This document shows, piece after piece, positions 1-64,000 of a stretch of 64,000 bases of DNA. The stretch covers positions 62,001-126,000 of the forward strand of contig JAEOTO010000031.1 in NCBI GenBank assembly GCA_016839805.1, read 5' to 3'. Within the stretch, counting starts at the first letter, position 1; each line of letters opens with the position of its first letter. The position numbers and the translations under genes were made by a program. Below the pieces are notes generated by a model. That model ran no database searches, was not told the origin of the DNA, and saw only the letters and a list, made by a program, of their open reading frames with translations. The stretch is from Candidatus Hermodarchaeota archaeon (GTDB taxonomy: Archaea > Asgardarchaeota > Hermodarchaeia > Hermodarchaeales > Hermodarchaeaceae).

Positions 1-850
1 TCTTAGCGAATTCCGGTGTATTGATCATCATGTGGTACATAGTAGGAACCCCGATGACAATGGTGCAGCTTTCTTCTTCGATTCGACGGAGGACATCGAT
101 GGGATCAAAATTTTGCCAAAGAATCATGCGGGCACCAACGTGGAGGAGAGAGACGAGAAGGACGTTCCACCCACCGGTGTGGAAGAGAGGAAAGATGATC
201 GGACAGACATCGGTGGGGTTGATACCCCAGCAGACGATGGTGTTCACTGAGTTCCAGAAAACGTGGCGATGTGAGAGTACTGCGCCTTTGGGTAGCCCGG
301 TTGTTCCCCCAGTGGGAAGGATGAGAAACGGGTCTTCAAATCGTAGTGTTGGACGTGGCGGTGGCGTTGTGGGCTGGGTTTTGATGGATTTGTAATAAGA
401 TGTGGTGCTAGAAAGTGAGGTTTCTTCTATAGCAAGAAAGTTGATGAGACTTGGAGTTTGTTTGCGGAACGCTAAGATGGTTTCATCAAATGTGTTTTCA
501 TATATCAGCACTTTTGGCGAGGTATTATTGATGTATTCTTGGTGCTCAACAGGGGTGAGCCGAGCATTGAGGGGAACTAGAATAGCACCGAGTTTTCCAC
601 AGGCAGCAAAGGCGTCGATGCATTCGACGCGATTGTTCATCAAAAACGCTACCCGGTCTCCTTTTCTAATATTATATTTGTTAGATAGAAGATTGGCGAG
701 TTGGTTTCCTCGTTGATTAAGTTCGTCATATGTGTATCGGCGATTAGTTCTGGAGTCAAGCAGGGCCTCCAGTTTGGGCGTGAGGCCAGTGCGGCGTCCG
801 AGCCAGTCACCTATCCAATGCCAGTCCTCTGGGGGTGAGATATTCATCAT
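1..850 (-). CDS. AMP-forming acyl-CoA synthetase, N-terminal part (cut by window edge)
   Basis: This reverse-strand frame is open from the ATG at 848-850 to the left edge, giving about 283 residues with no stop. It reads as the N-terminal half of an AMP-forming acyl-CoA synthetase (ANL superfamily), which activates a carboxylic acid with ATP and CoA. The start MMNISPPEDWHWIGDWLGRR is followed by the typical Y-T-Y-x-E-L-N segment and by the phosphate-binding motif PTGGTTGLPKGAVLSHRH (normally a serine in place of the first glycine). The acyl/adenylate-binding half lies outside. It begins 35 nt downstream of the alpha/beta hydrolase on the same strand, so the two are probably co-transcribed. 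The substrate cannot be told; a fatty or aromatic acid is likely. The family call is firm. Confidence 0.9.
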   Translation of the reverse strand, partial: MMNISPPEDWHWIGDWLGRRTGLTPKLEALLDSRTNRRYTYDELNQRGNQLANLLSNKYNIRKGDRVAFLMNNRVECIDAFAACGKLGAILVPLNARLTPVEHQEYINNTSPKVLIYENTFDETILAFRKQTPSLINFLAIEETSLSSTTSYYKSIKTQPTTPPPRPTLRFEDPFLILPTGGTTGLPKGAVLSHRHVFWNSVNTIVCWGINPTDVCPIIFPLFHTGGWNVLLVSLLHVGARMILWQNFDPIDVLRRIEEESCTIVIGVPTMYHMMINTPEFAK

Positions 851-885
851 TACGTCTCACTTTAAATGGTTAGTAATCTACCAAG

Positions 886-1662
886 CTATGTTTTGTCGAC
901 TTCAGCCAAGAAATTGAGCACAAGTTTGTTGAATTCATCAGGGTTATCAACAGGTGTCATATGAGAAGCCCCTTTCATGATGATGAATTTGTTACCAGGA
1001 ATCCAGTTCTTTAGCTGTTCAGCATGCCACATTGGAACAGTTTCATCCTTCTCTCCTTGAATAATCAGCGTAGGGGATTGGATTTTTTTCAACTCATTTG
1101 CGATGTTGAACCCTGCCGTTGAAATGAGGGCTAACCGATAATCAGTTCTATCAACTCGGCGAATCATTTCCCGAACATGATTCTTTGCTTCATCCGATGC
1201 AAGCCGTAGGATTTTCTTGACTCCCCAGTTGGCAAACCAGTTCATATCGTGATCAGCTGTGAGAGTGAGTCGATCGCTCACTGCATGATCTGCTATCATG
1301 GCAGCAGAATCAGCCAGAATGAGTCCCTTTACAAGTTTAGGGTATTTTATCGCTAACACTTCTGCGACCATTCCTCCCATCGAGAGGCCACAAACGTGGG
1401 TTTGGCTGATATTCAGATGGTGAAGAAATGCATTAAGATCGTTCGCATGTGAGTGAACCTGATATTCTTCACTAGGTTTGGTGGATTTACCGAACCCCTT
1501 CAAATCGACAGTGATGACGCGATAATGTTTGGCAAAGGGATCAATCTGGTATCGCCAGCTAGTTAGGTCACTTAGTAATCCATGGATGAGAAGTAGTGGG
1601 AACCCTTCGCCTTCTTCTTCATAATAGAGTGTTACATCATCACTTACTTGGGCTTCTGGCAT
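886..1662 (-). CDS. Alpha/beta hydrolase
   Basis: A 258-residue soluble alpha/beta-hydrolase of the usual length. Visible features are the oxyanion-hole LLLIHGL segment near the N-terminus, the nucleophile elbow G-L-S-M-G-G with the catalytic serine about residue 94, an aspartate in GEKDETVP about residue 206, and a histidine in GASHM about residue 234, so the triad is complete. I start at 1662 because a GAGGG ribosome-binding site lies 6 nt upstream; an ATG at 1707 would add 15 residues without such a site. The acyl-CoA synthetase follows 35 nt downstream, suggesting that it hydrolyses an ester or lactone whose acid is then activated. The substrate is unknown. Confidence 0.88.
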   Translation of the reverse strand: MPEAQVSDDVTLYYEEEGEGFPLLLIHGLLSDLTSWRYQIDPFAKHYRVITVDLKGFGKSTKPSEEYQVHSHANDLNAFLHHLNISQTHVCGLSMGGMVAEVLAIKYPKLVKGLILADSAAMIADHAVSDRLTLTADHDMNWFANWGVKKILRLASDEAKNHVREMIRRVDRTDYRLALISTAGFNIANELKKIQSPTLIIQGEKDETVPMWHAEQLKNWIPGNKFIIMKGASHMTPVDNPDEFNKLVLNFLAEVDKT

Positions 1663-1750
1663 GCTAAACCCTCTTTTGCGTAAATATACATTGAAAGGGT
1701 CGTTCATTTACGCTTAAATATCTTGACTGCGTGATATAGGATTCGCCAAA

Positions 1751-3010
1751 ATGTCAACAGGTGTTGACACAATGACAGAAGAAAAACCATTAGAAAAACA
1801 GATGTGGCGTCCAGTCATTACGGAACGTCGTTGGAACTGGATTGTTTCAGGTTTAGTGAATTTCATCATCGTTTTCATCGTTGCTCTATTGTTCTGGTAT
1901 GTCTTCATGGACTGGCGATTCTCCCTCTTTTACTGGTTTGGATGGATGTTCCTAGGATCTGCGATAGCTGGATGGGGAATTCTCGTTGTTGTTCTTCAAA
2001 TCTGGTTTGACCGCTATCTATCTTCCAAGAGAGGTGGCTTGGTCACGCAAGGTCTATTGGGTAGCCTACTAAATATCATTGGTATTGCAGTGATAATCGC
2101 AATTTTCTGGTTCGTTATTGGTCCGTATATGATTCCAATGTTTAGTCCCTTTGCCCTCATGAATGTCTCTTCAATCGGAGGCAACTGGTATCTCGCACTC
2201 TTCCTTTCATCTGCGGCAATTGGAACGATTCTTTCCTGTGGTTTCAGTTTTGCGTCTATTTGGGCTGCAGGAGGTATTTATTGGCCATTTACCGAATTAG
2301 AGCAACCCAAGCGTGGCTTTGTTGTCATGCTTGTGGGAGCGGTCATCACGACTTTTACATGGCTTATTCTTTACTGGCCTTTTCAAATCGCAACAGCCCT
2401 CCCACCCACTACAACTACTGTTGATTGGTCAATTTGGACTGCTTGGCCGTTCTGGGCTTACGACCCCATTGCTGGTGAAGTCAACAATGGTGGTGCTTAT
2501 CTCTCACTAGCCTTTACTCAGTGGATTATCGTATTTGGATTACTTACCCTTATGACCTGGGATTATCAGCCATGGAAAGCCCTGAAGAAACAACCCTGGA
2601 TTGGTTTAGCAGCGCTGATTGGCTGCACTCTTCTTGGTGGTCTCTTCGCGTTCTTCATTATGCCTACTCTACTAGCAGGTATAATGATGACTATGGGCTT
2701 TGCGGCGATGCATGGCTTTTCGGCTTGGATTGCAGTGTTCATTATTCTAAACATATTCATCTGGACTCAATACTTTGGTAACTGGCCAAATCGGTTCAAC
2801 ACCATAGTGAACATCCTAATCCGGACAATCATTGTCATCGTACTCGGTATCATTAGCCTCTATGTATACTTCTTCATCTCCCCAATGCTGTTAGGTGATC
2901 TTCTCCTTACTGGAGTGTATAATCCTGTCAATTGGGTTCTATGGCTACTCTGGGCGATGCTGATTCATGTCTATATCTGGAAACGCGCACCAGGTTGGAA
3001 GAGCGTTTGA
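1751..3010 (+). CDS. Polytopic membrane protein, unknown function
   Basis: A 419-residue integral membrane protein with about ten hydrophobic helices spread over its whole length, rich in tryptophan and phenylalanine. The N-terminal cytoplasmic piece of about 35 residues is charged (EEKPLEKQMWRPVITERRW) and the C-terminus ends in basic WKRAPGWKSV. I do not recognise the family, and no transporter signature or catalytic motif stands out. It is divergent from the hydrolase, with about 90 bp between the starts. A second ATG at 1772 has a GGTG 8 nt upstream and may be the true start. A transporter or a regulator of membrane proteins are both possible. Confidence 0.8.
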   Translation: MSTGVDTMTEEKPLEKQMWRPVITERRWNWIVSGLVNFIIVFIVALLFWYVFMDWRFSLFYWFGWMFLGSAIAGWGILVVVLQIWFDRYLSSKRGGLVTQGLLGSLLNIIGIAVIIAIFWFVIGPYMIPMFSPFALMNVSSIGGNWYLALFLSSAAIGTILSCGFSFASIWAAGGIYWPFTELEQPKRGFVVMLVGAVITTFTWLILYWPFQIATALPPTTTTVDWSIWTAWPFWAYDPIAGEVNNGGAYLSLAFTQWIIVFGLLTLMTWDYQPWKALKKQPWIGLAALIGCTLLGGLFAFFIMPTLLAGIMMTMGFAAMHGFSAWIAVFIILNIFIWTQYFGNWPNRFNTIVNILIRTIIVIVLGIISLYVYFFISPMLLGDLLLTGVYNPVNWVLWLLWAMLIHVYIWKRAPGWKSV

Positions 3011-3089
3011 TACATGAAATGTTTATTAGAGCAAAATAAGTCCAAATGCTCTTCCTCTTCCCTTTTTTCTTTTTTTTTGGATCTCGAGT

Positions 3090-3686
3090 TTAGATGAGTC
3101 CTAGAATTCTACCTGTGTTTATGATCGCTAATGCTATGAAGACTATTCCAAGGAGATCACCCACCGTTGTAGTTAAAGGAGGGATGATGCTATCCGGATC
3201 ACGTCCAGATCGGTAGACAACACGCGCTGAAATGAGTCCAATTAAGCTAGTACATGCTGTAGCTAGCACACCAGCTCCACAGATAGCGAGAAATATCAAT
3301 GGGAATCCTGTGGGAGGAAATATTAGCCCAATAATTGGAGACAACCAGATAATGATGGCAATGACACAAGCGCCCAAGAACGCGTAAGCAGATGCAGATA
3401 CTAGTAAAATTGCTAGGAGGTTTGTGATTAGTAAGCGGTAGGGTCTGAATCCTTGATCGAGTTCACCAGTGTAGAGGTGGCTTGTCACTCTAGCACCCAC
3501 AACGCCTGCCAAATCACCTGTGATATCGATGAATGCGGGAACCATCAAGAGAACTAATGGAAAAATAAGTTTTAGGCCTTTAAGGGTACCGTCTAAGAAT
3601 TGTCCCGCAGCTAAAGCAAAAACCAAAACTATAGCAAGCACAGGAAGGCTTTCAATGAGGATTTTACGAACCGTGTGTTCAGTCAT
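3090..3686 (-). CDS. MgtE/SLC41-type divalent cation transporter, second half-protein
   Basis: A 198-residue membrane protein matching the single MgtE integral-membrane domain, with five hydrophobic helices. The C-terminal signature RDPDSIIPPLTTTVGDLLG corresponds to the acidic, cation-pore region of MgtE/SLC41 proteins; an acidic residue also sits in helix 2 (FIDITGDLAG). It has no cytoplasmic N and CBS domains, unlike bacterial MgtE. I start at the ATG at 3686 because GAGGTG lies 6 nt upstream; a GTG at 3695 is also open. Its partner ends 13 nt upstream, so the pair probably forms a heterodimer equivalent to the duplicated eukaryotic SLC41. Mg2+ transport is inferred from family knowledge. 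Confidence 0.85.
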   Translation of the reverse strand: MTEHTVRKILIESLPVLAIVLVFALAAGQFLDGTLKGLKLIFPLVLLMVPAFIDITGDLAGVVGARVTSHLYTGELDQGFRPYRLLITNLLAILLVSASAYAFLGACVIAIIIWLSPIIGLIFPPTGFPLIFLAICGAGVLATACTSLIGLISARVVYRSGRDPDSIIPPLTTTVGDLLGIVFIALAIINTGRILGLI

Positions 3687-3699
3687 GATTTTCACCTCG

Positions 3700-4320
3700 T
3701 TAGATTTGGATCAGTGGTGGGGGGAATATACTAAGTGTTAGAGTAATAGCCAGCAGAAGACAGGCGATTGTAATGATATCACCGATTGCGGCTACAATCG
3801 GAATTGTGATATTATCTGGATCCAGACCCCGAGCATGCGCAATGAGTGCTACTGTAACTGTGATTGTGACTTGGACCGTGCTAGCTAAAAGAGCTGTTAT
3901 TAAAGCAATGATAAGAAAATGGTGTAGATTTAACAGGTAACCACTTCGTGGTGCCAGTATCTGGATCAATTGGGAGACAAGCCAGGCACCGATTGCAAGG
4001 CAGAAGGACATGATGATGACAAGATAGAAGGCCGCTTTGATATTGGCGCGGAGAGGCTTATTGAGACCTTGTTCCCAGGAGACAGTACCTAGATGTGTAC
4101 CTGACCCGAGTCGTTGAGCTAGGCTAGTTGAAATGTTTCCCCGTAGCTGCATGAGTCCTGGAATGAGAATGAAGAGTCCGATTAGACTGGCGTAAGCTAC
4201 GTCAAGGCTAAGAAGTAGAGTGCCGGCGAAAAGCTCCGCTAGGACCGTGAAGAGAAGGACGGGCATGGCTTCGCGGTAGACTCGCCAGATGAGTTTGGGT
4301 GAACTGCCGTTGACCGCCAT
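3700..4320 (-). CDS. MgtE/SLC41-type divalent cation transporter, first half-protein
   Basis: A 206-residue partner of the following gene, with the same five-helix MgtE domain. It carries PGLMQLRGNISTSLAQRLGS in helix 2 and the C-terminal GLDPDNITIPIVAAIGDIIT signature with conserved aspartates. The ATG at 4320 is preceded at 9 nt by AGGAG, whereas the ATG at 4329 overlaps that site, so I prefer 4320. It is transcribed first in a two-gene operon with a 13-nt gap before its paralogue. Regulation by cytoplasmic domains is absent. Transport of Mg2+ or another divalent cation is inferred from the family. Confidence 0.85.
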   Translation of the reverse strand: MAVNGSSPKLIWRVYREAMPVLLFTVLAELFAGTLLLSLDVAYASLIGLFILIPGLMQLRGNISTSLAQRLGSGTHLGTVSWEQGLNKPLRANIKAAFYLVIIMSFCLAIGAWLVSQLIQILAPRSGYLLNLHHFLIIALITALLASTVQVTITVTVALIAHARGLDPDNITIPIVAAIGDIITIACLLLAITLTLSIFPPPLIQI

Positions 4321-4523
4321 CGTCATCATCTCCTGGTGAATTGGTTAATGTCATTGTGAGATTTCGGTGGCTGAGTTGAATTTGAAATGTCATTGTTTGT
4401 CACCCTTTTTGGAGCTTTGCTCTGTAAGCCGAATTTTAGGCTTGCTAAAAGCCATAGCTTGAACAAGTCAATAAATATGTTTCCTTTGGTTCGAATCAAA
4501 ATTTCTGAATAATGATCTACTTG

Positions 4524-4542
4524 TGTTCAAAAATGTTGAACA
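4524..4542. promoter_or_regulatory. Inverted repeat upstream of beta-propeller gene
   Basis: TGTTCAA and TTGAACA form a perfect 7-bp inverted repeat around a 5-bp spacer, ending 60 bp before the start of the beta-propeller gene. This is a plausible dimeric-regulator operator; the binding protein is unknown. Confidence 0.35.
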
Positions 4543-4602
4543 GTATTGTAGTAAATGTTCTATTCTTTAGATTAAAGGTCAATTGTTACAAAATAATACT
4601 TC

Positions 4603-6483
4603 ATGTCAGTTTTCACTAAAGTTAGAAATCGATTACGAGTTTTTCATCATCGTGCTACACCATCTGTTCGGGTGTTACTAATTCTTGCTACGATATTAGG
4701 AAGCACCGCATTCTTGGGTTTTTATTTTGGGTTTGAAAATTCTCCTCCAATACAATTACAACGATTTTCATCATCCATTGCTTTGACCAATTTTCTGGAA
4801 AATCATCACCCTCCACCAATGACTGGGTTATGGGGTGAACAACTAATACTAGGTCAAATTGAATCCACCCCAAGATCAGACTATAGTTTTACTGGAACAA
4901 GTGGTTATTCAACAACGAATGTGCAAACGGAAGGAGTCGATGAGCCGGATAGTGTCAAAACCGATGGAAAATTTATCTATACTATTGTCGAAGAAGAAAT
5001 CGTTGTAGTAGACGCATATCCCCCTGAAACTGCGAAAATCATCTCTAGAATTCAACTTTCCGGAAGCCCACTTGCTCTTTTTATACATACCTCATCGAAA
5101 ATTGTAATAATTGAGCAGAATGTTGGAGAAGTCATTATCGAAATTTTTGATACCTCTAATCCCGAAGAAATTACTTTAGATTTTTGGCTGAAACTTACTG
5201 GATACTATCATGGCGCACGGATGATTGGTCAGTACGTATACCTAATAGCCCATTCATATGTGCAAGATGATCAGGGTATAGCCTTGCCCTTTGTAGAAAC
5301 ATCCAAGAGCTACTACCCTGTGCCTGTAGAGAACATCTACTATGATCCAGGTGCCTATGACTATGGTTTCAACTACAAAATGATTGTTTGCTTCGATATC
5401 ACTGATTCAGAAGCAGATCCGGATATAGAGACAATCCTGGTGGGTGGCTCAACATGCACACTTTATTCATCACTGAACAACATTTACCTCGCTGTATCCC
5501 GATACCCCCTTCTAACTCGAAGCGCGTTCGATAAAAAAACTGCCATTCATCGGTTTCAAATAAATGCAGGAGATGTCTCCTACAAGGCTAGTGGCATTAT
5601 CCCAGGTTATCTTATCAACCAATTTGCGTTAGACGAAGCTCAAGCGTATCTTCGAGTGGCCACTACCAGCTGGTTCCAGACTCTGCTTACACCTGAATTA
5701 GATACAAGACCCTGGATTGAGGTAAGCAACGTTTACATCCTCGATATGAACATGAAAATCGTGGGAAAGGTTGAGGGATTAGCACCTGGAGAGACCATAT
5801 ATTCTGCTCGCTTCGTTGGAACTACTGCATATCTGGTTACTTTCTACAAAACGGATCCATTATTCATCATCGATCTGACTCTTCCACAACACCCGAAACT
5901 TTTAGGTGAATTAGTGATTCCTGGTTACTCAGATTATCTTCATCCGTTAGATAACGGGTTCTTATTGGGACTGGGTAAAGATGTAATAGCCAGTGAGACT
6001 GAACAATGGTGGTATCAAGGCGTCAAGGTGAGCTTATTTAACATAACTAACCCGATTCAGCCTGAAGAGACTGAACGCCTTATAATTGGGGATCGGGGAA
6101 CAGAATCAGAGGCATTATATGACCACAAAGCCGTCTTAGTTGATACCAACCGTAATTTGCTAGTTATCCCCATTTGTTTAGCTGAACATCCAGAGGGGTC
6201 GACTCCAGAACCATATGACCATGGAGATATTGTTTGGCAAGGAGCATATATCTTCAAACTCAATACAACTAGCGGACAAATCGAGCTTCGAGGGGAAATT
6301 ACACATCTAGAAGATCTTGAAGCATTCCAAGAGGATTGGTGGGACTTTCGAGACTTCTTCATTAGTCGAACCTTGTTTATTGGTGACGTTCTTTACACAA
6401 TCTCACAGCAAACCCTCATGTATCACAGTCTATCTAATCTCAATTACATTGGTGAAATTCAACTCACGTCAGGCAGTGTGTGA
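4603..6483 (+). CDS. Exported beta-propeller domain protein
   Basis: A 626-residue protein with one N-terminal hydrophobic anchor (residues about 24-44, LLILATILGSTAFLGFYFGF) and a large extracytoplasmic region. The sequence TTNVQTEGVDEPDSVKTDG followed by IYTI is the hallmark start of the archaeal/bacterial Beta_propel family (secreted C-terminal-propeller proteins). Repeated blade-like strands (VYLIAHSY, NIYLAVSRY, YLRVATTSW, LLGLGKDV) follow to the end. No catalytic residues are recognised; these proteins are thought to sit on the cell surface. It converges on the GltA-like gene with only 4 bp between stop codons. An inverted repeat at 4524-4542 may regulate it. The family call is confident and the role unknown. 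Confidence 0.88.
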   Translation: MSVFTKVRNRLRVFHHRATPSVRVLLILATILGSTAFLGFYFGFENSPPIQLQRFSSSIALTNFLENHHPPPMTGLWGEQLILGQIESTPRSDYSFTGTSGYSTTNVQTEGVDEPDSVKTDGKFIYTIVEEEIVVVDAYPPETAKIISRIQLSGSPLALFIHTSSKIVIIEQNVGEVIIEIFDTSNPEEITLDFWLKLTGYYHGARMIGQYVYLIAHSYVQDDQGIALPFVETSKSYYPVPVENIYYDPGAYDYGFNYKMIVCFDITDSEADPDIETILVGGSTCTLYSSLNNIYLAVSRYPLLTRSAFDKKTAIHRFQINAGDVSYKASGIIPGYLINQFALDEAQAYLRVATTSWFQTLLTPELDTRPWIEVSNVYILDMNMKIVGKVEGLAPGETIYSARFVGTTAYLVTFYKTDPLFIIDLTLPQHPKLLGELVIPGYSDYLHPLDNGFLLGLGKDVIASETEQWWYQGVKVSLFNITNPIQPEETERLIIGDRGTESEALYDHKAVLVDTNRNLLVIPICLAEHPEGSTPEPYDHGDIVWQGAYIFKLNTTSGQIELRGEITHLEDLEAFQEDWWDFRDFFISRTLFIGDVLYTISQQTLMYHSLSNLNYIGEIQLTSGSV

Positions 6484-6487
6484 TGAG

Positions 6488-7921
6488 TTAAAACGCTTCA
6501 AGATATTTGTGGATGTTCTTTGCAGCTTGCTTCCCTTCCCCCGCTGCTGCAATGACGGTGCCTTCTCCACCTGTTAGGTCACCTGCAGCCCACACATGAG
6601 GAATTGAGGTTTCAAGAGTATCTGGATTGACAATAACATCCCCCCACTTGTCACATTCAAGTTCGGGAGTGCAACGAGGGACTGATGGGTTGGCAGATGC
6701 ACCAATGGCAAAGATAACTGTGTCTACTGGAAATTCAAACTCAGAGCCTACAATCGCTTCAGGGCGACATCGACCACTCTCATCCGGTTCACCAAGACAG
6801 TTGCGAATACATCGCATGACTTGGACGCGACCTTGATTGTCACCAAAGAGTTCAAGTGGTTGGGTCAGGAATTTAAAATCCACGCCCTCCTCTTGAGCGT
6901 GGCGATATTCCTCACGGCGAACGGGCATTTCATTTTCTGAGCGACGATACACAATATACACTGTCTTCGCACCCAATCGCAAGGCAGTTCGTGCACTATC
7001 CATGGCGGCATTTCCGCCACCAATCACTGCAACGACTTTTCCACGGATAATTGGAGTATCAAACTCAGGAAATTGGTAAGCCCGCATAAGATTTACTCGC
7101 GTAAGGAATTCATTGCTACTGTAGGTTCCAACGAGATTGACTCCAGGAATCCTGAGAAAGGTGGGAAGACCGGCACCTGAGGCAAGGAGAATTGCATCAA
7201 AACCGTGAGTGAAAAGATCTTCAAGGGAATAGAGTTGTCCAATGAAAGCGTTAAGTTGAAACTCGACTCCGAGCTGTTTAAGATAATCTACTTCAGCTTT
7301 GACGATAGCTTTGGGAAGCCGAAACTCAGGGATACCGTAGACAAGAACCCCACCAGGTTCATGCAGACTCTCGAAAACTGTGACTTGATGGCCTAAGAGC
7401 GCTAAATCACCGGCAGCGGTAAGCCCTGCGGGTCCGCTCCCTACGATGGCTACCCGGTAACCTGTCGGTTTAGGTAATTTTGGAACTTCCACACCATGTT
7501 CACGTTCCCAATCAGCAAGGAACCGCTCAATTCGACCAATCTCGATTGGATTCCCCTTCTTACTTAGAATACAACCTGCCTGACATTGAATTTCTTGCGG
7601 GCATACCCGTCCACAGATTGCGGGCAAACTATTTTTCTCTTTAATAATACGAATTGCTCCACGATAATCGCGATCCCGCACCGCTTCCAGAAATCGGTTA
7701 ATCTCAATTTCAACAGGACAACCATCAACACATTTTGGAGTCTTACATGCCATGCAGCGTTCAGCTTCATGGAGGATTTGCTCTTCGGTATATCCCAAAT
7801 TGACTTCATCAAAGTTCTTAATGCGTACTTGGGGGTCTTGAGCGGGCATCTTAGGTGCGGGGATTGTCCAAGGTTGTGGTGTACTCTTCTTAGGTGTTTC
7901 CTTGGTTTGCTTGTCTGCCAT
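6488..7921 (-). CDS. gltA: GltA/NfnL-type NAD(P)H flavoprotein (glutamate synthase small subunit family)
   Basis: A 477-residue FAD-dependent oxidoreductase. Residues about 50-110 hold two cysteine clusters (CMACKTPKCVDGCP and CGRVCPQEIQCQAGC) that ligate [4Fe-4S] centres. Then come an FAD dinucleotide fold (VAIVGSGPAGLTAAGDLA), an NADPH-binding fold (VAVIGGGNAAMDSARTALRLG) and the C-terminal GDLTGGEGTVIAAAGEGK FAD motif. This family supplies NADPH electrons to glutamate synthase, or serves as NfnL/SudA in electron-bifurcating ferredoxin:NAD(P) oxidoreductases. No large glutamate synthase subunit is in the window, but an NfnS/SudB-like protein lies at 14061-14897 on the same strand, so the Nfn role is plausible. 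It is the last gene of the minus-strand sugar/AOR block. Confidence 0.9.
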   Translation of the reverse strand: MADKQTKETPKKSTPQPWTIPAPKMPAQDPQVRIKNFDEVNLGYTEEQILHEAERCMACKTPKCVDGCPVEIEINRFLEAVRDRDYRGAIRIIKEKNSLPAICGRVCPQEIQCQAGCILSKKGNPIEIGRIERFLADWEREHGVEVPKLPKPTGYRVAIVGSGPAGLTAAGDLALLGHQVTVFESLHEPGGVLVYGIPEFRLPKAIVKAEVDYLKQLGVEFQLNAFIGQLYSLEDLFTHGFDAILLASGAGLPTFLRIPGVNLVGTYSSNEFLTRVNLMRAYQFPEFDTPIIRGKVVAVIGGGNAAMDSARTALRLGAKTVYIVYRRSENEMPVRREEYRHAQEEGVDFKFLTQPLELFGDNQGRVQVMRCIRNCLGEPDESGRCRPEAIVGSEFEFPVDTVIFAIGASANPSVPRCTPELECDKWGDVIVNPDTLETSIPHVWAAGDLTGGEGTVIAAAGEGKQAAKNIHKYLEAF

Positions 7922-8023
7922 AACTTAACCTTCATGAAATTCCTTACTGACATCGAGGGTGCACAGACTCTCGGATTAAAGCGTTCCGCTAATTCAGCCT
8001 CGTATGTCAGATATAGATTCCTT

Positions 8024-9874
8024 TCACCAGAGGTCCTTCGCAACATCGTTTAGATCGAGTTGATGGAGCACTTCGCGTGTTGGTTTCCCAGTTTGTGGAT
8101 CCCATTGACTAGATACATAGAATTCTTTGAGTTGGTCAGGAAGATTCGGAGTTTTTCCCTCATTGGGTCCCTGGGTAAATGGTTTTAGTATACCGCTAGG
8201 TAGTTGGTCATCTTGGGCGGTGATACCGCACCGGATGTTGAAAGCACGTTTTAGTGTCATGGTCCGTTGACCAATTTTGAGGAGTTGAAGTGGCGTTAAC
8301 TCCCGTCCAGTAGTGGTGTTGTATAGAGCTGTAACAAGGGAGGGTTCGAGAAGAGCTAATTGACATATTAAAAGTGAATTGAAGAGGGTTCGCCAGTTTC
8401 GCATTGTAGCTACAGCCTTACCCTGTCCTTCGTTGGTGTGACGATCACCTGGTTCAAGGTCAAATTCTGGAACACTGACACCCATTTCTATCGTATGGAT
8501 GTCTCCTTGCATGTGATGTGCTCCAATAGGTGATACGGCATATGCAGCAGCAAGGCCGTAGAAGGCGCGGGGATCATGCATGGGAACCTCAAGCCCTTTA
8601 ACATGGACTGCTAGCTCCGGTATTCCAAGTCGATCTCCAGCCCGTTCCACGCCTTCAGCTAGAAGATCTCCGAGTCCTTCTCGTTTTGCGATCATCTCAA
8701 TGAGGGTAACTACCGTTTGGGCATCACTGAATTTCAGATTCAAGGAACCAACGAATTCTTTGGCTAGCTTGCCTTGTTCGTGGGCAGCAAAGCTAAAGGC
8801 GATTACATTACCGCATGAAATAGTATCGAGGCCATACAGGTTACAAAGATGGTTAGCTAGACATAATGAGGGTAAATCGTCAACCTGACAAAGTGTCCCG
8901 AGAGCGCCAATGGTTTCGTATTCGGGACCAGCAACATCTTTTAACGAGATCGAGTCTGTCTCAACTGATACTATTGGACCGCAGCCGATTGGACAAAGAT
9001 GACACCGGAACTGCCCCGATCGATATTCTTTGAGGGCAAGGGCATTGATTTTCGAAATATCCATGAATGGTTCAGTGAAATATCGGACCGGCATATCGTT
9101 GAAAAGGTTCATTAGCATATCAGCGCCATACAATGTCCCATTCGCACCCAAAATGGGAGCCAGCCCTTCAAGCAATTGAAATGCACTTCTTACATGTTCA
9201 CGGAATGCCTTAATATCAGCTAGTTCAGGTTTTTGTGACCCTCGAACTGCTATAGCTTTGAGTTGCTTAGCCCCCAAAATGGCACCTGCACCTGCTCGAG
9301 CACTCGCCCGTCCTTTATCATTCATAATAGCTGCGAATCGGACTCGATTTTCACCTGCCTGACCTATGGATAAGACACGAACCTTCTTGTCTGCAAGGTC
9401 TTTTTTGATGATTTTTTCTGTTTCAAAGGTATCTTGACCCCAAAGGTGGTCAGCAGGTTTTATCTTGGCAGTATCATCTTGAATTGTTAGATACACCGGG
9501 GATTGTGCAGAGCCTGTAATGAGGATCCCATCAAGCCCAGCCTGCCGTAGTTCAGCTCCGAAGTATCCTCCGCCTGTCGATTCACCCCAAATTCCAGTGA
9601 GGGCTGATTTTGTGCATATAGCATGACGGCCGGTACAAGGGGCTCCAGTGGCAGTAAGTGGTCCTGTGAATATAGCGATTTCGTTTTTAGGGTGGAGGGC
9701 ATCGAGGGTCTCAATCTTTAGACGGTCATATAGTAGTCGAGTAGCGTAGCCAGCTCCACCAATGAAATCCCGTGCATAGTCCCAATTAAGGGGCTTACGT
9801 TGGGTAATACCCTTGGTCAAATCAACGAAAAGAAATTCACCCATATACCCGTTCAGGGTGGGCACAATTATCAC
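8024..9874 (-). CDS. Aldehyde:ferredoxin oxidoreductase (tungsten-type AOR family)
   Basis: A 616-residue AOR-family enzyme that oxidises aldehydes to acids with ferredoxin, using a bis-pterin tungsten cofactor and one [4Fe-4S] cluster. The N-terminus GYMGEFLFVDLTKG is typical. Cluster ligands are C291, C294 and C298 in CHLCPIGC plus a distal cysteine about residue 510 in SLLICQLALL. The pterin-binding ASARAGAGAILG segment is about residues 191-201. The start is GTG at 9874, overlapping the aldolase stop as GTGA, which argues for translational coupling. The upstream kinase and aldolase suggest that the substrate is an aldehyde released by sugar-phosphate cleavage such as lactaldehyde or glycolaldehyde; that is inference. 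Confidence 0.92.
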   Translation of the reverse strand: MIIVPTLNGYMGEFLFVDLTKGITQRKPLNWDYARDFIGGAGYATRLLYDRLKIETLDALHPKNEIAIFTGPLTATGAPCTGRHAICTKSALTGIWGESTGGGYFGAELRQAGLDGILITGSAQSPVYLTIQDDTAKIKPADHLWGQDTFETEKIIKKDLADKKVRVLSIGQAGENRVRFAAIMNDKGRASARAGAGAILGAKQLKAIAVRGSQKPELADIKAFREHVRSAFQLLEGLAPILGANGTLYGADMLMNLFNDMPVRYFTEPFMDISKINALALKEYRSGQFRCHLCPIGCGPIVSVETDSISLKDVAGPEYETIGALGTLCQVDDLPSLCLANHLCNLYGLDTISCGNVIAFSFAAHEQGKLAKEFVGSLNLKFSDAQTVVTLIEMIAKREGLGDLLAEGVERAGDRLGIPELAVHVKGLEVPMHDPRAFYGLAAAYAVSPIGAHHMQGDIHTIEMGVSVPEFDLEPGDRHTNEGQGKAVATMRNWRTLFNSLLICQLALLEPSLVTALYNTTTGRELTPLQLLKIGQRTMTLKRAFNIRCGITAQDDQLPSGILKPFTQGPNEGKTPNLPDQLKEFYVSSQWDPQTGKPTREVLHQLDLNDVAKDLW

Positions 9875-10539
9875 CGCTTTTTGAGATGTTTCATAACTTC
9901 AAACATCTGTTGCTGAGTCTCAATGGATTCCGTTGGGAGCATAGTGATTTTCTTTTTATCAACAGATGCAGCCAATAGGTAAATGTGAGCAACTCGTTGG
10001 AGGAGAAGAGCATTATAAAGGGCATCATCTAGGGTTGGACCAACACATACCGCTCCGTGATTGGCAAGAAACACTGCATTCCGTGGACCGAGAGCTTCCA
10101 CTGTATTTTTCGCGAGTTCCTCACTTCCCATGAATCCATATTCGGCGACTTCCACTTGTCCTCCCAGTCGAATGACGAATTCATCGACTATTGGAGGAAG
10201 TGGTTCACGGAGTACAGCCATTGTAGAAGCATAAACGCAGTGAGTGTGTATAATTGCGTTTACATCAGGGCGAGCCTGGTAGATAGCTAAGTGGAGGGGA
10301 TACTCACTGGAGGGATTTCGCTCACCTTCGACAATTTCTCCATTCATATCAATTATCATGACATCTTTGATGTCCATACAGGTATAATCAACGTTACTTG
10401 GTGTGATAGCAACATTATCTGTATTGTTGATTCGAATACTAGCATTGCCTGAACTGCCTATGACAAGGGCTGCTTTTAGCATTTCTTGGCAGACATCGAA
10501 AACTTCACGTTTCACATCTTGAGTTGAATCGGGTGTCAT
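9871..10539 (-). CDS. Class II (zinc) aldolase, L-fuculose-phosphate aldolase family
   Basis: A 222-residue class II aldolase/adducin-fold enzyme. It has the catalytic glutamate in SSEYPLHLAIY, the zinc histidines in HTHC and the third histidine in LANHGAV, so the metal site is complete. Family members cleave ketose-1-phosphates to dihydroxyacetone phosphate plus an aldehyde. The frame is open further upstream into the kinase gene, but the ATG at 10539, 31 nt after the kinase stop, gives the family length and a GGCGGA-like site, so I use it. It overlaps the AOR start by 4 nt. Fuculose-, rhamnulose- or ribulose-phosphate specificity cannot be decided; 5-deoxyribose-type salvage is also possible. 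Confidence 0.88.
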   Translation of the reverse strand: MTPDSTQDVKREVFDVCQEMLKAALVIGSSGNASIRINNTDNVAITPSNVDYTCMDIKDVMIIDMNGEIVEGERNPSSEYPLHLAIYQARPDVNAIIHTHCVYASTMAVLREPLPPIVDEFVIRLGGQVEVAEYGFMGSEELAKNTVEALGPRNAVFLANHGAVCVGPTLDDALYNALLLQRVAHIYLLAASVDKKKITMLPTESIETQQQMFEVMKHLKKR

Positions 10540-10570
10540 TTCAATCCGCCGTCCAGTAGAGGTTGTTTCT

Positions 10571-12097
10571 TCATAGATTAGCCGATTGCTTGTACAATAT
10601 TTGCCATCGGAAGAAATAGGTTTCGTATTTTCTTTGGTTTTCCGAGTTTGGTTTAAGTGAGGGTAGCAAATTGACCATCTTTTGAGCTGAGTTAAACAGA
10701 GAATCGTAGAGCCCAGCAGCTGTTGCGGCGCAGATAGCAGCCCCCAGGCTAGAAGCTTCAACCTCACTCCCTCGATAGATTTCAAGCCCTGTCACATCAG
10801 CAAGCATCTGTTGCCACAATTGACTTCGTATTAGACCTCCCGCAACAGTACAATGGTCAAATTTGACTTTTGCCCGTTCTTGGATTAATTCCAGATTGCT
10901 ACGCATGGCATAACAGATGTTTTCGAAAAGTGCACGAGCTAGATCATTTATTGTGATTGGGGTAATTGCTGGTAAGGTAAGGGAGGGAAAAATAAACATG
11001 GATGGTCGAAGGGTCGTCATATTACTGGCATCCATGATTTGAGGACCGAGTATCGCCATAGCATCTGTTGAGCCTACCTCAGTCTGTTTTGCTAACTGTT
11101 CAACTAGCATATAAGCTGCCTGTGGATCCTTCAAATTCGGAGAGAGAGGTTGAACAAGATTTTGAATAAACCAGCGGAGTATCTCTCCGGTTGTACCGGT
11201 ATTCGCCTCAAGTATCCAACGATTAGGAAGCAAGTATCTTCCGGTCCAGAGTTTACATGCTTCATCGATGATTGGGGTGTCAGTGATGAGTTGAATTGGC
11301 GCAGTATTTCCAGCCACAATGCATACCTTACTAGGTTCCAATATGGCAGAACCTAATAATGCACATTGAGTATCACCTCCACCGATACCAACAATTGTCT
11401 TGGTTGATAACCCAGTCACCTTACTGGCGTTAGTCGTAACATTTCCTACAACACTTCCCGGATTACGAATAGGTGGCAGTAACTCAGCTGGGACTTCAGC
11501 CATCTCAAGGATTTCCTGAGACCAAACCGATTTTTGAATATCCATGAACTGAGTATTGGAGGCTTGCGAGGGATCGGTCGTTACTTCTCCGGTTAATTGG
11601 TATACAATCCAGTCATTGATAGAAAGCACGTGTTGGATTTGAGCGAAGAGATCTGGTTTTAGTCGTTTAAACCAAATGAGTCGGCAAAGGGAATAAAGAA
11701 GTGGAGGCCAACAGCCAGTGGGTGGGCAGCTCGTTTTAAGTTCCTCAATTACTGAGTCTTGTACAAAAACTCCACGTGCATCTAGGTTGGGACCGGAATA
11801 GATAATTTTTCCCTTCTCCCCGAGAAACACTGCGCCATGTCGTTGGCTTGTTGCAGCTACGGCTTTAATAGTTTCAGGTAACACCTTTTCATCTCGTAGG
11901 CAATCGCGAATCATTTTTGTAATCGTGATCCATGCGCCCGTTGCATCAAATTCCTTGCCAATGCCAGAGAGTCCCTCAGAGTCGTAATATTGGATTGGTG
12001 TGTAGCGTTTAATCACACGTTTTCCTGTGGAAGTAAAAATAATACACTTGATGCCGGAGGTTCCAAAATCAATGGTCAGCAAGTTATCTTGGGCCAT
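10571..12097 (-). CDS. FGGY-family carbohydrate kinase
   Basis: A 508-residue FGGY sugar kinase of normal length. The N-terminal ATPase fold begins LLTIDFGTSGIKCIIF. A second phosphate motif with the catalytic aspartate is seen in GGGDTQCALLG, and the C-terminal adenosine motif is TVAGGLIRSQLWQQMLAD. The family includes xylulokinase, fuculokinase, rhamnulokinase and AI-2 kinase; specificity is not evident. It lies 12 nt downstream of the 2-hydroxyacid dehydrogenase and 31 nt upstream of the aldolase, giving a kinase-aldolase pair that would phosphorylate a ketose and then split it. The ATG is preceded by GAGGAC. No isomerase is present in the window. Confidence 0.92.
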   Translation of the reverse strand: MAQDNLLTIDFGTSGIKCIIFTSTGKRVIKRYTPIQYYDSEGLSGIGKEFDATGAWITITKMIRDCLRDEKVLPETIKAVAATSQRHGAVFLGEKGKIIYSGPNLDARGVFVQDSVIEELKTSCPPTGCWPPLLYSLCRLIWFKRLKPDLFAQIQHVLSINDWIVYQLTGEVTTDPSQASNTQFMDIQKSVWSQEILEMAEVPAELLPPIRNPGSVVGNVTTNASKVTGLSTKTIVGIGGGDTQCALLGSAILEPSKVCIVAGNTAPIQLITDTPIIDEACKLWTGRYLLPNRWILEANTGTTGEILRWFIQNLVQPLSPNLKDPQAAYMLVEQLAKQTEVGSTDAMAILGPQIMDASNMTTLRPSMFIFPSLTLPAITPITINDLARALFENICYAMRSNLELIQERAKVKFDHCTVAGGLIRSQLWQQMLADVTGLEIYRGSEVEASSLGAAICAATAAGLYDSLFNSAQKMVNLLPSLKPNSENQRKYETYFFRWQILYKQSANL

Positions 12098-12109
12098 TTT
12101 AAGTCCTCA

Positions 12110-13114
12110 TCAGGAGGATTTCAACACTTCTGGGTTGGCTAAGTATTTGGGCGTTTCTCCCTTTAAGAATCGATCAATATCTGTGGCAATAATCATGGAT
12201 TGTCGGTATATGACATCAATTGTGTTTCCACCAATATGAGGCGTCACGGTAACATTATCAAATTGAAGAAACCGGTTATCTGAACCTACAGGTTCCCGTG
12301 AATGAACATCTAATCCCGCACCTGCAATCTTACCAGATTGGATAGCTTTGAAGAGTGCATCTTCATCAAGAATTGCGGATCGAGCCGTGTTAATAAGATG
12401 CGCTGTGGGTTTCATCAAAGAAAGTTGCTCCTCACCAATCATGCGAAACGTTTCCGGGTTGGCCTGTACGTGGAGAGTAACAAAATCCGATTCCTGTAAC
12501 AGCGTTTCCAAATCCACTTTTTCAGCATTAACTTGCTTTCCCTGTTTTGCAGTGACATATGGATCATAAAAGAGGAGTCGCGTTTCAAAGCCTTGAAGAC
12601 GTTTTGCGACAATAGTACCAATTTGACCTAACCCGATGATGCCGATAGTACTGCGACCCAATTCACTTCCCTTCAGCGAATCAAAGATTTTTGTAAAGTC
12701 TTCCGCACTCTGTATCTGTACTTTACCGGATTTTAGAAGTCGATCAGTTTGGATGAGCTTCCGGGCTTGAGCTAACATTAGAAGAAGAGTTAGATCCGCC
12801 ACGGAGTCGTTATTCCGACCTGGGGCATAAAAAACAGGAACACCGTTTGCAGTAGCAGCTTCGATATCTATTTCTTTAGGTGAATTTCGGGCGCAACCGA
12901 CAAACTTCAGTGATGAGCCCTCGAAGACCTCATCAGTCACCGCATCTGCTTCAACAATCACTGCATCAGCTTTTTCTTTCTTTAATTTCTTAAGCAGTTC
13001 TTCTCCCCAGTATACTCGATTTGTACTCCGCCAGTCTTCATAAATAATTGTACCATGGTGGTGAAGAATTTCAAGACCTGATTTGTGTAATGAGGCAGTG
13101 ATTAGAATTCGCAT
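12110..13114 (-). CDS. D-isomer-specific 2-hydroxyacid dehydrogenase
   Basis: A 334-residue member of the D-2-hydroxyacid dehydrogenase family (phosphoglycerate, glyoxylate or lactate dehydrogenase type). The NAD-binding Rossmann motif is TIGIIGLGQIGTIVAKRL. The catalytic Arg, Glu and His are consistent with INTARSAILDEDAL, GLDVHSREP and VTPHIGG. The N-terminus MRILITASLH is typical and the ATG at 13114 has AGAGG just upstream; a TTG at 13141 would add nine residues. It sits 28 nt after the SCP2 gene and before the kinase in one minus-strand block. It may oxidise or reduce the hydroxyacid tied to the aldolase pathway; the true substrate is unknown. Confidence 0.9.
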   Translation of the reverse strand: MRILITASLHKSGLEILHHHGTIIYEDWRSTNRVYWGEELLKKLKKEKADAVIVEADAVTDEVFEGSSLKFVGCARNSPKEIDIEAATANGVPVFYAPGRNNDSVADLTLLLMLAQARKLIQTDRLLKSGKVQIQSAEDFTKIFDSLKGSELGRSTIGIIGLGQIGTIVAKRLQGFETRLLFYDPYVTAKQGKQVNAEKVDLETLLQESDFVTLHVQANPETFRMIGEEQLSLMKPTAHLINTARSAILDEDALFKAIQSGKIAGAGLDVHSREPVGSDNRFLQFDNVTVTPHIGGNTIDVIYRQSMIIATDIDRFLKGETPKYLANPEVLKSS

Positions 13115-13142
13115 CCTCTTTGGGTCCTTCAATGAGTTCAAA

Positions 13143-13478
13143 TTACATCAAAATTTGGAGCTTAAGAAGATCTGTCATACTCCCCTTTGCCTTAAGCTTT
13201 CCAACAGAGTAAGCATCTAAGGGACTGAGATCTCCATTCATAATACCAATGAGAGTACCACTATCAGTAGTCACTAAGAGATTGGGTTTCTCCAATTTAC
13301 CTTCAGTAAACGGATCCATCAACCCATTGTGAACCCGTGTATGAAAACTAATCTCGAGATCTGTGAACTGGAATTGGAGCGTTCGATCAAATCCTTTGAA
13401 CAGAGGTTTCGTGGCGGGTTCATCAAATTTTCTTCGTACACCTTCAAGAACTTCCAAGACTTCTGCTTTGGTAGCCAT
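13143..13478 (-). CDS. SCP2 sterol-carrier-like domain protein
   Basis: A 111-residue stand-alone SCP2 domain, first gene of the minus-strand sugar/AOR block. The strands LQFQFTDLEISFHTRV and LLVTTDSGTLIGIMNGDLSP, and the C-terminal GKLKAKGSMTDLLKLQ helix with the G-x-L-K-x-x-G motif, match the SCP2 lipid-binding fold. These proteins hold hydrophobic ligands. Its place at the head of a carbohydrate operon is unexplained. The stop codon lies 28 nt before the chosen start of the next gene. Confidence 0.85.
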   Translation of the reverse strand: MATKAEVLEVLEGVRRKFDEPATKPLFKGFDRTLQFQFTDLEISFHTRVHNGLMDPFTEGKLEKPNLLVTTDSGTLIGIMNGDLSPLDAYSVGKLKAKGSMTDLLKLQILM

Positions 13479-13608
13479 TAGTGGATTTCACCTAGTAGGC
13501 TATTCAATATCGCAATTAGGTTAAAAACGCACCCCCCTTTCAGAATTAGAGATTGCCTTTGTGAGAGAATCTCTAAAATACTGATGACATTGATCTCTTC
13601 ATCAATGA

Positions 13609-13971
13609 TTATATTGTAAGAAACGGGACAATAGTAAAGCATACTATAGACAAAGCGATGAGGATAGCTGCTGCTATTAGGACAATAATACTGCTGTCTG
13701 TTTGTTCCTGACGCCTATCAGAAAAATGATGCATCGTATCGCGCGTTGCTGGAGGATTTGCTGCATACCGATAAGTAGCCAAACCCTCAATAAAGGACGT
13801 CCGCAAACATCCCCCAAAGAGCAGAAGAATAATGCCCACAAAAAGCAGCGATAGTGCAAAGGTAACAAGAGACCAGATATGAAATACCAGGAATGAACCA
13901 ATTGCTGCGAGGGGTACACAGATGACTAGGACAATTAGTAAGCGTTTTCCAAAATAAGACCAATCCATCAA
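13609..13971 (-). CDS. Small three-helix membrane protein, unknown
   Basis: A 120-residue protein with hydrophobic segments at about residues 9-30, 33-53 and 95-118, the middle part being hydrophilic (ANPPATRDTMHHFSDRRQEQ). No family recognised. It lies between the NfnS-like gene and the SCP2-led operon on the same strand, 130 bp before SCP2. It could be a small membrane adaptor; nothing in the sequence fixes a role. Confidence 0.65.
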   Translation of the reverse strand: MMDWSYFGKRLLIVLVICVPLAAIGSFLVFHIWSLVTFALSLLFVGIILLLFGGCLRTSFIEGLATYRYAANPPATRDTMHHFSDRRQEQTDSSIIVLIAAAILIALSIVCFTIVPFLTI

Positions 13972-14060
13972 ACAGCCTCAATAAATTAGAAAAAAATATT
14001 GTAAAAAAGTTATGGGATTATGACAATAATTCTACAGTATTATGTCAAGTGTTGTGAGTA

Positions 14061-14897
14061 CTAGTTGTGCGAACACTGTTGCTTGAAATTCTCATAGGCT
14101 CGCGCTTCGTCAGTCTTGTACGTTTCTAGCCGCGTAATAAGCAAATCAAAGTCTACTTTATGGGCATCAAATTCTGGACCATCCACACACGCGAACTTTG
14201 TCTTGCCACCTACCTCTACACGGCAGGCCCCGCACATCCCGGTTCCATCAACCATTATTGGATTTAAACTACACTCCGTTTTCACGCCAAACGGTTTAGT
14301 TGTGGATGCTACGAACTTCATCATGATTGGTGGTCCCACGGTGAAAACATAATCGATTTGCCGTCCAGATTCAAGGATTTCGTTCAGCTTTGTAGTCACG
14401 AAACCCTTGGAGCCTTTTGAACCGTCATCCGTTGTTATATGAATTTCGTCACTAATTTGACCTAATTCTAACTCACAGACAAGGAGATCATCTTGACGGG
14501 CACCTAATATCGTGATCAGATAATTTCCAGCTTCTTTTAATTGCCGAGCCCGTGGCAGTGAAGGAGCTGCGCCACATCCACCTGCTACAACAATAACTGT
14601 GCCATATTTCTTCACATCAGGTGCAGTACCAAGTGGACCCAAGATATCATGAATGATATCACCGGCTTTGCAGTTGGCGAATTCTAAGGTAGATTTCCCA
14701 ACAACCTGAAATACAATCGTAATAGTTCCTTTACCACTGTCCCAATCTTTAAGGGTTAAAGGAATGCGTTCTCCATGCTCATGGAGTCGATAAATGAGAA
14801 ATTGACCAGGTCGAGCCTTTACCGCAATTTCAGGAGCTTCAATATCAAACTCAAAGATGTCAAGGGCAATTTGCCGTGTTGCCAAAATTTTGAACAT
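14061..14897 (-). CDS. NfnS/SudB-like ferredoxin-NAD(P) reductase subunit
   Basis: A 278-residue FAD/NAD-binding protein of the sulfide dehydrogenase/dihydroorotate dehydrogenase electron-transfer family. The N-terminal FAD beta-barrel has ARPGQFLIYRLHEHGERIPLT, the NAD domain has VIVVAGGCGAAPSLPRARQL, and the C-terminus carries a [2Fe-2S] site with C in ECSLNPIM, CGACRV and FACVDGP. In NfnAB this subunit pairs with the GltA-like large subunit to couple NADH, NADPH and ferredoxin; the likely partner is at 6488-7921. The frame extends to 14984, but the ATG at 14897 gives the family N-terminus MFKILATRQIA and follows AGGAGACC, so it is chosen. Confidence 0.9.
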   Translation of the reverse strand: MFKILATRQIALDIFEFDIEAPEIAVKARPGQFLIYRLHEHGERIPLTLKDWDSGKGTITIVFQVVGKSTLEFANCKAGDIIHDILGPLGTAPDVKKYGTVIVVAGGCGAAPSLPRARQLKEAGNYLITILGARQDDLLVCELELGQISDEIHITTDDGSKGSKGFVTTKLNEILESGRQIDYVFTVGPPIMMKFVASTTKPFGVKTECSLNPIMVDGTGMCGACRVEVGGKTKFACVDGPEFDAHKVDFDLLITRLETYKTDEARAYENFKQQCSHN

Positions 14898-15105
14898 CAG
14901 TAGGTCTCCTATCACTATTAGGTGGATTACCCGTTTGCGAGGTGTTAAAGGCTGGTGTATAAAGATTGTCAATGTTTGATGCATTGATTTGATTTCTATC
15001 AGAGTTTCAAACCTTGGAAAGGAAAAAGAATAACGACTTGTAATCAGAAATGCGTTGGTGAAAATAGAGTTTATCCAAACAATGAGTGCAATTCAATGAA
15101 GAAAA

Positions 15106-15834
15106 TTATTCCCGAATATCGATATTGAGCTTGTCTACTGTGTAAGAATGGGGTTCGTAGGTTTTTGATTCGTAGCGACCTCCAGCCTTCTTAACACGTA
15201 AAGTGCGCACATTGTCAGATTTAGTGAGTTCCATTACAACTTGTGTTGTGTGTTCTATTGCAGCTAGGAACTCCTTCATGTGGGCATTTCGGTTGATTGT
15301 CCAATAAGCCAAGGTTTTGTAAGCATATAACGCGGGGCAGATATGGCTGAAGAATGCCCGTGCATTATCAGGACCCCAGATCACTTCCATTGCAGTAAGG
15401 CTGTTAAATACGAGGCGGGTTCCATCACTGATAAATTCACGTTCGATACGACCAAAGAAGTGATGAAACCGTTCCATATCCCGGGACATTGGAATTTTCC
15501 GAATCCATGAAGGGGCCTTATCGTAGAAATCAGTGAAGATTAGTTCGCCACGTCCACCAGATTCAGTGAAACAGTCCAATACTAGTAAATGGTCTTCCCA
15601 CCCCTGCGGTAAGGAGTCAACCAGAGGTTTTAGAAACAGGAGTAAGGCTTGTGGTGGATAAATGAAGTCTAAATAAATGACTTGATTCTTTTCTGCGATG
15701 CCTTGTCGCATGAAATTATGAGAGAATTCGTTTACGAAAGTTCCGGTTTCATATTCCCAGACAACATTTTCGCCTAATATGAGACCTTTTTCAAGGACTT
15801 TATCAAGTCCTGGTATGCCGGTTGAACAACGCAT
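15106..15834 (-). CDS. RecA/KaiC (RAD55)-superfamily protein with degenerate P-loop
   Basis: A 242-residue protein with the RecA-like layout of archaeal KaiC/RAD55 paralogues. It starts with the diagnostic STGIPGLDKVLEKGLILGENVV, has a strand ending VIYLDFIYPP, a Walker-B-like region (RLVFNSLTAMEVIWG) and the late AYWTINRNAH strand. Where Walker A should be, it reads WEYETGTFVNEFS, with no GKT/S lysine, so ATP hydrolysis is doubtful. Such proteins often work as signalling or scaffold components. It stands alone, divergent from the glutamate dehydrogenase gene 137 bp away. The fold is well supported, the function unknown. Confidence 0.8.
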   Translation of the reverse strand: MRCSTGIPGLDKVLEKGLILGENVVWEYETGTFVNEFSHNFMRQGIAEKNQVIYLDFIYPPQALLLFLKPLVDSLPQGWEDHLLVLDCFTESGGRGELIFTDFYDKAPSWIRKIPMSRDMERFHHFFGRIEREFISDGTRLVFNSLTAMEVIWGPDNARAFFSHICPALYAYKTLAYWTINRNAHMKEFLAAIEHTTQVVMELTKSDNVRTLRVKKAGGRYESKTYEPHSYTVDKLNIDIRE

Positions 15835-15894
15835 AGATTTCCATCCAATTTAATGGACTACAAACAATCCATTATATGTATGGCTGTTGTTTGA

Positions 15895-15940
15895 TGTACA
15901 TAAGTGAACAAAATGAACACAAGCTTTGAATAGTTGAACA
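15895..15940. promoter_or_regulatory. TGWACA box cluster upstream of gdhA
   Basis: TGTACA lies at 15895-15900, with TGAACA copies at 15905-15910, 15914-15919 and 15935-15940. The last two are 21 bp apart, the same spacing seen between TGTACA boxes in front of the large ribbon-helix-helix gene at 17783-17830. The cluster ends 30 bp before the gdhA start and is a candidate operator. Confidence 0.4.
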
Positions 15941-15970
15941 TGATATTCTAACTTAACCAGGTGAAGATAA

Positions 15971-17731
15971 ATGCTGAACCTGGTTGAACTTACTCCACTA
16001 GAATTGGGTTTGAAGAAGTTGATGGTTGACTTCTTCGTTGATAAACCTCAATACACCGCGGGTCTCGAACAGTTCACATCTGCTCATTACGCATTAATGA
16101 CCGCGCTTTCTCAGAATTTCAAGATTCCCATGGAAGACACTACTCAAGTGTTTGACAGTCTAGCTACAAAGATCCGCAGTGCTGAATATATGAAAGTTGA
16201 ATGTCCTGACACAAGTAGAAGGAATAGCTGCTTATCGCGTAAGGAACTTGACATGCTGAACATTATGATTGAGTATTTCGGTGAGGAGTCCTTCGCGGAA
16301 TCGAGCTTTCTTTCCGATCGAAGGGAAGCATTAGTTGATCATTATCACTGGATTAACGGTGGTGATATTGAAGAAGCATGGAGTTGCTGTAACGATTTAA
16401 TTGAAAAAATCGAAACCTCAACCGCTATAAAAATTGAAACGCTCAATTCAGTCACCCCAAAGCCTAACCCTTACGAAGCTGCGCTTCAACAACTGGATCT
16501 CGCTGCCGAAAAACTGGGTTTGGACCCGGCCACCCACGAAATTCTTCGTCATCCGCAACGCATTCTCATTGTCACTGTACCTGTTCACATGGATGATGGT
16601 AGTGTCCGTGTGTTTACGGGATATCGATCACAGTACAATGATGCCTTAGGTCCTACTAAAGGCGGAATTCGCTATCATCCCGAAGTAACTTTAGATGAGG
16701 TTATTGCCTTATCAGCTTGGATGACGTTTAAAACCGCAGTCGTGGGTCTGCCTTTGGGTGGCGGTAAAGGCGGGATACGGTGTAATCCCAAAGAGATGTC
16801 TATTGGTGAATTGGAGCGTTTAACACGTGGATATACACGAGAATTAGTTCGATTCATTGGTCCCCAAACCGATATTCCTGCACCTGATGTGTATACCGAT
16901 TCACAGACGATGACTTGGATTATGGATGAATACGCGGAATGCACTGGAGTATACTGTCCAGGTGTCGTTACAGGAAAACCGGTAGGAATTGGTGGTTCAC
17001 AAGGCCGTAATGACGCCACATCACGCGGTCTTGTTTATACTATCATTGATGCCTTAGAACAACTCGGTATTGCTCTAAAAGATACACGTGTCGTAGTTCA
17101 AGGCTTTGGAAATGTTGGTTTCCATGCCGCTCGAATCCTTTCTGAACTTGGTAGTAAAATCATTGCAGTTTCAGATTCAAAGGGTGGCATCTACAACCCG
17201 GAAGGATTGGATCCAGTAAAAGTCAAGGAACACAAAAACCAGACACGCTCAGTTATCCAATATCCTGGTGCTCATCCTCTCAGTAACCACGATCTTCTTG
17301 AACTCGATTGTGAGATTCTTATTCCAGCAGCATTGGAGAATGTAATTACTGAAGAAAACGCCCCACGGATTAAAGCGAAAATAATTGCCGAAGGCGCCAA
17401 TGGCCCGACGACTCCTAAAGCAGATGAAATCATCCATCAAAAAGGAATCTTTCTCATTCCTGACATCCTTGCTAATGCTGGTGGCGTTACGGTGAGTTAT
17501 TTTGAAATGGTCCAAAATCAAATGAACTACTTCTGGACCGTTGAAGAGGTTCATAGCAAACTCGAGAAAATCATGCAAACTGCTTTTCGTGACGTCTTTG
17601 CGATATCCAAAGAACAGGATGTACCAATGAGGATTGCTGCGTACATGCTTGCTGTTAGTCGTATAGGTTATGCCTTTAGAACAAGGAAGCGCTCACTAAT
17701 TATAGACCGAAACACCAGTCCTAACAAATAG
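15971..17731 (+). CDS. gdhA: Glutamate dehydrogenase with a 165-residue N-terminal extension
   Basis: A 586-residue protein; standard hexameric glutamate dehydrogenases are about 420. The enzyme core begins near residue 166 (NPYEAALQQLDLAAEKLGLD) and is intact: substrate-binding GPTKGGIRYHP, catalytic lysine in LPLGGGKGGI (about K266), catalytic aspartate in DIPAPDVYT, and the Rossmann motif VVVQGFGNVGFHAARIL. Residues 1-165 are mostly helical, with cysteines at about 78, 87, 139 and 140, and match no domain I know. The ATG at 15971 is preceded by AGGTGAAGA, which supports the long form. It converts glutamate to 2-oxoglutarate and ammonia, fitting the histidine-to-glutamate genes in this window. 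Boxes upstream suggest repression or activation by the regulator downstream. Confidence 0.93.
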   Translation: MLNLVELTPLELGLKKLMVDFFVDKPQYTAGLEQFTSAHYALMTALSQNFKIPMEDTTQVFDSLATKIRSAEYMKVECPDTSRRNSCLSRKELDMLNIMIEYFGEESFAESSFLSDRREALVDHYHWINGGDIEEAWSCCNDLIEKIETSTAIKIETLNSVTPKPNPYEAALQQLDLAAEKLGLDPATHEILRHPQRILIVTVPVHMDDGSVRVFTGYRSQYNDALGPTKGGIRYHPEVTLDEVIALSAWMTFKTAVVGLPLGGGKGGIRCNPKEMSIGELERLTRGYTRELVRFIGPQTDIPAPDVYTDSQTMTWIMDEYAECTGVYCPGVVTGKPVGIGGSQGRNDATSRGLVYTIIDALEQLGIALKDTRVVVQGFGNVGFHAARILSELGSKIIAVSDSKGGIYNPEGLDPVKVKEHKNQTRSVIQYPGAHPLSNHDLLELDCEILIPAALENVITEENAPRIKAKIIAEGANGPTTPKADEIIHQKGIFLIPDILANAGGVTVSYFEMVQNQMNYFWTVEEVHSKLEKIMQTAFRDVFAISKEQDVPMRIAAYMLAVSRIGYAFRTRKRSLIIDRNTSPNK

Positions 17732-17782
17732 ATTATATCTTCCCTCAGGCAGCTTTATGCTGTCTGTCTTACCATTTTTTGA

Positions 17783-17830
17783 TGTACATTCGAGTTTGTG
17801 TAATGTACAACATTAATAAACTAGTGTACA
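17783..17830. promoter_or_regulatory. Three TGTACA boxes phased at 21 bp
   Basis: Perfect palindromes TGTACA occur at 17783-17788, 17804-17809 and 17825-17830, exactly 21 bp apart (two helical turns), ending 24 bp before the start of the ribbon-helix-helix gene. This is an expected arrangement for autoregulation by a short-palindrome-binding dimer. Confidence 0.55.
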
Positions 17831-17854
17831 TTGGCGTGAAATGAGGATTTTTTC

Positions 17855-19795
17855 ATGCCTGTTCATATACACACCACCATCCCCGAAAAATCAGCAGAAA
17901 TTTTGAATCAACTAACAGGTACTTATGGAACGAAAAGCCGAGTTCTAGAGAAAGCATTAGAAACCATGACACGCGTTGAGAAGGTCGGCTCCTGTGATGA
18001 TTGTACGTTTAAGGCGCAAATAGAAGAGCGGATGAAATTACGTGAGGCTTTGGAATTAACTTCGATCCGAAAAGATTTGCTTGATGAGCTCCTTAGGGTT
18101 GCTCTTTCAGATCTCACAATGAGTGAATTTATTCAATGGCAAAGAAACGATGCCCAAAACACTATTGAACTCATTCAGAGCTCGATACAGTGGAAGCCAC
18201 CAACTGAATTTCGGGATTTCCTTTCGTTAATTGACCAAATAAGTGAAATTACCCGGCTATTTGATGTCGCTTCACACCGTGAAATGGACAAAACCATCGT
18301 ACTTAGGCCAATCGTATTTCTAAGAATGCCTGAACTGGTAGCATTTCAATTAGCGATCATTCTTGAAGGGATTGGTGTTTACTTCGATCTACGCATAATG
18401 CGAAAAGAAATAATCTTGAAAATGCTTCGAAAGGAGTTAGCAAGTGTCCGAAGAAGTAATCCATTACAATTCATTTCTGAGCGGATGGATGATAAATTCG
18501 GGTCACTTAAACCCCAATTATTCAAGGATCAATTAGTGCTTGTTGGTCCTGCCTTTCTGAAATGGGCCGCTCAAAGCCTCGAGGAATCAATTGCCGATTT
18601 AGGATCTGTAATCGAAGATATTCGGTTGTCCATCAAACCTGCTGAATTCTCGGATAATCCTAAGGAATTCATTGATGGATTAATGCGCGCCGGACGGAAT
18701 ATGAATTGGATAACCCAGGTAAATACCACTCAAGAGTCTGAGAACAACTTTCGTATTAACTTTCAGGCAACATCACCTTCCATGGCGAATATCGCTACAG
18801 TCACCTTTGCGTTAATTCTCGCAACGAAAGGATGGAAGCTCATCCGCTATTCCACCGAGTATGATAATGGGAATATTGTTGTTGAATTCGTTGGGGAAGG
18901 AAGTCAAGAGGTCTTAGACCAGTTAATCGAAATGAACCTGTTTCGAGTCGTTAATCAACAATTTCTTGATTCTATACCGGTTCCCCGAGAACTTTTTGAT
19001 ACATTTGCTATTAAGGTTTACGATAGTGATCGCCGGCGTTTTGAAGAAATCTATCGTAATATTGGCTTTCGCATCGCAAATGCAATTAGAATGTTAGCAA
19101 AGAACGATGAAGAAAAGATTGGACGGCTTATTCGAAGCTACATTGAAAAAAATGTTCATGAAGCACAATCAAATGCTGAACTTCGATTTGTCGATGATGA
19201 AACCTTTTCGGTAGTATTCAGGCAAATGGAGCCAATAACAATAACTAGTCAACAAATAGTAATCAAATCAATGTTGGAGGCACTCGGTTACGAAGTCTCG
19301 GTAACAACATTTCAAAACCTCCTAAACGTGAAAATGAAAAAGGTTGGCAAGCCCCTTCTAGGTCCTCTCCATCGTAGTGAAGTTGTTCAGATGGTGAGTG
19401 ATGCAATTGCTGCTGATTCATTAAAAGATGCGTTGAATCAAGTTAAACCAACATTGGATAAACTGTTTCCTGTTGAATATCCTTGGACGATTCACGAGAT
19501 TGGAGATCGCCTCCTTGACATGTATCGTGAGTTGGGGATTCAAGTTGAAATTGAATACTTTGAAGGAGGATTCACACTCAAATACCGAACGTGCCCCTAT
19601 TACAAACTCGTCGCTAATAATCAAAAAACCTGGCTCTGTAAATTCCGTAAGAAAGCTATTGAATACATCCTATCCCGAGTTACACGTACTGGCAAAGGAA
19701 GAATCAAGGTAATCAAATCGCTCATAGAGGACGGAACACATCCCTGTGAGTATGCAGTTTTTCTTGAAGAATTCTTAGCGAAGTCTCCGGGTTAG
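17855..19795 (+). CDS. Large protein with N-terminal ribbon-helix-helix domain, probable regulator
   Basis: A 646-residue protein. Residues 1-40 (PVHIHTTIPEKSAEILNQL and a following helix KSRVLEKALETM) look like a ribbon-helix-helix DNA-binding fold: one strand with alternating polar residues and two short helices. C47 and C50 follow (SCDDC). The central 500 residues are alpha/beta without recognised family; two segments with similar strand patterns (WITQVNTTQ region near residue 286 and LRFVDDETFSVVF near 440) may be repeats. The C-terminus has a cysteine pattern (CPYYKL, WLCKF, HPCEY) seen in sensory domains of some archaeal regulators. It lies 123 bp after gdhA behind phased TGTACA boxes, so autoregulation and control of gdhA are likely but inferred. 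Confidence 0.75.
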   Translation: MPVHIHTTIPEKSAEILNQLTGTYGTKSRVLEKALETMTRVEKVGSCDDCTFKAQIEERMKLREALELTSIRKDLLDELLRVALSDLTMSEFIQWQRNDAQNTIELIQSSIQWKPPTEFRDFLSLIDQISEITRLFDVASHREMDKTIVLRPIVFLRMPELVAFQLAIILEGIGVYFDLRIMRKEIILKMLRKELASVRRSNPLQFISERMDDKFGSLKPQLFKDQLVLVGPAFLKWAAQSLEESIADLGSVIEDIRLSIKPAEFSDNPKEFIDGLMRAGRNMNWITQVNTTQESENNFRINFQATSPSMANIATVTFALILATKGWKLIRYSTEYDNGNIVVEFVGEGSQEVLDQLIEMNLFRVVNQQFLDSIPVPRELFDTFAIKVYDSDRRRFEEIYRNIGFRIANAIRMLAKNDEEKIGRLIRSYIEKNVHEAQSNAELRFVDDETFSVVFRQMEPITITSQQIVIKSMLEALGYEVSVTTFQNLLNVKMKKVGKPLLGPLHRSEVVQMVSDAIAADSLKDALNQVKPTLDKLFPVEYPWTIHEIGDRLLDMYRELGIQVEIEYFEGGFTLKYRTCPYYKLVANNQKTWLCKFRKKAIEYILSRVTRTGKGRIKVIKSLIEDGTHPCEYAVFLEEFLAKSPG

Positions 19796-19915
19796 ACTAT
19801 ATGAGAGTGAAAATGTGGTTAAACTGGAAGGGTACATAGAGGGTATGAATAGGGGAATTAAAACACGAATTCGGTTGAATGTGTAAAAACGTGTAGAAAA
19901 ACAGAGGAATAATGA

Positions 19916-22717
19916 ATGGTAACGATAAATTTGGACAGAATTTTCCATCCCAAAACCGTCGCAATCATTGGAGCCAGTAATGAGGAAGGATCAGTTGGAC
20001 AAATCCTAATGAAGAACTTGATGATGAACGGATTTGAAGGTAAAGTCTTTCCTGTGAATATCCGGCGAAAAGAAGTAATGGGAAAAAAAGCCTATCAAAG
20101 CGTAGGTGAAATTCCTGAGCCAATTGACTTGGCGATAATTGCTACTCCCGCAAAAACTGTCCCCAGTATCGTCGATGAATGTGGAAAAGCTGGGATTAAA
20201 GGTTTAATCATTATATCTGCTGGATTTCGAGAAATTGGGGTAGAAGGACTTGCACTCGAAAAGCAACTAATAGCTTTAAAGAAAAAATACAAGTTACGAA
20301 TTATTGGACCGAACTGTTTTGGAATAATCCGTCCTAGCCTTAACCTAAATGCGACTTTTGGAGAAATGCTACCGAAAGTGGGTAACATTGCTTTTATTTC
20401 CCAAAGTGGAGCATTGGGATCAGCAATTTTAGATTGGGCCCTTCAACAGAATCTTGGGTTCAGTAATTTTGTATCAGTAGGTTCGATGGTTGATGTCGAC
20501 TTTGGTGATTTAATCGATTATTTTGGTAGCGACCCCCAGACGCGAAGTATTATCCTATACATTGAGGGCATAACTGATGCACGTAAGTTCATGAGCGCCG
20601 CCCGTCACTTTGCCAAAACAAAACCCATTATCGTAGTTAAAGCAGGGAAATTTAGTGAAAGTGCTCAAGCTGCAGCATCACACACTGGATCCTTAACTGG
20701 CTCCGATCTTGTATATGATGCCGCCTTCAAACGAGCAGGGATTGTCCGCGTTGAGGAAATTTCTGACCTATTTAATGCAGCAGAAGTTCTAGGAATGCAA
20801 CCACTCCCTATGGGACCACGACTAGCAATTATTACAAATGCCGGGGGTCCGGGTGTTATGGCTGCAGATGCTTTACTCAAACGAGGAGGGAAATTAGCTA
20901 AACTCTCTGAGGAAACAATCAATAGCCTTAACAGAATTCTCCCTCCTTATTGGAGTCATGGTAATCCTATTGACGTGTTAGGTGACGCAGATGCTAATCG
21001 CTACCGAGAAGTCATGGATCTCTGCCTTGCCGACAAAAACGTTGATGGGATTCTCATCATCTACACACCACAAGCCATTGTGGCAGCTGAGGCAATTGCT
21101 CTCAGCGTAATTGGATTGTGTGATGCTAGAGGAGGGTGTCAAAAGACTATACTCACTTCATTTATGGGTGGAAAACAAGTTAATGAAGCAAACCGGATTT
21201 TTACTGAGAGTGGTTATCCAACCTATTGGACGCCAGAGCAGGCCGTTGCGACCTACATGTACATGTACCAGTATAAACGGAATCTAGAGTTACTCTATGA
21301 GACACCTGAAGAATTACCTACAGAAAGTGTTCCTCCAAAGCGTCCGGTGACAGTACTAATTCGTAATGCTGCAAAAGAGAATCGAGAGATATTGACTGAA
21401 GTGGAGGCTAAACGTCTTTTAGAGTATTACAATATCCCTGTAGTGAAAACACGCGTAGCAGAATCTGTTGATGAAGCAGCTGCAGCTGCTGCTAGTATCG
21501 GTTATCCTGTTGTTCTCAAAATTCTATCACCTGATATTACTCATAAATCCGATGCTGGAGGTGTCAAACTCAACCTTAACTCAGATATTGAAGTGCGGAA
21601 CGCTTACGACGAAATCCTTCAAGCAGTAAAGGAATATAATCCCAAGGCAAAAATCGCTGGGGTAACAGTACAGTCAATGATTACACCCTCAGGAACAGAA
21701 GTTATTCTTGGAGCAAAACGTGATCCTTTGTTTGGGCCAGTAATTCTCTTTGGTATGGGTGGGATTGGTGTAGAATTCTTCAATGATGTGGCCATCGGTT
21801 TTCCTCCCCTCAATCAGACACTGGCAAGAAGAATAATGGAAGAAACTCGCATTTACAAGATTCTTAGAAAGGGACATCGACGAATTCAGCCTGCTAATCT
21901 GAGATTACTTGAGGAACTCATCGTACGATTCTCCCAGATGGTTGTTGATTTTCCCGAATTGAAAGAGATTGATATCAATCCATTACTAATTGATGAAAAC
22001 CAAGGAATTGCTCTCGATGCACGTGTCATAATTGATCTTCATCGGATAAGTAAATCTATTGAACCTTCGTCAGAATTAGTGATAAGTCCATATCCGAAAA
22101 AATATGAATTAGTCTGGCGAATGCGAGATGGACGGACTGTCCTCTTTCGCCCAATTAAGCCTGAGGATGAACCTCTCTGGTTAGAGATGTTCCAGAATTT
22201 TTCCGAAGAATCGATACGCTACCGATTTTTCGAAATTATCAAAGACACTCCCCATGAAGTAAGAATCCGATACACAAACATCGATTATGATCGAGAGCTT
22301 GGAATCGTTCCAGTAATGCAGGATGGCGATAGCCAAAAAATTCTGGGAGTAGTACGGTTAATTGAAGAACCAGATGGTAGACGTGGGGAAATCGCTTTCA
22401 TTGTTGCAGACCCCTGGCAAGGGTTAGGTCTTGGCTCAAAAATGATTGATTACATGATTGAGATCTGCATTGATCGAGGTTTAGAAGAGATTTATGGTAT
22501 CATGTTACCAGATAACTACCGCGCCCATCGCTTAATGGAAAAAATGGGTTTCAAGTTAGAGCGTACAGAAGATAATCTAGTTCAAGCCAATCTTGATCTC
22601 CGTGCGGAAAGGCAGTGGCGAAAACCGCGTGAATTTGGCAAACCTGTAGCAGAGATACCCTCGGAGGATTTAGAGGTCAAGTCAGCAAAAAAACCTAAAA
22701 AAGGGAAAAAGGCGTGA
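19916..22717 (+). CDS. ADP-forming acyl-CoA synthetase fused to GNAT acetyltransferase domain
   Basis: A 933-residue fusion. Residues 1-130 form a CoA-binding Rossmann domain (VAIIGASNEEGSVGQILMKN). Residues 130-470 are succinyl-CoA-ligase-like, with the phosphorylated histidine H256 in ASHTGSLTGSD. Residues about 490-710 are an ATP-grasp domain (VLKILSPDITHKSDAGGV, GGIGVEFFNDVAIGFPP). Residues about 725-890 are a GNAT domain with the acetyl-CoA loop DPWQGLGLGSKMID. The tail is lysine-rich (KSAKKPKKGKKA). ADP-forming synthetases convert acyl-CoA to acid and make ATP; fused GNAT domains are known in protein acetyltransferases of the Pat type, so this may be an enzyme, a lysine acetyltransferase, or both. 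Pyrophosphatase follows 43 bp later. Confidence 0.92.
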   Translation: MVTINLDRIFHPKTVAIIGASNEEGSVGQILMKNLMMNGFEGKVFPVNIRRKEVMGKKAYQSVGEIPEPIDLAIIATPAKTVPSIVDECGKAGIKGLIIISAGFREIGVEGLALEKQLIALKKKYKLRIIGPNCFGIIRPSLNLNATFGEMLPKVGNIAFISQSGALGSAILDWALQQNLGFSNFVSVGSMVDVDFGDLIDYFGSDPQTRSIILYIEGITDARKFMSAARHFAKTKPIIVVKAGKFSESAQAAASHTGSLTGSDLVYDAAFKRAGIVRVEEISDLFNAAEVLGMQPLPMGPRLAIITNAGGPGVMAADALLKRGGKLAKLSEETINSLNRILPPYWSHGNPIDVLGDADANRYREVMDLCLADKNVDGILIIYTPQAIVAAEAIALSVIGLCDARGGCQKTILTSFMGGKQVNEANRIFTESGYPTYWTPEQAVATYMYMYQYKRNLELLYETPEELPTESVPPKRPVTVLIRNAAKENREILTEVEAKRLLEYYNIPVVKTRVAESVDEAAAAAASIGYPVVLKILSPDITHKSDAGGVKLNLNSDIEVRNAYDEILQAVKEYNPKAKIAGVTVQSMITPSGTEVILGAKRDPLFGPVILFGMGGIGVEFFNDVAIGFPPLNQTLARRIMEETRIYKILRKGHRRIQPANLRLLEELIVRFSQMVVDFPELKEIDINPLLIDENQGIALDARVIIDLHRISKSIEPSSELVISPYPKKYELVWRMRDGRTVLFRPIKPEDEPLWLEMFQNFSEESIRYRFFEIIKDTPHEVRIRYTNIDYDRELGIVPVMQDGDSQKILGVVRLIEEPDGRRGEIAFIVADPWQGLGLGSKMIDYMIEICIDRGLEEIYGIMLPDNYRAHRLMEKMGFKLERTEDNLVQANLDLRAERQWRKPREFGKPVAEIPSEDLEVKSAKKPKKGKKA

Positions 22718-22760
22718 AGTTTTATTAATGTGAAGACATGTCCAAAGATGTGTGTTAGTA

Positions 22761-23297
22761 ATGTCTAACCTCTGGCGTGATTTACCACCTGGTCCTGACC
22801 CACCCAATCGAATCTACACGATCGTAGAAGTACCTAATGGTGTAAGTAACAAATATGAATATGACATCAAACTTGGAATCTTTCGTCTGGACAGGGTACT
22901 TTATTCTGCACTCTATTTTCCTGGTGATTATGGAATTATCCCCCAAACATGGTATGAGGATAACGATCCTCTTGATATTATGGTGTTGACCACCAAACCC
23001 ACTTTCACTGGCTGCATTCTGGAAGCTCGACCAATTGGTATCTTAACGATGGAAGATGAGAAAGGCGAAGACGATAAGGTAATTGCGGTACCCATCAATG
23101 ACCCCCGGTGGGATGAGGTGAGAAACTGCTCGGATATGGCACATCACCTTCGCGCAGAGATCGCCGATTTTTTTCTGAAATATAAGAGTCTTGAACCGGG
23201 ACGATGGGTTAAGGTAAAGGAATGGCAGGATTCACCTACAGCGATGAAAATCATCGAAAAAGCTATCAAAATGTTCAAAGAACAGTTCAAGAAGTAG
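22761..23297 (+). CDS. ppa: Inorganic pyrophosphatase (class I)
   Basis: A 178-residue soluble pyrophosphatase hydrolysing PPi to phosphate. Seen are EVPNGVSNKYEYD (substrate lysine and metal site), YPGDYG-type FPGDYGIIPQTW, and the metal aspartates in DNDPLDIMVL and MEDEKGEDDKVIAV. Length fits the family. The frame begins at GTG 22752, but the ATG at 22761 gives the usual start MSNLWRDLPPGP. It follows the acyl-CoA synthetase closely on the same strand and may share its transcript. Confidence 0.95.
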   Translation: MSNLWRDLPPGPDPPNRIYTIVEVPNGVSNKYEYDIKLGIFRLDRVLYSALYFPGDYGIIPQTWYEDNDPLDIMVLTTKPTFTGCILEARPIGILTMEDEKGEDDKVIAVPINDPRWDEVRNCSDMAHHLRAEIADFFLKYKSLEPGRWVKVKEWQDSPTAMKIIEKAIKMFKEQFKK

Positions 23298-23343
23298 CTG
23301 GATCAGATTCCGCTGGTTTCGTACGCTGAAGAGTGAATAATCC

Positions 23344-23567
23344 CATCGTGAACTACCCCGCCCTGACGGACGGAGCTTCCTGCTTCATCCCATCGGCTTG
23401 TGCCGACTGGTCCACAGGCTCTACTCGCCGTTCCGGCGATGTTGCCCGGTCATGGGGTCTTGGTTCTCGGCCACCTGCCGGGACCTCAACTAGGACCTCT
23501 TGAAATCCTATTTAAACACCTCGATTCATTCCCGGTCTGAAAGGGCCGGGGTCTTCTCGAGGTTATA
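23344..23567 (-). mobile_element. Internally deleted IS200/IS605 (tnpB-type) element retaining left-end hairpin and omega-RNA region
   Basis: Read on the minus strand, the element begins near 23567 with a left-end hairpin (CCCCGGCC, loop CTTTCAGA, then CCGGG; 23531-23552), followed by AATGAAT. It ends at about 23344-23349 in GGGCGGGGTAGTTCAC after an imperfect hairpin (23358-23373). Between them is the 3' end of a tnpB frame. The spacing, hairpins and terminal GTAGTTCAC match IS605/IS1341 right ends, where the tnpB 3' end plus right end encode the guide-RNA (omega RNA) scaffold. No transposase or full TnpB is present, so it can only move in trans. Exact ends are uncertain by several bases. 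GC is clearly higher than its surroundings. Confidence 0.75.
23354..23512 (-). pseudogene. tnpB: TnpB C-terminal remnant
   Basis: An open minus-strand stretch of about 52 codons reads into PRPHDRATSPERRVEPVD and ends SAQADGMKQEAPSVRAG then TAG. The GMKQEAPS-type ending is characteristic of TnpB proteins of IS605/IS1341 elements. There is no start codon and an in-frame TAA lies directly upstream, so all catalytic RuvC residues are missing. The remnant overlaps the sequence that would form the omega RNA. Confidence 0.7.
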
Positions 23568-24104
23568 GATAAGAGGTAACAGTCGGGGAACTAAAAACGG
23601 TGTCGTGCGTTTGTATTCAAGATATTCTTCACCAAACCGTGCTTCTAACTGTGGTTCCTCGTACTTCTTGATTCGGATAACCATGATAACCAGAATAATC
23701 AAGGGAACAAGAATTGCCATTCCAAGCGATCGAAAGAGAAGCCCCATCCCAAGGGGAAGAAGCGTGTATCCTAGAGTGATAGGATTACGAATATGGGAGT
23801 AGATTCCAGTAGTAACGAGCAGAGTTGATTGAGCTTGTTTATCAAATGCACCCCAGGGGAGCCCCTTTCCAACTCTACGTAAATGGCGTGTTGCCTTAAT
23901 TCCGACTGCCGCTCCAGATGACATTATACTAGCGCCGATTATGAGGTTGTATGGAAAGGGAGGAAAAGGAGGAAGGAGAAAGATAGAATCCATCCATACA
24001 CCAGCTAGAATAGTGATAATCGGTACAAATAGGAATATGAGAAGATATGGTCCGATGTAACGCAATCGAATGGTTGGGAGAGAGGATGAATTTCTAGGTG
24101 GCAT
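23526..24104 (-). CDS. Isoprenylcysteine carboxyl methyltransferase-like membrane protein (tail from IS element)
   Basis: A 192-residue membrane protein with two N-terminal helices and a later helical hairpin. The SAM-binding region of the ICMT/PEMT family is visible: TTGIYSHIRNPITLGYTLLP and, near the end, YEEPQLEARFGEEYLEYKRTTPFL. Family members methylate prenylated cysteines, lipids or related groups at the membrane. The last residues EKTPALSDRE and the stop are encoded by the left end of the IS605-type element, so the insertion replaced the original C-terminus after LLPLIYNL; the catalytic region is untouched. It ends just after the nitroreductase-methyltransferase junction (6 nt gap), so they are probably one operon with it. 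Confidence 0.85.
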   Translation of the reverse strand: MPPRNSSSLPTIRLRYIGPYLLIFLFVPIITILAGVWMDSIFLLPPFPPFPYNLIIGASIMSSGAAVGIKATRHLRRVGKGLPWGAFDKQAQSTLLVTTGIYSHIRNPITLGYTLLPLGMGLLFRSLGMAILVPLIILVIMVIRIKKYEEPQLEARFGEEYLEYKRTTPFLVPRLLPLIYNLEKTPALSDRE

Positions 24105-24110
24105 GGAATC

Positions 24111-24620
24111 CTACCAATGTTCTCTATGCACACGCGACTTATCATATTGTGTACGCGGTTCTTTTTCTTCTGCCGGATGTCCAACTGAGATTAAACTCAA
24201 TGGAATAATATCATCCGGAAGACCGAAGATCTCCTTGACGGGTCTAACACGGTTTTCATGGGGATAAATCCCAAGCCACACAGCACCAAGGCCCAACAAC
24301 GGAGCAGCAAGAAGAAGGTTTTCAGTGGCCGCGGAACAGTCTTGAACCCAATAGTGTGGTGAAGCACTTTCAATCCCACAAATTGCGATGCATAGGGGAG
24401 CACCATGGAGCAATTTGGCACCAGATTTGATTTCAGCGAGTTTATCTAATTTTTTCCGATCAGTGGTTATGATAAAGTGCCAAGGTTTCCGATTTGCAGC
24501 AGAGGGAGCAGCCATAGCGGCCTCAAGCAGCGCTTGGACATCATCTTCACTAACTGGCTGCTTTGTGTACTTACGAATACTACGCCTTGAAAGAATCATT
24601 TTTATCTGGTCTTTAGTCAT
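24111..24620 (-). CDS. Nitroreductase-family FMN protein
   Basis: A 169-residue FMN-dependent nitroreductase-fold enzyme. FMN phosphate contacts are in RRSIRKYTKQPVSEDD, the AAPSAANRKPWHFI motif is conserved, and LLAAPLLGLGAVWLGIYP and SVGHPAEEK close the fold. Members reduce quinones, nitro compounds or flavins with NAD(P)H; the substrate is unknown. AGGAG lies 7 nt before the ATG. The tRNA-Arg gene ends 30 nt upstream on the same strand, and the methyltransferase starts 6 nt downstream. Confidence 0.92.
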   Translation of the reverse strand: MTKDQIKMILSRRSIRKYTKQPVSEDDVQALLEAAMAAPSAANRKPWHFIITTDRKKLDKLAEIKSGAKLLHGAPLCIAICGIESASPHYWVQDCSAATENLLLAAPLLGLGAVWLGIYPHENRVRPVKEIFGLPDDIIPLSLISVGHPAEEKEPRTQYDKSRVHREHW

Positions 24621-24650
24621 TTTTTTCTCCTCTAGGAGGTCAGTAGGTTA

Positions 24651-24727
24651 TGGCGGGCCCGGTGGGATTCGAACCCACGATTACCGGCTTAGAGGGCCGG
24701 TGCCTTATCCAGCTTGGCCACGGGCCC
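24651..24727 (-). tRNA. tRNA-Arg (anticodon UCU), CCA encoded
   Basis: Reading the minus strand gives a full cloverleaf: acceptor GGGCCCG/CGGGCCC, anticodon arm CCGGC-CCTCTAA-GCCGG with UCU at positions 34-36, T-arm GTGGG-TTCGAAT-CCCAC, discriminator G, and encoded CCA at 24653-24651. No intron. It reads AGA arginine codons. It lies 30 nt upstream of the nitroreductase gene. Confidence 0.95.
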
Positions 24728-24837
24728 AGATTTGAAGGTTTCTCGGATTCGTTAAACCTTGAGAGTGTAGCAGGAGTGGCTGGATAAATTTTTATCTATT
24801 CATCGTGATGTCAGAGTAACATTGCGGGTGGTTATCG

Positions 24838-25053
24838 ATGGATGCTGAGATTGATATTACACATCGCGCGCTGAGCGCTGGAATTGCTGAAATTCAATTA
24901 ACAGAGGCAAAGACGGTTCGAGAATTATTACGCGAGTTAGGTCTACTCCATCGACATTTTGTGGTGCTGGTTGATGGTAGACGGGCATTACTAGATGATG
25001 AAGTTGCTGAAGGTCAACGCGTGATAGTGCTTCCAATTATTGCTGGTGGATAA
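24838..25053 (+). CDS. MoaD/ThiS-family ubiquitin-like sulfur carrier
   Basis: A 71-residue beta-grasp protein ending in the exposed Gly-Gly needed for adenylation by an E1-like enzyme (VLPIIAGG). The internal VRELLRELGL and DDEVAEGQRVIVLP are typical. It could provide sulfur for molybdopterin (useful to AOR here), for tRNA thiolation, or act as a SAMP-type protein modifier; no E1 or MoaE is nearby to decide. It stands between tRNA-Arg (divergent) and the convergent metallohydrolase, whose stop is 10 nt away. Confidence 0.85.
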   Translation: MDAEIDITHRALSAGIAEIQLTEAKTVRELLRELGLLHRHFVVLVDGRRALLDDEVAEGQRVIVLPIIAGG

Positions 25054-25063
25054 CGCCAAAGTT

Positions 25064-25948
25064 TCATACAATTTCAATTTTTTCTTCATTTGGGAGAAAA
25101 ATAGACATTGAATGTGTGAATTCTTTTCGGAGTTCTTTGATTGTTTTCTTATATTCCGCATAGGATAGGTGAGTTGTTAGGTGTGTTAAGAGCACATGTT
25201 TAACGTGTCCCTGATGAGCAATCTCAAAGGCTTGTCGAAGTGTGAGATGGGGGGCCTCTTCAGGTGGTTCCCATTGCGGATAAACCCAGGAGGCATCGAT
25301 GATAAGTAAATCTGCGTCTTTGGTCTTTTCAGCTAGGTGAGAGGAGGGACCTGTGTCACCTGTATAGACGATTTTTCGCTGACGGGGTGTAAGATGGTAT
25401 TGCGTAGAATCGATGCGTTTTGACGCTATCTTCGGACTTTTCCCTTGTGCAATGGCAGACCAATGTTTTTGTGGTATACCATCAGTCTCAAGTTTTTTAG
25501 TATCTAATCGGTATTTGGGAGACTCAGTGATAATAAATCCACAACTGGGACCACGATGATTTACGGAAAAAGCTTCAACTGTTAATTTATCAATACAGCA
25601 TGCTCCTGATTCAGGTGAGAGAGGGCAGAGCTTAAGAAAGGTAGGTTCACCACTAATTTGAACAAGTTGATTAATGGTTGATTTGATTCCTTGCGGATGG
25701 ATTATTTTGATTTCATGGTGCCAATCTCGCTGATGTAAAAACCATAGAAGAGGAGGTAATCCCCATAAATGATCTAGATGTCCATGACTGAGGAGTATCG
25801 CAGAGAGCCCTCGCAGGCGTAACCCGCGTCGCCAAATTTCTGTTATAGTTCCTGGTCCAGTATCGAGAATCAAGCGAGTTCCTTCCCAGTTAATCATAAT
25901 CGAAGTGGAAAGGGAAGCAGCCCCATGCAATGGATAAATGGAAATCAT
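25064..25948 (-). CDS. Metallo-beta-lactamase-fold hydrolase, RNase Z-like
   Basis: A 294-residue MBL-fold protein. The zinc motif SHGHLDHLWGLP, the distal histidine in VNHRGPSCGF, the metal aspartate in VYTGDTGPS, and the C-terminal LLTHLTTHLSY histidines are all present, consistent with a binuclear zinc site. Layout and length resemble the RNase Z/ElaC and arylsulfatase-like group. tRNA 3' processing is possible, but the sequence does not prove it. It converges on the ThiS-like gene. Confidence 0.85.
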   Translation of the reverse strand: MISIYPLHGAASLSTSIMINWEGTRLILDTGPGTITEIWRRGLRLRGLSAILLSHGHLDHLWGLPPLLWFLHQRDWHHEIKIIHPQGIKSTINQLVQISGEPTFLKLCPLSPESGACCIDKLTVEAFSVNHRGPSCGFIITESPKYRLDTKKLETDGIPQKHWSAIAQGKSPKIASKRIDSTQYHLTPRQRKIVYTGDTGPSSHLAEKTKDADLLIIDASWVYPQWEPPEEAPHLTLRQAFEIAHQGHVKHVLLTHLTTHLSYAEYKKTIKELRKEFTHSMSIFLPNEEKIEIV

Positions 25949-26072
25949 CGTTGTAGAAGTGTAGTTGATGAGATGTTATTAAGAAGTGCTCCTACCAGAA
26001 AATCTTTTAAAATCATTGGAGCATTCGGGTTCACTCTATTAATTAGTTTCAACTGCATGATGGTGCGCAACC

Positions 26073-27449
26073 GTGAAGAAAAAGACATCACTGATCTCTA
26101 TTATGTTCCTGCTTAGCGTTCTTATTATCCAACCTCTCCTAGTTCCGACATTGAACATGCTAGGAGGACCAGGCATTAGGTTGACACCTGAGGACAATTT
26201 ACGAGCACCACCAGTTCCACAAGGTTCATCAGAGTGGATCGATGTATCCTTAGAAGTTGAGTATTCCTATGATGACACAGCGACCATTTCCTGGACTGGT
26301 CGCCCCGCCACAGGTCCATCATCGCCATTTAATCCACTTTATAATTGGACTAAATCAGGTTCAATTGAAGGGGGGATATATGACGAGAATCCTGGTAATG
26401 CCACCATTATCGCCATTCCCTGGGATAATCTGACAACAGCAGCTGAAGTGGCAGATTTTCTTAACTATACAATGGAAAATTACGTCCGATATACGAGCTG
26501 GCCCTCGCTTAGTATTTTTAACTTTACTGAATACGAGAATACGACTCTGTGGGTGTTCAATGACACGATTGCTTCACATCTAGAATTTTTCAACACCACG
26601 TTATATCATGTTGTTAATGCAACAGCCTATCTTGTCAATGGTTTTAATGCCACAGGTATTATCGCAGCAATGACCGAATACCGGATTTATTTGGAATGGT
26701 TTGAGGCTCAACCTATTGCGGAAGTTACCTTCTCGTATACTATTGAGAATGCAAGTCTTCTAGCCGGGGACATCTACAACTTCAGCCTTGGACGAGCAAT
26801 GGGTCTTATGGCTCCCCTAAACTTGACTGGTTCTGGAAGCCTGACCATTAGGGGACCCTATAACCGTATGATCACCGATGGTTCACCTGCTTCTGCCTTT
26901 GTGAATAAGATTTTCCCCTACTTTCCGATTGGGGATGAGATATACGATTTCAATGAGACGGAACAAGAATTTGATTATAATGTCTGGTATAAGGAACCGA
27001 TCTCAGATATTTCCATATCACGAGAAGTCACTCCTACTGGTCTTAATCGGGGTGGTTTAATCGCTGTGACAATCACCGTGATTAATACCGGGGATGTTCC
27101 CTTTGCTGAAATTATTGTCGGAGATGTTATTGCTATTGAAACGGGAATGTTTCAGTTAGTCAGTGGAACGGCATCCATTCGCGTTTTTAACCTGGAGCCA
27201 GGAGCAAACATTACCCTGGAATATACGGCGATTGCACTGGTCACGGGAGTCTATGACTATCCTGCCGTTCAAGTTGCTGGCATTGATATGTTCTCGAACC
27301 AATTTACATTCACGTCAACCAGCCAATCACTTACTATTGGCAATGGTCTCACCCCCAATGAGATTGTACTCATCCAAATCGCAGTTGCCCTCATCATTAT
27401 TGTTGTCGTGCTCCTTGTGCTGTATCGATTCCGACGTCGAATCTTCTAA
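26073..27449 (+). CDS. Secreted, C-terminally anchored surface protein with a DUF11-like domain
   Basis: A 458-residue protein starting at GTG 26073, with an N-terminal signal (KKKTSLISIMFLLSVLIIQP) and a C-terminal membrane helix (VLIQIAVALIIIVVVLLVLY) followed by RFRRRIF. The exposed part contains many N-x-S/T sites typical of archaeal glycosylated surface proteins. Residues about 310-410 resemble a DUF11/CARDB-like beta sandwich (GLNRGGLIAVTITVINTGD). No enzyme motif. It likely belongs to the cell envelope. Confidence 0.8.
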   Translation: MKKKTSLISIMFLLSVLIIQPLLVPTLNMLGGPGIRLTPEDNLRAPPVPQGSSEWIDVSLEVEYSYDDTATISWTGRPATGPSSPFNPLYNWTKSGSIEGGIYDENPGNATIIAIPWDNLTTAAEVADFLNYTMENYVRYTSWPSLSIFNFTEYENTTLWVFNDTIASHLEFFNTTLYHVVNATAYLVNGFNATGIIAAMTEYRIYLEWFEAQPIAEVTFSYTIENASLLAGDIYNFSLGRAMGLMAPLNLTGSGSLTIRGPYNRMITDGSPASAFVNKIFPYFPIGDEIYDFNETEQEFDYNVWYKEPISDISISREVTPTGLNRGGLIAVTITVINTGDVPFAEIIVGDVIAIETGMFQLVSGTASIRVFNLEPGANITLEYTAIALVTGVYDYPAVQVAGIDMFSNQFTFTSTSQSLTIGNGLTPNEIVLIQIAVALIIIVVVLLVLYRFRRRIF

Positions 27450-27576
27450 CCCAATAATAACACAACACTACCAACCTGTAAATTCAATAAGAACCTTGGA
27501 GAGTTTACCATTGAAACATGGTTGGGCAAACTCCTAAAAGCAAAGAGCCATAACATCCTAAGGGCGGTCATGTGAG

Positions 27577-28929
27577 ATGCCAAAAGACGAACCTGCAGGT
27601 TATTTAGGTGAAGCTCAGAAAACCCTTAATCGGGTGAAAGCGAAAATCGGTGATCGGATTCGAGTTTCAACTACGGAAAATATCTTCGAAGGAATCGTTA
27701 TCCCTCGTGCAGAAATTGGGGCAGATGACCAGCATATCATCATTAAACTGGATTCAGGGTATAATATCGGTATCCATGTCAACAACATCCAAAAGATCGA
27801 ACGAGTAGCCCCAGGAAGGAAGGCACAGCCAGAACTTCCTCCAATAACCCGTAAAACAAAGAAAGGATTACCATGGGCGAGTATCCTAAGTACAGGCGGG
27901 ACAATTGCAAGTCGTGTTGATTATCAAACCGGAGCTGTAAATCCCGCATTAACAGCAGACGACCTCTATACAGTAGTCCCCGAGCTGGGTAATCTTGCAA
28001 ACATCCGTGCTGAAGTGCTCTTTAGCGTCTTTAGTGAAAATCTCTTGCCTAGCCATTGGACTACAATGGCGGAACAGATTGCAAAACATCTTGATGAATC
28101 AGAAGGTGTAGTCATTCCCCATGGTACGGATACCCTCGGCTATACAGCCGCCGCCTTAAGTTTTGCCTTACAGAATCTTCCGGGTCCAGTGATATTGACT
28201 GGTTCTCAGCGTTCATCAGATCGACCCTCATCAGATGCCGCGCTGAATCTAACAGCTGCGGTTATTATAGCGGTGCAAGGACCGATTGCAGAAGTAATAA
28301 TTGCTATGCATCGTTACCCCGATGACACAAGCATAGCTCTCTATCCAGGTACCCAAGTTCGTAAATGTCATACCAGTCGGCGAGATGCGTTCAAACCTAT
28401 TAACGCAGATCTTCTTGGGGAAGTAAAAAATGGGCAGGTCTACATACTCGTTGACGAGAACTCTTATCTTCATCGAGATAAGACGCGCCAGATACGTCTT
28501 CAGCCAGAATTTGATCCAAAAGTTGCATTAATCAAAACCACTCCGGGGTTGATGGGAGAACGAATTGATGTGCTAATTGACCAGGGCTACCATGGCATTG
28601 TGATTGAGGGAACCGGGCTGGGCCATGCTCCTGAAGCAATCTTTGAAGCAATTGAAAGGGCACAATCGGAACAGATCCCTGTTGTTATGACATCCCAATG
28701 TATTTGGGGTCGGGTACAAATGCGGGTTTACCGTACTGGCGTAGAACTAGTTCAACGGGGAGTTATCCCCGGAGAAGACATGATCGCTGAGACAGCTTTT
28801 GTAAAACTCATGTGGGTTCTAGCCCAAACTCGGGATTCCACTGAAGTTCAAAAGCGAATGTTAACACCAATTGCTGGAGAAATTACCGAGTGTTCAAAAC
28901 GGAGTCAGTATGAAGAGTTGAGCCCTTAA
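27577..28929 (+). CDS. gatD: Glutamyl-tRNA(Gln) amidotransferase subunit D
   Basis: A 450-residue archaeal GatD. An N-terminal about 80-residue beta-barrel domain (GDRIRVSTTENIFEGIVIP) is followed by a type-I L-asparaginase domain with the catalytic threonine motif ILSTGGTIASR near residue 110 and the second motif VIPHGTDTLGYTAAAL. It releases ammonia from glutamine or asparagine for GatE to convert Glu-tRNA(Gln) to Gln-tRNA(Gln). Its stop codon overlaps the gatE start (TAATG), showing a tight operon. Confidence 0.96.
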   Translation: MPKDEPAGYLGEAQKTLNRVKAKIGDRIRVSTTENIFEGIVIPRAEIGADDQHIIIKLDSGYNIGIHVNNIQKIERVAPGRKAQPELPPITRKTKKGLPWASILSTGGTIASRVDYQTGAVNPALTADDLYTVVPELGNLANIRAEVLFSVFSENLLPSHWTTMAEQIAKHLDESEGVVIPHGTDTLGYTAAALSFALQNLPGPVILTGSQRSSDRPSSDAALNLTAAVIIAVQGPIAEVIIAMHRYPDDTSIALYPGTQVRKCHTSRRDAFKPINADLLGEVKNGQVYILVDENSYLHRDKTRQIRLQPEFDPKVALIKTTPGLMGERIDVLIDQGYHGIVIEGTGLGHAPEAIFEAIERAQSEQIPVVMTSQCIWGRVQMRVYRTGVELVQRGVIPGEDMIAETAFVKLMWVLAQTRDSTEVQKRMLTPIAGEITECSKRSQYEELSP

Positions 28930-30839
28930 TGACCAAGATCGACTATGAAAAAGTTGGAGCGTTAATTGGTATTGAAGTCCACCAGCAGCTCGATACTAAG
29001 ACTAAGCTCTTTTGCAGCTGTCCGACTAAAATTCGCGAAGATGAACCACATTTTACATTTCTCCGTCGGTTACGTCCCACTCAAAGTGAATTAGGTGAAG
29101 TTGATCCCGCAGCTTTATTTGAATTTCACAAGGGACGAGTTCACATCTATGAGAATTACAACGATAGTATTTGCCTCGTCGAACAAGATGAAGAACCGCC
29201 CCATCTTCTCGACAAGGAAGCTGTGAATTTTGCCCTTGAAATCGCATTGCTCATGAACGCACAACCTGTCGATGAGATTCAAATCATGCGGAAATTGGTG
29301 ATTGACGGAAGCAATACCACTGGATTTCAACGCAGTGTAGTAGTAGCCTTCGGGGGAGCAATTCAAGTAAATGGGTTAGAGGTTCCAATACAGACAATTG
29401 GTGTCGAAGAGGATGCAGCTAGGAAAATCCGCGAAGAGGGAGCTAGAACTTATTGGCGGTTAGATCGGTTAGGAATACCCTTGATTGAAGTTGCCACAGC
29501 TCCTGTTATGAAAACACCAGAACAAGTGCAAGCGACTGCTCTTCGAATTGGTCAAATCTTTCGAGTCACCGGTAAGGTCAAACGAGGGCTAGGAACCATT
29601 CGTCAAGACATTAATGTTTCAATTAAAGACGGGGCAATAATTGAGATTAAGGGTGTTCAGAAACTCAATCTCATTGGACAAGTAGTAAAGTACGAAGTGC
29701 AACGCCAAGTCGAACTCTTGAAGTTACGAGATGAATTGAAAAAACGTGGGGTTCGTGCCAGCAAAATAACAAAAAGGGTTCACGAAGTAACCTCCCTATT
29801 CAAGAAAAGCACAAGCAAAGTCATTAAAGCAGCATTGAAACGCAAGGAGGGTGTATTCGCCCTTATGCTTCCAGGTTTTGCAAGTTTAGTAGGTAAAGAA
29901 CTTCAACCTGGTCGCCGATTGGGGAGTGAATTCGCAGATTATGCCCAGTTTTGGGGTGGAGTGAAAGGAGTTTTCCATACGGATGAACTGCCCAAGTACG
30001 GAATTACCACAAACGATGTTGAAAATTTACGAAAACATTTACAGGCTAAGAAAGCGGATGCGATCATTATTGTTGCTGCGACCAAGACAGCTGCTACTGA
30101 AGCGCTAAAAGCTGTTGGTGACCGTGCTCGTCAGTCATTGAAGGGAGTTCCTGCTGAAACACGAGGTCCACTTGCGGATGGAACAACACGATATTCACGT
30201 CCTCGTCCTGGTGCCGCTCGGATGTACCCAGAGACGGATGTCGCTCCTGTGTCTGTAACAGTAGAACATCTTGATCAGATACGAAAACAGTTACCCGAGT
30301 TACCGGAAGAGAAAATACACAAGTTCCAAGAAGAGTATCAACTCAGCGAAGAACTAGCCCAAATTATGATCCGCTCCTTACGTATAGACCTCTTTGAAGC
30401 AATCACCAAGCAGCATCCTGAATTAGCAGTGATTATTGCTTCAACTCTCGAAACTCTATGGAGGAATCTTGAAAGAGAGGAAATCGCAGTTGATGACATT
30501 TCAGAGCAGCAGATAGTCCTCCTTTTTGATAGACTAGCTCAAAACCAATTTGCAAAGGAGGCTATTCCTGAACTATTAACCTGGCTAGCGAATAACCCTG
30601 ATGGTGCGGTAGATGATGGAATAGAAGCTTTGGGATTGGGTGTGATCTCTCAAAAAGAACTTGAAGCTATTGTCTCAAAAATTGTGAAAGCAAACAAGGA
30701 GATGATTGCTGAACGTGGTGAACGGGCAATGGGACCCCTGATGGGAAAGGTCATGAATGAGGTACGAGGTCGAGCAGATGGAAAACTTGTGAACGAGCTC
30801 CTTCGTTCAGCAATTCGAACGCAGCTTGAACCACAATAG
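28929..30839 (+). CDS. gatE: Glutamyl-tRNA(Gln) amidotransferase subunit E
   Basis: A 636-residue archaeal GatE, normal length, partner of GatD. The GatB-like kinase core starts GALIGIEVHQQLDTKTKLFC with metal-binding cysteines (FCSCP). The GatE-specific AspRS-like insert lies about residues 290-410 (FALMLPGFASLVGKELQPGR). The tRNA-binding helical tail with YqeY-type segment ends the protein (MGPLMGKVMNEVRGRADG). It phosphorylates and amidates Glu-tRNA(Gln). Start overlaps gatD stop by one base. Confidence 0.96.
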   Translation: MTKIDYEKVGALIGIEVHQQLDTKTKLFCSCPTKIREDEPHFTFLRRLRPTQSELGEVDPAALFEFHKGRVHIYENYNDSICLVEQDEEPPHLLDKEAVNFALEIALLMNAQPVDEIQIMRKLVIDGSNTTGFQRSVVVAFGGAIQVNGLEVPIQTIGVEEDAARKIREEGARTYWRLDRLGIPLIEVATAPVMKTPEQVQATALRIGQIFRVTGKVKRGLGTIRQDINVSIKDGAIIEIKGVQKLNLIGQVVKYEVQRQVELLKLRDELKKRGVRASKITKRVHEVTSLFKKSTSKVIKAALKRKEGVFALMLPGFASLVGKELQPGRRLGSEFADYAQFWGGVKGVFHTDELPKYGITTNDVENLRKHLQAKKADAIIIVAATKTAATEALKAVGDRARQSLKGVPAETRGPLADGTTRYSRPRPGAARMYPETDVAPVSVTVEHLDQIRKQLPELPEEKIHKFQEEYQLSEELAQIMIRSLRIDLFEAITKQHPELAVIIASTLETLWRNLEREEIAVDDISEQQIVLLFDRLAQNQFAKEAIPELLTWLANNPDGAVDDGIEALGLGVISQKELEAIVSKIVKANKEMIAERGERAMGPLMGKVMNEVRGRADGKLVNELLRSAIRTQLEPQ

Positions 30840-30854
30840 CGTTTAATACTCTTC

Positions 30855-31466
30855 TCAGTAGGCACCAATTAACAAGCATATCAGTGCCGTGATGAGCCCA
30901 ACTATTACTATGCGAAGCCCACCCGCCAATATATTCGTCTTAGCAATTCGACCCATCCAGACCCCCAAAAGAAAGAGAAAAACCAGTGTGATACTCACAG
31001 AAATAAAACCTGCAAATAAAAAATCCCAGGGAAACAACATCAATGGAATCAGTGGAAGAATGGCTGCAGGTAAAGGAGCGATACCATGAATGAAAGATGC
31101 CCAACCTGTGGCAAAGCGGACAGCTGAATCTACCATACATCCATCCATCGGACGTTGCATTTGCTGTTCCAAGTACTGAATCTCTTTTTTACGTTCCACT
31201 CGTTCTGCCTCATATGCACCCCATCCACTAGATAATGCTAGACCAACAGCTGCGCTTAAACCTGCCCTGACCAATATATCAAGTTCAGAAGGATTTACTA
31301 GCACGCCAAATAACATGGCTCCAGCGAGAGCAGCCAGGACAATAGCAACAATGGTCAAAGCACCATCAAATGCTCCAATAACAATATACCGACGAGTAAG
31401 AGCGCCTAGTTCTGTTATTTGCCAGTACATTCTCAAACGTTCTTGTAAACTAAGTTGGTTCGCCAT
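30855..31466 (-). CDS. VIT1/CCC1-family membrane protein
   Basis: A 203-residue protein with five membrane helices. The first carries YIVIGAFDGALTIVAIVLAAL, the VIT1/CCC1 iron/manganese transporter signature, and GLALSSGWGAYEAERVERKKE supplies the conserved glutamates of the cytoplasmic metal-binding helix. Shorter than plant VIT1, as usual for archaeal members. Probable divalent-metal export or storage; the ion is not certain. It converges on gatE. Confidence 0.82.
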   Translation of the reverse strand: MANQLSLQERLRMYWQITELGALTRRYIVIGAFDGALTIVAIVLAALAGAMLFGVLVNPSELDILVRAGLSAAVGLALSSGWGAYEAERVERKKEIQYLEQQMQRPMDGCMVDSAVRFATGWASFIHGIAPLPAAILPLIPLMLFPWDFLFAGFISVSITLVFLFLLGVWMGRIAKTNILAGGLRIVIVGLITALICLLIGAY

Positions 31467-31582
31467 TCGTCACAACCTAACCCTTCGTTCACGAGGTTAT
31501 TACATAAAATCGAATAACAGAGATATGTGCCTAGATACCCAAAAAGGTCACGTTATTAGTTTACAGAGAAGGGTAATTGGCA

Positions 31583-33091
31583 TTATTTCTGCTTGGATGG
31601 ATGGAGAAAAGAAGGTATTTTCTTGAGAGAGTGCCGTGTTTGACTAGCACTATCACGATTACGAATAGTAGCGGTATCATCATCTAGAGTTTGTGGGTCA
31701 ATAGTAACTGCCTTGGGTATGCCAATTTCATCAGCCCGTGCATAACGACGTCCGATTCGCCCGCGGTCATCATAAAGAACAGCTAATCCCATCTTCCGAC
31801 TTTTTTCGTAGATTTCTTTCGCAACTTCTTCGAGTTCAGGACGATTGAGTAATGGCAGGATTACAGCATGGTATGGAGCTAAATTGGGAGGGAACTGAAA
31901 CCAAGACCATCCTCGGCTCTTATCTTTTGGGCGATAAGTATGCTCTAAAATGGCATAGAGGATACGATCAATTCCGAAAGAGGGTTCGACAACATGAGGG
32001 GTTATTTTTTCACCTTCTACTTCGATGCTCAACTCTTTTTGACTACCCTTCATGTGGGATTGAAGGTCGTGATCTCGGCGATAGGCATTACCAATCACTT
32101 CCTTCCAGCCAAAGCTGAACTGGATTTCCAAATCAAAGTTGCCCCCACTGTAATGAGGAGTTTCTTCTGGGCGCATATGACGAAATCGTATGATTTCTGC
32201 TGGTATTCCAAGCTGTTGAAAAAAGATCATTTCATCACCGAGTATACTTGCCATCCATTGGTTTGGTACAAATTGCTTTTCGAATGCTTCTTTAACAGTA
32301 AGTTGAGTCGAGGAATAATCAGTACTTGATTTTTCAGCAGCTTTGTTTTGTTCTTCACGAGTAACCAGGTTAATGGAAACGTTAGAGACCATATCAAAGA
32401 AAGGGCACTCATTCAAAGATCGAGGATCAATGAAATACTCAATTTCCATTTGGTTAAATTCTCGCACACGAACGATACTTTGACGAGGTGAAATCTCATT
32501 CCGGTAGGACCGACCAATTTGGGCGACACCAAATGGTAATTTTGCCCGCATGGCGGTTTGAACACGCTTAAAACCTAAAAAAATATTCTGGGCTGTTTCC
32601 GGTCGGAGAAAGGCTTGTCTACGGTCACCGCCTACATTAGTACCAAACATGAGCCCAAAACTTTTCACACCCCGCAAAGGCTCTCCACAAACGGGACATC
32701 GGATTTTGTGTTCCATGACTAAGTTAGCAAGTTCATCATTTGACTTCCCTTCGGCGGGTATCTTAAGTAGCTCTTCAATCAATTGGTCGATTCGAGTCAC
32801 ATGACCTTTCGAACATTCAGCAGATGGATCTGTGAAGTGATCAAGGTGTCCCGATGCTTTAAACACTTGACTGGGCAGAATTGTATTACCACTAATCTCA
32901 TAAACATAATCACGCGCTTCTACGAATTGAGTTTTCCAGAGATGGATCAGATTATTTCGAATCCGCGTTCCTATGGGACCAAAATCATAGAAACCAGCTA
33001 AGCCGCCATAAATTTCGGCACTGGGGTAGAGGATTCCACGTCTTAGTGAAACCGTCATTACCTCTTCAAGAAGCGATCGTGGCATATTCAT
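31583..33091 (-). CDS. glyS: Glycyl-tRNA synthetase (alpha2, archaeal/eukaryotic type)
   Basis: A 502-residue class II synthetase, somewhat short for archaeal GlyRS (about 570). Seen are the N-terminal RRGILYPSAEIYGGLAGFYDFGP, motif 2 region FRPETAQNIFLGFKRV and SYRNEISPRQSIVRVREFNQ, motif 3 VVEPSFGIDRILYAILEH, and the C-terminal anticodon-binding domain (AVILPLLNRPELEEVAKEIY). Four cysteines in CSKGHVTRIDQ and CPVCGEPL form a probable zinc site. Charges tRNA-Gly. It stands alone with 200 bp upstream. Confidence 0.95.
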   Translation of the reverse strand: MNMPRSLLEEVMTVSLRRGILYPSAEIYGGLAGFYDFGPIGTRIRNNLIHLWKTQFVEARDYVYEISGNTILPSQVFKASGHLDHFTDPSAECSKGHVTRIDQLIEELLKIPAEGKSNDELANLVMEHKIRCPVCGEPLRGVKSFGLMFGTNVGGDRRQAFLRPETAQNIFLGFKRVQTAMRAKLPFGVAQIGRSYRNEISPRQSIVRVREFNQMEIEYFIDPRSLNECPFFDMVSNVSINLVTREEQNKAAEKSSTDYSSTQLTVKEAFEKQFVPNQWMASILGDEMIFFQQLGIPAEIIRFRHMRPEETPHYSGGNFDLEIQFSFGWKEVIGNAYRRDHDLQSHMKGSQKELSIEVEGEKITPHVVEPSFGIDRILYAILEHTYRPKDKSRGWSWFQFPPNLAPYHAVILPLLNRPELEEVAKEIYEKSRKMGLAVLYDDRGRIGRRYARADEIGIPKAVTIDPQTLDDDTATIRNRDSASQTRHSLKKIPSFLHPSKQK

Positions 33092-33289
33092 TCAACACCG
33101 GATTAGTTTTTTAGCCCTTTATTATAGGCTGTTGAGCCCATTTCATGCTTTATGCCTTTCTGAAACAGTCCGATGTATGAGAGAGGGTGACGAAACATTT
33201 TAAGCATGATGTGTGAGTGGTTAATTACTGCCCAGCGCAGAGATGTAGTTATTACGCTTTCATATTAGTGGGAAAGGTGTAATTCCGAA

Positions 33290-33997
33290 ATGTCACAGGA
33301 CGAATTTGGTCAAATGTACTGGAACGGTGTACGAGATGCGTTACGCATGGTGCAAACGTTCCAATTCTGGAAAGAAAAGAATCCGAACGAGGAACGAACG
33401 ATCGAAACTTTTGTAACTGATGCCCTTGAGGCCGTTCGCCAGAAATGTGCGCCCTGTCTCAAGGAAATCCTCGGTGTCACTTTTGGTGAAGGAGAAATTA
33501 CCACGGAAGATATCCTTCCCGGTCTTCAAGAGATTGCACCAGAGACTACAGAGATGCCTGAACCAGCACCCGAACCCGTGCCAGAGCCAGAACCGGAACC
33601 AATTCCGAAGCCAGAACCAGAAGTTACCCCACCACCAGTCCCTCCAGTCCCAGAGCCTGCTGAAATTCCAGAGCCAGTACCTGAACCGATTGAAGAACCA
33701 CCAACTCCGGATGTCTTTCTAGCGCCTGAAGAATCCGCAGCACCTGAACCAGCCCCAGAACCAGAACCCGCCTTCGAACCAGCACCCGAATTTGAAATCC
33801 CAACTGTGCCTGAACCAGCAAGCGAACCAGCACCCGAATTTGAAATCCCAACTGTGCCTGAACCAGCAAGCGAACCAGAACCCGCCTTTGAAGCACCATC
33901 TGAGCCACCACCACCAGTACCAGCTACACCAGCTACAACTGAAGAAGCTGCGGAAGACGAGGAAGAGAAGCCCAAACGCCGAACCTTCTTCTTCTAG
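33290..33997 (+). CDS. Pro/Glu-rich repeat protein, unknown
   Basis: A 235-residue protein. Residues 1-85 form a compact, probably helical domain (MYWNGVRDALRMVQTFQFWK) with CAPC at about residue 48. Residues 86-225 are a proline-glutamate-alanine tract of PEPxPEP units, likely disordered and strongly acidic. The tail is basic and aromatic (KPKRRTFFF). A perfect 48-bp tandem duplication lies inside. No family recognised. A scaffold or extended linker protein near small-GTPase-related genes is possible. Confidence 0.75.
   Translation: MSQDEFGQMYWNGVRDALRMVQTFQFWKEKNPNEERTIETFVTDALEAVRQKCAPCLKEILGVTFGEGEITTEDILPGLQEIAPETTEMPEPAPEPVPEPEPEPIPKPEPEVTPPPVPPVPEPAEIPEPVPEPIEEPPTPDVFLAPEESAAPEPAPEPEPAFEPAPEFEIPTVPEPASEPAPEFEIPTVPEPASEPEPAFEAPSEPPPPVPATPATTEEAAEDEEEKPKRRTFFF
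33781..33876. repeat. Perfect 48-bp tandem duplication
   Basis: Two identical 48-bp units (33781-33828 and 33829-33876) encode the same 16 residues, including FEIPTVPEPASEPAPE. With no synonymous differences, the duplication is recent, pointing to copy-number variation of the disordered tract. Confidence 0.9.
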
Positions 33998-34043
33998 ATC
34001 TAGTATCCTCTTTCCGGATTTTTTTTAGCGCAATGAGTCGATA

Positions 34044-34406
34044 TTAGGTAGATTGGAAAAGCCTTGCAAGCTCCTTTGCAGCTTGCTTAACCAGTAATAT
34101 CATAGCACCTAAATGCTGCTTCTTAAAAATCGCGACGAGTGACATATCATCATTCACGCCATGTAATACAAGACTTCCTGCCTCTGTATCTAGGATAACT
34201 CGATCCGGAGTCAGCGTGAAGAGTTTATTTGAGAGGTCGAGGGCAATACCAAGTAAAGAAGCCAGGCTTGCTGAAAGAAAGGTTTCTTCTACAGGAGCGC
34301 GAATCCGTGCTGTCACCGGAATACCCGTTTTCATTAACAATACAACAGCCACTAGTCCCCCAGCACGTTCATCAAAATTTTCTAGCACCTGTTCGATATC
34401 CGTCAT
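34044..34406 (-). CDS. Roadblock/LC7-domain protein
   Basis: A 120-residue single-domain protein with the Roadblock/LC7 pattern: N-terminal helix MTDIEQVLENFDERAG, strand GLVAVVLLMKTGIPVTARI, central helix SASLASLLGIALDLSNKLF, strands RVILDTEAGSLVLHGVN and MSLVAIFKKQHLG. In Asgard archaea these are dimeric partners or GAP-like cofactors (MglB type) of small GTPases; such a GTPase lies at 35063-35584 with thioredoxin between, all on one strand. The ATG at 34406 fits the domain start; the frame is open to 34454. Confidence 0.85.
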   Translation of the reverse strand: MTDIEQVLENFDERAGGLVAVVLLMKTGIPVTARIRAPVEETFLSASLASLLGIALDLSNKLFTLTPDRVILDTEAGSLVLHGVNDDMSLVAIFKKQHLGAMILLVKQAAKELARLFQST

Positions 34407-34577
34407 CAAACGTTCCGCAACAACCGTCACGCCAAAACCTCCAACAAGACTCACTAAAGAAAACTAGAATCCACCCTGTTTAAGAGTTTGGGCAACCCCT
34501 CCATTGTGCAGGTTTAAGGGAAGAACAATAATCCAATCAAACACGGACTCGTTGCATAGCACGGAGATTCCTTGATG

Positions 34578-34895
34578 TTACAGAAGTGCAGCCAGTTCAT
34601 TCGTCATTGCTTCCTTTGGCCACACCCCAACATGCGTCTGCACCGGCTTACCATCCTTAAACATGATAAGCGTAGGGATTGCTGTAATCCGAAACTTTTG
34701 CGAAGTCTGCGGAGCCTGATCCGCATCAATCTTCGCGATCGCGACACGTTTTGCATCCACTTCCTTTTCAAGGTCTTCTAGAATTTTCGCCTGCAATTTG
34801 CAGGGTCCACACCAGACTGTAAAGACGTCGAGTATGACAATCTCGTTTTTTTGAATGAATTCGTCGATGGTATCATCGGTGAGTTCTTTTGCCAT
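34578..34895 (-). CDS. trxA: Thioredoxin
   Basis: A 105-residue thioredoxin with the redox site WCGPC at residues 28-32, buried charge D26-equivalent region ILDVFTVWCGPCKLQAK, and cis-proline motif ITAIPTLIMFKDG. A disulfide reductase in the cytoplasm; no reductase gene is nearby. GGAGG lies a few bases before the ATG. Confidence 0.95.
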   Translation of the reverse strand: MAKELTDDTIDEFIQKNEIVILDVFTVWCGPCKLQAKILEDLEKEVDAKRVAIAKIDADQAPQTSQKFRITAIPTLIMFKDGKPVQTHVGVWPKEAMTNELAALL

Positions 34896-35062
34896 ATAGG
34901 GTTCCTCCGTATACCGGATTCTTAATGGTTTGAATAGAAAAGGATTGTGTACTTTCCGAAAAGGTGTTAGATTTCCAAGGAACTATTCGGAGTAAAATTA
35001 CCATAATTGATGATCGGATAAATGGTTTATTCTCTACGAAAACCGAAATGAATGCCCATAGT

Positions 35063-35584
35063 TTACGCGTTTTCGAGGAGGGTACGAATATTTAGTCCTT
35101 TACCAATCTCTCCTAGGTATCGAATGAAACTTAGGAGCAATTGGTCAAGACCGATGCCCCGGTGAGCTTGAGTGGGAAATACTGGTGCAGGAGAATTGAG
35201 AAGAGTCTTGATATGTTTAGCTTGGATCGCGCCGGGTAAATCTTGCTTATTAGCCGCAACAACAACTGGGGGGGGATTAGCCCCGAAGAGATCACGGAGG
35301 TATTGTTCAGCCTGGATGATTGTATGCGGGTTGGTACTGTCAACTACGAGAATAACGCCGTCGGTTCCAGATGAGAGGGCTTTCCGCACAAGGCTGAAGT
35401 GTTGCATGCCGGGACTGCCGAAGAGGTGGGCTTTTATGCCATTGTATTCGATGGTGCCAAAATCAAGACAGACGGTACTACCGTTAACATCTGTGGAGAT
35501 AGTGTGAGGGGAGACTTGTCTGATAAGGGTAGTTTTACCTACTGCATGAGGTCCCAGAAGGAGAATTTTCAGGTGCCGCATCAC
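35063..35584 (-). CDS. Small Ras-like GTPase (Arf/MglA/SRPRB-like)
   Basis: A 173-residue small GTPase. G1 is GPHAVGKTT (residues 11-19), G4 is NKQD (112-115), and G5 is probably PTQAHRGIG. The G3 position reads FGSPGMQHF, so the usual aspartate of DxxG is glycine, while the glycine and the following Gln-region are kept; this resembles archaeal MglA/SRP-receptor-beta-like GTPases. No C-terminal CaaX cysteine is seen, so it is probably not prenylated. It lies near a Roadblock protein, matching the MglA-MglB theme. GTP binding is firm; the effector is unknown. Confidence 0.9.
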   Translation of the reverse strand: MMRHLKILLLGPHAVGKTTLIRQVSPHTISTDVNGSTVCLDFGTIEYNGIKAHLFGSPGMQHFSLVRKALSSGTDGVILVVDSTNPHTIIQAEQYLRDLFGANPPPVVVAANKQDLPGAIQAKHIKTLLNSPAPVFPTQAHRGIGLDQLLLSFIRYLGEIGKGLNIRTLLENA

Positions 35585-35712
35585 GCTAGCCCCGCTGATT
35601 AAGCTCGTGAATGAGCTGTCTTAAGCCTTAAGGTTTATGCTCTCAAAGCCTAAGCATCTCTTCCAGGCTATGCAAACAATTTGTATATTTACAGTATTCG
35701 CGCGAATTTGAC

Positions 35713-35868
35713 CGATTGGAAAGACTTTGGAGGGATGCTGGGGTTGGAAAAATGAATCGTTTCATGCGAGGAGGAGGGGAGGGTAAATAACGGGATAGGA
35801 GGGAGTTCCAATTTCCCCAACATCCTATCTCTGTTGTTTTGATTAATCCGGGTTTTTGTCGGTTTTTT
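35713..35868 (+). ncRNA. Candidate structured non-coding RNA
   Basis: GGATGCTGGGGTTGGAA (35733-35749) can pair with TTCCAATTTCCCCAACATCC (35806-35825), giving 16 base pairs with one mismatch and a 3-nt bulge. The loop holds a small ATGAA/TTCAT hairpin and purine-rich G tracts. A TATA-like TTGTATATTTA (35680-35690) lies about 25 bp before the proposed start and an oligo-T stretch (35851-35868) would end it. Not a known RNA that I can name. Start and end are estimates. Confidence 0.3.
35851..35868 (+). terminator. T-rich terminator-like 18-mer
   Basis: GGTTTTTGTCGGTTTTTT occurs here and again, identically, at 52369-52386 just after hutI. Oligo-T runs of this type terminate archaeal transcription. 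Confidence 0.45.
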
Positions 35869-35960
35869 ACTCTTAAGCTTTATGGCATGAAACTGAATCT
35901 ATTCTTTTCTTAGTAAATGCGTAGAGGAATAGGTGATATGAGATTATTTTCTAGAAAAGT

Positions 35961-36290
35961 TCACTCTTCCACATAAACAACGGTTACATATTCAATGATG
36001 GCAAACCGGTCTTTACTACGGGAGATGAGTTTTAGGTCCTCACGAAGCGCGTTAAGATGAAGGAACCGTTTCAGATACGTGCGGAGCTGGGTTTTTGAGG
36101 GATGATTCTTATCGTCGCTCCTAACATAGACCTCGTTCTCAGCTAACGATATCGCGATGTCTTTAGAGAGTTTTTCACCGAGGAAGTTAACGAGGCCATC
36201 TCCAAGCTCACTACCATGATTGATTAGATCTTTGACCTCGATAGTGATGAAGGTCTTTTCCGGTTCTGGTTGGGGCTCTGCTTCAGACAT
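35961..36290 (-). CDS. Probable eukaryote-like ribosomal protein eL22
   Basis: A 109-residue protein whose features match eukaryotic L22e: an acidic N-terminal stretch (MSEAEPQPEPEKTF), a central region ending in strands (IAISLAENEVYVRSDD), then QLRTYLKRFLHLNALREDLK, which parallels the eukaryotic [20 protein letters not shown] segment, followed by LISRSKDRFAIIEY. eL22 is absent from most archaea but has been reported from Asgard genomes. The ATG at 36290 begins the family-like part; the frame continues to 36365. It would sit on the large subunit exterior. Similarity is by eye. Confidence 0.72.
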   Translation of the reverse strand: MSEAEPQPEPEKTFITIEVKDLINHGSELGDGLVNFLGEKLSKDIAISLAENEVYVRSDDKNHPSKTQLRTYLKRFLHLNALREDLKLISRSKDRFAIIEYVTVVYVEE

Positions 36291-36342
36291 GACGGGTGTA
36301 TCCCACCAAAAGGCGAGTGTTATCTTACGAAAAGAATGCTCC

Positions 36343-36906
36343 TTATAAAGCCTCCTCTTCGTCACGCTCTAAGTTATTATTCAAAGGCGAAGTTGAGTGA
36401 GGTGGTAATGGTTGTGGGAGATCTTCATTGGGTTGGCGACGTTGTTGACGCCACCGGATAATGCTGGGGGCAAAGGCACCAAAAATTAGTGTGTAACCAG
36501 CATATAAAACAACAACCAGAAGATAGTAGAGGATGTTGAAGAAGGCAAGAACAAAACCCACAGCATATCCTAGAAGAAAGCCGGTGAGTGCTCGCATGGG
36601 GTTCCGACTTTCACGAATTTCTAATGTTTGAGTTGACCAATCAACAACAGCAGGAAGACTAAGAAGAAACGCTCCGAAGAAGGTTATGGGAGTCACGGCG
36701 ATGGGGAGGATGAAAAGATGAATGAAAAGCGCTGAAATGATTCCAACGAGAAGCGCTGAGCATCGAGCACAGATATGAAGGGTGTGACCACGTAAAGAGA
36801 TATGCCAGCAGCGGTTCAAATAGGGAGGCTCATGATGGCTAATGAGCAAGTGAAGTGTATTAATCATTCTTCGTTTCCACGACTTATTGGGAATACCTTC
36901 AGTCAT
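36343..36906 (-). CDS. DUF2085-type membrane protein
   Basis: A 187-residue protein with four membrane helices. The N-terminal pattern HHEPPYLNRCWHISLRGHTL followed by HICARCSALLVG is the signature of DUF2085 proteins, where Cys and His residues may bind a metal. The proline/asparagine-rich C-terminal 40 residues are cytoplasmic. Function unknown in the family. It overlaps nothing once eL22 starts at 36290. Confidence 0.78.
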   Translation of the reverse strand: MTEGIPNKSWKRRMINTLHLLISHHEPPYLNRCWHISLRGHTLHICARCSALLVGIISALFIHLFILPIAVTPITFFGAFLLSLPAVVDWSTQTLEIRESRNPMRALTGFLLGYAVGFVLAFFNILYYLLVVVLYAGYTLIFGAFAPSIIRWRQQRRQPNEDLPQPLPPHSTSPLNNNLERDEEEAL

Positions 36907-37028
36907 TACAACACCCTTAGATTTTCCGGAGATACACAGTTCCAGTGCATTAAAAACCCATTACACATCCTAGTTGATGGTTCACAATAAACATTTGGAA
37001 AACACAAAACTGTTCCAGGCGATATTTA

Positions 37029-37412
37029 ATGCCAGACTCTTCACCTCTAGCAGCAGCAGTGGGAATTGTGCTGAATAATAAGAAGCTGCTGGTCCTGGAA
37101 AATTCGGAGAGGCAACTTGAGCTTCCAGGGTTCATTATAACAGATGAAGAGAAAGCAGCAAAGAGTATTCACGAATTCATCCAGAGATTTAATCTCGATG
37201 GGCAACCACAACAAACGTTGTATCTAACTGCTTTTCGTCCAACAAAATCAACAAAGAAAACAGTACCTGCTATAGTTCAATTTGTACACCTAACAACCAC
37301 GCAGGAATTTGATATATCAAATACTTGGTATGAGCCGCTCACAAAACTCTTGAAGGACAAGCGAATAGCACCACTAACGCGAATCGTCACACAATGGCTG
37401 ACGTCGTATTAG
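37029..37412 (+). CDS. Nudix-fold-like protein without a Nudix box
   Basis: A 127-residue protein with the strand-helix order of a Nudix domain: AAAVGIVLNNKKLLVLEN, then LELPGFIITDEEKAAKSIHEF, then QTLYLTAFRPT. At the place of the Nudix box (G x5 E x7 REUxEE) it has PGFIITDEEKAAKSIHEFIQ, without the REUxEE core, so hydrolysis is unlikely. A ligand-binding or regulatory role is possible. It is convergent with the next gene, 4 bp between stops. Confidence 0.6.
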   Translation: MPDSSPLAAAVGIVLNNKKLLVLENSERQLELPGFIITDEEKAAKSIHEFIQRFNLDGQPQQTLYLTAFRPTKSTKKTVPAIVQFVHLTTTQEFDISNTWYEPLTKLLKDKRIAPLTRIVTQWLTSY

Positions 37413-37416
37413 CAGA

Positions 37417-37923
37417 TTATGCATCTATTAAGATTCTGAGGAATTCTATACTGAAATAACCCTTTCGACGGAGTTCCTCTAAGGGTGTGTGCAACTTAAT
37501 TGAAATATAGGAAGCTGCCCCCTTCACCCCAACCATCGATTTATATTCTTTTTTGAATTCAGGAAATGAAGTTGTCATTGCAAGTTGTCCTGCCGCCTGT
37601 TCAGAAATACGAATGAACACATCCGATTGTAGACTTCGTTCATAAGACATCACTAAGGGCTTGACACCTTCTTTACTTAGTAGGAGAGCTTCACCACCCA
37701 CAATCAATTGTAATCGCGTATCCTGAAGCGCCTTCGTTTTGGCTTCCATATCCGCGTCCGTAATGATACCCTCTAATCGCGTGATAAATGCATGAACAGG
37801 ATTTGTCATTGAAACCAAACTACTCTCAGGTATATCGAGTCTTTCAGGAGCGGAAGGCTTAGCATGTTGTTGCTCAACGGTGTTCTCAGTTTTTTCTTTC
37901 TTTTTTCGTTTAAACCAACGCAT
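37417..37923 (-). CDS. Hypothetical protein, possibly SCP2-like lipid-binding
   Basis: A 168-residue protein: a charged N-terminus (MRWFKRKKKEKTENTVEQQH), then a domain from about residue 45 with strands TRLQLIVGGEALLLSKEG and DVFIRISEQAAGQLAMTT and a final helical VKGAASYISIKLHTP segment. The pattern loosely resembles SCP2 domains, as in the clearer case at 13143-13478, but I am not sure. The ATG at 37923 has GGAG 8 nt before it; a TTG at 37938 is also open. Confidence 0.6.
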   Translation of the reverse strand: MRWFKRKKKEKTENTVEQQHAKPSAPERLDIPESSLVSMTNPVHAFITRLEGIITDADMEAKTKALQDTRLQLIVGGEALLLSKEGVKPLVMSYERSLQSDVFIRISEQAAGQLAMTTSFPEFKKEYKSMVGVKGAASYISIKLHTPLEELRRKGYFSIEFLRILIDA

Positions 37924-38122
37924 ATCTTCATTCTCCAATACTCTCTATGATACCCTTTCCTTCACGATCATAAAGCCGCCTGAAGAGAAGACGTATGTCG
38001 CAATAAAAGCGTGTCGAACCAGAAGTCTTGGAAGCGCTTGGAAACCGGAAAATTCAGTAGATATTCTAAAAGAGCGGGCTTTAAAGGCAATCTTGTCACA
38101 ATAGTGAGTCGGTGATTAAGCA

Positions 38123-38395
38123 ATGACAAAGGTGGCTGAAATTGTACACTTTTTCGAACAGAAGATATCCTCTGTACTTACAGTGGATGGATTTCTCCCT
38201 GAAACGAAAAAAGACCGATTCGTCAAAGAAGGTGGCTTTTTCATTCGGGTCGCCGATGGCGAAGGTAATGCTCAAACCATCAAGGTTTCGGACACCGAAA
38301 TGACCACCCTTATTTCAGATATTTCTATGGCCCTTGAGAACCATCGTCGAGCAAAACTTAATTTATTCAAAGAAATTGATGAGCGCCAACGTTAA
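38123..38395 (+). CDS. Small conserved-looking protein, unknown
   Basis: A 90-residue soluble protein: N-terminal helix TKVAEIVHFFEQKISSVL, a short beta part (GGFFIRVADGEGNAQTIKVS), and a long C-terminal helix (MALENHRRAKLNLFKEIDER). No family recognised. It converges on the TIM gene 28 bp away. Charge and composition look like a real protein. Confidence 0.6.
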   Translation: MTKVAEIVHFFEQKISSVLTVDGFLPETKKDRFVKEGGFFIRVADGEGNAQTIKVSDTEMTTLISDISMALENHRRAKLNLFKEIDERQR

Positions 38396-38423
38396 TCTTC
38401 ACAAAGATGCATTGTACCAAAAT

Positions 38424-39107
<684 letters not shown>

Positions 39108-39271
39108 TTATCACTAAATTCATTTTTCGCGTCAGTAGTGAGTAGTAGATGGGTATAATCCTTTTCATCCGTTCAACAGAAACCTATTACGCAGTTGTTT
39201 GAGTGTTTTGTTGAATTATTTTTAAGTTGCGCCAAACAATGGGTACCTACCTTAACTGAGGTTGGATAAAT

Positions 39272-39640
39272 ATGTCTAAAGAGGATCAAATGTTAGAAGA
39301 ATTAAAGCGGATAAGAGAAGCCGTCGAACCAGCGCCTCCAAAACCGCCCGAAAAGAAAAACCTATGGCAAGAGTTCAAAGACTTTCTTAAAGAATACAGA
39401 GTAATGGGTCTAGCTGTAGCGTTCATAATGGCTCTGTACCTAGGACGCCTCGTCTCGCAATTAGTTGCCAGTTTCATAACACCGATCACATCAATCATTT
39501 TCATTAGTATCGGATGGGAAGCGCCACCAGTAACACCCTTTACTCCAACGCTGTTCATCCAAGAGCTAATCACATTCATCATTGTAGCTTTGGTCATCTT
39601 CATACTAGTCAAAATTACATCGAGATTAGGCATCGAATAA
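39272..39640 (+). CDS. mscL: MscL-type mechanosensitive channel
   Basis: A 122-residue protein with an N-terminal amphipathic helix (LWQEFKDFLKEYRVMGLAV), pore helix TM1 (AFIMALYLGRLVSQLVASF), a periplasmic loop TPITSIIFISIGWEAP, TM2 (ELITFIIVALVIFILVKI) and a short tail. This is the MscL order, at normal length, with an extra proline-rich N-terminus. It would open under membrane tension to release solutes. Its stop lies 96 bp before the convergent DUF6125 gene. Confidence 0.78.
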   Translation: MSKEDQMLEELKRIREAVEPAPPKPPEKKNLWQEFKDFLKEYRVMGLAVAFIMALYLGRLVSQLVASFITPITSIIFISIGWEAPPVTPFTPTLFIQELITFIIVALVIFILVKITSRLGIE

Positions 39641-39736
39641 ACACTAATAATCGTTGGCGAAAATTCCACTTCGGAAGCCAATAACTCGAAATAAATAGTT
39701 GCCATAATATTTGAAATAGAGTATACTACGTTTGAG

Positions 39737-40258
39737 TCATTCTTCAAGGATGAATTCCCAAGCACACCACCATTCATCTGGATGTGGATCTGGGGGACAA
39801 CCAATACAGCGTGTCTTAATTCGTGAATCAATGGTGCGGGCAAATTCAGCATACTCAACCAAACCCACAGATTTACAGGGAAAATCAGCTAGACCCTTGC
39901 GTTTCCGTGCATCCTGGACGCGACATTTCTCCATGCGGAAAATGAATCGGGTGCTATTAATCTCCTCAATTGATTGTTTGTTCAAACGGGCATATACACG
40001 ATATTGTAGGGCTTGTTTAAGTCCAGCTAAACCGGAGTTAGGTTTTATACCGATTTCTTTCATTATTCGCTTCGCTTCAATAGGAGAAAATCGCCGCCAA
40101 GAATCAGTATCCAACTCTATCGCTGTATCAATATCGAACTTCTGCTCTGCTGCTAAAAACCAAGTGCCATCTATGGCTAACCAATTCTTGGCAAACATAT
40201 CAATGATGGTTAACAGCTCATCTCGACTAAGTTCTTCAAAAACAACTTGCTTTACCAA
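39737..40258 (-). CDS. DUF6125-family protein
   Basis: A 173-residue soluble protein. Typical family features are the N-terminal LTIIDMFAKNWLAIDGTWFL, then RFSPIEAKRIMKEIGIKPN, the cysteine-containing RMEKCRVQDARKRKGLADF, and the C-terminal CIGCPPDPHPDEWWCAWEF. The conserved cysteines may bind a metal or cofactor. The family is annotated only as uncharacterised, so no reaction is given. It follows TFB1 (66 bp) on the same strand. Confidence 0.7.
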   Translation of the reverse strand: MVKQVVFEELSRDELLTIIDMFAKNWLAIDGTWFLAAEQKFDIDTAIELDTDSWRRFSPIEAKRIMKEIGIKPNSGLAGLKQALQYRVYARLNKQSIEEINSTRFIFRMEKCRVQDARKRKGLADFPCKSVGLVEYAEFARTIDSRIKTRCIGCPPDPHPDEWWCAWEFILEE

Positions 40259-40324
40259 AAAAGTGAAGCCTCCATGAATTCTATTGCTATGTAGGGATTT
40301 TAAACATAGCTGAAGTTAGAGTGA

Positions 40325-41287
40325 CTAGAAATCAATAGCTAATTGGAGTTCACGGACTAATTCTTTGTAGCGGTTTCGGACAGTGACTTCGGTTACCCGG
40401 GCCACCGCTGCGATTTCGCGTTGGGTCCGGCGTTCACCCTCCATGATAGCTGCAATATAAAGAGCTGATGCAGCAAGACCTGTAGGATCTTTACCAGCAG
40501 TAATTCCCTTTGCTTTGGCAGCATCAAGGATTTGGATAGCATTTCGCTGTACGCGGCTACTTAATCCGAGAGATTGAGAAAACCGTGGAATGAAGTTTGT
40601 CGGTTGAGAGACTGGCATTCGAACATCTAATCGTCTAAGCAGGAGACGGTAACATCGACCCAATTCTTTACGGTTAATTCGACTATGATACGCAATTTCG
40701 TCCAAGGTACACGGAGCTTCTCGAAGTCGACAAGCAGCGTACATAGCAGCGGCTATCATTGCATCAATACTACGACCTCGAATAAGTCGCCTTTCCAAAG
40801 CTCGGCGATACATCACAGCAGCGGTATCCTTCACGGTTCGAGATACACCTAGCTGACTGCTAAGACGATCTAATTCACTCATTGCGCTCGCAAGGTTGCG
40901 CTCAATACTTGAATGAACACGTGATCGACGCTGCCACTTGCGAAGCCGGTAAATTTCTGCACGTCGATTAGAATTAATTTGACGACCAGATGCGTCACGG
41001 TTACGCCAGTCAATCATAGTACTGAGATCATGATCCTGAAGAGCATAATTAATAGGACTACCTGTTCGGGCGCGTTTATCCCGTTCCTCACTGGTGAAAG
41101 CTCGCCATTCGGGCCCAGAATCTATGGCGTTAGTATCTAGAACTAACCCACAATTCGCGCAGGCGACTTCCCCACGACTCTCATCACGAATAGCATTAGT
41201 CGCACCGCAATCCGGACAGCGCTGGTGCTGCTGCTCCTCAAGGAAGTCGAGCCGATTTTTTTCATGAATTGGAGAATTTTCTTCCAT
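40325..41287 (-). CDS. tfb: Transcription initiation factor TFB (paralogue 1)
   Basis: A 320-residue TFIIB-like factor. An N-terminal zinc ribbon (CPDCG ... CANCG) is followed by the B-finger region (GPEWRAFTSEERDKRARTG), then two cyclin folds starting about residues 125 and 220, and the C-terminal helix-turn-helix TQREIAAVARVTEVTVRNRY that reads the BRE. It recruits RNA polymerase to TBP-DNA. It lies 280 bp downstream of a second TFB, with a shared 71-bp identity. The start is ATG 41287, with a TATA-like CATATAATA about 20 bp upstream, suggesting a short or absent leader. Confidence 0.96.
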   Translation of the reverse strand: MEENSPIHEKNRLDFLEEQQHQRCPDCGATNAIRDESRGEVACANCGLVLDTNAIDSGPEWRAFTSEERDKRARTGSPINYALQDHDLSTMIDWRNRDASGRQINSNRRAEIYRLRKWQRRSRVHSSIERNLASAMSELDRLSSQLGVSRTVKDTAAVMYRRALERRLIRGRSIDAMIAAAMYAACRLREAPCTLDEIAYHSRINRKELGRCYRLLLRRLDVRMPVSQPTNFIPRFSQSLGLSSRVQRNAIQILDAAKAKGITAGKDPTGLAASALYIAAIMEGERRTQREIAAVARVTEVTVRNRYKELVRELQLAIDF

Positions 41288-41566
41288 AACACATTCTTCC
41301 TACTATTATATGGAAAGGACAGGTTAGGAGGTACGGTCCTTTGTATCAAGGTGTCAAAATGCTTCCGAGTTACCCTGACGGTCCAAATGGACGTAATGTG
41401 GTAAGGCATCTAGCGGTAGATAGCAAAGTTCGCCGCGATTCTCATTGATAACCTTATAAACTTTCCCATTTATTTACTAGTAAAACAAATATTTAAGTGT
41501 TTGCCTTTTCGTTTCCACCTCAAACTGCACTAGGTTCGCCTGAGAAGCCGTCGAGGGCCGCTTTTG

Positions 41567-42535
41567 TCAAATTTCGACTTCAAGCCCAAGGACGCGAACC
41601 ATTTCCTTGTAGCGGTTTCGGACAGTGACTTCGGTTACCCGGGCCACCGCTGCGATTTCGCGTTGGGTCCGGCGTTCCCCTTCTTGGATTGAGGCAATAT
41701 ACAGCGTAGAAGCTGCGAGTCCCGTGGGGTCCTTGCCCGCAGTGATGCCCCGTTTTTTAGCCAAACCAAGGATGCTGATAGCCCGACGTTGAACACGACT
41801 ACTGAGGCTGAGTGCCTGGGCAAATCGTGGAACGAAATCGGTAGGTTGAGAGATTGGTACACGCATATCGAGCTTTCGTAAGAGGAGTCGATAGCACCGA
41901 CCCAATTCTTTGCGGTTAATTCGACTATGATGGGCGATTTCATCAAGAGTTCGAGGAACTTGACGCAGACGGCAACCAGCATAGATGCATGCTGCAATCA
42001 TTGCTTCGATACTGCGTCCACGAATGAGATGACGTTCGACCGTGCGACGATATAAAATCGCAGAAGCTTCTTTAACGGGTCGCGGAGCGCTAAGCTGACT
42101 AGTAATACGGTCTAATTCACTCATAGCCCGAGCCAAATTCCGATCAATGCTTGAATGCACACGTGTTCGAATTTGCCATTTTCGGAGCCGATATATTTGC
42201 GCCCGAAGTCCCGGAGCTAATTTACGACCATTCGCATCTCGATCTCGCCAGTCAATGGTGGTACTCAAACCCTTATCATGACGTGTATAATCAATAGGAC
42301 CACCAGTTCGGGCACGCTTATCGCGTTCTTCACTCGTAAAGGCACGCCATTCAGGACCATGATCCATCATATGGGAATCAAGAACTAATCCACAATTGGT
42401 GCAAATGACTTCACCACGAACAGGATCACGAATCGTATCGGTACCCCCACAATCTGAGCAACCTACGATAATCTCCGTGGGTTCCCGAGATCGTTGGGTG
42501 CGTGCATATGAACCGGTTTGAGCAGGATTTGCCAT
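41567..42535 (-). CDS. tfb: Transcription initiation factor TFB (paralogue 2)
   Basis: A 322-residue TFIIB-like factor, paralogue of the neighbour, with the same zinc ribbon (CSDCGGTDTIRDP, CTNCG), B-finger, two cyclin folds and BRE-reading helix. The proteins differ at the N-terminus and across many core positions, so they may serve different promoters. The 324-bp upstream region contains an inverted-repeat promoter-like element. TFB copy number is often used for stress-specific programmes in archaea; that is inferred. Confidence 0.96.
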   Translation of the reverse strand: MANPAQTGSYARTQRSREPTEIIVGCSDCGGTDTIRDPVRGEVICTNCGLVLDSHMMDHGPEWRAFTSEERDKRARTGGPIDYTRHDKGLSTTIDWRDRDANGRKLAPGLRAQIYRLRKWQIRTRVHSSIDRNLARAMSELDRITSQLSAPRPVKEASAILYRRTVERHLIRGRSIEAMIAACIYAGCRLRQVPRTLDEIAHHSRINRKELGRCYRLLLRKLDMRVPISQPTDFVPRFAQALSLSSRVQRRAISILGLAKKRGITAGKDPTGLAASTLYIASIQEGERRTQREIAAVARVTEVTVRNRYKEMVRVLGLEVEI

Positions 42536-42858
42536 TTCTATTCTACCAATGAACGTGATATTTGCACGGAGGCGACATAGGCTCTCCTTTTGACAGATTC
42601 CTATCTTATGGGAGGAGTCCTTGCAGGGATTCGTAATAAGGGGATAACCTCTCCGAGCTCATGATAAGACACATATGGAGAGTGAGAGACGGTGTTATAT
42701 CTAAGCGAGTAACCCCGCGCGATCCTACGAAACGTTTTTAAGGTTTCGAGGTATCCTTCGGAGCTTTTCCTAGTATATAAATGTTTATTATAAACTCATA
42801 TTTTACGACTAAAAACGAAAACCAGTCCCGAATAATCCAAACCAGCCACAGTGACCTT
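42536..42858. other. Intergenic region upstream of TFB2
   Basis: 323 bp without a gene. It carries the promoter-like element at 42728-42748, a GC-rich leader-like part (42560-42720) and an AT-rich stretch with TATATAAA near 42775. No RNA gene identified. Confidence 0.6.
42728..42748. promoter_or_regulatory. Symmetric BRE-TATA-BRE-like element
   Basis: CGAAAC and GTTTCG form an inverted repeat flanking GTTTTTAAG. On the minus strand this reads CGAAAC-CTTAAAAAC, close to BRE plus TATA, about 190 bp upstream of TFB2; on the plus strand it reads CGAAAC-GTTTTTAAG, also promoter-like. Confidence 0.4.
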
Positions 42859-43725
42859 TCAGATTTGCTTCTCACATGCATTGCAGAAACGCGATCCACG
42901 GATAACCGTAGCGTTACAGTGGGGGCATCGCGATTGACCAGCAGGAGCTTTCTGTCCAGTTCCCTTAAGATGTTTCTTTACTTTACCTTTAAGCCCAGAA
43001 ATGGCTTGGGCGCTAGGAGAACTCCCCTTCGACGGAGGGGGCGCTTCTTCGACGGCACGTGGTGCTGGCATAGGTGGTGGTGCTTCCATAGCCGTTGGAG
43101 GAGTAACGGGTGGGGCTGAGGTCTGAACAGCGGGAATCGCAGATTCGGCGTGTGGGGCTGGAACCGGCGTAAAAGCAGGCTCTGGAGCCGTCACTTCCGC
43201 TTCAGGAGCAGTGACAACATGGAGGGGAGGTGAACGAGTGAAAAAACCACTGATACCAGTTACTAACAAGCCAATAAAGCCGACAAAGGCAGATGCTACA
43301 GCGAATTCAAGGAATAGAGCAATTACTGATACCCCACCAGCGATAATACGTAGTGTTTCAGCAATCCCTGAAAGAGCTCCGAGAAATGGGATGTATGTGT
43401 TGACAAAACCTTGAAAGGCAGTCCAAGCAGCTTGAATTTGGTCCATAGATAGTGGGCCAAATTCTGTACCAGTCAATAGCGACGCGTTAGCCGCAAGGAA
43501 AATCATGAAACCCAGGTAAATCAGAAATGAAAAGAGAAGGAGATGTAGCACACGATAGCGTCCTCCAATCCCGATTACTAGACAGCATAAGATAAACCCA
43601 GTTAGCGGTAGCCACATTGCAATTTCTAGCGGGATGAATGTCAATCCCGTTAGGATGATAAAAACAATCAGCATGATTATACCGGAAAGGACTGCGAGAG
43701 GACTGCGGTCCATTGGAAGCACCAA
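42859..43725 (-). CDS. Membrane protein with C-terminal zinc ribbon
   Basis: A 288-residue protein. Residues 1-170 contain five or six membrane helices; residues about 185-250 are proline-alanine-rich and probably disordered (VTAPEAEVTAPEPAFTPVPA); the C-terminus is a zinc ribbon CPHCNATVIRGSRFCNACEK. Such zinc-ribbon membrane proteins are common in Asgard and other archaea, with unknown role. ORF starts at ATG 43725. Confidence 0.8.
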   Translation of the reverse strand: MVLPMDRSPLAVLSGIIMLIVFIILTGLTFIPLEIAMWLPLTGFILCCLVIGIGGRYRVLHLLLFSFLIYLGFMIFLAANASLLTGTEFGPLSMDQIQAAWTAFQGFVNTYIPFLGALSGIAETLRIIAGGVSVIALFLEFAVASAFVGFIGLLVTGISGFFTRSPPLHVVTAPEAEVTAPEPAFTPVPAPHAESAIPAVQTSAPPVTPPTAMEAPPPMPAPRAVEEAPPPSKGSSPSAQAISGLKGKVKKHLKGTGQKAPAGQSRCPHCNATVIRGSRFCNACEKQI

Positions 43726-44077
43726 TACCTAGCATTCGTATAGACCGTTATTAAGTGCTTGGGCAACAACTTGGAATTGCATCGGAAAAAGATATAAACC
43801 GCAATTACTATTGCGTCCTCATCCTGATTCGATTTGAATGGAGGTGTAAGCTCTATGCCGGTGTTAATCTTTCTCACTCAATGGCCCTGCTTGTTCTGTG
43901 GAGTCGGCATTACTGCTACCTCCGGAGACAGGCCCTAGTATTACCCATTTTTGAGGGATTCCAGTTGCCCGCTCCCTTCCTCTGAATATTGAGCCTTCAG
44001 ACATTTCCTGCTCGAAGTCTGGGTATCTTGAGATTGTGGAGAGGCAAATAAACTCGTAAGAAAGGGATAGAAGAAAA

Positions 44078-44893
44078 GTGCCGAATAATCCAGCTCCGTA
44101 CATTAGCAAGCGCAGTCTAGCGCAACGAGAAATGAGTAAAGGTGATGGCCAACGGGGACGGTTAACAGATCTTCCCGAAATCACGCTCGCATCAGTGCAA
44201 ACGGACGCTATCGATTCCAAACTGGCAACAGACGTCACAGGAATAATAAGCGCCGGAAAAGAAGCCACCGTATTCTACGCGTTATGGCGAGATTTTCCCC
44301 TAGCCCTCAAGGTTTACCGGCTACATGCAACCCCACACGCGAAGAGTGGCAAGCGTAAGAAAATGGGCGGTGGAAAAAGAGGTTTTTCACAAGACATCAT
44401 GAGCTATTGGGCCTCACGAGAATTCTGGATACTTGACCGGGCATTTCGTGCTGGCATTGATGTTCCTACCCCAGCCCAACACGCAGATAATATGTTCACA
44501 GCACGATTCCTTGGAGACAATGGGACCCCAGCCCCTCTTCTAAAGGACGCAACTATTGAGCATCCGAACCGTCTCTTTGGTGCAATCATCGACCAAATCT
44601 TTGCCTTATACCGGACATTCATCATTCACGGCGATCTCTCAAGCTTTAACATCCTATACTTCCAAAAAGAACCATGGATCATAGACTTTCCACAGGCGAT
44701 TGATTTTGCTTCACGACCTGGACGTCACCGCGTGTTGGAACAAGGACGGCAAATTCTTCTTCGTGACATCACTAATATCGTCAAGTTTTTTGAACGGTAC
44801 GGAATCACTGCTGAAGCTGAAGCCCTATGTGTGGAATGTATGGAACAGGTCGATCTCCATGACTCCTTTAACCCGAAAACCCTCATACGCTAG
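44078..44893 (+). CDS. rio1: RIO1-type serine kinase/ATPase
   Basis: A 271-residue RIO-domain protein. The ATP loop is ISAGKEATVFYA, the catalytic loop HGDLSSFNILY and the metal-binding IIDFPQAID, as in RIO1; the flexible segment KSGKRKKMGGGKRGFSQD is RIO1-like. It works in maturation of the small ribosomal subunit. The start is GTG at 44078; an ATG at 44132 is possible. Its stop TAG lies within the palindrome CTAG shared with the fdhD stop on the other strand. Confidence 0.92.
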   Translation: MPNNPAPYISKRSLAQREMSKGDGQRGRLTDLPEITLASVQTDAIDSKLATDVTGIISAGKEATVFYALWRDFPLALKVYRLHATPHAKSGKRKKMGGGKRGFSQDIMSYWASREFWILDRAFRAGIDVPTPAQHADNMFTARFLGDNGTPAPLLKDATIEHPNRLFGAIIDQIFALYRTFIIHGDLSSFNILYFQKEPWIIDFPQAIDFASRPGRHRVLEQGRQILLRDITNIVKFFERYGITAEAEALCVECMEQVDLHDSFNPKTLIR

Positions 44894-45702
44894 GCTGTAG
44901 GAAGAGCGAGCCGATCAGGGTGCGTGTAAACATTCATACGCCCACCCCGTACAAACCCAATCAACGTAATCCCAGCGGCATCCGCTAATTCAATACCCGA
45001 ATCCACGGCTGCACTAATCGATGCCAAAATTGGTATTTGGGCTACAGCCACCTTCAAAACCAAATCCGCAGTGAGACGTCCCGAACACACCATCATAAGT
45101 GAATTAAGATCTTCAGCCTGTTCCAGCCCTTTGCCTATTACTCGGTCTACAGCATTATGCCGACCTACATCCTCCGCAAGAATCACAAGGTCCCCATTTT
45201 GATCCGCTAACGCTGCACCATGAGTTCCTCCCGTTTCACGATATATTTCCATTTCAGCATTCAAGCTCTGCACTGCCTTACGAATTGAGTTTAGCTGCAC
45301 GGAATAAGGTGCTTCAACAGGGGGAAGATCACAAGCTTGCCATGTCCCAATGGCACTTTCCTCTGGGCCACACACCCCCGTTACTAGTCGTGCAGTAGGT
45401 CGAAGAGCTGCTAACTTTTCGCGAATGTTACAAGTCTCTGAAACCCGAACCTTAGCTAGCTGGCTACGAACTGTTATCTGAATAAGATCCAAGGGTGTTG
45501 ATACTAGACGCGATGTAAATAATAATCCCAATATCAGTAATTTCGGCTCATAAGGGATAGTCCGAATAAGGGCAAAGTTTTCCTCTCCCTGTGAATCCAT
45601 TAGGATGATTCGGAGCCCTGTTTCTCGTACAACTGGATCATGGATCTCTGTGCATTGATCTTCTTCACAGCGAAGGATTGGAAATTTTCGCGTTATTACC
45701 AT
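44890..45702 (-). CDS. fdhD: FdhD, formate dehydrogenase sulfurtransferase
   Basis: A 270-residue FdhD/NarQ-family protein, which transfers sulfur to the molybdenum/tungsten cofactor of formate dehydrogenase. Conserved parts are ETGGTHGAALADQNGDLVIL, EDVGRHNAVDRVIGKGL, and VCSGRLTADLVLKVA. The cysteine loop reads TGVCGPE instead of the usual CxxC, so one of the two cysteines is missing. The frame is open to 45873, but 45702 gives the family start. No formate dehydrogenase is in the window; the AOR is another bis-pterin enzyme. Convergent with rio1, sharing the CTAG palindrome. Confidence 0.9.
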   Translation of the reverse strand: MVITRKFPILRCEEDQCTEIHDPVVRETGLRIILMDSQGEENFALIRTIPYEPKLLILGLLFTSRLVSTPLDLIQITVRSQLAKVRVSETCNIREKLAALRPTARLVTGVCGPEESAIGTWQACDLPPVEAPYSVQLNSIRKAVQSLNAEMEIYRETGGTHGAALADQNGDLVILAEDVGRHNAVDRVIGKGLEQAEDLNSLMMVCSGRLTADLVLKVAVAQIPILASISAAVDSGIELADAAGITLIGFVRGGRMNVYTHPDRLALPTA

Positions 45703-45853
45703 CGGAATCAACTCATCCAGTACAACTTGGTATCTTAAGCTACTAGAAATAAATACTCGATTATTCGAGCACTCTCTTTTACGCGCTGCGCATGAACAAG
45801 GAAAGAATGAAGCTCTGATATTGTAAAAGCTCTGGATTATTACCGAAATTACG

Positions 45854-46339
45854 ATGAGACAACACGGTCTCATCTACTCACGAATTGGTAAAACCTTGTC
45901 AATAGTGCTAATCTCTGCTATCTGCGTTGTCATACTCCTCATTCTCATTTCCGTTATGTATCAAGTGACGTTTCCCTCAATCTTGAGCTTTGGCTGCTTC
46001 TGGTTTGTATTTCTGTGTTTGGCCTTTCCATTCAGCTTACTAGGTATATCTTATGAACTGAAGGTCGGAGATTTTCGTGTGGTTCCCGTTCCCGCAATCC
46101 TGATCAGTCTCACCCTCTGGGTCGTCTCTGGCGCCATCAATCCGTTGGAGTGTTCCGTTGGAGCTGAAATCTTCAAGTACTTGCCTACTGCTGCAGGATT
46201 TCGAATACTGACTGCAGTCATTTTCAACCGGGGTCTCCAGTACTTCAATGAAGCCCTATTCATCATTGGTGGCTGGTTGATAATCGGACTGATTGCTCTT
46301 GCGATCATTGTCACCAAGAATGTACGTGAAGGTCTCTAG
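45854..46339 (+). CDS. Four-helix membrane protein, unknown
   Basis: A 161-residue protein with hydrophobic helices at about residues 13-36, 43-63, 76-92 and 135-155. The third loop holds a conserved-looking INPLECSVGAEIFKYLP. No family recognised. It is divergent from fdhD (151 bp) and its stop directly abuts the stop of the next convergent gene. Confidence 0.65.
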   Translation: MRQHGLIYSRIGKTLSIVLISAICVVILLILISVMYQVTFPSILSFGCFWFVFLCLAFPFSLLGISYELKVGDFRVVPVPAILISLTLWVVSGAINPLECSVGAEIFKYLPTAAGFRILTAVIFNRGLQYFNEALFIIGGWLIIGLIALAIIVTKNVREGL

Positions 46340-46771
46340 CTAACCTGTCATTTCTTTCCATGTAAAGAGCAAGGGAATGAGCACCAGGATCAAGATCGTA
46401 GTATTGAGCATCACATTGATGATGACTCCAAACCACCACGAAATCCCTGTATCTAACAGGTACCATAGGAGTACGCTTACGAGTACACAGTACCAGGCCC
46501 ATCCTTCTTGACTCCTGAAAGGAAAGTAGGCAATGAAGAACATGGTAATCCCCCACCCCATCACGGTTGCACCCCATGCACCATACACCCAGGCTTGAAA
46601 TGCTTGAGCGGGCGATGGGACAGGATTAGCTCCCCAGAACACCGGATTAATCTGAACATTGAAGAAGGCGAACACAATTGTCGAATTCAGTAATGCCATA
46701 ATTGTACCAAAGGCGATAATGAAGATACTCACGACTAGCAGCCAGTAACGCCACAATCGGAAATATGACAT
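46340..46771 (-). CDS. Four-helix membrane protein, unknown
   Basis: A 143-residue protein with helices at about 10-30, 58-80, 88-105 and 115-135, rich in tryptophan. The loop FWGANPVPSPAQAFQAWVYG resembles small DUF-type archaeal membrane proteins, but I do not assign it. Stop codon directly abuts the preceding convergent gene. Confidence 0.65.
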   Translation of the reverse strand: MSYFRLWRYWLLVVSIFIIAFGTIMALLNSTIVFAFFNVQINPVFWGANPVPSPAQAFQAWVYGAWGATVMGWGITMFFIAYFPFRSQEGWAWYCVLVSVLLWYLLDTGISWWFGVIINVMLNTTILILVLIPLLFTWKEMTG

Positions 46772-46843
46772 AAGGTAAACCTCAATTACTCTCTATGAGG
46801 TGCTAGGGATTATAAGCGTGAACTATGCAGACTATTCTCACAG

Positions 46844-47575
46844 GTGAAAAGACAAATGAAGATTCTGGCCCTCAATAGTAGTCCTCGAAAAGCGCGGGGT
46901 GGTACATCCCTTTTACTCAAGACATTCCTTGAAGGTGCTAAGGAGGCTGGAGCCGAGATTGCCCTCTTGTATGTCCATGACCTTAAAATCAAGCCCTGTC
47001 AAGGCTGTTTTGCTTGCTGGGTTAAAACCCCAGGTATTTGTGTCCAAAAAGATGACATGCAAGACCTGTTAGCAAAATGGCAAAAGGCAGATGTATTGGT
47101 ACTTGCCACACCAGTGTTTGTGGATGGAATGACAAGCACGATGAAAGCAGTGCTGGACAGGTCGATTCCGTTGGTGCAGCCTTTCTTTGAAATCCGCGAC
47201 GACCATTGCCGTCATCCTCTCTTACATGACCGGAAACCCATCAAGGTGGTTTTGGTCTCGGTTTCTGGTTTTACCGAATTGGATAATTTCGATCCATTGC
47301 TAGCTCACATTAAGGGATTCTGCAAGAATTTGAGCGGGGAATTTGTTGGTGCGATTCTTCGTCCGCTAGGAGCTCAACTCGAGGGGTTCAAACGCATGGG
47401 ATTACCTGTCGATGATATCTTTGACACCATCAAACAAGCCGGCAAAGAACTTATCCAAAAGGGGAGAATTAATTCTAAGATGCAAGAGAATATTAGTCGG
47501 GAGATTGTCCCCCGGGTGGAATACATAAAACGTCTGAATGCCGGTTTTCAACAGCAAATTGATGCCAACAAATAA
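46844..47575 (+). CDS. Flavodoxin-fold FMN/Fe-S flavoprotein
   Basis: A 243-residue NADPH-dependent FMN-reductase-family protein. The FMN phosphate loop is LALNSSPRKARGGTS, followed by a cysteine motif CQGCFACWVKTPGICVQKDD typical of iron-sulfur flavoproteins (Isf), and ATPVFVDGMTSTMKAVLDR contacts the flavin ring. It moves electrons between ferredoxin or NAD(P)H and an unknown acceptor. GTG 46844 and ATG 46856 are both possible starts. Confidence 0.88.
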   Translation: MKRQMKILALNSSPRKARGGTSLLLKTFLEGAKEAGAEIALLYVHDLKIKPCQGCFACWVKTPGICVQKDDMQDLLAKWQKADVLVLATPVFVDGMTSTMKAVLDRSIPLVQPFFEIRDDHCRHPLLHDRKPIKVVLVSVSGFTELDNFDPLLAHIKGFCKNLSGEFVGAILRPLGAQLEGFKRMGLPVDDIFDTIKQAGKELIQKGRINSKMQENISREIVPRVEYIKRLNAGFQQQIDANK

Positions 47576-47592
47576 GCCGTATATAGACTAGC

Positions 47593-48252
47593 CTACGTTC
47601 TGGTTTTATTGTGAGTCTTTTTCTTTCGTCTTAACGGAGGGAAGAGACGGCCTGTGCGTTCCATATAGTCTCGATATTCATCGCCAAATTGTTCAATCAT
47701 CATCTCTTCCTCAACGCGCATACGAGATGTAACCACAATCAGACCAAGAAGAATAATGACTAAGAGAATAATGTTGAGGCAAATGAGGAACAATCCGAGG
47801 TTAAAGATGAAGTAGACCAGGTACATGGGATGGCGGATGTATTTGTATGGACCACTTGTGATTAGCGTATGACCTTCTTTGATTTCCAATGTTCCGGAGA
47901 CTTGTCGACCTAGATGGATGCCCACGCACGTAATCCCAAATATCATTGCTATACAGATTACCACACCTATCCATTGAATCCAAGCTAAATTTACTAAAAT
48001 CAGTTGAGTGACCGGAGGTATCAGGAAGGGAAACAGACTCCAGATTACAATAAACACAATCATAGCATAGACTACTACTATTCGTAAAATCACCAACCAC
48101 TTACTCTCGTATTTTACCTGATCAGTCCACCGTTCTTTTCGAGTTCGTTTCTGCCCAGGGGGTCGAGCTTTACGACCATAATATCCGCGAATCACCATGA
48201 ATACGATGAAGAGCATAAGCACCGCGAATTGAAAGAAAAGCGGTTCAAACAT
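47593..48252 (-). CDS. Isoprenylcysteine methyltransferase-like membrane protein (second copy)
   Basis: A 219-residue membrane protein with five helices and the ICMT/PEMT SAM-binding motif HTLITSGPYKYIRHPMYLVY, then RVEEEMMIEQFGDEYRDYMERTG, as in the protein at 23526-24104. The tail is basic (PPLRRKKKTHNKTRT). Could methylate prenylcysteine or lipids. The ATG at 48252 has GGAGG 10 nt upstream; a TTG at 48270 is open too. Confidence 0.86.
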   Translation of the reverse strand: MFEPLFFQFAVLMLFIVFMVIRGYYGRKARPPGQKRTRKERWTDQVKYESKWLVILRIVVVYAMIVFIVIWSLFPFLIPPVTQLILVNLAWIQWIGVVICIAMIFGITCVGIHLGRQVSGTLEIKEGHTLITSGPYKYIRHPMYLVYFIFNLGLFLICLNIILLVIILLGLIVVTSRMRVEEEMMIEQFGDEYRDYMERTGRLFPPLRRKKKTHNKTRT

Positions 48253-48418
48253 GATAACAACAGCCTCCAAGTTAAGAAGTCTATCCTAAAAACAAGCATA
48301 TAAGCGGTTACACAAGTGCTATCGGAGCTTAGATATTAATGTTAACTGCGTTACAGAAAATCACTTAAGAACTTCAACGATAAAGCTCAGTTGCATTTGT
48401 GGATCAGGATGGAGTCTA

Positions 48419-50083
48419 ATGAAACGTGAACCGATTCGAGCCTACCGTGGTACCAAATTACATTGTAAGAATTGGCAGATCGAAGCCATTATTCGTATGC
48501 TCCAAAACAATTTGGATCCTGATGTGGCGAAGGATTGGGAGAATCTCATCGTGTATGGTGGCATCGGTCAAGCGGCTAGGAACTGGGATTGTTTCGATAA
48601 GATTGTGGAAACGCTGCTTGAGCTAGAGCCCGATGAAACGATGTTGGTTCAGTCTGGTAAGCCTGTCGCAGTTTTTAAGACCCACTCGGATGCGCCGCGT
48701 GCCCTCATCGCGAATTCTTTAATCGTTCCGTTCTGGGCTACTGAAGAGAACTTCCATAAGCTGTACAAGCAGGGCTTGACCATGTTCGGACAAATGACCG
48801 CAGGGTCCTGGATTTACATCGCGACTCAAGGAATCCTTCAAGGAACCTTTGAAACCTTTGCCGCAGTCGCAGACCGTCATTTTGGGGGTACTCTGAGAGG
48901 GAAACTGACACTCACTGGTGGCGTTGGAGCAATGGGTGGTGCACAACCATTGGCAGTTACATTCAATGAGGGCGTGGTCATTGCTGTTGATGTTGATGAA
49001 GCTGCCATCGATAAGAGGATGCGCGCCGGTTATTGTGAATTGAAAACTGATAGCCTTGACGAAGCGATATCCCTTGCTGAAGAAGCATTAGAAAAGCAAA
49101 TTCCCCGATCAATCGGGTTGGTCGGTAACACTGCTGAAACACACCCTGAAATCGTCAAACGTGGAATCAAAATAGATGTAGTAACCGACCAAACCGCCGC
49201 ACATGACCCATTAACAGGGTATTATCCAACAAGATATAGCAAGGAAGAAGCAGACCAGTTGCGAGAAAAGGACCCTGAGGACTATATTCGCCATTCGAAA
49301 GAGTCAATGCTCCACCATGTCAAGGCAATACTTCAACTCCAAGAACAAGGAACGATAGCGTTTGATTACGGGAATAACCTTCGGCAGCATGCAAGGAAAA
49401 TTGCTTGGGATGAGAAAAAGAACCGATGGAAGTATCCAGGTTTTGTCGAAGCGTATATTCGTCCGTTGTTCTGTGAAGGGAGGGGCCCCTTCCGATGGGT
49501 TGCTTTGTCCGGTGAACCTGCTGATATTTACAGAACGGATGATTTGATTCTCGAACTCTTCCCTGACAATAACATTTTGAAACGCTGGATTAAACTAGCA
49601 CATGAAAAGGTGCAGTTCGAAGGACTTCCTGCCCGGGTGTGTTGGCTTGGATATGGTGAACGGGCTAAGTTTGGCAAAGCTCTCAACGACTTGGTAGCAA
49701 GTGGAGAACTGAAAGCACCAATCGTTATCGGTCGTGACCATCTTGATGCCGGTTCTGTAGCTTCCCCGAATCGTGAAACAGAAAGCATGCGTGATGGTAG
49801 CGATGCGATTGCTGATTGGCCTGTATTGAATGTCCTTATCAATGCGGTCGCAGGGGCTACCTGGGTATCGCTGCATCAAGGTGGAGGTGTGGGCATTCCC
49901 TATGCTATCTCTGCTGGGCAAGTTTCAGTTGCAGATGGCACCAAAGAAGCTGAAAGAAGGTTACTTCGGGTGTTGACTACAGATCCTGGGATGGGTGTTG
50001 TTCGCCATGTTGATGCTGGGTATCCAGAAGCGATTAGTTTTGCCAAAAAACTGGGAATGAAAATCCCCTTTCTTAATCCATAG
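48419..50083 (+). CDS. hutU: Urocanate hydratase
   Basis: A 554-residue NAD-dependent urocanase, the second step of histidine degradation, converting urocanate to imidazolone propionate. The start [20 protein letters not shown] and the NAD-binding [19 protein letters not shown] with catalytic-region YGNNLRQHA and [17 protein letters not shown] are characteristic. Full length. First gene of the hutU-ftcD-hutI operon; 17 nt to ftcD. Confidence 0.97.
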
Positions 50084-50100
50084 AGATGGTGAGATATACG

Positions 50101-51045
50101 ATGGAACGAATTGTTGAATGTGTACCGAATTTCAGTATTGGTGATGATGCAAAAACCATTGAGATGATTGTGAATGTTATTCGTCAAACTGAAGGCGTCT
50201 ATTTGCTTGATTATGAACACGATACTGCCTATAACCGATTAGTGGTAACTTATTTCGGTGAACCGGAAGCCACCAAAAAGGCTATGCTTAATGCAGGACG
50301 AGTCGCCGTCGAACGCATTGATATGCGGAAACACCAGGGTCAACACCCTCGTATCGGAGCTTTGGATGTTGCTCCATTTGTGCCTATTAAAAACATCACT
50401 GTCGAAGAATGTATCAACCTGTCCAAGGAATTTGCTAAGGCTTTTGCAGAAGAGCACAAAGTTCCCGTGTATTTGTATGGTGAAGCAGCTGAAACTCCGG
50501 AGAAAGGGGATGTGGATTGGATTCGTAAGGGTGAATGGGAAGCTCTTGCGGAGAATATGAAAGACCCGGAGCGAAAACCAGCTTTTGGCCCAGTAAAACC
50601 ACATCCTACTGCTGGAGCTACGATGACTGGTGCCCGAGAAGTCATGGTCGGGTTAAATATCAACCTAGGGACTACGGATCTCCGTATCGCAAAAGCTGTG
50701 GCAAAAGCGATTCACCGGAAGAAGGGAGGATTAGTACGAATCAAGGCAATGGGCTGTCTATGGGAAGACCGAGGAATTACCCAAATAGGGATTACGAACA
50801 CCGATTTTCGTAAATCACCGTTATATCGACAGATGGAATTAGTTAAAATCGAAGCCGCCCGATATGGAGTTCAGGTTGTTGGTGCTGAGTTTTGTGGACT
50901 CGTACCAATTGACGCACTAGTTGATGTAACCAATTACTATCTTCGACTTGAAGGATTCTCAAAATCGGATTTGCTAGAAGTCGCCATTGACCGAAAACTT
51001 GCAGAACTCAACCCAAAACACGCTAGCACCATCTCATGTAAATAA
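50101..51045 (+). CDS. ftcD: Glutamate formimidoyltransferase (single domain)
   Basis: A 315-residue formiminotransferase, transferring the formimino group of N-formiminoglutamate to tetrahydrofolate or an archaeal pterin and releasing glutamate. The start ERIVECVPNFSIG and the HQGQHPRIGALDVAPFVPI and GVQVVGAEFCGLVP motifs are typical. There is no C-terminal cyclodeaminase domain, unlike the animal enzyme. The ATG at 50101 is preceded by GGTGAG; the frame is open from 50086. It stands between hutU and hutI. Confidence 0.95.
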   Translation: MERIVECVPNFSIGDDAKTIEMIVNVIRQTEGVYLLDYEHDTAYNRLVVTYFGEPEATKKAMLNAGRVAVERIDMRKHQGQHPRIGALDVAPFVPIKNITVEECINLSKEFAKAFAEEHKVPVYLYGEAAETPEKGDVDWIRKGEWEALAENMKDPERKPAFGPVKPHPTAGATMTGAREVMVGLNINLGTTDLRIAKAVAKAIHRKKGGLVRIKAMGCLWEDRGITQIGITNTDFRKSPLYRQMELVKIEAARYGVQVVGAEFCGLVPIDALVDVTNYYLRLEGFSKSDLLEVAIDRKLAELNPKHASTISCK

Positions 51046-51085
51046 AGTGGCTATTTAATAGGCTCAAATACCTTGTTTGGTAACA

Positions 51086-52354
51086 ATGACACGTTTACAA
51101 TTAGACATGGTCATTTTAAACGCTGCAGAACTTCTCACGCTTGCAGGAGCAAGCCATACTCCTAAACTAGGCAAGGAAATGAATGAGTTGGGGATTATCG
51201 AAGATGGTGGTGTAGCGATCCGTGGGAACCAGATCGTAGCCGTGGATACCACGAAGAACATCAAACGTCTCGTCAAACCAGGAAGTCATCCACAGATTAT
51301 TGATGCGACAAATAAAACCGTTTTACCTGGCTTAATTGACCCTCACGCTCATCTAGCCTTCGCTGGGAGCCGAGAACGGGAATTTGTACAAAGACTTCAA
51401 GGCGCAACGTATATGGAAATCCTCGAAGCGGGTGGAGGAATCAACGTCACGGTCAAAGCTACCCATAAAGCTAGACGAAGCACCTTGGTTCGACTAAGTC
51501 AACAAATTTTGAATCGAATGCTCGAATATGGCACAACTACAGTTGAAGGAAAATCAGGTTATGGCTTAGATCCAAAACACGAATACAAACAATTGCTAGC
51601 TATCCGTGATTTGAACCTAATTCACCCTATTGATGTGGTACCCACGTTTATGGGAGCTCATGTCGTCCCACCGAAGTACAAGTATTGCTCCGAGGAGTAT
51701 GTCAAACTTGTTATGGAAAAGATGATTCCTACCGTGGCAAAAAAAGGGCTTGCGGAATTTTGTGATGTTTTTGCTGAACAAGACGTTTTCACAATCGATC
51801 AAGCACGGCGCATCCTCAATCAGGGTAAAAAATATGGGCTCATTCCAAAAGTGCATGCCGACGAGATGACTACACTTGGAGGAGCGGAATTAGCCGCAGA
51901 AGTCGGTGCAATATCCGCGGATCATCTCTTAAAAGTCTCGAATAAAGGGATCCAAGCCCTCGCAAAGGCACAAATTGTCGCGGTATTATTGCCCGCAACG
52001 GCGTTTGTACTCATGGAGAAGGAATATGCCCCCGCAAGGAAACTAATAGATGCAGGGGTTCCAATTGCTTTGGCCACCGATTTTAATCCTAATTGTATGA
52101 CAGAGTCAATGCAATTAGTAATGACCCTCGCTTGTTTGAATATGCGTATGACCCCGGCTGAAGCCATCTCAGCTGCAACGATTAATGCAGCCCATGCGAT
52201 AAATCGAACACATATTGTAGGAAGTTTGGAACCCAATAAACAAGCAGATATCCTAGTGGTGGATGCACCGAATCACGCTTATATTCCATACCATTTTGGT
52301 GTTAATCTGGTCAATACGGTCATTAAAAGTGGAAAAATCGCTTTTTCTTGTTAA
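51086..52354 (+). CDS. hutI: Imidazolonepropionase
   Basis: A 422-residue amidohydrolase, third enzyme of histidine degradation. Metal histidines are in GLIDPHAHLAFAGSRE, with MGAHVVPP, KVHADEMTTLGGAELAAEVGAISADH, and the catalytic aspartate in ATDFNPN. Starts ATG 51086 (a TTG at 51077 is in frame). Last gene of the hut operon; the T-rich 18-mer at 52369-52386 follows. Confidence 0.97.
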   Translation: MTRLQLDMVILNAAELLTLAGASHTPKLGKEMNELGIIEDGGVAIRGNQIVAVDTTKNIKRLVKPGSHPQIIDATNKTVLPGLIDPHAHLAFAGSREREFVQRLQGATYMEILEAGGGINVTVKATHKARRSTLVRLSQQILNRMLEYGTTTVEGKSGYGLDPKHEYKQLLAIRDLNLIHPIDVVPTFMGAHVVPPKYKYCSEEYVKLVMEKMIPTVAKKGLAEFCDVFAEQDVFTIDQARRILNQGKKYGLIPKVHADEMTTLGGAELAAEVGAISADHLLKVSNKGIQALAKAQIVAVLLPATAFVLMEKEYAPARKLIDAGVPIALATDFNPNCMTESMQLVMTLACLNMRMTPAEAISAATINAAHAINRTHIVGSLEPNKQADILVVDAPNHAYIPYHFGVNLVNTVIKSGKIAFSC

Positions 52355-52368
52355 TTAGCTGTTTTATG

Positions 52369-52386
52369 GTTTTTGTCGGTTTTTTC
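52369..52386 (+). terminator. T-rich terminator-like 18-mer after hutI
   Basis: GGTTTTTGTCGGTTTTTT, 15 bp after the hutI stop, identical to 35851-35868. Probably ends the hut operon transcript. Confidence 0.5.
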
Positions 52387-52552
52387 TTAACTATTTAGAA
52401 GAAACGAAGTATGATAATACAAAAACCTACGTTTTTCTATGCCAAGAACAATCCATTACACTTTATATCAAGTACTAGCCTATACACCCGCGAGGTACCT
52501 GGTTTCCAACGGATTCTAGGATTGAACAGAACTAGCGGGATATTACGAGATA

Positions 52553-52573
52553 CCTACCTCCATAAGGAGTAGG
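52553..52573 (+). promoter_or_regulatory. Hairpin in the leader of the small secreted protein gene
   Basis: CCTA-C-CTCC, loop ATAA, GGAG-TAGG forms an 8-bp hairpin with a single bulge, 63 bp before the start of the next gene. A leader structure of unknown role. Confidence 0.3.
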
Positions 52574-52635
52574 GAGCAGGCTTAATACCATGCATAATCT
52601 CCACAAAAAACCAAACCTCAAAACGAGGAAAAGAA

Positions 52636-53118
52636 ATGGATAAATCAAAGGCAACAAGAGTACTAATGATTACAGCGATCACCGTCGCGTTCATAGCAAT
52701 CGCACTTGCCCTCACCCCAAATACCACTTCAGTTAAAGGAACTGCCCCATCTTTATCCGGTATAGAACTTTGCAAGCACTTTGAATACACATACTTACTT
52801 GAAAGTGAAGGCTGGAAGGAAACCGATATTTACATTGAAGGTCTTGAAGTCTGGCTGTATAAGGCAGATTGCGGAAACCTAATTTGGGTTGGTACTACCG
52901 ATGAGATGGGTAACATCTGCTGGGATGGTTTAACTGAGGGCGGATATTACATCGAATATTGGTGGAATGGCGATTATTACAAGGAAAGCATTTACTTGTG
53001 CTGCAATGCAAGATATTGGGAGTTTGAAGACAACTATCTCCCGCCGAAAGGTAAAGACGGGGCCTTTTCTTCCTTTTCCTCTGAAGTGGCATCTCCAACT
53101 CGATTTTTACTGAGTTGA
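52636..53118 (+). CDS. Small exported protein with a B-type beta domain
   Basis: A 160-residue protein with an N-terminal signal or anchor (VLMITAITVAFIAIALAL). The exported part contains WLYKADCGNLIWVGTTDEMG and ICWDGLTEGGYYIEYWWNGD, a pattern like the Cna-B/SpaA-type beta sandwich (YxxY with a glycine turn), with cysteines at 46, 85, 101 and about 123-124. The C-terminus is serine-rich. Nothing shows an enzyme; surface role likely. Confidence 0.7.
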   Translation: MDKSKATRVLMITAITVAFIAIALALTPNTTSVKGTAPSLSGIELCKHFEYTYLLESEGWKETDIYIEGLEVWLYKADCGNLIWVGTTDEMGNICWDGLTEGGYYIEYWWNGDYYKESIYLCCNARYWEFEDNYLPPKGKDGAFSSFSSEVASPTRFLLS

Positions 53119-53186
53119 GAGATGCTTTATTCTTTTTTTAAAAAAAATTCATCTTGAGATAATTTTTCAGGAGTATTTTTTGATTA

Positions 53187-53636
53187 TCATTTCGTTTCAA
53201 CTGGAATAGTCAAATGATGTGGACCTGAACGCAGTATCTCCTGACCCTTCTTATTGGACCCGATAATTAAAAATTCGATTTGCAGGTGGGGTGTTCTCGA
53301 TAGAGCGAGGTGTGGGCGATAGTGGAATGGGAAAGTTAGCTTCGTTGTAACATGGCTGCCGATTCCCTTTCCGACCGCCTTCTGAAGAGTTTCTTTTGTG
53401 TGTTTTATTCGGCTCTTCCCAATCATTTGCGAGCTTATTGATTTGAATTGGAGCAACTTTGATGATGATCTAACCTTAACTTGAATATGAAGAAAGGATT
53501 CAGAAATATTTTTTATCGTAAATTGAATTTGGGAACGGATAATTCGTCGTCTGGGCCATTTTTTTAGCCTTGGCATTGAAATTGCCCAACTAATCATACC
53601 TTCACATGTACCTTGTTTGTAGAAGATAGGGTTCAC
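53187..53636 (-). CDS. Hypothetical beta-rich protein (uncertain)
   Basis: A 149-residue frame without recognised family. Alternating strands such as SQIQFTIKNISESFLHIQVK and LQIEFLIIGSNKKGQEI look like a beta sandwich, which favours a real gene; basic composition and an unclear start argue against it. The start may be later, at one of the internal methionines (MISWAISMPRL). Treat as tentative. Confidence 0.4.
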   Translation of the reverse strand: MNPIFYKQGTCEGMISWAISMPRLKKWPRRRIIRSQIQFTIKNISESFLHIQVKVRSSSKLLQFKSISSQMIGKSRIKHTKETLQKAVGKGIGSHVTTKLTFPFHYRPHLALSRTPHLQIEFLIIGSNKKGQEILRSGPHHLTIPVETK

Positions 53637-53927
53637 CCCGATTTTCCCAAAGGTATATTCTGCCTAATTTAACTATAAATAGATTAATTTGTGTTAGCAA
53701 TGGGCGTTAGATGCGATTCTGGTATTATATGCCATCAAAGGGGGAAAGCTCTCTAAAAAATCCTGAAATATTATTGGTTTTAAAATATTTTATCGAATAA
53801 CCGCATTTATTTGGAAAATATTATCGTTTCACTTCAATACAGTGGAAAATAAGGTTAAAATCAAACGCAAAGCCTTTTACCCTGTAAGCGTGCATAATTC
53901 GGAACAAGGTTTCCGAGGGATTTCACG
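53637..53927. other. AT-rich intergenic region before the giant surface protein
   Basis: 291 bp with no open frame of note on the plus strand; contains AT runs that could hold the promoter of the giant gene (for example TTTTAAAATATTTTATCG near 53780). No RNA or repeat seen. Confidence 0.5.
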
Positions 53928-56900
53928 ATGCGGGTCTCTAACTCGTGCAAGTACGCGATAATATTAGCCATCATTATATTCCTTACAATTCCATTAACAT
54001 CGTTTAATGGCACCATGTTCTTAAACAACACTACTGATTTGGCTTCAACAAATTTAAACATGAGAAGAGCGCCGATTCTACCAGGACCCGATTTAGGCAT
54101 ATCCAATTGGACCTCCAATCGATTTCAGAACCCAGAGTTCGAAGATTGGACTACTCCAACTGAATGTGACGGATGGGATAAGGTTACTAGTCCGGATCGC
54201 TTCCACTGGGCGGCACAAACCCCATATCCGGTAAATGAAGGAACCTACTCAGGTGGAGTGCAGATCAGAGATACAACTGCCACAGCAGACCTAAAACTGA
54301 TGCAAAACTCCATTGGTGCAGATATGTCAAATCTTAGCCTCTCCTTTGATTGGTACTTAGATCAGGTTAGCGATCCCTCTGTGGATTTCCTAAGACTTGA
54401 AATTATAATCGTGGATACTGGACCAGGTCCTGATTACAATATCTATTATTACCTAAATGATACCGCCGTTGGATTTTTCAATCAGACCCTCGTCGCTCAT
54501 TATATCATTAATGATCCACCCCATCAATGGAACCTCTTCAGTCGTAATATTACAGACGATTTTGTACAGGTTCCATCATTTCCTGGGTCAGTTTGGTCAT
54601 CGCTTGAAGTGGATGAAGTTAATATCTGGATGAGGGCCGCAGACCAGTCCACACAGTATGTTCGTGTTTTTATTGACGATATGCGATTGATCAATGCGAC
54701 CAATAACCATGGATGGGTTAACCAGACAATACGCAACGGTAACTTTGAGACCGGCGATCTAACTGATTGGAGTTTTGAATCGCCTAATACGAATCAAGGG
54801 TTTATAGAAAGTAGCACAACTGCGATTTCAGGAACTTTAAGTGCTAACGTCACAGCGAACTCGTTAGGGAATGAGAGCTTCGTTTATTTCCTCGATGCTC
54901 CAGAAGCTCGATTAACTAGTTTGAACCCAGGCATTATAAAGTTTCAATGGCATCTTGAACTTCAAAATCCCAACGAAAACACTCTGGCTTTAATTCATTT
55001 AAGGTGTCATGACGGAATTAGCAGTGTTCACATATATTATCTTCTGACATATTATATGGAAGTTAGTCCCTACCAAAATACGACAAATCAACTTGCTATT
55101 CACGTCGATAATTTCAACACCACAGGTAGCTGGAACTCCTTTGCACGTAACATATGGAACGACGCTATAGGGTCCTTTTCCGGAAACGAAGTTCACGTCG
55201 ATTTCTTTGAAATAGAAGTTCATGCCGAAGGGTACAATTCACAAACAGAACTCTTAATTGACCAATCCTCTCTCCGAGCGGCAGCAATTAATGGAGCTGG
55301 TTTCGAAGACCAACCCGCTGTAGGTTCACGCGTTCGGGGCTGGTATCGAACGTATTCAACTTTTCTTGTTACTGATGAAACACAAGCTGATGGTGGGCTT
55401 AAAGCAGCCAACTTGACGTTAGAAAGCGGATCCTTTAATCTCTATCAGACCATGCAATGGAGACCATTGAATGCTACACGGGAAACCTACTTAGATGTAA
55501 TGTGGAACATCAACGATACTGTAGCAGCGAATCAAGTTTGGTTCCGCCTTTCATTAAATGATGGAACCGAACTTAATTACTACATGAATGGACCAGCAGA
55601 GGGCTCCAACTCAAGTACGGAAGCCCACTTCAATGTCACCAGTTTTGGCACCACTGGTTCGTGGATTCAAATGCACCGTGATCTCAATCACGATTATGAA
55701 TCCGTTTTCGGTTCATTGCCCAATACCAGGATGGAAAGACTTTCCCTTCGAGCCGATACTGCAGGAGGTGGTCGACTAGAAATCCTTTTCGATGACTTAT
55801 ACATGTATGATGATCCTGCACCACGCATTACCAATGTTGCCCATGATCCTGTTAACCCTGGTATACTTCAAGATGTGAACGTGACCGCCGAAGTTGTGGA
55901 TCAAGACCTTACTCTTGTCGAACTGGATTATCGCGTCTATATTGGCAGTTGGAGTGGTTGGACGAATATCGAGATGGACTACTTAGCTGGTGATACATAT
56001 AATGCCACCATTCCGGGACAAGTATCAGGTGCAGTTGTCCAATATAATATCTCAGCGACGGATGCATGGGGATTGACAATTGTCTCCTTGGATAATGGCA
56101 ACCCGTGGAGTTATACAGTTGAAGATGTAGACCCACCAAGTATCAATAGTGTTGAGCAAGATCCTACAACAGTAAGGTACACCAATACAGTTGATGTCAC
56201 GGCAAATGTGACGGATGGGGGACTTGTTTCTAGTGTCAAGTTATTCTATACCACAAATGGATGGACAACCTCCGATAATTTCACAATGACTCATACTACC
56301 GGAGACCTTTTTGAAGCTACGATACCAATGCAGAGCTATGGGACCACAGTCCAATATTATATCAATGCCACTGATTCAGCAGATAATTGGACTGTTGATG
56401 ATAATGGGGGCAGTTATTACAGCTATACCGTCATTGATGACATAGATCCGGTTATAAGCGATGTAAGTCATTCTCCGGACCCTGTGGAATATGATGATTC
56501 ACCAATTACCATTACCTGCACTGTTTCCGATCCAGGAAGTGGAGTTGTCACAGTTACATTATATTACAGCACCGATGGATGGGCTTCCTCGAATCCCGTT
56601 ATCATGACAGGTACAGACACCTATACTGGAAATATTCCGGGTCCATATGCCACGGGAACAACTGTCTTGTATAACATCTCAGCCACTGATGGAGCAGGTA
56701 ATTCATTTCTCGATGACAATGGCGGGATTTCATACAGCTTCGCTGTTGAAGATAATACAGACCCACAAATTACTAATGTGGGTCATTCTCCAGATCCTGT
56801 GGAAGCTGATGATGTAGACGTGACCGTGAGTTGTGATGTTATAGACCCAGGTAGCGGAGTCAACACTGTCACTCTGTGGTACCGACTTGATGGGGGTACT

Positions 56901-59021
56901 TGGACCTTATTAGTAATGACACACACCACTGGTGACCAATATCAGGTTGATATTCCTGCCCAATCATTTGGAACTTTTGTCGAATATTATATTGTGGCAA
57001 CAGATAATGCAGCCAATAGTGCAACAGAGGACAATGGCGGCAGCTATTACAGTTATACTGTTACAGATGCGACACCACCATTGATTTCTAGTGTCAGTCA
57101 TACACCGACACCTGTTGAATACTCTGACAGCCCAGTAGTCGGGTGTGATGTCACGGACACTGGTAGTGGTGTCAACACAGTTATCCTCTACTACCGGGTG
57201 AACGGCGGTAGTTGGTTTCAAGTGATAATGGGCTACACCACAGGCGACCGCTATGAGGGGACTATCCCCATGCAGTCTTGGAATGACATCGTGCAGTTTT
57301 ATATCAATGCCACCGATAACATGGACAACTGGACTGTGGATGACGATGGCGGCAGCTATTATAGTTATACGGTTCAGGACAATACCGAACCCATTATCAA
57401 TAATATAGACCGAACTCCTAACAATGTTGAATACACCGATACTCCAGTAGTGAGTTGTGATGCTTCCGATGTGGGAAGTGACATCAATCAAGTCCGATTA
57501 CGATATCGAATCAATGGTGGTGCGTGGACATGGGTAACCATGACTCACACAACAGGTGACACCTATGAATACACGCTTTCCCTCTATGGCTATGACACGC
57601 TGGTTGAGTACTATTTTGAAGCCCGGGATAATGCCTTGAATGTCGCAATCGATGACAACGGTGGAAGTTACTACAGCTATCGTGTTGGTGACTACACCGA
57701 TCCAGGTATTAGCAATGTTGATCAGACACCCACCATTGTCGAGTACGATGATAGCCCTGTAGCAGGTTGTGATGTCACCGATGCAGGAAGCGGTATTAGC
57801 ACCGTCGTCTTATACTACCGCGTTGATGGCGCTGGATGGCTCCAAGTAGTGATGAGTCACACTGGAGGTGATCACTATGAAGCCTCGATACCCATCCAGA
57901 GTTGGAACAGCGATGTCGATTATTACGTGAACGCAACCGATGTCGCAGGGAACTGGGTAGTCGATGATGACGGGGGAGCTTACTACAGCTACACTGTCGT
58001 GGACAACACCGACCCCATAATCAGTGGCGTAAGTCACACTCCACTGGTCGTCACTCCCTTTGATCCTGCAGTGGTTGGGTGTGATGTATCCGAACTAGGT
58101 AGCGGAGTTAGTTCAGTCCAATTACATTATCGTGTCGACGGAGGCACTTGGATTATTGTTGTTATGAGTCATACCACTGGCGACCACTATGAAGGTACTA
58201 TTCCGGCGCAGGTATTGGACAGTTTCGTTGAATATTATGTCAATGCAACGGACAATGCTGCAAATAACGCTGTTGACGATAATGGTGGTACCTACTATAC
58301 CTATACGGTGGGTGATACAGTCTCGCCTGAAATTTCCAATGTAGGTCATTCTCCTTCACCTGTTGAGTATGATGATAGTCCAGTTGTAAGCTGTGATGTC
58401 GTTGATATCGGGAGTTCCATTGCAAGTGTAGTGTTAGCCTACAGGCTAGATGGAGGAGCATGGGCTTATGTCTCGATGACACACACCACTGGTGACCGCT
58501 ACGAATACACGCTTCCAATACTATCCCTGGGAACTTTGGTTGAGTATTTCATTAACGCGACCGACATCATGGATAATTGGATTGTGGATGACAATGGCGG
58601 CAGCTATTACAGTTATAGTGTGATTGATACCACGGACCCATCAGTGAGCATTACTTCACCTGATGCGGATGCCATTGTAGCTGGGTTAATCACTATTGCA
58701 ATGAGTGCCACGGATCCTGGTAGTGGAATCGCTCGAATCGAAATATTCGTAGATGGCACCGAAGTTGCTGAGCTCACAAGTCAACCGTTTAATTATTCGT
58801 GGAATACAATGCTGGTGCTGGATGGGGAGCATACTATTACAGTGACTGCGTATGACTATGCGGATAATCAAGCCACAGATTCGATTGATATTGTCGTTCT
58901 TAATTTCCCAACTTTTCCGTCACCCGTCCTAGTTTTTGCCTTCGTGGCAATAGTTCTCACTCTTGTGATTGCCCTCGTTGGTGTTCTCGTGTACAGGCGT
59001 CGAAGAAAAAAAACTAGCTGA
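53928..59021 (+). CDS. Giant repeat-containing surface protein (1697 aa)
   Basis: A 1697-residue exported protein: signal segment (residues about 10-28, AIILAIIIFLTIPLTSF), then three related modules of about 190 residues (starting near 40, 267 and 455; each with NPEFEDW, NGNFETG or GAGFEDQ and D-W-x-F motifs, resembling galactose-binding/CBM-like sandwiches), then nine Ig-like repeats of about 104 residues from residue 628 (hallmarks VEYDDSPVV, SCDV, GSGV, DDNGGSYYSYTV), a tenth Big_7-like module (about 1567-1660), a C-terminal membrane helix and the basic tail RRRRKK. Many N-x-S/T sequons suggest glycosylation. Likely an adhesin or S-layer component. Nothing enzymatic. Confidence 0.9.
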   Translation: MRVSNSCKYAIILAIIIFLTIPLTSFNGTMFLNNTTDLASTNLNMRRAPILPGPDLGISNWTSNRFQNPEFEDWTTPTECDGWDKVTSPDRFHWAAQTPYPVNEGTYSGGVQIRDTTATADLKLMQNSIGADMSNLSLSFDWYLDQVSDPSVDFLRLEIIIVDTGPGPDYNIYYYLNDTAVGFFNQTLVAHYIINDPPHQWNLFSRNITDDFVQVPSFPGSVWSSLEVDEVNIWMRAADQSTQYVRVFIDDMRLINATNNHGWVNQTIRNGNFETGDLTDWSFESPNTNQGFIESSTTAISGTLSANVTANSLGNESFVYFLDAPEARLTSLNPGIIKFQWHLELQNPNENTLALIHLRCHDGISSVHIYYLLTYYMEVSPYQNTTNQLAIHVDNFNTTGSWNSFARNIWNDAIGSFSGNEVHVDFFEIEVHAEGYNSQTELLIDQSSLRAAAINGAGFEDQPAVGSRVRGWYRTYSTFLVTDETQADGGLKAANLTLESGSFNLYQTMQWRPLNATRETYLDVMWNINDTVAANQVWFRLSLNDGTELNYYMNGPAEGSNSSTEAHFNVTSFGTTGSWIQMHRDLNHDYESVFGSLPNTRMERLSLRADTAGGGRLEILFDDLYMYDDPAPRITNVAHDPVNPGILQDVNVTAEVVDQDLTLVELDYRVYIGSWSGWTNIEMDYLAGDTYNATIPGQVSGAVVQYNISATDAWGLTIVSLDNGNPWSYTVEDVDPPSINSVEQDPTTVRYTNTVDVTANVTDGGLVSSVKLFYTTNGWTTSDNFTMTHTTGDLFEATIPMQSYGTTVQYYINATDSADNWTVDDNGGSYYSYTVIDDIDPVISDVSHSPDPVEYDDSPITITCTVSDPGSGVVTVTLYYSTDGWASSNPVIMTGTDTYTGNIPGPYATGTTVLYNISATDGAGNSFLDDNGGISYSFAVEDNTDPQITNVGHSPDPVEADDVDVTVSCDVIDPGSGVNTVTLWYRLDGGTWTLLVMTHTTGDQYQVDIPAQSFGTFVEYYIVATDNAANSATEDNGGSYYSYTVTDATPPLISSVSHTPTPVEYSDSPVVGCDVTDTGSGVNTVILYYRVNGGSWFQVIMGYTTGDRYEGTIPMQSWNDIVQFYINATDNMDNWTVDDDGGSYYSYTVQDNTEPIINNIDRTPNNVEYTDTPVVSCDASDVGSDINQVRLRYRINGGAWTWVTMTHTTGDTYEYTLSLYGYDTLVEYYFEARDNALNVAIDDNGGSYYSYRVGDYTDPGISNVDQTPTIVEYDDSPVAGCDVTDAGSGISTVVLYYRVDGAGWLQVVMSHTGGDHYEASIPIQSWNSDVDYYVNATDVAGNWVVDDDGGAYYSYTVVDNTDPIISGVSHTPLVVTPFDPAVVGCDVSELGSGVSSVQLHYRVDGGTWIIVVMSHTTGDHYEGTIPAQVLDSFVEYYVNATDNAANNAVDDNGGTYYTYTVGDTVSPEISNVGHSPSPVEYDDSPVVSCDVVDIGSSIASVVLAYRLDGGAWAYVSMTHTTGDRYEYTLPILSLGTLVEYFINATDIMDNWIVDDNGGSYYSYSVIDTTDPSVSITSPDADAIVAGLITIAMSATDPGSGIARIEIFVDGTEVAELTSQPFNYSWNTMLVLDGEHTITVTAYDYADNQATDSIDIVVLNFPTFPSPVLVFAFVAIVLTLVIALVGVLVYRRRRKKTS
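55811..58630 (+). repeat. Nine tandem about 312-bp repeats (Ig-like modules)
   Basis: Module boundaries are near 55811, 56124, 56436, 56751, 57067, 57378, 57690, 58001, 58314 and 58626, spaced 311-316 bp. Each encodes a domain ending in a GGSYYSYTV-like strand. The later copies are more alike than the first two, suggesting recent duplications. Confidence 0.85.
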
Positions 59022-59079
59022 AAAGCCTAGCTCACGCTGGGCGCCTATTCCTTTTTAATGGCTACGGGTAGGTCATCTG

Positions 59080-60933
59080 CTAAAACTTGAAGCCTTTCAC
59101 TTGTGTACGAGTCGATTCAATTATTTGACGTGTGTGTACAAGCTGCCAAATCCGGTTGATATCTTGATGCACTAAGAAGTCGTGGGATAACCGATCCTTG
59201 CTTGTTTTATTCCGTTCGGTGTATCGGGGAACGACTTTTCTAATAACGTCATATGTAATTTGTGAACCAAGCCCGAGGGTTATGGGTTTTCCTAATCTGC
59301 GGATATCGATTCCTTGGATGGCACAGAGCAATTCGATGGCAATGATATGTTCCACATTGGATACGATTTCACGTGCTTGTCTGGCGGAGATTGTGCCCAT
59401 GCTGACATGATCTTCCTGGTTGGCTGCCGTGGGAATAGAGGTAATACTTGCCGGTGTGCAGAGGGTCTGACATTCAGCCAAGAGAGCCGCCGCAGTGATG
59501 TGAGCAAGACCTAGACCAAAATAGACTCCTTGATCTGCAAGTGTTGGATGCACTAGAAGAAGGGGAAGCCCATTACTCAGTTTATTATCGATTAATCTTG
59601 CGATGCGGCGTTCAGCAATGCTTGCAATACTAGTTATGGCGATACCAAGAAAGTCCATAGCCAAGGCAATTGGTTGACCGTGAAAGTTTCCTCCAGAAAG
59701 AAATGTCTTTGAGGTAGGAAAAATCAGTGGATTATCAGTTGCTGAATTCATCTCAATAGTAATGGTTTGTTCGGCAAATAAGATAGCATCTCGGACTGCA
59801 CCTAACACCTGGGGTGTACATCGGATTGAGTAGGCATCCTGTACACGCCGAGTTTTTTGAGCCATCTCGATAGCCGCATCAATCGCTTGAGGAGAAACAC
59901 CCAGTGTCTTAAGGTGTTTTATGACGCGATTTCGTTTTGCCTTCAAGAGATTTGCCGACTTTGGTGGTTCAACTGGTATTTGTTGATCGATTGCGAGAAT
60001 TGTGTGGATGGTTTCGCTCAGGATTGATTCTAAAGCTTCATGTTCTTCTTGGGAGTCCTGGGGAAGTGTGTCATGAAAGTGACTTGTTGCTTTTTCTGCT
60101 TCATCTGCACGTTGTTGAGAGGTTAGCACTTGTGTGCTTCCCGTGAGGAGCGAGGTGAGGTTTTGTGCTGTTTGTAGTTGTCCAGAATGTGGTCGTAATT
60201 GATTTATGCGCGGATCAAAGGCATCAAGAACTCCTTCGAGAGCTTCAATTGATAGGGCCGCAGCGATTTCCGCCGTTCCGAGAAGAGCTTTGGCATCGGA
60301 TATAGCTAGCGCGGCAAGTGCAGTCATAATTTGGGTGCCATTGATGAGTGCAATTCCCTCTTTGGCTTCTAATTGAATTGGTTTAAGACCCGCTCGTTTC
60401 AAAGCCTCTGCTCCAGGGAGGATTTCCCCATTATATTCGGCTTCTCCTTCACCAAGAAGAACTAGAACCATATGAGAGAGCGGGGCCAAGTCACCACTTG
60501 CACCCACAGAGCCCTTTTCGGGTATTATGGGGTGCACTCCGTTGTTAAGAAGGTCAACGAGGAGCTGTAATGTTGAGAGTTGAATTCCCGAATGTCCTTT
60601 TACCAGCGTATTAGCTCGAAGTAGCATGGCAGCGCGAACCACTTCTATGGGAAGTGGTGCCCCAACTCCAGCTGAGTGACTGATGATGAGGTTGTGTTGC
60701 AATTTTCGGGCTTTATCACTAGAGACAATAACTTCACTGAAGGGTCCAAAACCGGTTGTTACACCGTAAATAACCTCTCCAGATTCCATCCATTGTTGAA
60801 CTAGTTTTGCTGCTCTTTCAACTTTAACCTTAGCTTTGGGCGATATAGACACATTTCCTCCATTACGTGCTATGGTAACTAATTGCTCAATCGTAAGAGT
60901 TTCACCATCAAGTTCGATTTTTTTTCTGCTCAT
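59080..60933 (-). CDS. hutH: Histidine ammonia-lyase with a 90-residue insertion
   Basis: A 617-residue histidase (usually about 510). The MIO cofactor motif is present in KGSVGASGDLAPLSH, with YGVTTGFGPFS and SATDNPLIF. Between LTGSTQVLTSQ and RVQDAYSIRCTPQV (about residues 276-366 counted from the longest frame) there is an extra segment of about 90 residues, rich in Glu/His/Gln and lysine, absent from typical HutH. It deaminates histidine to urocanate. The start at 60933 has GGTGAAGAAG just upstream; ATG 60945 is also open. It lies about 9 kb from the other hut genes and on the opposite strand. Confidence 0.95.
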   Translation of the reverse strand: MSRKKIELDGETLTIEQLVTIARNGGNVSISPKAKVKVERAAKLVQQWMESGEVIYGVTTGFGPFSEVIVSSDKARKLQHNLIISHSAGVGAPLPIEVVRAAMLLRANTLVKGHSGIQLSTLQLLVDLLNNGVHPIIPEKGSVGASGDLAPLSHMVLVLLGEGEAEYNGEILPGAEALKRAGLKPIQLEAKEGIALINGTQIMTALAALAISDAKALLGTAEIAAALSIEALEGVLDAFDPRINQLRPHSGQLQTAQNLTSLLTGSTQVLTSQQRADEAEKATSHFHDTLPQDSQEEHEALESILSETIHTILAIDQQIPVEPPKSANLLKAKRNRVIKHLKTLGVSPQAIDAAIEMAQKTRRVQDAYSIRCTPQVLGAVRDAILFAEQTITIEMNSATDNPLIFPTSKTFLSGGNFHGQPIALAMDFLGIAITSIASIAERRIARLIDNKLSNGLPLLLVHPTLADQGVYFGLGLAHITAAALLAECQTLCTPASITSIPTAANQEDHVSMGTISARQAREIVSNVEHIIAIELLCAIQGIDIRRLGKPITLGLGSQITYDVIRKVVPRYTERNKTSKDRLSHDFLVHQDINRIWQLVHTRQIIESTRTQVKGFKF

Positions 60934-61063
60934 CTTCTTCACCATTTTGATACTGCTTGCCTTACATCACTAGGTAAAAAGGTTTCATCCTACAAGATTA
61001 TGGTCTTTTTAGTGATTAATTCTTCTTGAAGTAAAAAATAAGCGTTCCCTAGAAATAGGAGTA

Positions 61064-62680
61064 TTAGTTTTTCTTTTGGAGAGTGATCTCTATTTCGCTT
61101 ATTCCTCCCCATTTAGATTTTTTTCCTGTGGGGTAGTAAGTATCAATTTGTATAGCTTCTTCGTCCATTGTAAGATCGGGTTCATATTTAGTTCTCAGGA
61201 GTTCAGCAACATCCACAGCGCGGTAAATCAGTCGACCTCGGGCCTTAATTGTTACTGATTGATTTTTCTTTATTTGACTAATGCACGCCCAAACGTAGTC
61301 CATCAATCGTTTTTTCCCAACGAATATGACGTCTTTCAACCAAAATCGTTCGAGGAGTTGCTGATCACGAAGAGCTTCTTCTGTAGGAGTGGGTACTTTT
61401 TCTGAGACAGCCTTTGTGACAAGAGTTGGTTTTTCCTCTGGAAAAGGTTCTTGTGTTGGTATAGGGACTTTTCGTTCGATCTTTTCGATTCTAGGTAATG
61501 TTGAAAATCCAAGAATTTGTGGACTTACCATTTCCCCAATATCCATTGGAACAGCTTCATCTTCTTCTTGTTCGGGAATTGAAGGCGGCTTTTCAGGTTC
61601 TTTACTTTGGTATACATCGAGTTTCTTAATTTCTTGCTCAAGAGCTTCTAAAGTGAAGCGTTTCCTGGGCTGCCAACTGTCGATACGCTCAAGAATGGCT
61701 TGAATTAAATCTGGATTCTTTGTGAAAATTCCTGCCTCATCCCTAGAATTCCAACTCTCGGTTGTAAGATTTTGCGAGGAGATAATTGCTGCCTCTTTAT
61801 CGACAATTAGACAATTTGCATGTAAATTAGGACAAGATTCGATAAGTATCCGATTGGACAATAACATTTCAAGCGCTTCAGGATCTGATTGTTCATTCAC
61901 CCAGTGTTGCCAATCAACCCAAGTAATAAAACGAGCTTGAACTTCATCAGAGATTGTTTGTAAAATGACTTCCGCAACATCATTTGTAATATAGGGAGAT
62001 ACTAATAACACGAATTGCCGAGCGGAAGATAACAGGTCTATGACTAAATCATTTAGACCATTCGAGGTATTGATGAAGACACTTTTGCTATTTCGGGGTA
62101 AAACGGAGGAAAGAGAATACCTTTGTTTATCTTGAGGATAATCTGAATATTCATCAGTAAATGCCAGAAAATACGCCCTTGCCTCCTTCACGAGCTTTCT
62201 TTGCTTTGATACGATTACAAGATCACGGAGAGTTTTTAGATCCCTTGTTATGAAATTTGCTGAACCCACCGCAACTGCTTTCTCTGTTAACATCAATTTG
62301 AAATGAATCCTGGGTCGATTGGCAATCTCAACCTCTAAATTCTGAACTCCGGAAATACCTTTAACCTGCTCAGCATCTATTTTGCTTCCGAGAATTATCC
62401 GAAATCGAAGGTAGTCAGCAGCGTCATTAAGAAGGGCTGATACTAGCTTTTTCTCGATACGGGGAAAGGCGAGCCACAAATCTTTTTCTGCTAAGTCAAC
62501 CATTGAAGAATACTCAGGTCCAATAGCGTGCTCTGCTAAATATACCAGGGATTTTCGTTCCAACTCCTCAGGAACAGAAAGTATCATTTGTATAAATGGA
62601 ATGATTTCCTCCTTGAACTCCATAAATATCATGAGAATTACAGAACCAATGATTAGCGTCATGAAGATCGCGGGAAACAT
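61064..62680 (-). CDS. Membrane-anchored phospholipase D-like protein fused to a C-terminal Alba domain
   Basis: A 538-residue protein. Residues 1-22 are a hydrophobic anchor (FPAIFMTLIIGSVILMIFM). Residues about 45-180 and 195-330 are two PLD-like domains: motif 1 is H126-F-K128 with GSAN (139-142), motif 2 is H287-A-N289 with SSQN (301-304), so the lysine of the second HKD is replaced by asparagine and the motif-1 aspartate by glutamate. Residues 345-445 are a proline/glutamate-rich linker. Residues about 448-536 match Alba: DVIFVGKKRLMDYVWACISQ, IKARGRLIYRAVDVAELLRT and ISEIEITLQKK. Alba binds DNA or RNA, so the enzyme is probably held at the membrane and directed at nucleic acid; activity is unproven because of the degenerate second motif. 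Confidence 0.88.
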   Translation of the reverse strand: MFPAIFMTLIIGSVILMIFMEFKEEIIPFIQMILSVPEELERKSLVYLAEHAIGPEYSSMVDLAEKDLWLAFPRIEKKLVSALLNDAADYLRFRIILGSKIDAEQVKGISGVQNLEVEIANRPRIHFKLMLTEKAVAVGSANFITRDLKTLRDLVIVSKQRKLVKEARAYFLAFTDEYSDYPQDKQRYSLSSVLPRNSKSVFINTSNGLNDLVIDLLSSARQFVLLVSPYITNDVAEVILQTISDEVQARFITWVDWQHWVNEQSDPEALEMLLSNRILIESCPNLHANCLIVDKEAAIISSQNLTTESWNSRDEAGIFTKNPDLIQAILERIDSWQPRKRFTLEALEQEIKKLDVYQSKEPEKPPSIPEQEEDEAVPMDIGEMVSPQILGFSTLPRIEKIERKVPIPTQEPFPEEKPTLVTKAVSEKVPTPTEEALRDQQLLERFWLKDVIFVGKKRLMDYVWACISQIKKNQSVTIKARGRLIYRAVDVAELLRTKYEPDLTMDEEAIQIDTYYPTGKKSKWGGISEIEITLQKKN

Positions 62681-62830
62681 ATTTCGTAAGGTCTCCCAGT
62701 GGCTGGAAATTCAGACCCCATAAGGAAACATGTCATTTATTTATTTTTGGCAAAAATGTGACATTTGACCCACTTTTTCACTTCTTTCCATTTTTTGCTG
62801 TTTTTCGGAAAAAACGCCCAATGTCTTGCA

Positions 62831-64000
62831 TCATTCTTGGCGGAGGTAAGAATGGGCTGACCATCGAATGAGTATGAGGAGTAGCCCGAGAGTGTAAGGT
62901 ACAACAAGGAGAGAGCTAAGAAGCATAAACCCTACTCCTGCGGGAAGAAAGCCCGATTGAAAAATTAGGACAGGCATAATGGCAATCCATGACAGGATTG
63001 GGTAAGTGATCATGAGTGCGACAGGAATTTCATTTTTGGCTCGGCTACTGTGTGGATACCGACTACCAAGTGAAATCCCTATGGCTGTTGATATGAGAAT
63101 GGCGTGGGGGAGAATCGCAATGGCAACCGGGAATAGTTCCAGACTCCCTAAAACGACAGCAACGTAGATGGCAAACGGGATTGCAAGAAAAATGGGCGTA
63201 ACGAGAAGTTGAAGATATTTAGAAAAAGTAAACCAAAAAGGTGACAGTTCTGATAACCGGAGAAGATACAAAGTCCCACGTTCACCTTGGAACGGATCCG
63301 AGGCGTTGATCGCAAGAAGTGGAATAATTATAACGAGTAACAAAGCATACAACGTTTCCATTACAGGTAGAAACGAGGGAGGTAACGGAACCACGATATT
63401 CAAAGTGGGAAGCAAACTCGTCAAAGTCAATGCAGCGATGATATTTACAACAATTCCAAAAAGGTAGAACAGTTTCCCGGGTTTTCGCAACCCTGTGATG
63501 AGATCCTTTTTGAACACAGAACGCAAGGGGCTCTTGGCCTGTTCAAACGTGATGGGCAGTCCACTTAATGCTCCACGAGCAGTTCCACGGTGGCGCGTAA
63601 TGGCAGCAATTTCCTCATACATGTCAACAGTAATTCTATTAGTTAACCATCGTGTGATTAGCAGTATCAACAAATAAGCAATAAATAACCCTAAAAATAG
63701 CCAGGGAAGTGCAGGGACATGAAGGTAAGTGAAAGGTTCTATTGGGCCCCACCATGCAGGCAACAATCCCCTTAAAGGGAGACCACTAAATGCCAGAGCA
63801 ACGAATAAGTAAGCAAGATTGTACATCGGTGAAGGAATGACTATTCCACTCACCACCCAAAAAGGAGATATTATTAGGATAATACCAATTACCAAGACTA
63901 CATAAAACACAATCCGGTATATTCGTCGATAAGGTCGGGATTGTGATACAAATTTCCGTAATGCATACAAACCTTGGGCAGCGACAGCGCCAATCTCTGC
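62831..64000 (-). CDS. ABC-2-type permease-like membrane protein (cut by window edge)
   Basis: At least 389 residues with no stop up to the right edge; a TTG at 63970 is only an internal codon, and the frame remains open upstream (AEIGAVAAQG), so the N-terminus lies outside. About ten membrane helices. Features such as FKKDLITGLRKPGKLFYLFG and DPFQGERGTLYLLRLSELSP resemble ABC-2-type transporter permeases. It lies 150 bp upstream of the PLD-Alba gene on the same strand, so co-transcription is possible. No ATPase subunit is in the window. Confidence 0.7.
   Translation of the reverse strand, partial: AEIGAVAAQGLYALRKFVSQSRPYRRIYRIVFYVVLVIGIILIISPFWVVSGIVIPSPMYNLAYLFVALAFSGLPLRGLLPAWWGPIEPFTYLHVPALPWLFLGLFIAYLLILLITRWLTNRITVDMYEEIAAITRHRGTARGALSGLPITFEQAKSPLRSVFKKDLITGLRKPGKLFYLFGIVVNIIAALTLTSLLPTLNIVVPLPPSFLPVMETLYALLLVIIIPLLAINASDPFQGERGTLYLLRLSELSPFWFTFSKYLQLLVTPIFLAIPFAIYVAVVLGSLELFPVAIAILPHAILISTAIGISLGSRYPHSSRAKNEIPVALMITYPILSWIAIMPVLIFQSGFLPAGVGFMLLSSLLVVPYTLGLLLILIRWSAHSYLRQE

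Follow-up and report, generated by a model that had tools for sequence, protein, structure and literature searches.

Comparative analysis suggested that the product of the gene at 17855–19795 (+ strand) in a Hermodarchaeota genome is very probably a repressor of its own synthesis, whose ribbon-helix-helix (RHH) domain would act on phased operators made of TGWACA boxes, with its own gene and the glutamate dehydrogenase gene gdhA as targets. The window, the whole stretch of DNA analyzed here, is 64,000 nucleotides long. A first-pass annotation of the window had put forward an RHH regulator that has phased operators of its own and controls gdhA as well, and comparative tests support both parts of this proposal. 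Independent RHH paralogues that share the contact strand have these boxes, whole turns apart, in front of their own genes, and in another Asgard family the gdhA operator geometry is found ahead of genes for amino-acid and peptide catabolism. Asgard archaea are hard to grow, and little is known about their gene control. A common box code before catabolism genes in other Asgard genomes makes the regulator and its likely targets readable from sequence.

Phased boxes precede the proposed regulator gene and gdhA

Three TGTACA boxes are located 25–72 bp 5' of the start codon of the 646-aa regulator gene: box 1 at 17783–17788 (−72), box 2 at 17804–17809 (−51), and box 3 at 17825–17830 (−30). The exact 21-bp spacing, equal to two helix turns, that had been reported for TGTACA at 17783, 17804, and 17825 (+ strand) was confirmed. 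Pattern searches of the whole 2.31-Mb Hermodarchaeota MAG revealed only two occurrences of TGTACA-N15-TGTACA, which overlap and both fall in this array, and the reversed control pattern gave none in the genome; the array is thus unique rather than one of many equally spaced pairs. Inspection of related genomes, also proposed in the first pass, revealed that the boxes and their spacing are kept in congeners: four of five congeneric MAGs have the array at −72/−51/−30, and the fifth has −51/−30 only, with box 1 present in 4/5 and boxes 2 and 3 in 5/5 genomes. The spacer between boxes 1 and 2 has diverged in these promoters, while the boxes are kept. The AT-rich octamer TTAATAAA between boxes 2 and 3 (17813–17820, + strand) is a putative TATA box, and it is invariant in the 5-species alignment although the box 1–box 2 spacer diverges.

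The gene order of a divergent KaiC-like gene, gdhA, and the RHH gene is the same in 5/5 congeneric MAGs, and an ADP-forming CoA-ligase gene comes after the RHH gene in the stretches from 4/5 of them. Conserved boxes 5' of the start of this acyl-CoA synthetase gene (19916) were not found. In the sister genus, the RHH gene again adjoins gdhA, with two boxes 20 bp apart 5' of the RHH gene.

The gdhA gene (15971–17731, + strand; 586 aa, PF00208/PF02812) is a predicted target and is preceded by four boxes: TGTACA at 15895–15900 (−76), TGAACA at 15905–15910 (−66; TGTACA in two species), TGAACA at 15914–15919 (−57), and TGAACA at 15935–15940 (−36). The steps are 10/9/21 bp, the 21-bp step being that from box 3 to box 4 (15914 to 15935). 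The cluster of one TGTACA and three TGAACA with a 21-bp interval that had been noted before gdhA is therefore real, and it is conserved in six genomes, namely five congeners (TGTACA −76, TGWACA −66, TGAACA −57, and TGAACA −36 in 5/5) and the sister genus (TGTTCA −77, TGTACA −67, TGAACA −58, and TGAACA −37). Across the congeneric MAGs, most of the spacer sequence of this promoter has diverged, while the boxes are kept. The conserved octamer TTTGAATA (15925–15932, + strand), which lies between boxes 3 and 4, is a putative TATA element of gdhA. A KaiC-like ATPase gene (15106–15834, − strand) diverges from gdhA and has the operator region in common with it; it is a possible second target that may be co-regulated through this region. 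The divergent KaiC-like/gdhA arrangement is common to the five congeners and the sister genus, and is seen in G007. The gdhA product carries an N-terminal extension of ~160 aa (15971–16450) without a Pfam match; of 225 Asgard genomes, only those of this genus and a single one from the sister genus have it.

Genome-wide searches with TGWACA-N15-TGWACA gave other single matches per genome, and recurrence across species was observed only at the gdhA and RHH promoters. Within the Hermodarchaeota family, clusters of at least three boxes recurred across species at three genes only: gdhA, the RHH gene, and a beta-propeller gene (two species, not phased). The last of these clusters (TGTTCA, TGAACA, and TGTTCT or TGTTCA; 4524–4561) lies before a secreted beta-propeller-like gene (4603–6483) and is conserved in one sister genome, G001; its box steps of 13 and 19 are not helically phased, and we do not claim the gene as a target of the regulator.

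Predicted structure of the regulator

The regulator consists of an N-terminal RHH domain, as predicted, and a large C-terminal region. The protein gave no significant match to Pfam and NCBIfam models, and its N-terminus gave no usable match in Pfam, NCBIfam, and PDB sequence searches. Two relatives match TIGR02606 (ParD) weakly (E 0.08), and no relative was found in viral contigs. In the AlphaFold2 model of the N-terminal 74 residues, built with 38 relatives, residues 3–9 form an extended strand followed by two helices (11–24 and 27–44), with a pLDDT of 86–95 across residues 1–40. CopG (2cpg) superimposes on this model with an rmsd of 1.4 Å over 44 residues and NikR (2caj and 2wvd) with about 1.5 Å over 42–43 residues; Arc and ParD are also among the superpositions. 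The best Foldseek matches are RHH proteins, though with weak E-values. The model and superpositions agree with the earlier statement that the protein starts with an RHH fold, and place a predicted DNA-binding domain of this type at residues 1–44 (17855–17986, + strand). The protein is a predicted member of an Asgard RHH family. The predicted contact strand is VHIHTTIP (residues 3–10). A CxxC motif (C47 and C50; 17993–18004, + strand) is invariant in orthologues and kept in relatives from the Asgard family f28.

Sensor domains resembling TRAPP and H-NOX are probably present in the C-terminal part, a more tentative assignment because the confidence of the full-length AlphaFold2 model, built with five orthologues, is poor (pLDDT 52); full-length fold matches are for the same reason treated as leads. 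Residues 377–498 (18983–19348, + strand) form a predicted TRAPP/Bet3-like domain (VIA-align Z of 8.7 to Bet3 over 121 residues, moderate-confidence model), while residues 506–646 (19370–19792, + strand) form a predicted H-NOX/TRAPP-like domain (VIA-align Z about 7 to 8; 6.7–7.8 for H-NOX, in a model with overall pLDDT 52). The latter domain contains three invariant cysteines (C580, C595, and C631) and matches MetOD1 weakly (E 0.045). At threshold, the full-length regulator matched no Pfam domain; where NikR has a C-terminal nickel-binding ACT-like domain, the low-confidence model suggests TRAPP/H-NOX folds.

A four-box operator recurs across Asgard genomes

We searched 227 Asgard genomes for the geometry of the gdhA operator (steps 10/9/21) and found 35 four-box sites in 16 of them. 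The reversed pattern gave 0 sites in the 227 genomes, and an off-phase version gave 0 sites in the 16 genomes bearing the pattern. The sites are located at gdhA in six Hermodarchaeota-family genomes and at several loci each in ten f28 genomes, where many are near the RHH gene. All 34 readable sites lie 40–132 bp upstream of gdhA or of a gene for peptide, amino-acid, or methylamine catabolism, and in the same orientation. Their predicted targets are gdhA (6), class-III aminotransferase (Aminotran_3, 9), the corrinoid protein of an MtmB-like system (8), M28 peptidase (7), the peptide-binding protein of an ABC transporter (SBP_bac_5, 3), and carbon-nitrogen hydrolase (CN_hydrolase, 1). In both lineages, the last two boxes are separated by a TATA-like octamer, and the register of TTTGAATA is similar to that of the f28 octamers. 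The window protein and the f28 regulators are related by profile homology (317 columns, probability 97.6, E 4.6e-12).

Two further observations concern f28 gene content. MtmB-like (PF05369) methyltransferase genes without an in-frame stop (L173:12852–14231 and L175:6622–8001) adjoin the corrinoid protein gene under the four-box operator, with a RACo-type activator gene near. In addition, the peptide transporter genes are accompanied by a gene for a secreted protein of the BPL_N type (PF09825) (L174:6916–7956 and L176:6003–6974).

Proposed mechanism

We propose that the three TGTACA boxes form the autoregulatory operator of the 17855–19795 product. One RHH dimer would occupy each hexamer (TGTACA, TGAACA, or TGTTCA), placing its two-stranded sheet in the major groove and contacting the hexamer through strand residues H4, H6, and T8. 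Boxes at whole helical turns (10, 21, and 31 bp) would bring the dimers onto one face of the DNA, where the large C-terminal part may link them together and make binding cooperative. Because the putative TATA box lies between boxes 2 and 3 at the regulator gene and between boxes 3 and 4 at gdhA, binding would most likely block TBP/TFB and thereby repress both genes. The TRAPP/H-NOX-like domains and conserved cysteines may sense amino-acid, nitrogen, or redox state, leading to release of the DNA. In f28, the genes under control of the four-box operator would be those for peptidases, aminotransferases, the transport of peptides, and a methyltransferase system of the corrinoid type. Peptide uptake, peptidases, transamination, gdhA, and the ADP-forming acyl-CoA synthetase-type neighbor together suggest amino-acid or nitrogen status as the signal.

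The same protein and operators could instead serve an activator, or a ligand-switched dual regulator, that recruits TBP/TFB from the upstream boxes. Boxes 1–3 do lie upstream of the putative TATA element at gdhA and at the f28 targets, a position from which archaeal activators can act, and the long operators of fixed geometry would suit such a role. However, each four-box operator, like the RHH promoter, has its last box immediately 3' of the TATA-like octamer, and a protein bound there would overlap the preinitiation complex. Arrays that surround a gene's own TATA box are, moreover, typical of autoregulatory repressors, and we consider activation unlikely and favor autoregulatory repression.

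The box follows the contact strand

A profile search with the regulator N-terminus retrieved relatives from many Asgard genomes. For 54 RHH relatives, we counted TGTACA/TGAACA/TGTTCA boxes in the 260 bp 5' of the gene, with expectations from dinucleotide shuffles. All genes encoding an xH[LI]HTT[IV] strand (22/22) have boxes upstream, with 69 boxes in total against 6.9 in shuffles (maximum 14). Their consecutive spacings are mostly 10, 20/21, and 31/32 bp, and the phase at 10.5 bp, taking one spacing set per genus, gave a resultant of 0.91 (p about 1e-5). The SIHTT-type genes (n = 8) have 18 boxes against 2.1 expected, mostly 22 bp apart. The SVHAT paralogues (n = 8) have a single TGWACA-type box in total (1.5 expected), and so do 14 other relatives (1.8 expected). 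The SVHAT upstream regions are enriched for TGTCAC/ATGTCAC instead of TGWACA, and an unsupervised k-mer count returned TGTACA as the top hexamer in the HxHTT class and GTGACA/TGTCAC in the SVHAT class. Since the box follows the contact strand, we argue that the adjacent RHH protein itself reads the box upstream of its gene.

The SVHAT paralogues, from the Asgard family f19 (L085, L086, L088, L090, L093, L100, L101, and L102), apparently represent a sister class of regulators whose box has changed, and their upstream TGTCA/TGACA boxes are often at steps of about 21, 43, or 64 bp. A second Asgard RHH group (L117–L122; about 220 aa) has the strand KPIYVKVS/KSIYVKVS and lacks TGWACA boxes upstream.

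Box and protein also co-occur across genomes. The four-box pattern is present in 14/22 genomes with an HxHTT RHH protein vs 2/205 others (Fisher p 5e-15; such p-values overstate independence because the genomes are related). The 8 genomes with a short HxHTT RHH protein are without the four-box pattern, yet have boxes at the regulator's own promoter. In G196 and G215 (85–87% complete), four-box sites are present, and the RHH gene was not detected.

TGTACA is also the core of the TRP box of TrpY from Methanothermobacter. It is likewise the core of YefM-YoeB operators (PMC4803016). The hexamer alone is therefore not diagnostic of an RHH protein, and the boxes might be bound by some other, unlinked regulator, such as one resembling TrpY or YefM, with the RHH gene among its targets; the operators in G196 and G215 would agree with this. 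Such a regulator does not predict that the box changes with the adjacent RHH contact strand (TGWACA with HxHTT, TGTCAC with SVHAT), nor that box and protein co-occur across genomes. The RHH assignment rests on this covariation and co-occurrence rather than on the hexamer, and we regard an unlinked regulator as improbable and retain the RHH protein as the reader of the boxes. The probability that the array arose by chance, or as a neutral repeat, and has no regulatory meaning is negligible: single TGTACA does occur at background frequency in the window (17 vs 13 expected, no enrichment), but the 21-bp pair is unique genome-wide, the boxes are conserved amid diverged spacers, and 35 four-box sites stand against 0 in controls, all 34 readable ones before related catabolic genes.

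A proposed Asgard regulator family and its relation to known systems

The Asgard regulator appears to be previously undescribed: it has no significant match to a curated family, and our searches of open-access papers revealed no description of Asgard RHH operators. It would work like RHH repressors of the NikR, MetJ, and CopG type. The regulator family, its boxes, the operator geometry, and a coherent target set are defined here from sequence, and the paralogue controls tie strand to box. Regulon prediction hence becomes possible for peptide- and amino-acid-using Asgard archaea, and binding specificity is open to in vitro testing. We tentatively raise the possibility of a phylum-wide Asgard family in which an RHH reader is joined to TRAPP/H-NOX-like sensors, the strand predicts the box (HxHTT/TGWACA, SVHAT/TGTCAC), and phased operators of fixed geometry control amino-acid and peptide catabolism. 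If true, the closest archaeal relatives of eukaryotes would have a regulon that can be read from sequence, and a TRAPP-like fold would serve a purpose other than trafficking.

TrpY is an archaeal repressor in amino-acid metabolism, and the overlapping promoters on which it acts include that of its own gene (PMC6737238). By description, it resembles the Asgard regulator in its box sequence and in the repressor role proposed here, whereas the predicted Asgard targets are catabolic and the Asgard protein has no significant Pfam/NCBIfam match. The YefM-YoeB and Axe-Txe systems also combine TGTACA core palindromes with autoregulation, and their spacing matters (PMC4803016). Unlike the Asgard regulator, YefM has a Phd/YefM fold, a 12-bp spacing, and a paired toxin gene; no toxin gene is adjacent to the regulator in the window or in congeners, where it is flanked by gdhA and the gene for an ADP-forming ligase of the acyl-CoA synthetase type. 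CdrS, an archaeal RHH transcription regulator of ftsZ2 and of cell division (PMC7439475), is set beside the Asgard regulator by description only, and TGTACA boxes are unmentioned in that paper.

The CopG/Arc/MetJ/ParD-type proteins are similar in RHH fold, repeated palindromic boxes, and autoregulation, the last being predicted here. They are short proteins, whereas the Asgard RHH domain is followed by about 600 further residues, and the Asgard boxes differ from theirs in that one, two, or three whole turns separate them. In NikR, the half-sites of the operator are about two helical turns apart, and an N-terminal RHH domain is fused to a C-terminal sensing domain, as predicted for the Asgard regulator. 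In contrast to NikR, the Asgard C-terminal region is far larger and predicted to be TRAPP/H-NOX-like, with no similarity seen to the NikR C-terminal domain; the box sequence is another one, and Asgard operators contain up to four boxes vs two half-sites in NikR.

Follow-up and report, generated by a model that had tools for sequence, protein, structure and literature searches.

A 221-bp IS200/IS605-type element without TnpB in a Hermodarchaeota genome, with a likely promoter and a candidate guide-RNA scaffold

The DNA analyzed here, referred to as the window, is a stretch of 64,000 nucleotides from the genome of a Candidatus Hermodarchaeota archaeon. On its minus strand lies a mobile element of 221 bp (23348..23568) with its left end at 23568 and its right end at 23348. 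These borders were derived from an empty orthologous site in a genome of the same genus (G004), where CCTCTTAT/ATTGGGATTATTCGCCC (locus L130) corresponds to CCTCTTAT/element/GATGGGATTATTCACTC in the window. They correct by 1-4 nt a sequence-only reading, made before this analysis, which had placed the element at 23344-23567 and the start of its flank at 23343 instead of 23347. The insertion point is directly 3' of a TTAT (23569..23572, minus strand, outside the element), and a target duplication is absent. Insertion 3' of a short target without duplication is a hallmark of IS200/IS605 transposition. TTAT, the presumed TAM, was present within 12 nt at the left end in 20 of 27 short copies compared, as opposed to a background of 4%. 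A second empty site was obtained by comparing the copy L009 (contig C44) with G004 (CATTTTAT/TGAGGTAATTTTAT). For L002 an empty site is not claimed, as G004 conserves the right flank only, and for L004 the comparison with G004 gave no answer, the locus being rearranged there. In L004 (C41:21397-21620 of the same genome as the window) the first 9 nt after TTAT repeat the start of the right flank (AGCCTCCAC), and in L008 (C4:7582-7805 of the same genome) the first 8 nt do so (AGTGTCCG). Such repeats of 8-9 nt occur in these 2 of the 27 copies, while the other scorable copies share 0-4 nt; they have the appearance of a duplicated target or of a footprint left by repair on the left side.

The insertion lies in a gene on the minus strand (23526..24104) that presumably encodes an isoprenylcysteine-carboxyl-methyltransferase-like protein. 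Its frame enters the left end of the element, so that the 3' end and the stop codon of the gene are now inside the element, while the ortholog in G004 continues beyond TTAT. As a result, the C-terminus of the methyltransferase-like protein is replaced and the stop codon is located in the left hairpin. At L002 and L009 it is the GTGAAC of the element that supplies the TGA stop of a neighboring gene. Neighboring genes that end inside the element at these three loci, as well as the position of copies in this genome between genes or at gene ends, would be in line with a co-option by the host, in which the copies are kept because they terminate transcription, supply stop codons or act as regulatory RNAs for their neighbors. 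We nevertheless regard a co-opted RNA or 3'-end structure as very unlikely, since at least two of the sites are empty in a congener, the guide described below has no second target of note, and gene-end positions are also expected from insertions that are tolerated by selection.

From the left, and read on the minus strand throughout, TTAT is followed by the left-end hairpin, TTTAAAT, a 22-nt spacer, a scaffold beginning with GAGGTCC at 23487, the right-end hairpin and GTAGTTCAC. The left-end hairpin (23519..23562) has the outer stem CCTCGA/TCGAGG, includes an inner hairpin CCCCGGCC..CCGGG (23551-23531) and has similar counterparts in full-length tnpB elements. The TATA-like box TTTAAAT (23510..23516), a putative archaeal promoter, and the spacer (23488..23509), which is of near-constant length and free in sequence, separate it from the omega-RNA-like scaffold of 140 nt (23348..23487), which is suggested by covariation and by covariance-model matches and has an inferred start at GAGGTCC. 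Within the scaffold lie the conserved apical loop GAGAACCAAG of a 5' stem (23459..23468), a GAA-loop hairpin TCGCCGGAACGGCGA (23425..23439), which is the counterpart of CCGAGGGAACCTCGG in tnpB-linked scaffolds, and the right-end hairpin with the terminal GTAGTTCAC (23348..23376). The right flank (23328..23347) would provide a 20-nt guide, GATGGGATTATTCACTCTTC, which in the empty allele, as inferred, comes after TTAT. The RNA fold of the whole element has a z of -3.8; together with 13 further matches at E ≤ 0.001 in the DNA of the same genome and with the two exact empty sites, this argues against the element being a product of chance.

Overlapping the 3' part of the scaffold, a relic of the tnpB 3' end was recognized (23353..23421, minus strand), whose translation EPVDQSAQADGMKQEAPSVRAG, followed by the stop, aligns by eye with GPVELSALAEASKQEAPSFRAG, the C-terminal end, likewise followed by the stop, of an intact TnpB encoded by this genome on its contig C41. 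The sequence-only reading had described a left hairpin, a tnpB-like tail of about 52 codons and a right end; all of these parts are present, but the visible homology to tnpB extends over about 22-33 codons. A protein-coding tail was rejected, because some of the 27 copies have the frame shifted or interrupted by a stop. For the same reason, and because the RNA pairs are kept by compensatory changes, we give hardly any credence to a short peptide, the TnpB tail, as the product of the element, even though the tail frame is open over about 33 codons in the window copy.

The element belongs to a multi-copy family. A DNA search of its own genome with a cut-off of E ≤ 0.001 gave 14 matches, namely the window copy, 9 other short copies, 2 right ends of tnpB elements and 2 end-only fusions. 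In the latter, about 45 nt in length, a left end is joined to a right end (L013, 1501-1545, contig C45; L014, 1480-1524, contig C39). R1, a covariance model based on the ten short copies of this genome, scores these at 213-233 bits, the element itself reaching 229 bits as the sole match in the window; the scores are 80 and 68 bits for the two tnpB-linked ends of the genome and 43 bits for one left end. R1 matches at E ≤ 0.001 were obtained in 20 of 59 genomes, including the own one. G002 (Ca. Hermodarchaeum yapensis) holds at least 15 short copies and G003 holds 2, so that short copies elsewhere, which had been envisaged from the sequence alone, are found within and outside the genome of origin. 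The 27 short copies compared consist of the 10 own copies, 15 from G002, where weaker matches are partly covered, and 2 from G003. An exact-pattern scan across named genomes returned 13 stretches, 11 of them from Candidatus Hermodarchaeum yapensis, one from Hermodarchaeota archaeon YT1_028 and one from an Acidobacteria bin. The last of these (L145), which would have been a bacterial relative, scored 23 bits, has no ends and was taken as chance. Among viral contigs, no relative was found via a scan with the C41 TnpB, and the core pattern had 0 matches. A different short element was noticed in G002 (L078, 6371-6672, C76:63470-63771), with a similar left end, a TTTATAA box, another scaffold and the right end GAGGATGTC; it is possibly another guide-RNA type.

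The degree of conservation differs strongly along the element. Among the ten own copies the mean pairwise identity is 0.97 for the box, 0.37 for the spacer, 0.90 for the 3' core, 0.73 for the right hairpin and 1.0 for the last seven columns, as compared to 0.41 for the outer left arm and 0.66 for the left hairpin. The distance from the box to the scaffold is 29 nt in the window copy and 28-30 nt in 25 of the 27 copies, as determined by a box search that tolerated variants; the exceptions are L080, with 19 nt, and L090, which is without a left end. In archaeal TATA promoters an A/T-rich box is located about 26-30 nt upstream of the start. The spacing observed here, counted to the putative start, agrees with this distance, and the TTTAAAT box is likely to be a promoter at a fixed distance from the start of an RNA. 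A similar box is found 29-32 nt before the tnpB ATG in 8 of 9 full-length tnpB elements of the genus. Thus, the scaffold of the short form sits where the coding start lies in the long form.

Furthermore, the secondary structure of the scaffold appears from the pattern of substitutions to be under selection. In the alignment of the 27 copies, which was corrected in one stem ahead of the covariation count, 91.8% of the cells pair, and compensatory changes occur in 19 of 38 pairs. None of 1000 shuffles reached this number (mean 10.6, sd 1.7), and slid controls gave 5-13. As an alternative, the element might be a plain PATE or MITE, of which the two ends alone matter while the scaffold is a functionless passenger. 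From Haloquadratum and Halanaerobium, PATEs have been described that retain a portion of the tnpB 3' end (PMC3119063, PMC7290912), and the end-only fusions L013 and L014 indicate that the core is dispensable for the existence of some copies. We consider this alternative unlikely, as the box and the core are conserved beside a divergent spacer and outer left arm, compensatory changes affect half of the pairs in the scaffold, and the distance between box and scaffold is kept, as it is by comparable elements of other families.

Full-length tnpB elements in the own genome and in the genus, among them the one on contig C41, have the same ends, a TTAT-type target and a homologous TnpB tail. Similar ends beside a tnpB gene and TnpB homology, on which the sequence-only reading depended, were therefore found, and the description of IS200/IS605-type ends and a guide-RNA region without TnpB in a non-autonomous element holds, the ends matching those of full-length tnpB elements and the scaffold being homologous. 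R1 matches the tnpB-linked scaffolds at 64-90 bits, and both kinds share the order of a 5' stem, the GAA-loop hairpin, a GCCTGTGGA..GAAGCAGGAA helix and the right-end hairpin. Of all scaffolds read, those of the short lineage alone have the 5' stem with the loop GAGAACCAAG, and each of the tnpB-linked scaffolds read from the genus has a different 5' stem. In a search with known omega RNAs, the Rfam motif RAGATH-18, a TnpB reRNA motif, matched at 23377..23418 on the minus strand with 26.5 bits (E 0.0084), which falls below the gathering score of 44.9 bits, so that this comparison yielded a weak match only; RAGATH-18 was found at E ≤ 1 in 2 of 16 other loci (L004, L005). At the gathering threshold, the Rfam search of the window detected only a tRNA.

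In an unrooted tree computed from the last 92 nt, a short stretch, of 27 short and 13 tnpB-linked elements, the short and the tnpB-linked scaffolds form two clades with a support of 100/100, within which the copies of the host genomes are interleaved. This suggests that the short lineage is old, spreads in its short form and does not consist of fresh deletions of resident tnpB copies, which refines the earlier description of the element as a deletion derivative.

By its anatomy, the element appears to be a PATE whose cargo, a guide-RNA transcription unit, is selected. It shares near-terminal hairpins of the IS605 type with full-length tnpB elements; insertion 3' of the target without duplication was seen at the two empty sites, with L004 and L008 as exceptions; and a transposase gene is absent, no TnpB ORF being present at the loci L001-L010 examined. 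Guide RNAs without an adjacent nuclease gene have reportedly been found before, in standalone omega-RNA loci of IscB rather than TnpB by Altae-Tran and coworkers in 2021, and in PATEs of Geobacillus by Meers and coworkers in 2023. The PATEs of Haloquadratum walsbyi, as far as the available text of PMC3119063 describes them, are likewise multi-copy elements with IS605-type ends, without transposase and without target duplication. One of them, HqIRS71, includes part of the transposase C-terminal coding region, and end-only forms of 52 bp resemble L013 and L014. The same text, which predates the omega-RNA, mentions no guide RNA or promoter, whereas the present element has a promoter-like box and a covarying guide-RNA scaffold that are conserved together. 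A PATE-like element of Halanaerobium hydrogeniformans is similar in that its about 271 nt comprise a 28-nt left end, the last 58 nt of tnpB and a 160-nt right end, but it is a single copy, and conservation or a promoter is not described in the portion of PMC7290912 at hand. The omega-RNAs of IS200/IS605 and the RAGATH-18 RNAs of IS607 resemble the RNA proposed here in having a scaffold that extends from the tnpB 3' end to the right end and a guide from the flank (excerpts of PMC11061315 and PMC10278001). However, the AmaTnpB RNA is processed from the tnpB mRNA, according to the latter excerpt, while that of the short element would be transcribed without tnpB from a likely promoter of its own. 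At the level of titles and opening lines of abstracts, the literature searched contains no recognizable description of mini-elements that combine a promoter and an omega-RNA without TnpB.

With regard to the protein partners, 11 TnpB matches are present in the own genome, some of them divergent ORFs. The TnpB of C41 aligns with ISDra2 TnpB (8bf8/8h1j) over residues 16-382 with 232 bits, and the alignment retains the RuvC D, E and D residues, which we take to be the catalytic acidic residues. Since the 5' stem of the short scaffold is unlike that of the tnpB-linked ones, loading by a resident TnpB remains a proposal. A Y1 TnpA was not found in the own genome or in G001, G002 and G003 (assemblies 75-87% complete, the own one 87%), and the mover in these genomes is accordingly a proposal as well. 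G004 has one Y1 TnpA, and G029, G042, G014, G016 and G041 have one to four each.

A search of the own genome with an 18-nt guide retrieved the guide itself and one site with 3 mismatches. As the reversed control also gave 1 match, a second guide target was rejected. Thus, the only evident target is the own empty site, and a role beyond this site is not visible. The earlier suggestion of a guide RNA directed at sequences matching the 3' flank would apply to the empty site of the element; the genome offers no other good match. In the retention model, as outlined in the accessible part of PMC11870625, the guide targets the element's own empty site. RNA-guided repression in trans of the TldR kind, instead of retention by cutting, would formally be possible if a nuclease-dead relative of TnpB used the guides, and some of the own TnpB ORFs are divergent as mentioned. 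It is highly improbable in our view, as the best-matching TnpB, that of C41, keeps the RuvC triad and the guide has no second target.

Standalone mini-elements are not confined to this family but occur elsewhere in the phylum. In G014, 9 of 12 loci examined contain a match while lacking a TnpB ORF, and in G029 a TnpB ORF is lacking from 15 of 20 loci examined, by means of a TnpB profile that is based on proteins of the own genome and may miss distant TnpBs. The distance from box to scaffold is 28-31 nt in 9 of 9 copies of G014, 33 nt in 2 of 2 copies of G016 and 25-31 nt in 9 of 11 copies of the family f13, in which 2 copies were not matched. Four f13 genomes contain 74, 65, 23 and 34 matches to the model R2, and short forms of about 204 and about 310 nt are mixed there with tnpB-linked ends. 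The architecture of likely promoter plus scaffold thus recurs in G014 and f13, and Y1 TnpA genes are present in genomes from these groups. In G029, another standalone type (L184-L193), about 300-320 nt long, has the same scaffold preceded by an additional conserved domain at the 5' side (GGAGGGATAATACGCACAC..GGTGCATACTCC). Mini-elements of about 267 nt in G041 (L116, L117) keep the tnpB fragment DRDLNACVNIA, which points to an independent internal deletion.

Taken together, we consider it probable, judging from sequence comparison, that the element is a non-autonomous IS200/IS605 transposon of the PATE kind, which expresses its own guide RNA and is served by TnpA and TnpB in trans. Transcription would start at about 23487 and proceed through the right end into the flank, yielding an RNA in which the 140-nt scaffold is followed by about 16-20 nt of guide, a record of where the element inserted. 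A TnpB from a full-length element would load this RNA in trans and, after excision of the short element, cut the resealed TTAT-GATGGGATTATTCAC allele, which would then be repaired from an element-bearing copy, so that the element is restored. With a Y1 TnpA mobilizing it in trans, the element would live as a hyperparasite, with a retention address of its own but with both enzymes borrowed. The multi-copy family is probably old in Asgard archaea and probably borrows its enzymes from full-length relatives. As to the wider claim that guide-RNA-only IS605 elements are a recurrent and selected class in Asgard archaea, which dropped both proteins, moved the guide RNA to just behind a promoter, where full-length relatives have the tnpB ATG, has been spreading since before the host species diverged and exploits resident TnpB in trans, each copy bringing along nothing but its retention address, we see the chances as evenly balanced.

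In existing catalogues, PATEs figure as non-coding repeats that bear ends. In the present case, what lies between the ends resembles a minimal cassette for expressing a programmable guide RNA, maintained by selection although the protein genes are gone, and the question whether a TnpB-less element resists loss through TnpB in trans becomes testable. A further yield is a large set of natural guide scaffolds for TnpB, 100-150 nt in length, in which compensatory changes occur, together with an archaeal case of a single nuclease that may be shared by dozens of guides scattered over the genome. If the wider claim is true, elements can steal RNA-guided retention, and many guides depend on one TnpB in the manner of a dispersed guide array.

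Follow-up and report, generated by a model that had tools for sequence, protein, structure and literature searches.

A membrane-anchored twin-PLD protein fused to an Alba domain in one Asgard genus, a candidate tether between membrane and nucleic acid

How archaea, which have no nucleus, place their chromosome or RNA at the membrane is poorly known, and a gene near the end of the 64,000-nucleotide stretch of Candidatus Hermodarchaeota DNA analyzed here (the window) raises this question in a concrete form. It joins a predicted membrane anchor and a twin PLD body to Alba, which is normally a free protein of ~90 residues, and we asked what such a protein might do. As a link from membrane to Alba made by a single gene in an Asgard lineage, it is a concrete and testable candidate for such positioning. 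Its parts, all on the minus strand, are as follows.

61064-62680 (-): complete fusion gene, 538 aa (TM helix, PLD halves A and B, linker, Alba)
62618-62677 (-): predicted transmembrane anchor, residues 2-21 (hydropathy and model helix 3-21)
62126-62530 (-): PLD half-domain A, residues 51-185 (Pfam, model and Foldseek)
62255-62305 (-): first HKD motif, residues 126-142, HFK...GSAN
61661-62083 (-): PLD half-domain B, residues 200-340 (best Pfam stretch 213-334)
61769-61822 (-): second HKD motif, residues 287-304, HAN...SSQN
61343-61600 (-): disordered acidic Pro/Glu-rich linker, residues 361-446 (pLDDT and charge)
61067-61333 (-): Alba domain, residues 450-538 (Pfam, solved-structure sequences and model)

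The frame is uninterrupted from its ATG start through 538 codons to the stop. Pfam matches PLDc_2 in two stretches (E=3.8e-23, 82.2 bits against a cut-off of 27) and Alba (PF01918) at residues 451-503 (E=4.4e-13, 49.2 bits against a cut-off of 25). The AlphaFold2 model has an N-terminal helix at residues 3-21, two PLD-like lobes, of which lobe B is the more confidently predicted, disorder over residues ~362-448 and a C-terminal beta-alpha-beta-alpha-beta-beta unit, which is the Alba topology. A preliminary description of this DNA, made from the sequence alone, had given the same coordinates and strand and the same order of anchor, twin PLD body, disordered linker and C-terminal Alba, and the reading frame, Pfam and the model bear it out. 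The anchor segment has a Kyte-Doolittle 19-residue mean of 2.46 (2.61 and 2.52 in the two orthologs introduced below), and nowhere does the rest of the protein exceed 1.6. Across most of its length the linker has pLDDT values below 50, with a net charge of -9 to -19, and the net charge of the Alba domain is +5 to +11.

Eight genomes of the lineage were sampled, with that of the window designated G000. Full-length orthologs with all five parts are present in G004 (62% identical) and G003 (about 50% identical), giving three Hermodarchaeia genomes with the gene. The preliminary description had named a frameshift or an assembly join between two genes as grounds for rejecting its reading, and both are ruled out by the full-length orthologs in these two independent genomes. 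It had also proposed searching other Asgard genomes for the same architecture, and among 228 of them the PLD-Alba fusion was found in one genus only. Among the matches listed from a search over 393 archaeal genomes, none places Alba in a large frame, although distant PLD-Alba fusions of independent origin may exist, and contig scans for wider spread, with search patterns that reach close relatives only, returned the two known orthologs alone. We found no published work joining Alba with PLD, and the earlier statement that no described family has this composition holds as far as tested. The fusion of PLD, Alba and a membrane anchor is a new, rare and genus-restricted domain architecture assembled from known parts. 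SAMD9-type proteins also carry an "AlbA" domain within a large multidomain protein (PMC5445408), but this is AlbA_2, another Pfam family, and it is joined to Sir2-like and NTPase domains rather than to PLD or a membrane anchor.

For the PLD part, the only other strong match in the 228 Asgard genomes lies in G179 (E=1.6e-45), where both HKD motifs are intact and the C-terminus differs. The 73 other archaeal genomes sampled gave weak generic PLD matches but no close one. We considered and rejected a viral or plasmid origin; viral contigs and phage records yielded no relative, and a Rhizobium plasmid one weak PLD match. At the G179 locus (L026:12-2973) the PLD relative adjoins a LigD-type PrimPol gene and an open reading frame that by eye resembles a HerA-type ATPase, with no Pfam match; a short TM frame ahead of it overlaps the PLD frame in another frame and looks like a frameshift.

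The assignment of the C-terminus to Alba was made by sequence and is matched by the model. The sequences of 11 solved Alba structures match residues 450-536/537 with E-values down to 9.6e-14, and a profile built from the three orthologs likewise matches Albas only; the preliminary description had proposed a structural check of this region, and the modeled topology agrees with Alba. The 50 Foldseek matches listed for the whole model are all larger proteins, with the Alba unit not among them. Against the NCBIfam equivalog for DNA-binding protein Alba (TIGR00285) the fused domain scores 67.1 bits, below the cut-off of 88.25, and by its sequence it is a true Alba domain that differs from the standard free form. 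In Sso10b, Lys16, Arg44 and Arg83 are critical for DNA binding (PMC3325275). By alignment to AF1956, the first two correspond to K456 and R483 of the fusion protein. Arg83 presumably corresponds to K523, a mapping that also draws on the C-terminus of Sso10b. Both K456 and K523 are present in all three orthologs and R483 in two of them, with Gln in G004. The free Alba of the same genome (L054) has Ser at the 456 position and Asn at the 523 position. The fused domain shares with the Alba/Sac10b chromatin proteins a whole-domain match, the fold topology and largely the nucleic-acid-contact residues, but those are free proteins, whereas this one sits at the C-terminal end of a PLD protein with a membrane anchor and belongs to a clade of its own: the fused Albas form a fully supported group on a long branch, with the family's free Albas outside it. 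As an observation apart, the free Alba at L054:8937-9389 (-), the core of which lacks the key DNA-contact residues of Sso10b at two of three positions, has a Lys/Ala/Pro/Glu-rich N-terminal tail of ~60 residues that is reminiscent of histone H1 tails.

The twin-PLD body was examined for its catalytic state. In G000 the first motif reads H126-F-K128...GSAN, with Glu at the "D" position, and the second H287-A-N289...SSQN, confirming the Lys-to-Asn change reported in the preliminary description; this Asn replaces Lys in all three orthologs. H126, K128, N142, H287 and N304 are intact in both G000 and G004. The G003 motifs are H-F-N...SSAA and E-A-N...SSQN, so that this copy has also lost the first Lys (to Asn), the Asn of the first motif (to Ala) and the second His (to Glu). 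Two complete HxK...N motifs, the test applied for a catalytic PLD, are absent from all three proteins. The G003 frame nevertheless remains open, and the structure predicted for its product continues to match twin-PLD structures (3.9e-15). The corresponding comparison for the fusion protein of the window, which had also been proposed as a check, returned twin-PLD structures as well: a phospholipase D, vaccinia F13, PLD3/PLD4 and phosphatidylserine synthase, with E-values of 2.1e-16 for the PLD structure 7e0m and ~1e-14 for PLD3/PLD4.

We then compared the parts of the protein with one another. Identity to G004 and G003, respectively, is 83% and 62% for Alba, 75% and 65% for PLD-B and 47% and 36% for PLD-A, so that the most conserved part is Alba in the closest pair and PLD-B in the comparisons with G003; PLD-A, which bears the first catalytic motif, is the fastest evolving of the folded parts. 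Across the gene dN lies far below a saturated dS, and on this basis the fusion protein is, as judged from its sequences, under purifying selection. Given that motif residues have been lost, that the G003 fold is predicted to be intact, that conservation is highest in Alba and PLD-B and that dN is so far below saturated dS, we infer that what keeps the PLD fold in place is a binding or structural role and not standard PLD chemistry. It would be a rare archaeal case in which a PLD enzyme is seen losing its active site while a binding domain stays constrained. The same data bear on whether the gene is simply decaying and has no current role. The loss of catalytic residues would fit with this, as would a stop-bearing remnant in G002, but frames are open and full length in three diverged genomes, and in PLD-B and Alba synonymous change is saturated with non-synonymous change low, making decay improbable.

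The reading that we favor is that the fusion protein is a membrane-anchored tether for nucleic acid built on a degenerate PLD fold, to which we assign a probability of roughly 0.5. The single N-terminal helix would hold the protein in the membrane with the remainder probably in the cytoplasm. With Arg/Pro after the helix in two orthologs and no charge ahead of it, the sequence fits an N-out/C-in topology, a fit that depends on few charges. The twin-PLD body, lacking normal HKD chemistry, may serve as a folded scaffold or as a platform that binds phosphodiesters or nucleic acid; the long, acidic and flexible linker would give the C-terminal Alba reach to DNA or RNA; and Alba, as its family suggests, would bind either without sequence specificity, probably as a dimer, the net effect being that DNA or RNA is held near the membrane. 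This reading is favored by the sequences and models, with the second Lys-to-Asn change fixed in all three orthologs and with G003 having lost more catalytic residues yet kept the frame, the predicted fold and Alba. The FAM83 pseudo-PLD domains, in which a PLD fold with degenerate HKD residues acts as an anchor (PMC6008594), offer a precedent, but these are vertebrate proteins with one pseudo-motif that anchor a kinase and are without Alba. Membership of the Alba family is no guarantee of nucleic-acid binding, as Mth10b binds neither DNA nor RNA (PMC3097224), and this counts against a tether, as does the dispensability of the gene described below. The fuller version, a dedicated tether from membrane to chromatin or RNA that evolved in one Asgard genus when a degenerated membrane PLD nuclease was joined to Alba, is put forward more tentatively.

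The main competitor among the three functions that the preliminary description had considered is a nuclease, or a phosphodiesterase acting on nucleic acid, that is anchored in the membrane and has an altered active site; Alba would feed or position DNA or RNA for it, and only the G003 copy would be degenerate. The named families nearest in sequence to the PLD part are the nuclease-like defense PLDs and nucleases DrmC, DpdK and NucT, but the scores lie far under the curated cut-offs (30.9 bits against 133 for the DrmC equivalog of DISARM, 25.1 against 100 for that of DpdK), and those families are without the TM-Alba architecture. Membership of a defense system was rejected, as the family similarity is weak, and no partner defense genes occur among the neighbors read. 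The membrane-anchored exonucleases PLD3/PLD4 resemble the fusion protein in having one TM helix at the N-terminus with a twin-PLD body after it, as well as in the structural match, but they are eukaryotic, lumenal/lysosomal and without Alba, are ~12% identical to it and have intact HKD motifs, which it does not. Human PLD3 loses its exonuclease activity when Lys418 of the second motif is mutated, and Asn432 of that motif is likewise indispensable (PMC10783504); the Lys equivalent to Lys418 is gone in all three orthologs. Since G000 and G004 keep the two His, the first Lys and the Asn of either motif, weak or altered catalysis is possible, and the intact motifs of the G179 relative beside its PrimPol gene point the same way. 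The extensive loss in G003 with its frame kept, and the rapid evolution of PLD-A, argue against an enzyme, and we consider a nuclease possible but doubtful. A lipid enzyme, either a phosphatidyl-transferase or a phospholipase with Alba coupling the state of the membrane lipids to chromatin, would suit the anchor and the lipid PLD and phosphatidylserine synthase among the structural neighbors, but the nearest sequence families are nuclease-like, the active site is degenerate and in NCBIfam the protein matches neither a cardiolipin synthase nor a phosphatidylserine synthase. It is accordingly the least supported of the three and very unlikely, whereas a pseudo-enzyme tether gained from the fixed Asn and from the G003 motif losses.

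Turning from the protein to its locus, we assessed whether the neighboring genes point to a partner.

62831-64000 (-): ABC-2-like permease, running past the window end; neighbor, outside the fusion system
59080-60945 (-): histidine/aromatic ammonia-lyase family gene; conserved downstream neighbor, outside the fusion system
62695-62709 (-): TTTCCAGC(N3)TGGG element in the leader just ahead of the start codon; a similar stretch occurs in the leader of each ortholog

The order on the same strand is P-type ATPase, small Rho_N-like/TM protein, ABC ATPase, ABC-2 permease, fusion gene and ammonia-lyase gene. The preliminary description had taken the permease as adding a membrane context, and had asked whether it is conserved beside the fusion. 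It is indeed adjacent and on the same strand in both G000 and G004, as an accessory subunit of the transporter would be, but the permease block and the ammonia-lyase gene are also kept in four genomes that are without an intact fusion gene (G002 and G005-G007). Since the rest of the block persists in this way, adjacency is weak evidence for partnership; the adjacency is confirmed, and the membrane context drawn from it is not supported. The ~150 nucleotides before the fusion gene contain, by eye, T-runs and a TATA-like stretch, which suggests from the sequence that the gene has its own promoter. The ABC-2 permease is probably not a partner, and we regard a transporter subunit as highly improbable. 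The TTTCCAGC(N3)TGGG element has a single match within the window.

Between its permease and ammonia-lyase genes G002 has no more than a fragment of the Alba tail, interrupted by two stops (E=3.3e-8), which is the scar of a gene loss, and the sister genus (G005-G007) retains the block but lacks the fusion gene. Lost in one genome and absent from a neighboring genus, the gene is therefore dispensable.

Several other genes were noted in passing. The gene at L050:6351-6833 (-), upstream of the ABC ATPase and found in both genera, encodes a 160-aa protein with a weakly Rho_N-like N-terminus (0.01) and several apparent TM segments, and 53928-59021 (+) in the window encodes a protein of 1697 aa, predicted to be secreted or on the surface, in which Ig-like units are repeated and the C-terminus carries a hydrophobic segment. 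At L055:5876-6811 and 6892-8337 (-), a PLD-domain protein with what by eye is a helical MIT-like N-terminal region adjoins an ATPase weakly similar to CedD (3.4e-6), and PLD matches in frames sized like this PLD gene occur in other genomes of the family.
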